From: Pseudonocardia sp.
GTDB taxonomy: Bacteria; Actinomycetota; Actinomycetes; Mycobacteriales; Pseudonocardiaceae
DNA length: 14,735 nucleotides
Assembly: GCA_030453005.1 (NCBI GenBank)
Contig: JAKDLE010000013.1
Span: 1 to 14,735 of the forward strand
Reading direction: 5' to 3'
The notes under the pieces are model-generated. The model did not search any database. It was not told the origin of the DNA and saw only the letters and a list, made by a program, of their open reading frames with translations. Shown piece after piece: positions 1 through 14,735 of this stretch (positions are counted from its first letter, which is position 1; each line of letters begins with the position of its first letter). The translations under genes and the position numbers were made by a program.

Positions 1-798
1 CTGACCCCCGACACCTACCTGTCCCCCCAGACCCTGACCGCGCTGGCGTGGGCCTTGAGGGAGGTCGGCAGGCGCGAGTCGGCGACGGCGGCCTGCGCCG
101 CTGCGTTGGACATCGCGACGAGGCTCGGCCTCCCCCGCGTCACAGCCGACGCGCTCGAACAGTCCGCGCACCTGATCGAGCCGGACGACCCCGAGAAGGC
201 GGAGGACCTGCAGCACGACGCGCTCGCCCTGCGGGCGCGCCACGGGCTGTCCCTCCTCTGCGTCCCCAGCCTCGAGGCACTCGCGCGGCTCGCCGTCACG
301 GCCGAGTCGTTCATCGAGGCCTGCCGGTTGCTCGGTGCCTGCGATCGGGCACGCGAGGAGTTGGGCTGCCTGCGGTTGATCCCCGACGAGAACGTGCGGG
401 CACTCGCTGCCGCGGGGATCGGCCGCCAGGCTTTCGACGAGTCCCTTGCCGCGGGCCGAGCGATGACTCTCGATGAAGCCGTCGCATACGCCCGGCGAGC
501 TCGCGGGACCCGTGGGCGGCCGTCGAGCGGCTGGACCAGCCTCACCCCCACGGAGCTGGACGTCGGACGGCTGGCGGTGAGCGGACTGAACAACCCCGAG
601 ATCGGACAACGGCTCTTCATGAGCCGCGCGACGGTGAAGACACACCTCTCCCACATCTACGCCAAGCTCGGGGTGGCGAACCGCACGGAGCTGGCCGCTC
701 TAGCCGCGACCAGCACTCGTCGAGACCTGTTGTTCTCGGCGCCGCCGAGAAGCGCCGCCGGGCAGACCCCGGCAGATCCAACAGGTGGAGCTCGGTGA
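1..798 (+). CDS. LuxR-family transcriptional regulator, C-terminal part (5' end outside window)
   Basis: The frame is open from base 1 to the TGA at 796-798, so 265 residues of a longer protein are visible and the start lies outside the window. The first ~150 residues are Ala/Leu/Glu-rich helices that look like the TPR-like region of large LuxR (LAL or SARP-like) regulators. Residues ~180-237 form a LuxR-type helix-turn-helix, beginning LTPTELDVGRLAVSGLNNPE and continuing through the recognition-helix segment SRATVKTHLSHIYAKLG. This domain binds DNA. No receiver domain is visible, so it is probably not a classical two-component response regulator, but the missing N-terminus could change that. 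A tail of ~30 residues rich in Arg, Pro and Ala follows the domain. The family call is firm; the ligand and target genes are unknown. Confidence 0.88.
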   Translation: MTPDTYLSPQTLTALAWALREVGRRESATAACAAALDIATRLGLPRVTADALEQSAHLIEPDDPEKAEDLQHDALALRARHGLSLLCVPSLEALARLAVTAESFIEACRLLGACDRAREELGCLRLIPDENVRALAAAGIGRQAFDESLAAGRAMTLDEAVAYARRARGTRGRPSSGWTSLTPTELDVGRLAVSGLNNPEIGQRLFMSRATVKTHLSHIYAKLGVANRTELAALAATSTRRDLLFSAPPRSAAGQTPADPTGGAR

Positions 799-1079
799 TC
801 ACGGGCAGATGGTGGTCAACCGATCTCCAGGGACAGCCAGGTGCCCTTGATCAGCGCAGACGACACCGCAGAACTGCCCGTGCGTGATCTGCGGCCACCA
901 GGGTGGGCGCTGCTGGTCGCCAGGACGATCAAGCGCTACCGGGTCGGTGGCGATGGGCCTGCATCTCGTGCTGACGGGTCGCAGCCTGGTCGAGCACTAC
1001 CCGCGGCGGTTCGGCCTCCGCGGGCGACCGGCCCGGCGGCACTTGACGGGGGGCACCAGAGCGTTGCCTGGGCCGCCGG
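799..1079. other. Intergenic region without a supported gene
   Basis: This stretch separates the LuxR-type gene from the convergent barrel-protein gene. Open frames cross it on both strands, but none has a recognisable domain, a good ribosome binding site or a consistent end. I saw no strong terminator-like hairpin. It may be decayed coding sequence. Confidence 0.5.
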
Positions 1080-1700
1080 TCAGGCCATCTCGGGGACCCG
1101 CAGGTGGGCGAGGGCCAGGTCGAACTCGCAGATCTCGACGACCTCGACGCCTGCCTCTCGTGCACCCATCTCGCGCAACGTGCCGGCCTGGGCGCGGCTG
1201 CGCTCCATGGCTTCGTGACTGTCGTAGGTCACCGAGGACACGGCGAGCCCCGATGCGCGGTCGACCAGCAGGCTGGCACTGCAGAACCCCTCGAAGTCCT
1301 GCATCTCCGGCAGCATCGCCATCCGGTAGACGTCGACGGCGCGGTCGGCCTGGTCGGCTTCCATCCGCACCCAGGTGGCGCGGACGCACGCACCCGGCCC
1401 CGAGGTGTGATCGCGGTGCAGGACGGCGATCTCCCACTCGTCGACCTGCGGCCGGGCACCGAGGATCTCGGCGGCATGGTCACGAACCGGCCGGAGCTGG
1501 TCCGCGCTGTCGAGCATGGCTTCCCTGGTCTGCCAGGCGCTCGTCGCGATGCAGCGACCGGAGCTCCGGTCGACCAGCATGGAAAGACCGATGCACCCTT
1601 CCATCCCCAGCAGTGCCGGCATCACCTCGTCGCGGATGTGCGTGATGCCCGCGTCGATCGACTCCGGATGTGCAAGGACTGTGGTGGAGCGTGCGTACAC
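1080..1700 (-). CDS. Tandem dimeric alpha/beta-barrel (ABM-like) protein
   Basis: I chose the GTG at 1700 (206 aa). It is preceded by a purine-rich AGGGGTGG stretch, and the family-like sequence begins there ([14 protein letters not shown]). A frame extension to 1829 adds 43 residues with no domain character. The protein holds two copies of a ~100-residue module. Copy 1 contains [19 protein letters not shown] and then [11 protein letters not shown]; copy 2 contains [19 protein letters not shown] and then [11 protein letters not shown]. This 'G..G...LVDR.SG......W...EAM' pattern is typical of antibiotic-biosynthesis-monooxygenase-like ferredoxin-fold domains, which normally dimerise into a barrel. 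The internal duplication suggests that one chain forms the whole barrel. No catalytic residues can be assigned and the substrate is unknown. The protein is soluble, with no signal peptide or membrane segment. Confidence 0.75.
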
Positions 1701-1954
1701 GGTCCACCCCCTACCGATCGGGACAGCGCCCGGCGACGCCGTCTGCCATACACCCTTCTCCCGGGGGCCCGATTCGACAATCGCCCGTTGGCGAGACCTC
1801 CAGCGCCCCTTCAGAGAGCTGATGTACACGCGGACGCGGTCCTGCAGCTCGACGGCCTCGCGTACCGCCTGATGTGGAGAAGTCGGCTACCTTCTACGCA
1901 GTCACTCGACTCTCGCCGCCGAGGAGCTCGTTCGCCGCGACCCCGACGAGACCT
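1701..1954. other. Intergenic region between two minus-strand genes
   Basis: Nothing here is firmly coding. A short open stretch on the plus strand (about 1873-1991) translates plausibly ([20 protein letters not shown]) but lacks a start codon and stops quickly, so it may be a gene remnant. The promoter of the barrel-protein gene should lie here, but no clear -10/-35 pair was seen. Confidence 0.4.
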
Positions 1955-2407
1955 TCACGCGTCGCGCCGCATCCGAAACACCAGGGTTGTAGTCACCACG
2001 AGCACGATCGTGCCGATCGACTCCACGACGAGCGTCGTCACGACCAGCTCGCCGCCGAGCCGCTGGCGGATCCCGAAGAGGCTGACGGTCAGTGCGAGCA
2101 CCAGCGCGAGCAACGTGCCCGCCATGAACAACAGGCTCAGCACGCTTGCCACGCGTAGGAGCCGCCGCCGGGCAGCGACCACTGCGATCGCCAGGACGAG
2201 CCCGCCGATCGCGTTCAATACGAACAGGACCCCGATCAGGCCACCGGCCCCCTGGAAGCGGAGGTAGAGATGGATCCCGCCCATCGCGAGGAGGAAGAGA
2301 GCGCTCAGCACCTGCCAGGCAATCGGTGAGCGCTGTCCGCCATGGCCGGCGGCGGCGCCCGCCGCGGCCGGATCACGCGAGCCGCCCCCCTCAGGCTTCG
2401 CTGCCAT
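1955..2407 (-). CDS. Small integral membrane protein (four predicted helices)
   Basis: The ATG at 2407 is chosen because a GGAAGGCAGG ribosome-binding stretch lies just upstream and the sequence before it has no protein character. The product is 150 aa. An N-terminal hydrophilic stretch of ~30 residues rich in Gly, Ala and Ser (MAAKPEGGGSRDPAAAG) is followed by four hydrophobic segments at about residues 32-49 (WQVLSALFLLAMGGIHLYL), 55-75 (IGVLFVLNAIGGLVLAIAVV), 82-108 (VASVLSLLFMAGTLLALVLAL) and 120-143 (VVTTLVVESIGTIVLVVTTTLV). Basic loops (ARRRLLR, FRMRRDA) suggest a cytoplasmic C-terminus. No enzymatic motif is visible. Such small four-helix proteins are common in actinobacteria and mostly uncharacterised; no function is assigned. 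Confidence 0.75.
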   Translation of the reverse strand: MAAKPEGGGSRDPAAAGAAAGHGGQRSPIAWQVLSALFLLAMGGIHLYLRFQGAGGLIGVLFVLNAIGGLVLAIAVVAARRRLLRVASVLSLLFMAGTLLALVLALTVSLFGIRQRLGGELVVTTLVVESIGTIVLVVTTTLVFRMRRDA

Positions 2408-2937
2408 GTCAGTACCTGCCTTCCGATGCACGGCCCATTTCGAGGCCGACAACCTCCACACGGGGTGCAGAAGCCGAACGGTTCCATCCCAGGTGCGATC
2501 CAACCGCACATCCACCACCGAACGCGACCACGTCCAATGCAGACTCCGCGTTCCCGCGCCGCACGCGTCCGAACGCCGGCCCCATCACGTCTGCTCGGGG
2601 TGCCCACCCGCTGGCCAACCCGGCCCGGCCGTGCCGATGGGCGGCTCGTCGACGGCGCCGTCGTCGGTGGCCTCACGATCCGGCTGCTCCCGCCTACCGG
2701 AAGGACCTGGAGATCAGCTTTCAGCTGCGGCCCGAGGCGTGGGGCAACGGGGAGCCGACGAGACTCACCGATCGTTCCAGGCGGCTGCGAAACGCTGCGC
2801 CGACACCCGATCGGACACCTGTCAGCGGACCCGCGATGTGGCACTACCTGCCGGGCCCGGGAGGTCGGGGCCGGTGCGGGCATCAGCCTCGCGGTACTGC
2901 GCCGAACGGTCACAGAACTGCGACGAGCGGCAATCAA
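2408..2937. other. Intergenic region, about 530 bases, no supported gene
   Basis: All six frames are open in places, as expected at this GC content, but none carries a recognisable domain over its length. One short frame at about 2689-2750 reads AYRKDLEISFQLRPEAWGNG, which resembles the acetyl-CoA-binding part of a GNAT acetyltransferase ('...HP..WGrGyA'). The similarity ends at once, so it is at best a decayed fragment. Confidence 0.4.
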
Positions 2938-2953
2938 TCGAACATATGTTTGG
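2938..2953. promoter_or_regulatory. LexA-type SOS box upstream of the HNH gene
   Basis: The left half-site TCGAAC (2938-2943) is followed by ATAT (2944-2947) and GTTTGG (2948-2953). The actinobacterial LexA consensus is TCGAAC-N4-GTTCGA. The left half is perfect and the right half matches 4 of 6. The box lies immediately upstream of the -10-like hexamer, so bound LexA would block the promoter. Several 13E12-repeat (DUF222-HNH) genes of Mycobacterium tuberculosis are known to be LexA-controlled, which fits the gene found here. Confidence 0.75.
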
Positions 2954-2954
2954 G

Positions 2955-2960
2955 TAAGAT
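2955..2960 (+). promoter_or_regulatory. -10 hexamer of a probable leaderless promoter
   Basis: TAAGAT sits seven bases before the GTG start at 2967. A transcript initiating the usual 6-8 bases downstream would begin at or next to the start codon, giving a leaderless mRNA, which is common in actinobacteria. The purine run GGGGG before the GTG would otherwise be the only ribosome-binding candidate. Confidence 0.6.
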
Positions 2961-2966
2961 GGGGGC

Positions 2967-4250
2967 GTGTCGGACAGCCCGCTCGACCTCGCGCACCGCC
3001 TCCTCACCGAGGCGGTCGACGCGCTGGTCGCCGCGGCGGGCCCGGGGTGCGGCGACGCCGAGCTGATCTCCGTGCTCACACTCGGCGAAGGCACGGCGCG
3101 CCGGCTCGACCGGGTCGTCGTCGGCGCGCTGGCCGACCTGGAGCGCCGCGGCACCTTCGCCGAGCGCGGCTACCGATCCACCCCCACCGCCCTGGGCGAT
3201 CTGCTGGGCTGGGATCGCGCCGACGCGAAGCGCAGGCTCACCGCAGCCGAACAGGTGCGCCCGCGCATCGGGCTCGACGGCGCGCCGCTGCCGCCCCGCC
3301 TGCCGGTCACCGCCGCGGTGTTCGACTCCGGCGCGGCGAGCCTGCGCCACGTCGAGGTCGTCGCCCGGGTGCTGGGCAGCGAGGCCGCCGGGCGCCTGAC
3401 CCCCGAGACGTGGGCGGGCGCCGAGGCCCAGCTCGCCGGGTGGATCCCCGACTGCACACCCGCCGAGTTGCAGGTCCGCGGCACCCAGCTCGTCGACGCG
3501 CTCGACGCCGACGGCCCCGAACCCGACGACCGGCCCCGGCCCCCGGTCAACGAGCTGCACCTGCACCGCAGCCCGGACGGCATCGGCGGGCGGCTCAGCG
3601 GCCGCTACGACGACGCCGCGATGTTCGACGCCATCGCCTCGATCGTCGACGCGGGAGCCAAACCGCGCACCGCCGAGGACGACCGCACCCCCGCCCAGCG
3701 CCAGGCCGAGGCCCTCGCCGACGCCTGCGGCTTCGTGCTCGACCACGGCTCCGCGCCCCAGGCCCCCGCCAGCGGCGGCCGCAGGCCGCATCTCAACGTG
3801 ATCGTGGCGCTCGAGGACCTGGAGCGCCGCGCCCGCGCCGCCGTGCTCGACTTCGGCGGCACGCTCTCCCCCGAGTCGCTGCGGATGCTGTGCTGCGACG
3901 CCGCGGTCATTCCGGTGGTGATGAACGGCGCCGGGCAGCCACTCGACGTCGGACGGCTCACCCGCGTGATCCCCGAGGGCGTGCGCCGCGCCGTGGCCGC
4001 CCGCGACCGCGGCTGCGCCCGCTGCGGCCGCCCCCCGAGCTGGTGCGAGATCCACCACATCCTCGCGTGGGAGCACCACGGCCCCACCTGCGTCGCCAAC
4101 TGCGTGATGTTGTGCCGGGCGTGCCACCGCCTCGTTCACCACGCGGGCTGGGACGTCCGACTGGTCGACGGCCGCCCCGAGTTCTACCCGCCGCCGTGGA
4201 TCGACCCGAGGCGCCGGGCCCGCCGACGACCACCACCCGTCGCCGCCTGA
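2967..4250 (+). CDS. DUF222 / 13E12-repeat HNH endonuclease-like protein
   Basis: The GTG at 2967 begins MSDSPLDLAHRLLTEAVDAL, a normal N-terminus for this family. The product is 427 aa, a typical length. Residues ~10-330 form the DUF222 helical region, with the family-typical segments GYRSTPTALGDLLGWDRADA and a beta-rich middle with the segment GRLSGRYDDAAMFDAI. Residues ~349-400 form the HNH nuclease domain: CARCGRPPSWCEIHHI supplies a CxxC zinc pair and the catalytic-type His pair, and CVMLCRACHRLVHH supplies the second zinc pair and final His. All expected HNH residues are present. The family is abundant and repeated in actinobacterial genomes, often with SOS control; a nuclease activity is expected from the motif but the biological role is unsettled. 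The SOS box and leaderless promoter just upstream point to induction by DNA damage. Confidence 0.9.
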   Translation: MSDSPLDLAHRLLTEAVDALVAAAGPGCGDAELISVLTLGEGTARRLDRVVVGALADLERRGTFAERGYRSTPTALGDLLGWDRADAKRRLTAAEQVRPRIGLDGAPLPPRLPVTAAVFDSGAASLRHVEVVARVLGSEAAGRLTPETWAGAEAQLAGWIPDCTPAELQVRGTQLVDALDADGPEPDDRPRPPVNELHLHRSPDGIGGRLSGRYDDAAMFDAIASIVDAGAKPRTAEDDRTPAQRQAEALADACGFVLDHGSAPQAPASGGRRPHLNVIVALEDLERRARAAVLDFGGTLSPESLRMLCCDAAVIPVVMNGAGQPLDVGRLTRVIPEGVRRAVAARDRGCARCGRPPSWCEIHHILAWEHHGPTCVANCVMLCRACHRLVHHAGWDVRLVDGRPEFYPPPWIDPRRRARRRPPPVAA

Positions 4251-4265
4251 AAGTGACAATGGAAG

Positions 4266-4349
4266 ACGAGCCCCGCAGCGGTCGTTCTGACCCAACGCCT
4301 CCTCGGGTCTTCAACCCGGGATCTGTCGTTCGCCCGCTGCGGGGCTCGT
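4266..4349. repeat. 16-bp perfect inverted repeat enclosing a second hairpin (terminator or IS end)
   Basis: The arm at 4266-4281 (ACGAGCCCCGCAGCGG) is the exact reverse complement of 4334-4349. The 52-base interior holds a smaller hairpin, CGGGT (4304-4308) and ACCCG (4314-4318) with loop CTTCA, and the word TCGTTC occurs at both its edges (4282-4287 and 4326-4331). The repeat lies 15 bases after the HNH stop codon, so it could terminate that gene. The long structured interior, and the IS110 transposase fragment that begins right after it, also allow it to be the structured non-coding left end of an IS110-type element. There is no T-tract. Confidence 0.6.
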
Positions 4350-4373
4350 GTGCACTCACCGGACGTGGCGTCG

Positions 4374-4610
4374 TGACCTCACGCCCTCGACTCCGCCCGA
4401 CGGACGTGGGGATCCGCGCGGTTCCCGACCACCCCGGACGGCTACGCGGCGCTGCTGGCCTGGTTGCGCCGCTTCGGCACGCTGGTACTGGTCGGGATCG
4501 AGGGCACCGGCGTCTACGGCGCCGGGCTCGCGCTGCACCTGCACCTGGCCGGGGTGGCGATGGTGGAGATCGACCGTCGTGCGTTGCGGGTAGCGCGGCG
4601 CAGCGCATCG
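4374..4610 (+). pseudogene. IS110-family transposase remnant (N-terminal RuvC-like part only)
   Basis: After a TGA at 4374-4376 the same frame reads HALDSARRTWGSARFPTTPD, then GYAALLAWLRRFGTLVLVGI and EGTGVYGAGLALHLHLAGVA, ending at IDRRALRVARR near 4600. This is the characteristic N-terminal DEDD/RuvC-like region of IS110-family transposases ('FPTTpaGYaaLLaWlr.FG....vGvEGTGsYGagLar.L...Gv.vvEvdR'). The usual opening with the first catalytic Asp (VGVDTHKD-like) is absent, and downstream the expected KSDPxDA motif and the C-terminal Ser domain are missing; the sequence becomes unrecognisable. It is therefore a fragment of a few dozen codons, not an active transposase. The inverted repeat at 4266-4349 just upstream may belong to the same element. 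Confidence 0.8.
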
Positions 4611-4720
4611 CCGGGCGCGCAGATGCGCCTGTCCCGAGAGCAGATGCGCACCGTCGCAGGGGACGATCAGCGTCATCCCGAAGAGTGGTTGACGGCTGGC
4701 CGTCGCCGCGGGGTCATGGT

Positions 4721-4915
4721 GTGGGGGCCGTGCCGATCCGACTCGGTGATCAGACGGCAGCACCGCGGGCGACGGCGACCGCTGCTGGGCAGGAAGATCG
4801 CGCCGACGCGGCCGCACCCGTCGGCGCCGACCGGCCGCCTGCGAACCAGATCCTCGGGCCCGGCGCGGGTCTGGTCGACAAGATCCGGGACGCCCTCAGC
4901 GGCCGGAACACCTGA
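4721..4915 (+). CDS. Possible small ORF of unknown function
   Basis: From the GTG at 4721 (or 4730) a 60-64 residue frame reads to the TGA at 4913-4915 with consistently GC-rich third positions. It begins VPIRLGDQTAAP and ends LGPGAGLVDKIRDALSGRNT. The middle is Ala/Arg/Asp-rich low-complexity sequence and no family is recognised. There is no convincing ribosome binding site. It could be a small gene, the tail of a deleted gene, or chance. The epimerase gene starts 58 bases downstream. Apart from this frame, the stretch 4611-4972 shows nothing identifiable. Confidence 0.2.
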   Translation: MGAVPIRLGDQTAAPRATATAAGQEDRADAAAPVGADRPPANQILGPGAGLVDKIRDALSGRNT

Positions 4916-4972
4916 CTCACCGGGAGCGGTGACCGACGTTTGGACGCCGTCGGGGTGGACACCCGTGGCGAC

Positions 4973-6022
4973 ATGCGGATCGTGGTCGTGGGCGCCACCG
5001 GGAACGTCGGGACGAGTGTGGTCGCGGCGTTGGCCGCCGAGCCCGCGGTGACCTCGGTACTGGGGATCGCCCGGCGGCTGCCCGGGTGGCGCCCGGAGAA
5101 GACCACGTGGGCCGCGGCCGACATCGTCCGCGACGACCTCACCGGGCACTTCCGCGGCGCCGACGCGGTGGTGCACCTGGCGTGGCTCTTCCAACCCACC
5201 CACGACACCGTCCGCACGTGGCGGAACAACGTCCTCGGCGGGATCCGCGTGCTGCGCGCGGTCTGCGACGCGGGGGTCCCCGCGCTCGCCTACGCCTCCT
5301 CGGTCGGCGCCTACTCCCCCGGCCCCAAGGACCGTCCCGTCGACGAGAGTTGGCCGACGAACGGATGGCCGACCGCGGGCTACACGCGGGAGAAGGCCTA
5401 CCTGGAGCGGGTGCTGGACACGGTCGAACGCGAGCGCCCGGACCTGCGGGTGGTGCGGATGCGCCCCGGCTTCATCTTCAAGCGCGAGGCGGCGGTCGGG
5501 CAGCGCCGGTTGTTCGCGGGCCCGCTGCTGCCCCAGAGCCTGGCGAGGCCCGGACTGGTGCCCGTCCTGCCGCAGCTACCCGGGCTGCGCTTCCAGGCCC
5601 TGCACTCGGCCGACGTCGCGGAGGCCTTCCGGCTGGCGCTCCTGCGTCCCGTGCACGGTGCGTTCAACCTCGCGGCCGACCCGGTCGTCGACACGGCCGA
5701 GCTGGCGCGGCTGCTGCGCGCCCGACCGGTACGGGTACCCACCCCCGCGGTCCGGGCCGCGCTCGCCGCGGCCTGGCGGCTGCACCTCGTCCCGGCGTCG
5801 CCCGATCTGTTCGACGCCGTGCTGGGACTTCCCGTCATGGACTCCGCACGCGCACGCGACGAGCTCGGATGGCGGCCGCGGCACAGCTCGCTGCACGCTC
5901 TGGGCGAGCTCCTCGAGGGGCTACGCGAGGGCACCGGGATGGACACCCCGCCCCTGTCCCCGGCCACCAGCGGGCCCGCGCGCCTCCACGAGTTCCGGAC
6001 CGGGATCGGCTCCCGGCCCTGA
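4973..6022 (+). CDS. NAD(P)-dependent epimerase/dehydratase (extended SDR)
   Basis: I chose the ATG at 4973 because the Rossmann strand begins immediately (MRIVVVGATGNVGTSVV); the 11-codon extension to 4940 has no domain character. The product is 349 aa. G7-x-x-G10-x-x-G13 is the nucleotide-binding glycine motif. The catalytic set is present: a Ser in LAYASSVGAYSPG (about residues 106-116) and Tyr137/Lys141 in GYTREKAY. The C-terminal substrate domain (about 180-320) contains RMRPGFIFKREAAVG and HSADVAEAFRLAL, both usual in extended SDRs. It should oxidise, reduce or epimerise a hydroxylated substrate, probably a nucleotide sugar or similar, but the substrate cannot be read from the sequence. 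It ends six bases from the convergent peroxiredoxin-like gene, with no room for a separate terminator. Confidence 0.88.
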   Translation: MRIVVVGATGNVGTSVVAALAAEPAVTSVLGIARRLPGWRPEKTTWAAADIVRDDLTGHFRGADAVVHLAWLFQPTHDTVRTWRNNVLGGIRVLRAVCDAGVPALAYASSVGAYSPGPKDRPVDESWPTNGWPTAGYTREKAYLERVLDTVERERPDLRVVRMRPGFIFKREAAVGQRRLFAGPLLPQSLARPGLVPVLPQLPGLRFQALHSADVAEAFRLALLRPVHGAFNLAADPVVDTAELARLLRARPVRVPTPAVRAALAAAWRLHLVPASPDLFDAVLGLPVMDSARARDELGWRPRHSSLHALGELLEGLREGTGMDTPPLSPATSGPARLHEFRTGIGSRP

Positions 6023-6028
6023 CCCCGT

Positions 6029-6571
6029 TCATCCTGTCTCGATGTGCCCACGCGCCCGTGCGGAGCGGGCGACGAGGCCGGGCGCGGCTCGGTCGTCGGG
6101 GGTGGCGGGGCGCCAGAGCCGCTCGACCCGCCCGTCGACGAGCAGGGCGTCGCCGCCCATCTGGCGGGTGTCCTCGACGGGTCGGTGCAGCGTCCGGCCG
6201 CGCAGCTTCCAGATCGCGTAGCGGGCCAGTGTGCCCGGGGAGTACACCCGCCATACCGGGGCCCGTCGCAGGCCGAGCCGTCGGTAGAGCCGCCGGTCGG
6301 TGTCGGAGAGCACTGCTCCGGTCAGGCCGAGGTGGTCGGCCAGTGGCGCGAGCGCTTCGGCCGGGCTGAACCCGACCACGACCAGCGGGATCCGCCCGGC
6401 GAGCTCCTGTTGCACCTGAACCAGATGCTCCTGACAGGGCAGTCAGAACCGGTGCCGGATCAGGCTCACGACCTGCACGCCGGACAGCCCGCCCAGGTCG
6501 ACCGGAGCTCCCGTCCGGACATCGGTCAACACGATGCCGCTGAGCTCGACGGCGGTGGGTTCCTCACGCAC
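6029..6571 (-). CDS. Peroxiredoxin-like (AhpC-TSA_2/PRX_like2) protein with in-frame TGA: candidate selenoprotein
   Basis: Read from the GTG at 6571, with GAGGA at 6577-6581 five bases upstream, the frame runs 180 codons to the TGA at 6029-6031 with one interruption, a TGA at 6443-6445 (codon 43). Before it the sequence is VVSLIRHRF; after it comes LPCQEHLVQVQQELAGRIPL. The TGA therefore replaces the first Cys of the CxxC redox motif of this thioredoxin-fold family, giving U43-L-P-C46. The remainder matches the family: PLVVVGFSPAE, SDTDRRLYRRLGLRRAPVWR, a GGDALLV strand and a C-terminal helix. Total length is normal (~180 aa). Such proteins are cytosolic thiol/selenol redox enzymes, expected to reduce peroxides or disulfides. 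A SECIS-like hairpin follows the TGA. The start overlaps the upstream TOBE fragment's stop by eight bases (GTGCGTGA), suggesting translational coupling. The alternative is a single nonsense mutation in a pseudogene. A conventional call would keep only 6029-6415. Confidence 0.75.
6406..6445 (-). promoter_or_regulatory. Candidate bacterial SECIS element following in-frame TGA
   Basis: On the minus-strand mRNA, UGA (6445-6443) is followed by 4 bases, then CCUGU (6438-6434), CAGGA, GCAUCUG (6428-6422), loop GUU (6421-6419), CAGGUGC (6418-6412), A, ACAGG (6410-6406). The upper stem is 7 bp with one G-U pair and the lower stem is 5 bp. The apical loop starts 21 nt after the UGA and its first base is G. 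Known bacterial SECIS elements have a short apical loop with a G in its first two positions, about 16-37 nt after the UGA. This match is by eye, without a folding energy. Confidence 0.6.
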
Positions 6572-6809
6572 GGGCGTCCTCGTTCTCGGTGGTCGGGGCG
6601 GTGGCGGCCACCGGCGTGGCGGTGAGCCCGGCCCCGCCCGCGGTGGTCACGACAGTGCGGTGGGTCCCCCGAAACCGGGCCTCGCACACAACCGTGGCCG
6701 TCACGGTGTTGGGGGCGCCCTCGGCGCGGAGGATCCGTAGCGACTCCGGGCGGACCACGAGCACGCCGGGTCCGTCGGGGGCGGGCACGCCCACATGATT
6801 CCGCCTCAC
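6564..6809 (-). pseudogene. ABC transporter ATPase C-terminal (TOBE-type) remnant
   Basis: The frame reads GVPAPDGPGVLVVRPESLRI, then APNTVTATVVCEARFRGTHR and TVVTTAGGAGLTATP before the TGA at 6564-6566. 'VRPESLRL....PNTV.G.V....FRGTH' is the usual TOBE_2 ending of spermidine/putrescine- or iron-type ABC transporter ATPases (PotA/FbpC class). The Walker motifs, signature motif and everything else N-terminal are missing, so only ~75 residues of a ~350-residue protein remain. The fragment directly abuts the DUF427 remnant through a GTGA overlap (6806-6809), and its own stop overlaps the start of the peroxiredoxin-like gene. It may still be translated and could couple translation into that gene, but it cannot act as a transporter ATPase. 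Confidence 0.7.
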
Positions 6810-7050
6810 TCGGACTGGACCTCGACCCCGCCCGCGAACACGACCCGTCCCTTCGCCCGACGGGCGAGCGGAAGGGGACGCCGGTAGGACGAGGCGGCGT
6901 CGGGCAGAGGCACCCCGTCCACGATGAGCGAGTGGTAGCGGGCGACGCCCTTCCAGGGCACACGGTGGTGGTCGAACTCGGGGTCAGCGCGCCGGGCTGC
7001 ACCGACGACATCGGGAAGTAGACGTTGTCCTCCACCATCACCACGTACAC
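6806..7050 (-). pseudogene. DUF427-family gene, 5'-truncated and frameshifted
   Basis: From the GTG at 7050 (GAGGG seven bases upstream) the frame reads VYVVMVEDNVYFPMSSVQPG and then LTPSSTTTVCP. At 6955-6958 it must shift by one base to continue WKGVARYHSLIVDGVPLPDA and then RAKGRVVFAGGVEVQSE, ending at the TGA at 6806-6808. The combined protein carries the DUF427 signature: 'VEGNxYFP', 'PS.T.TVCPWKG.A.Y', 'DAAW.Y..P', 'G.VAF..GVEV'. Adding one C to the CCC run at 6956-6958 would restore 'TVCPWKG' exactly, so a one-base deletion (or a sequencing error) explains the break. The N-terminal ~15-20 residues normally found before 'VEGN.YFP' are also missing. DUF427 proteins have no settled function. 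Confidence 0.75.
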
Positions 7051-7229
7051 CGCGTTACCCTCGCGGGATCGACGCGCGAGACCCGGGAGGTGGCGGTGGA
7101 TCGGCGATGGCCGTTCGGCGTCTGCCCGGTCGTCGGGCTGGACCACGACGGTGAGGTGGTCGACATCGCCGCCCCGGACGGCTGTCGGAGAAGGATCGTG
7201 AGCGAATCGGCTCGATCGGACGCGCTGGT
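7051..7229. other. Short region without an identifiable gene
   Basis: This lies between the DUF427 remnant (-) and the zwf remnant (+). Frames are open on both strands but match no family I recognise. It is likely deletion-scar sequence between the two decayed genes. Confidence 0.4.
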
Positions 7230-7566
7230 GTTGTTCGGGTGGAGAACCTGCCCGCCTTCCGCTTCGCCAACACCTTCTCCGAGCCGCGGTGGAACCGTCC
7301 CCCGTGCAGAACCACCTGCTGCAGGTGGACTTCCGGGACGCACTCGGCGACTGGCAGCAGGCCTACGAACGGCTGCTCGACGGCAACCCGCGCCGGTTCA
7401 CCCGCGAGGACACGGTGGAGCAGGCCTGGCGGGGTGGTCGGCCCCGCGCTGGAGCCCTCGGCTCCGGTCCACTCCTACGCGGCCGGCAGCTGGAGACCGG
7501 CCGAGGCCGACCGGGATCCTCGACGGCCCCCGATGGCAGCTCCCGACGGCGGGGCGGCCCGCGTGA
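7230..7566 (+). pseudogene. zwf: Glucose-6-phosphate dehydrogenase (zwf) remnant, multiply frameshifted and deleted
   Basis: Pieces of the G6PD C-terminal half appear in order but in different frames. Around 7239-7301 the sequence reads VENLPAFRFANTFSEPRWNR (the 'NLL.FRFAN..FEP.WNR' motif). Around 7304-7430 it reads VQNHLLQV and then YERLLDGNPRRFTREDTVEQ (the 'LL.GD...FTR.DEVE.AW' segment). At about 7434-7510 it reads VVGPALEPSAPVHSYAAGSW, then RPAEAD. The final piece, ILDGPRWQLPTAGRPA, ends at the TGA at 7564-7566. At least three frame changes are needed. The ~200 residues normally between VQNHLLQ and the LLDGN segment are gone, as is the whole NADP-binding N-terminus. No enzyme can be made. 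The gene once supplied the oxidative pentose-phosphate pathway; a functional copy presumably exists elsewhere. Confidence 0.82.
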
Positions 7567-7585
7567 GCCGGATCCCGGTACGCCG

Positions 7586-8788
7586 GTGATCCGGCCCGCT
7601 CCCGACGACGGTTTCCTCCCCGACGCGACGCAGAGCGAGATCGCGCTGCTGCACGCGATCATCGAGGCGGTGTCCGCCGGTCCGGAGGTGGAACCGCTGG
7701 CCGCCGCGGTGGCGCGGCTGATCACCGAGGCCACCGCCACCGACGTCTGCTTCGTCCACGTCCTCGACGACCCCGAGCGGTCGTTGACCCTGACCGGCGC
7801 GACGCCGCCCTTCGACGCCGCCGTCGGTCAGGTGCGGCTCGGCATCGGGGAGGGCGTCACCGGCTGGGTGGCCGAGCACCGCACGCCGGCGGTCATCGTC
7901 GAGCACAAGGAGCACGACCCCCGCTACCGGCGGATCTCGGCGCTGCGCGGCTCCGACTTCGTCTCGATGGCCAGCGTCCCGATGGCAGGCGACGCGGCCG
8001 GGCTGGTCGGGGTGCTCAACGTGCACACCGTGGTCCGCCGCGAGTTCACCGCCGCGGACATCCGGCTGCTGACCGTCATCGGCAGCCTGGTCGCAGGCGC
8101 CATGCACTCCGCCCGCCTGCACCGACGCCTCGTCGCCAGGGAGCACGCACAGGAGCGCTTCACCGAGCAGGTGATCATGGTACAGGAGACCGAGCGGCGC
8201 CGGCTGGCGGGCGACATCCACGACGGCATCTCACAACGCCTCGTGAGCCTCGCCTACCACCTCGACGCCGCCGCACGGGCCCTGCCGGGCAGGCCCGCCG
8301 ACGCCGCCGAACAGGTCCGGCTCGCCCGCGGGCTCGCCGACCTGAGCATGGACGAGGCCCGAGCCGCCATCGGCGGCCTGCGGCCCCCGGTGTTGGACGA
8401 CCTCGGTCTCGCCGGCGGGCTGACGAGCCTGGCCCGGTCCCTCCCGGAGATGACCGTGGAGATCGACGTGGCGGAGGCGCGGCTGCCCGAGGCGCACGAG
8501 CTCGCGCTCTACCGGATCGCTCAGGAGGCGCTGCAGAACGTCGTCAAACACGCGGGCGCGACCCAGGTGCGTCTGCGCTTCAGGGTGCGCTCGGCGAAGG
8601 CCCGGCTGGAGATCACCGACGACGGTGTCGGTTTCGAGACCGGCCGGGCGTCCGACGGCTACGGCATGCACAGCATGGCCGAGCGCGCGGAACTGGTCGG
8701 CGGCACGCTGACCGTGCGGTCCCACCCCGGCGGGGGCACCACCGTGACCGCCACGGTGCCCGCCGCCGAGGCCGGGGCCCCGAGCTGA
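7586..8788 (+). CDS. GAF-domain sensor histidine kinase (NarL/LiaS class)
   Basis: The open frame extends left to 7289, but that part translates zwf debris, so I start at the GTG at 7586 (VIRPAPDDGFLPDATQSEIA), just before the first family-like helix; the ribosome binding site is weak. The product is 400 aa. A GAF domain spans about residues 35-170 (GEGVTGWVAEHRTPAVIVEH, GSDFVSMASVPM, GVLNVHT). A HisKA_3 dimerisation domain follows, with phospho-acceptor His212 in ERRRLAGDIHDGISQRL. The HATPase_c domain carries the N-box ALQNVVKHAGA, the G1 box ITDDGVGF and a glycine-rich end, VRSHPGGGTTVTATVP. The usual GLGLxGM is GYGMHSM here. No transmembrane segment is present, so it senses a cytoplasmic signal, small molecule or redox state. 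No response-regulator gene is adjacent, so it is an orphan in this window. It converges on the Rubisco operon. Confidence 0.9.
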   Translation: MIRPAPDDGFLPDATQSEIALLHAIIEAVSAGPEVEPLAAAVARLITEATATDVCFVHVLDDPERSLTLTGATPPFDAAVGQVRLGIGEGVTGWVAEHRTPAVIVEHKEHDPRYRRISALRGSDFVSMASVPMAGDAAGLVGVLNVHTVVRREFTAADIRLLTVIGSLVAGAMHSARLHRRLVAREHAQERFTEQVIMVQETERRRLAGDIHDGISQRLVSLAYHLDAAARALPGRPADAAEQVRLARGLADLSMDEARAAIGGLRPPVLDDLGLAGGLTSLARSLPEMTVEIDVAEARLPEAHELALYRIAQEALQNVVKHAGATQVRLRFRVRSAKARLEITDDGVGFETGRASDGYGMHSMAERAELVGGTLTVRSHPGGGTTVTATVPAAEAGAPS

Positions 8789-8797
8789 TCCGCCCGC

Positions 8798-8821
8798 AGC
8801 GGCTATCTCTCAGGAGCCGCT
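8798..8821. terminator. Possible bidirectional terminator between the kinase and cbbX
   Basis: AGCGGCT (8798-8804) and AGCCGCT (8815-8821) form a 7-bp stem around a 10-base loop, between two converging genes and overlapping the last codons of cbbX. There is no T-tract, as is usual in actinobacteria. The stem is short, so this is tentative. Confidence 0.35.
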
Positions 8822-9850
8822 CTCGGCGACCGCCGCCGCACCCCCCGCGAACACCCGGCTGCCGCTGAAGTCGACCGCCTCGAAGGTCGTCAGGGCGTCT
8901 CTGCCCACCGTCGGGTCCGGCCCGTCGAGCAACCGGCGGGCGTGCCGCAGCCGGGCGCGCTCGAGTGCGTTGCGCACACTGCGGGCGTTGGCGAACCAGG
9001 GCTGCTCGATGCGCCGTTCCAGATAGGAGTGGAACGTGTCGAACGCCTGGTCGGAGAACGTGTAGCCGAGGTCGTCGGCCATCAGCGTCGCGATGGACCC
9101 CAGCTCGTCGACCGCGTAGTCGGCGAACGTGATGTGGTGCGCAATCCGTGAGCTCATGCCCGGGTTGGCCCGGAAGAAGGTGTCCATCCGGTCGGCGTAG
9201 CCTGCCAGCACCACCACCAGGTCGTCGCGGTTGTTCTCCATCACCTGCAGCAGGATCTCGATGGACTCGCCGCCGTAGTCGCGCTCGTTGTCGGCCTTGT
9301 AGAGGTAGTAGGCCTCGTCGATGAACAGCAGGCCGCCCATCGCCCGCTTGATCACCTCCTTGGTCTTGGGCGCGGTGTGGCCGACGTACTGGCCGACGAG
9401 GTCGTCGCGCGAGGCGGTGACCAGGTGCCCCTTGCGCAGGTACCCGAGCCGGTGCAGCAGGTCGGCCATCCGCAGCGCGACGGTCGTCTTGCCGGTGCCG
9501 GGGCTGCCGGTGAACGACATGTGCAGGTTCGGCTGCGGTGCGGTGATGCCGAACCTCTCGCGGGCGCGGTCGATCAGCAGCAGCGCGGCGAGCTCGCTGA
9601 TGCGGGACTTGACGTCCGCGAGCCCGACCAGCTCCCGGTCCAGCGCGGTGAGCACCTCGTCGGCTCCGCTCGCCCGGCGCAGCTCGGCCAGGTCCACCAC
9701 GGCGTCGTCGTCGAGGACGACGGCCGCGGCCTCGGCCTCCTCGGCCTCCCGCCGGTGGTCGGCCGCGGTGGGCATCCCGAAGCCCGCCCGCGGCCCCGAG
9801 TCGCTACCCGAGGCCGCCGTCACCGCGCCGTTGCGGTCAGCCCCGGCCAT
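8810..9850 (-). CDS. cbbX: CbbX, red-type Rubisco activase (AAA+ ATPase)
   Basis: CbbX remodels inhibited red-type Rubisco, using ATP to pull on the large-subunit C-terminal tail and release tightly bound sugar phosphates. The sequence shows Walker A GSPGTGKT (residues 115-122), pore-loop sequence [14 protein letters not shown] (about 153-166), Walker [13 protein letters not shown] (173-184), and the family block [20 protein letters not shown]. The later [12 protein letters not shown] carries the arginine-finger/sensor region. It is 346 aa from the ATG at 9850, about 30-45 residues longer than typical because of an Ala/Glu-rich N-terminus; a shorter start at the internal ATG at 9775 is possible. 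The ATG overlaps the end of cbbS by 14 bases, so translation is probably coupled. It is the last gene of the operon. Confidence 0.93.
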
Positions 9851-10262
9851 AGCGGTCGCCGGTCGGTTGCCCGGCCGCGTAGGCGTGGGTGGAGTACCGG
9901 ATCTGCCGGTCCCCGACCTCCTGACGGTCCAGGCGGAACCCCGGCTCGTGGGCGGGACGCTGCACGATGAACGACAGCGCGGTGGTCTGACGGCCCAGGC
10001 TCGCGTCGTAGGCGTTGACCTTGATGTAGTGGTCGGGGTAGGCCTCCCGGCAGGCGGTGACCTCCAACATGACCCCGGCCGGGTCCTTGAGGTCGAACAT
10101 CGGCAGGCCCCACATCTCCCAGTAGGTGTTGCGCGGGTGCGGGTCGTCGGTGAACTCCACCGACAGCGGCCAGCCGTTATCCAGGCAGTACCCGATCTGG
10201 GCGAGGATCTCCTCGTCGCTCAGCTCGGGCAGGTAGGAGAACGTGCCCTGTGTGATGCGCAT
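9837..10262 (-). CDS. cbbS: Ribulose-bisphosphate carboxylase small subunit
   Basis: The ATG at 10262 begins [20 protein letters not shown], the standard red-type small-subunit N-terminus. AGGA lies in the twelve bases before it, and the 32-codon extension upstream is Ser/Thr/Pro noise overlapping the cbbL end. The product is 141 aa. It contains [19 protein letters not shown], then [17 protein letters not shown] and [20 protein letters not shown]. The C-terminal extension ([20 protein letters not shown] and beyond) is the long beta-hairpin tail typical of Form IC/ID small subunits, which helps the holoenzyme assemble without dedicated chaperones. It pairs with the large subunit encoded 28 bases upstream to form the L8S8 enzyme. 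Confidence 0.94.
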
Positions 10263-10290
10263 GGTGTTCCTGTCCGTTTCGCGGTCGGGG

Positions 10291-11796
<1,506 letters not shown>

Positions 11797-12672
11797 TCAG
11801 TTGAGCGAGCTCCGCCGCTCCATGAGCCGCCAGATCATCGGCGTGAAGATCAGCTGCATGGCCAGGTCCATCTTCCCGCCCGGACAGACGATGGTGTTCG
11901 GCCGGGACATGAACGAGTCGTGCAGCATCGAGAGCAGATACGGGAAGTCGATGCCCGCGGGCCGGGCGAACCGGATCACCAGCATCGACTCGTCCGCGGT
12001 GGGGATCGTCCGGGCGATGAACGGGTTGGACGTGTCGACGACGGGCACCCGCTGGAAGTTGACGTGGGTGCGCGAGAACTGCGGTGCGATGTAGTGCACG
12101 TAGTCGGGCATCCGGCGCAGGATCGTCTCCATCACGGCCTCGGTCGAGTACCCGCGCTCCGCCTTGTCGCGCTGCACCTTCTGGATCCACTCCAGGTTGA
12201 TCACGGGGACGACGCCGACGAGCAGGTCGGCGTGCCGGGCGACGTCGACCTCGTCGGTGGCGACGGCGCCGTGCAGCCCCTCGTAGAACAGCAGGTCCGC
12301 GCCGGGCTCCAGCTCATCCCACGGGGTGAAGGTGCCCGGCGACTGCTGGTACGGCGCCGCCTCGCCCTCGTCGTGCAGGTACTTGCGGACCTTCCCGGTC
12401 CCCGACTCGCCGAAGGTCGCGAACAGGTTCTCCAGCTCGTCGAACAGGTTGGAGTCGGGGCCGAAGTGGCTGAACGTGTGGTCGTCGTGCTCGAGCGCCT
12501 CGGTCATCCGCGCCTTCATCTCGGCGCGGTCGTACCGATGGAAGCTGTCCCCCTCGACGTAGGCCGCCTTGATGTCCTCGCGGCGGAAGATCTGCTGGAA
12601 CGTGCGCATCACCGACGAGGTACCGGCGCCGGACGCGCCGGTGACGGCGATGACGGGGTGTCGACTCGACAT
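11797..12672 (-). CDS. cbbP: Phosphoribulokinase
   Basis: The enzyme phosphorylates ribulose-5-phosphate with ATP to give the Rubisco substrate ribulose-1,5-bisphosphate. The ATG at 12672 gives 291 aa, the usual length for the proteobacterial-type enzyme. The P-loop is GASGAGTSSV (residues 12-21). The family block YVEGDSFHRYDRAEMK contains catalytic Asp42. Further signature segments are HDDHTFSHFGPDSN, the Walker-B-like LLFYEGLHGA (Glu131), INLEWIQKVQRDKAERGYS and MPDYVHYIAPQFSRTHVNFQ. It lies 42 bases after the fructose bisphosphatase gene and 75 bases before cbbL, all on one strand. The gene is probably co-transcribed with the upstream phosphatase, possibly reading through into cbbL. Confidence 0.94.
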   Translation of the reverse strand: MSSRHPVIAVTGASGAGTSSVMRTFQQIFRREDIKAAYVEGDSFHRYDRAEMKARMTEALEHDDHTFSHFGPDSNLFDELENLFATFGESGTGKVRKYLHDEGEAAPYQQSPGTFTPWDELEPGADLLFYEGLHGAVATDEVDVARHADLLVGVVPVINLEWIQKVQRDKAERGYSTEAVMETILRRMPDYVHYIAPQFSRTHVNFQRVPVVDTSNPFIARTIPTADESMLVIRFARPAGIDFPYLLSMLHDSFMSRPNTIVCPGGKMDLAMQLIFTPMIWRLMERRSSLN

Positions 12673-12714
12673 GGGGCTCGCTGTGTCCTCTCCGGGGCTG
12701 TCTCGGAACGTGCG

Positions 12715-13785
12715 TCAGGTGCCTGCGCGGAACAGGCCGCGGTTCCCGAACAGTGGGGGGCGGCTGTGCGCGTCGGGATCACCGGCGTACATCTGCTCGA
12801 TGCGCTCGACCTCGTCGCGCGCCCCGAACACCAGCGGGATCCGCTGGTGCAGCCCCTCGGGGAGCACGTCGAGGATCCGGTGGCGTCCGGTGCCCGCCCG
12901 GCCGCCCGCCTGCTCGACGAGGAACGCGATCGGTGACGCCTCGTAGAGCAGGCGCAGCCGTCCGGCCCTGGCCGGGTCCTTGGTGTCGCGGGGGTAGAGG
13001 AACACCCCGCCGCGGGTGAGGATGCGGTGCAGCTCCGCGACCGCGGAGGCGACCCAGCGCATGTTGTAGTCCTTGCCCCGGGGTCCGGACCGGCCGGCGA
13101 GGCACTCGTCGACGTAGCGGCGCACGGGCGGCTCCCAGAAGCGTCGGTTCGACGCGTTGATCGCGAACTCCGACGCGGTCTCGGGGATCGCCAGGTCGCG
13201 CCGGGTCAGCAGGAACTCCCCCAGCTCCGGGTCGAGGGTGAACGCGTGCACGCCGGTGCCGACGCTGAGCACCAGCACCGTGGACGGGCCGTAGATCGCG
13301 TAGCCTGCGCAGACCTGCCGCGACCCGGGCTGCAGGAAGTCCGCGGCGACGGCGTCGCGGCCCGGTTCGGGCGCCCGCAGGACCGAGAAGATGCTGCCCA
13401 CCGAGACGTTGACGTCGATGTTGGACGAGCCGTCGAGCGGGTCGAACACCAGCAGGTACTTCCCCCGCGGGTACTGCGGCGGGATCGGGTGCGGATCGTC
13501 GAGCTCCTCGGACACCATCCCGGCCAGCAGCCCGCTGCGCTCGTTGACCTTCAGGAACACCTCGTTGGCCAGGACGTCGAGCTTCTGCTGGGTCTCGCCC
13601 TGCACGTTGGTCGTCGGCTCCGCGCCGAGTACGCCGCCCAACGCCCCGTAGGCGATGCGCTTCGAGATGGCCTTGCAGACGAGCGCGACGTCGAGGATCA
13701 CCGCGTTCAGCTCGCCGCTCGCGCCTGGGTGATGGCTGCGCTGCTCGATCAGGAATCGGGCGAGCGTCGTCCGGTGGGCCACCAT
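12715..13785 (-). CDS. fbp: Class I fructose-1,6-bisphosphatase
   Basis: It hydrolyses fructose-1,6-bisphosphate to fructose-6-phosphate, feeding ribulose regeneration and gluconeogenesis. The ATG at 13785 is preceded by a strong GGAGGA (13791-13796), so the longer frame to 13800 is rejected. The product is 356 aa. The metal-site glutamates lie in MVSEELDD (Glu93, Glu94) and the signature [20 protein letters not shown] places Asp115, Asp118 and Asp124. Further class I features are [18 protein letters not shown], the substrate-binding [22 protein letters not shown] region (about residues 225-246) and [17 protein letters not shown]. In cbb operons this gene is called cbbF. It is followed after 42 bases by phosphoribulokinase, an operon-like arrangement. 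Confidence 0.95.
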
Positions 13786-13941
13786 CGCGGTCCTCCCCAC
13801 GCCGTGCCCGGCCCCCGGGACCGGGGGATTCCGGACGGGCGCGTCGGGGCTCGATCAGCCGAACCTAGGTACGGGACCTCCCCCCCGCCATCCCCCGCAC
13901 CGGTGGACGGCGGGGGGAGATCGCCTCGGTGCGGGCACCGG
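13786..13941. other. 156-bp gap between cbbY-like and fbp genes
   Basis: The gap holds the strong ribosome binding site of fbp, a quasi-palindrome CCCCCGG-GA-CCGGGGG (13812-13827) and the long G/C hairpin listed separately. A promoter for fbp may lie here (for example around TACCTAGGTT on the minus strand near 13863-13872), but no hexamers are clear. Confidence 0.45.
13879..13919 (-). terminator. G/C hairpin downstream of the cbbY-like gene
   Basis: CT-C7-GCC (13879-13889) faces GGC-G6-AG (13909-13919), an 11-bp stem with one bulged base and a 19-base loop that itself contains CACCGGTG. It begins 22 bases past the cbbY-like stop codon on the minus strand. There is no T-tract. It could end or attenuate that transcript before fbp. 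Confidence 0.5.
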
Positions 13942-14640
13942 TCACCGCGGGCCGGGTGCCTGCCCGGCCAGCAGGGCGGCGCAGCGGTCGGCGTCCAGCC
14001 CGTCGAATCCGGGCAGGACCGCCGCCGCACCCGCGAACGCCTGCGCCGCGGTGTAGTCGTTGGTGACGACGAGGCAGGACAGACCGGCACGGCGCGCCGC
14101 CTGCAGGCCCGGCGGGGAGCCCTCGACGGCGAGCACCTCGACGGCGGGGACCCCGAGCCCGGCGAGCGCCCGAAGATAGGCGTCGGGCGCCGGTTTGAGC
14201 TGCTCGACGTCGTCGCCGGTGACGACCACGTCGAATCCGTCGAGACCGAACAGCCGGTCCAGCAGGGACAGCACCCAGGCGCGGCGGCCGGTCGTGGCGA
14301 CCCCGAGACGGACCCCGCGACCACGCAGGTCGGCCAGCAGCTCGTCGACTCCCGGCCTGCTGAGCAGCGGGCCCGACCGGACCCACTCCAGGAAGTGCGC
14401 GGTCTTGGCGCGGTGCAGCACCTGCGCCGTGCCCGCCGGGTCGGGGTGCCCGGCACCGGTCAGGAACTCCTCGAGGCGCTGCAGGCCGCCGGTGGTGGCG
14501 AGCAGGCGTCCGTACTCCTGCGCGCCCCAGCGGTGGTCGAGCCCGAGCTCGGCGAACGCCCGGTTGAACGCGGGCCGGTGCCCGTCGCGCTCGGTGTCGG
14601 CGAGCGTCCCGTCGACGTCGAGGATGACTGCGGACAGCAC
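13942..14640 (-). CDS. cbbY: CbbY-like HAD-superfamily sugar-phosphate phosphatase
   Basis: CbbY removes the 1-phosphate from xylulose-1,5-bisphosphate, a Rubisco misfire product that inhibits the enzyme. The hallmark ILDVDGTLADTERDGHRPAF combines HAD motif I (nucleophile and acid-base Asp in DVDGT) with the CbbY-specific ADTERDGHRPAFNRAF. Motif II is ATTGR (Thr), motif III the Lys in VEQLKPAPDAY, and motif IV is changed from the usual 'EDS' to AVEGSPPGLQAARRAG, so one acidic metal ligand appears to be Gly. GTG at 14640 (VLSAVILDVDG, 232 aa) is chosen because the family begins right at that strand; an upstream GTG at 14691 would add 17 residues without domain character. It is the first cbb gene in the direction of transcription, separated from fbp by 156 bases and a hairpin. 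Confidence 0.85.
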   Translation of the reverse strand: MLSAVILDVDGTLADTERDGHRPAFNRAFAELGLDHRWGAQEYGRLLATTGGLQRLEEFLTGAGHPDPAGTAQVLHRAKTAHFLEWVRSGPLLSRPGVDELLADLRGRGVRLGVATTGRRAWVLSLLDRLFGLDGFDVVVTGDDVEQLKPAPDAYLRALAGLGVPAVEVLAVEGSPPGLQAARRAGLSCLVVTNDYTAAQAFAGAAAVLPGFDGLDADRCAALLAGQAPGPR

Positions 14641-14683
14641 GAAACGATGCTCAGTGCTCGCCGACGGATAGCACCCGATTCGT

Positions 14684-14708
14684 CTGGCCACCCTGAACCG
14701 CTGGCCAG
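14684..14708. repeat. 7-bp inverted repeat upstream of cbbY-like gene (possible operator)
   Basis: CTGGCCA (14684-14690) and TGGCCAG (14702-14708) are exact reverse complements separated by 11 bases; the same words also read as a direct repeat 17 bases apart. The centre lies about 55 bases before the chosen GTG. The spacing and position suit a dimeric repressor or activator, but no regulator can be named. Confidence 0.4.
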
Positions 14709-14735
14709 CGCCATGATCACCGGTTCGGAAGCGTT

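Follow-up and report, generated by a model that had tools for sequence, protein, structure and literature searches.

SelL is characterized by a UxxU motif, and PRXL2 is a name for the AhpC-TSA_2 group (PF13911; cd02970). Peroxiredoxin-like (Prx-like) selenoproteins have been described repeatedly: SelL is treated as one in PMC2398784, Table 1 of PMC13188914 lists Prx-like proteins with UxxC or UxxU motifs (PF00578) as thiol:disulfide oxidoreductases, and a "ULPU-containing selenoprotein" is tabulated in PMC5029168. The tables of a 2022 and a 2026 review (PMC9312934, PMC13188914) also contain a PF13911/cd02970 selenoprotein, with a UxxS motif. Furthermore, the use of UAG as a selenocysteine (Sec) codon together with a CUA tRNA-Sec has already been published for Geodermatophilaceae, including an AhpC of Blastococcus saxobsidens (PMC5330540).

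Here we examine a gene in a 14,735-nucleotide stretch of DNA from Pseudonocardia sp. (contig JAKDLE010000013.1; "the window"). We conclude with high confidence that a Pseudonocardia-type bacterium has a genuine selenoprotein gene at 6571-6029 on the minus strand, in which UGA at codon 43 would be read as Sec under the direction of a hairpin to give a redox protein of peroxiredoxin fold. The features of the locus are as follows.

6029..6571, minus strand: complete reading frame of the proposed selenoprotein, an AhpC-TSA_2 / SelL-related Prx-like protein; GTG start at 6571, stop TGA at 6031-6029, 180 residues with the internal TGA read as a residue.
6443..6445, minus strand: in-frame TGA, codon 43, the presumed Sec codon (U of RHRF-U-LPC), from read-through translation and codon conservation.
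6434..6436, minus strand: codon 46, Cys, the putative resolving cysteine of the UxxC motif, from translation and alignment with human PGF synthase.
6577..6581, minus strand: GAGGA resembling a ribosome binding site, 5 nt ahead of the GTG, from the sequence.
6029..6415, minus strand: 128-aa open reading frame (ORF) reported by the standard gene caller, beginning past the motif; a misannotation, from the ORF listing and database protein P0003.
6412..6428, minus strand: candidate bacterial SECIS hairpin GCAUCUG-GUU-CAGGUGC, with 7 bp and a 3-nt loop starting with G, in the coding region 15-31 nt past the TGA.
6406..6438, minus strand: possible 5-bp outer stem around the hairpin (CCUGU 6438-6434 with ACAGG 6410-6406), seen in this one sequence only.
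6564..6809, minus strand: remnant of an upstream ABC-transporter ATPase that keeps just the TOBE end and has an internal deletion; the selenoprotein gene starts within its tail.
4940-6022: epimerase gene, convergent, downstream of the selenoprotein gene.

An earlier note on this DNA had proposed a frame open for 180 codons except for one TGA, a GAGGA ribosome binding site and a standard annotation confined to a 128-aa fragment past the motif. All three proposals hold, with the addition that the frame runs on the minus strand, which that note had not given. The TGA, in the context LIRHRF-U-LPCQEHLVQVQ, is the single internal stop in the 180 codons. The further claim that no other lesion is present is correct for the selenoprotein gene itself but not upstream of it, where the ABC-transporter ATPase gene has been reduced to the remnant listed above. 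In comparisons with four congeners, dN/dS was 0.22-0.29 for 110 codons downstream of the TGA and 0.31, 0.35, 0.44 and 0.81 over the 42 codons ahead of it. The truncated annotation recurs among homologues: 402 were found, and in 112 of the 120 matches listed the length is 106-142 aa. P0040, P0057 and P0083, whose letters we inspected, start directly after the motif. Since Sec forms are cut in this way, protein databases are biased to the Cys forms.

Codon 43 was read in the genomic DNA of relatives. Species genomes were scanned with the peptide patterns EDTRQ[LM]G[GA]D and RHR[FHY]xLPCQ[EQ] (x, any residue), which are blind to the residue at this position. The scan yielded 48 loci, of which L104 and L109 lack the N-terminal part and fall outside the count; the codon was TGA in 45 of the 46 alignable loci, TAG in one and Cys in none. 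The best segments of the TGA-bearing loci are 31-76% identical to the query, and the loci lie in records titled Pseudonocardia, other Pseudonocardiales, Acidimicrobiales, Acidobacteriota and Chloroflexia. Searches of the genus and the family, in which several loci are the same genes as those of the species-genome scan so that the counts overlap, matched the gene in 10 of 62 and 19 of 390 genomes, respectively, the window's own included in both. Codon 43 was readable in 16 of the 18 other gene-matching family genomes and was TGA in all 16; G027 has a degenerate C-terminal copy only (L015), and the gene of G261 is cut by a contig end. The codon counts leave out L015, L017, L019 (apparently the same as L104), L104, L109 and L136, for which no alignment at codon 43 was possible. 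Each gene matched in the genus and the family contains one TGA.

A profile search across the phylum (396 genomes) gave 17 matches beside the window's own gene, with TGA at the motif in 17 of 17; in two of them, L166 and L168, another stop occurs right where the match ends. The motif searches had recovered L153 alone of these 17 loci, and the profile search then placed them all. A search at class level (394 genomes) gave nothing beyond the window's own gene. In both profile searches the best 8 candidates per genome were scored, so that weaker relatives, such as Cys forms, may be missed. The distant Sec-type relatives in other Actinomycetota (L152, L154-L168) have motifs such as RHAG-U-LIC, RYVG-U-LLC and RHYG-U-PFC, all with TGA, and look like part of a large under-annotated Sec family; RHNH-U-LPC is a further motif among the phylum matches. 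These counts bear out the earlier argument that a chance nonsense mutation would be improbable at exactly this codon, and they answer the question, posed with it, of whether homologues have Cys or TGA here.

Cys homologues do exist among predicted proteins. P0066, P0069, P0082, P0087 and P0088 have the same motif in the form RHRHCLPCQ, with the TGA aligning to its first Cys, and P0007 has C-L-L-C; the Cys homologues that we inspected are full length. In a tree of 39 + 17 sequences, six Cys tips are nested in Sec groups, although several nodes are weakly supported and the sampling is uneven. The position of these tips suggests that Sec came first and Cys later. Two database proteins, P0008 (RHRF-W-LPC) and P0104 (RHRH-W-LPC), have Trp at the Sec place, which may be the gene caller's translation of TGA. 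Genome G023 contains three copies (L010, L016 and L019, apparently L084, L086 and L104 of P. nigra), two of them full length with TGA and one without the N-terminal part. The G050 homologue (L014 / L018) has a repeat of GAVGT units inserted shortly past the motif, with the frame kept.

The one locus with TAG at codon 43 (L096) belongs to Modestobacter sp. DSM 44400, and the tRNA-Sec of this organism has a corresponding change. Its match to the Rfam tRNA-Sec model (L143) scores 66.9 bits, against a cut-off of 47, and has the anticodon CTA, which is why ARAGORN names it tRNA-Pyl. When tRNA-Sec was sought in 12 named gene-bearing genomes, 11 were positive by Rfam and tRNA shape, ten with the anticodon TCA and one, Modestobacter, with CTA; all 20 tRNA-Sec genes fetched from the genus have TCA. 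Thus, the codon at site 43 changes with the anticodon of the tRNA, and unless the site is Sec this is difficult to account for. The AhpC of Blastococcus saxobsidens resembles this case, by the description in PMC5330540, in its Geodermatophilaceae host, its CUA tRNA-Sec, its UAG Sec codon and its AhpC-type protein, and it may be of the same family as L096; the 48 loci of our species-genome scan include none from Blastococcus.

The read-through protein matched Pfam AhpC-TSA_2 (PF13911) at 29.1 bits, above the gathering score of 27, and the 128-aa piece matched at 29.2. Against PF00578 it scored 17.3 bits, below the cut-off of 26, which 6 of 10 other members tested exceeded. NCBIfam NF040769, "SelL-related redox protein", gave 78.5 bits (E 4.7e-22), below its curated cut-off of 120; ten diverse members all matched this model, eight of them below the cut-off and two (L117 and L127) above. 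An AlphaFold2 model built from 30 aligned sequences has a mean pLDDT of 95 and a thioredoxin/peroxiredoxin topology, in which strand 32-37 is followed by helix 44-57 directly past residue 43, so that the predicted active residue stands at the start of helix 1, as in this fold generally. Foldseek returned human prostamide/PGF synthase C44S/C47S as the best PDB match (E 2e-8, TM 0.63 by query, 21% identity); the next matches were thiol peroxidases, BcpB and TlpA/ResA-type proteins. In a profile alignment with the human enzyme (E 7e-4), U43 is matched to C44 and C46 to C47. The earlier description of a peroxiredoxin-like enzyme therefore stands as an assignment of fold, based on AlphaFold2 and Foldseek, while the enzyme activity is presumed.

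These comparisons place the protein near several described groups. It shares the overall family of SelL by the NF040769 profile but scores below the curated cut-off and has one Sec, in U-L-P-C, where SelL proper has two in UxxU. It also belongs with PRXL2 / AhpC-TSA_2 by its PF13911 score and by human PGF synthase being the best PDB match in both sequence and fold, yet it is bacterial, is only about 20% identical to that enzyme and would have Sec in place of its Cys. The PF13911/cd02970 selenoprotein in the tables of PMC9312934 and PMC13188914 differs in having UxxS rather than UxxC. The PF00578 proteins tabulated in PMC13188914 have the same UxxC motif on a peroxiredoxin-like domain, whereas the window protein lies under the PF00578 cut-off. 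The window protein is best described as belonging to a remote branch, in which Sec predominates, of the SelL-related / AhpC-TSA_2 family. We did not find a PF13911-type ULPC Sec clade of actinobacteria in the passages covered of PMC13188914, PMC9312934, PMC2398784 and PMC5029168; the main text of the deep-Sep paper (PMC12013277), in the portion covered, contains no AhpC, peroxiredoxin or UxxC; and the open-licence literature searched gave no report that combines Acidimicrobi with both selenoprotein and selenocysteine. The clade is probably a new subfamily of an already known kind of selenoprotein. The candidate had been announced as a new selenoprotein, a description that has to be narrowed: the protein is from a distant branch of a known family, and Prx-like selenoproteins with UxxC and UxxU motifs are already in reviews.

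A bacterial SECIS element is a hairpin shortly downstream of the UGA with a G in its apical loop, and such a hairpin is present in the window gene. If the U of UGA is numbered 1, positions 18-34 in most near relatives form the hairpin GCACCUG-GUC-CAGGUGC or one very like it. Because HLVQV written in GC-rich codons tends to form a palindrome, we tested the hairpin against synonymous-codon shuffles that used each gene's own codons, in 31 near-group genes with the distant ones left out and with rows treated as independent. The pooled score was 554, compared with 388 ± 20 in the shuffles and a shuffle maximum of 454.5 among 1000. For single genes the test is weak (fractions 0.038-0.523, 0.128 for the window gene, and below 0.05 in 2 of 31). 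Thus, in the pooled test, the hairpin is kept in near relatives beyond synonymous codon choice.

Covariation was less uniform. Pairs were counted in 32 of the 54 rows of the hairpin comparison: pair 18-34 is G-C in 28 and C-G in 3, and the innermost pair, 24-28, is G-C in 22, C-G in 1 and unpaired in 9. The covariation score of 0.096 was above all 500 shuffles, but a control slid by -1 scored higher (0.128), and in 88 of 500 shuffles at least as many pairs had changed on both sides. The isolated window hairpin folds as drawn at -8.7 kcal/mol, a value reached by 0 of 200 shuffles, and a 36-nt stretch folds with the hairpin and the outer stem (z -1.5; 17 of 200 shuffles as good), but longer windows of 47-70 nt around the hairpin prefer other minimum-energy structures (z -0.3 to -1.2). 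It is thus conservation and the pooled synonymous-codon test, rather than folding energy, that speak for the hairpin. Rfam SECIS families gave no match at the gathering threshold across the window, and a search of 6330-6460 up to E 5 gave three chance matches with no SECIS family among them. Among 17 distant rows (L110, L112-L127), the best hairpin is placed elsewhere in 14, six of these with the loop at +27; the near-identical L117, L118 and L120 have a hairpin in the usual position, with a GUC loop and a 7-bp stem of another sequence.

We then considered whether the host can decode Sec. The earlier note had named selA, selB, selD and tRNA-Sec as the genes to look for, and had taken the absence of selB and tRNA-Sec as a mark of a pseudogene. 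No match to selA, selB or tRNA-Sec was found in the window's own assembly; this negative result is formal, and since the assembly is a draft of 1058 contigs with 72% completeness, the absence test is weak here. Weak tRNA-Sec matches in this genome were rejected, as they are tRNA-Cys, tRNA-Leu, tRNA-Met and two tRNA-Ser genes. The second, EF-Tu-like match of the SelB search is missing as well, which says little, because it is also missing from G051 at 95% completeness. Since its own assembly is without these matches, we infer, rather than observe, Sec decoding in the window's organism. Its congeners do have the machinery: of 62 genus genomes, 55 gave SelA and 56 gave tRNA-Sec, and every one of the nine gene-bearing congeners has both tRNA-Sec and a match to SelA (a fragment only in G051), with SelB above the cut-off in five, just below it in three and absent in G051. 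Co-occurrence of the gene with tRNA-Sec inside the genus was discarded as uninformative, given the 56 of 62 genomes with tRNA-Sec. In the family, tRNA-Sec occurs in 271 of 390 genomes, the window's own being without it, and the gene-bearing genomes other than the window's own have it in 18 of 18 cases, compared with 271 of 389 overall (hypergeometric P=0.0013, kinship ignored). Segeticoccus rhizosphaerae (L108, G395) is an exception: it has an intact TGA gene with the hairpin, its genome gave no SelA, and its sole match to the tRNA-Sec model above the cut-off (49.6 bits) is a tRNA-Ser. A contaminating contig, a recent loss or an incomplete draft may account for this. Taken together, codon conservation, the UAG/CUA case, the hairpin and the co-occurrence with tRNA-Sec strongly support Sec at the first position of the CxxC-type motif, and with it the selenocysteine reading of codon 43 proposed earlier.

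The neighbourhood of the gene varies. In Pseudonocardia L081, a solute-binding protein and a TOBE-domain ABC ATPase lie upstream of it; elsewhere, pyridine-nucleotide disulfide oxidoreductases (L085, L112), MFS transporters (L085, L096) or an ArsP-type permease and a VTT-domain protein (L083) are nearby. A conserved operon partner was rejected, as neighbours vary beyond L081, and we therefore draw no function from context. In the window, upstream of the ABC remnant, the sequence at 6810-7146 (minus strand) is split over two frames, one of which was tested and gave no Pfam match; it resembles a DUF427-type protein and appears to be a frameshifted or decayed gene. A Calvin-cycle group at 8810-14691 (minus strand) encodes an AAA protein, presumably CbbX-like, the small and large chains of RuBisCO, phosphoribulokinase, fructose bisphosphatase and a HAD hydrolase, and the host is probably a carbon-fixing relative of Pseudonocardia.

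Among other accounts of the locus, the one with most to recommend it is that the gene is a selenoprotein gene by descent that is no longer decoded here, a recent relic in a lineage whose Sec machinery is gone or disappearing. The empty searches of the window's own assembly and the adjoining ATPase remnant would fit such a loss, and the degenerate copy in G027 and the Segeticoccus gene, found without selA or tRNA-Sec, provide precedents. We nevertheless consider it unlikely: the assembly is just 72% complete in a genus where SelA and tRNA-Sec are nearly general, and the gene is intact over 180 codons, with constrained codons past the TGA and a hairpin that still pairs. An ordinary pseudogene, in which a random nonsense mutation struck the gene of a Cys enzyme, is much less probable still. 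TGC or TGT becomes TGA in one step, some relatives have Cys and the adjoining gene is broken, but TGA is kept at this codon in loci of several phyla down to 31% identity, and the only alternative is TAG with a matching CTA tRNA; we reject this account on codon conservation.

Slightly less credible again is a true termination at the TGA, with a restart at GTG 6415 making the 128-aa protein of the databases the functional product. Most of the listed matches have the size of such pieces, and AhpC-TSA_2 scores the piece no lower than the whole; yet a product of this kind would, by the predicted fold, miss strands, the helix start and both catalytic residues, all before residue 53, and codons 1-42 keep a conserved frame and sequence, in line with the full length of the inspected Cys homologues. 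Least probable of all is a reading of UGA as tryptophan or by leaky read-through. The tryptophans of P0008 and P0104 could be cited for it, although these are perhaps a TGA-as-Trp translation by the gene caller, while the TAG/CTA pairing, the Cys homologues and the tRNA-Sec co-occurrence point to Sec, and the genus and family genes each have one TGA.

On the preferred reading, that of a decoded selenoprotein gene, the ribosome would read UGA at codon 43 as selenocysteine, directed by the hairpin 15-31 nt downstream in the coding region and its recognition by SelB. The product would be a 180-residue single-domain protein of thioredoxin/peroxiredoxin fold, in which Sec43 stands where helix 1 starts and Cys46 lies one turn further along. 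As with Sec insertion in this organism itself, we infer the redox chemistry, the substrate and the reductant: the Sec selenolate would most likely attack a peroxide or disulfide-like substrate, Cys46 would resolve Sec43 by forming a selenenylsulfide with it, and recycling would fall to a thiol or flavoprotein system of the cell. The wider history is a matter on which we are evenly divided, namely that the gene belongs to an overlooked large PRXL2/SelL-like clade in which Sec is ancestral and near-obligate throughout Actinomycetota, copies also occurring in assemblies of Acidobacteriota and Chloroflexia; in this clade Cys would have been derived from Sec several times, and UGA would have changed to UAG together with the tRNA in a Geodermatophilaceae lineage.

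Standard annotation misses selenoproteins, as this family shows clearly: 112 of the 120 listed homologues are sized as truncated pieces. The family would add a further Sec enzyme to those of Sec-using actinobacteria, a bacterial relative of the eukaryotic group of prostamide/PGF synthase with Sec in the catalytic place. The natural pair of UGA and UAG codons at one site would also be useful for studying how Sec codons change.
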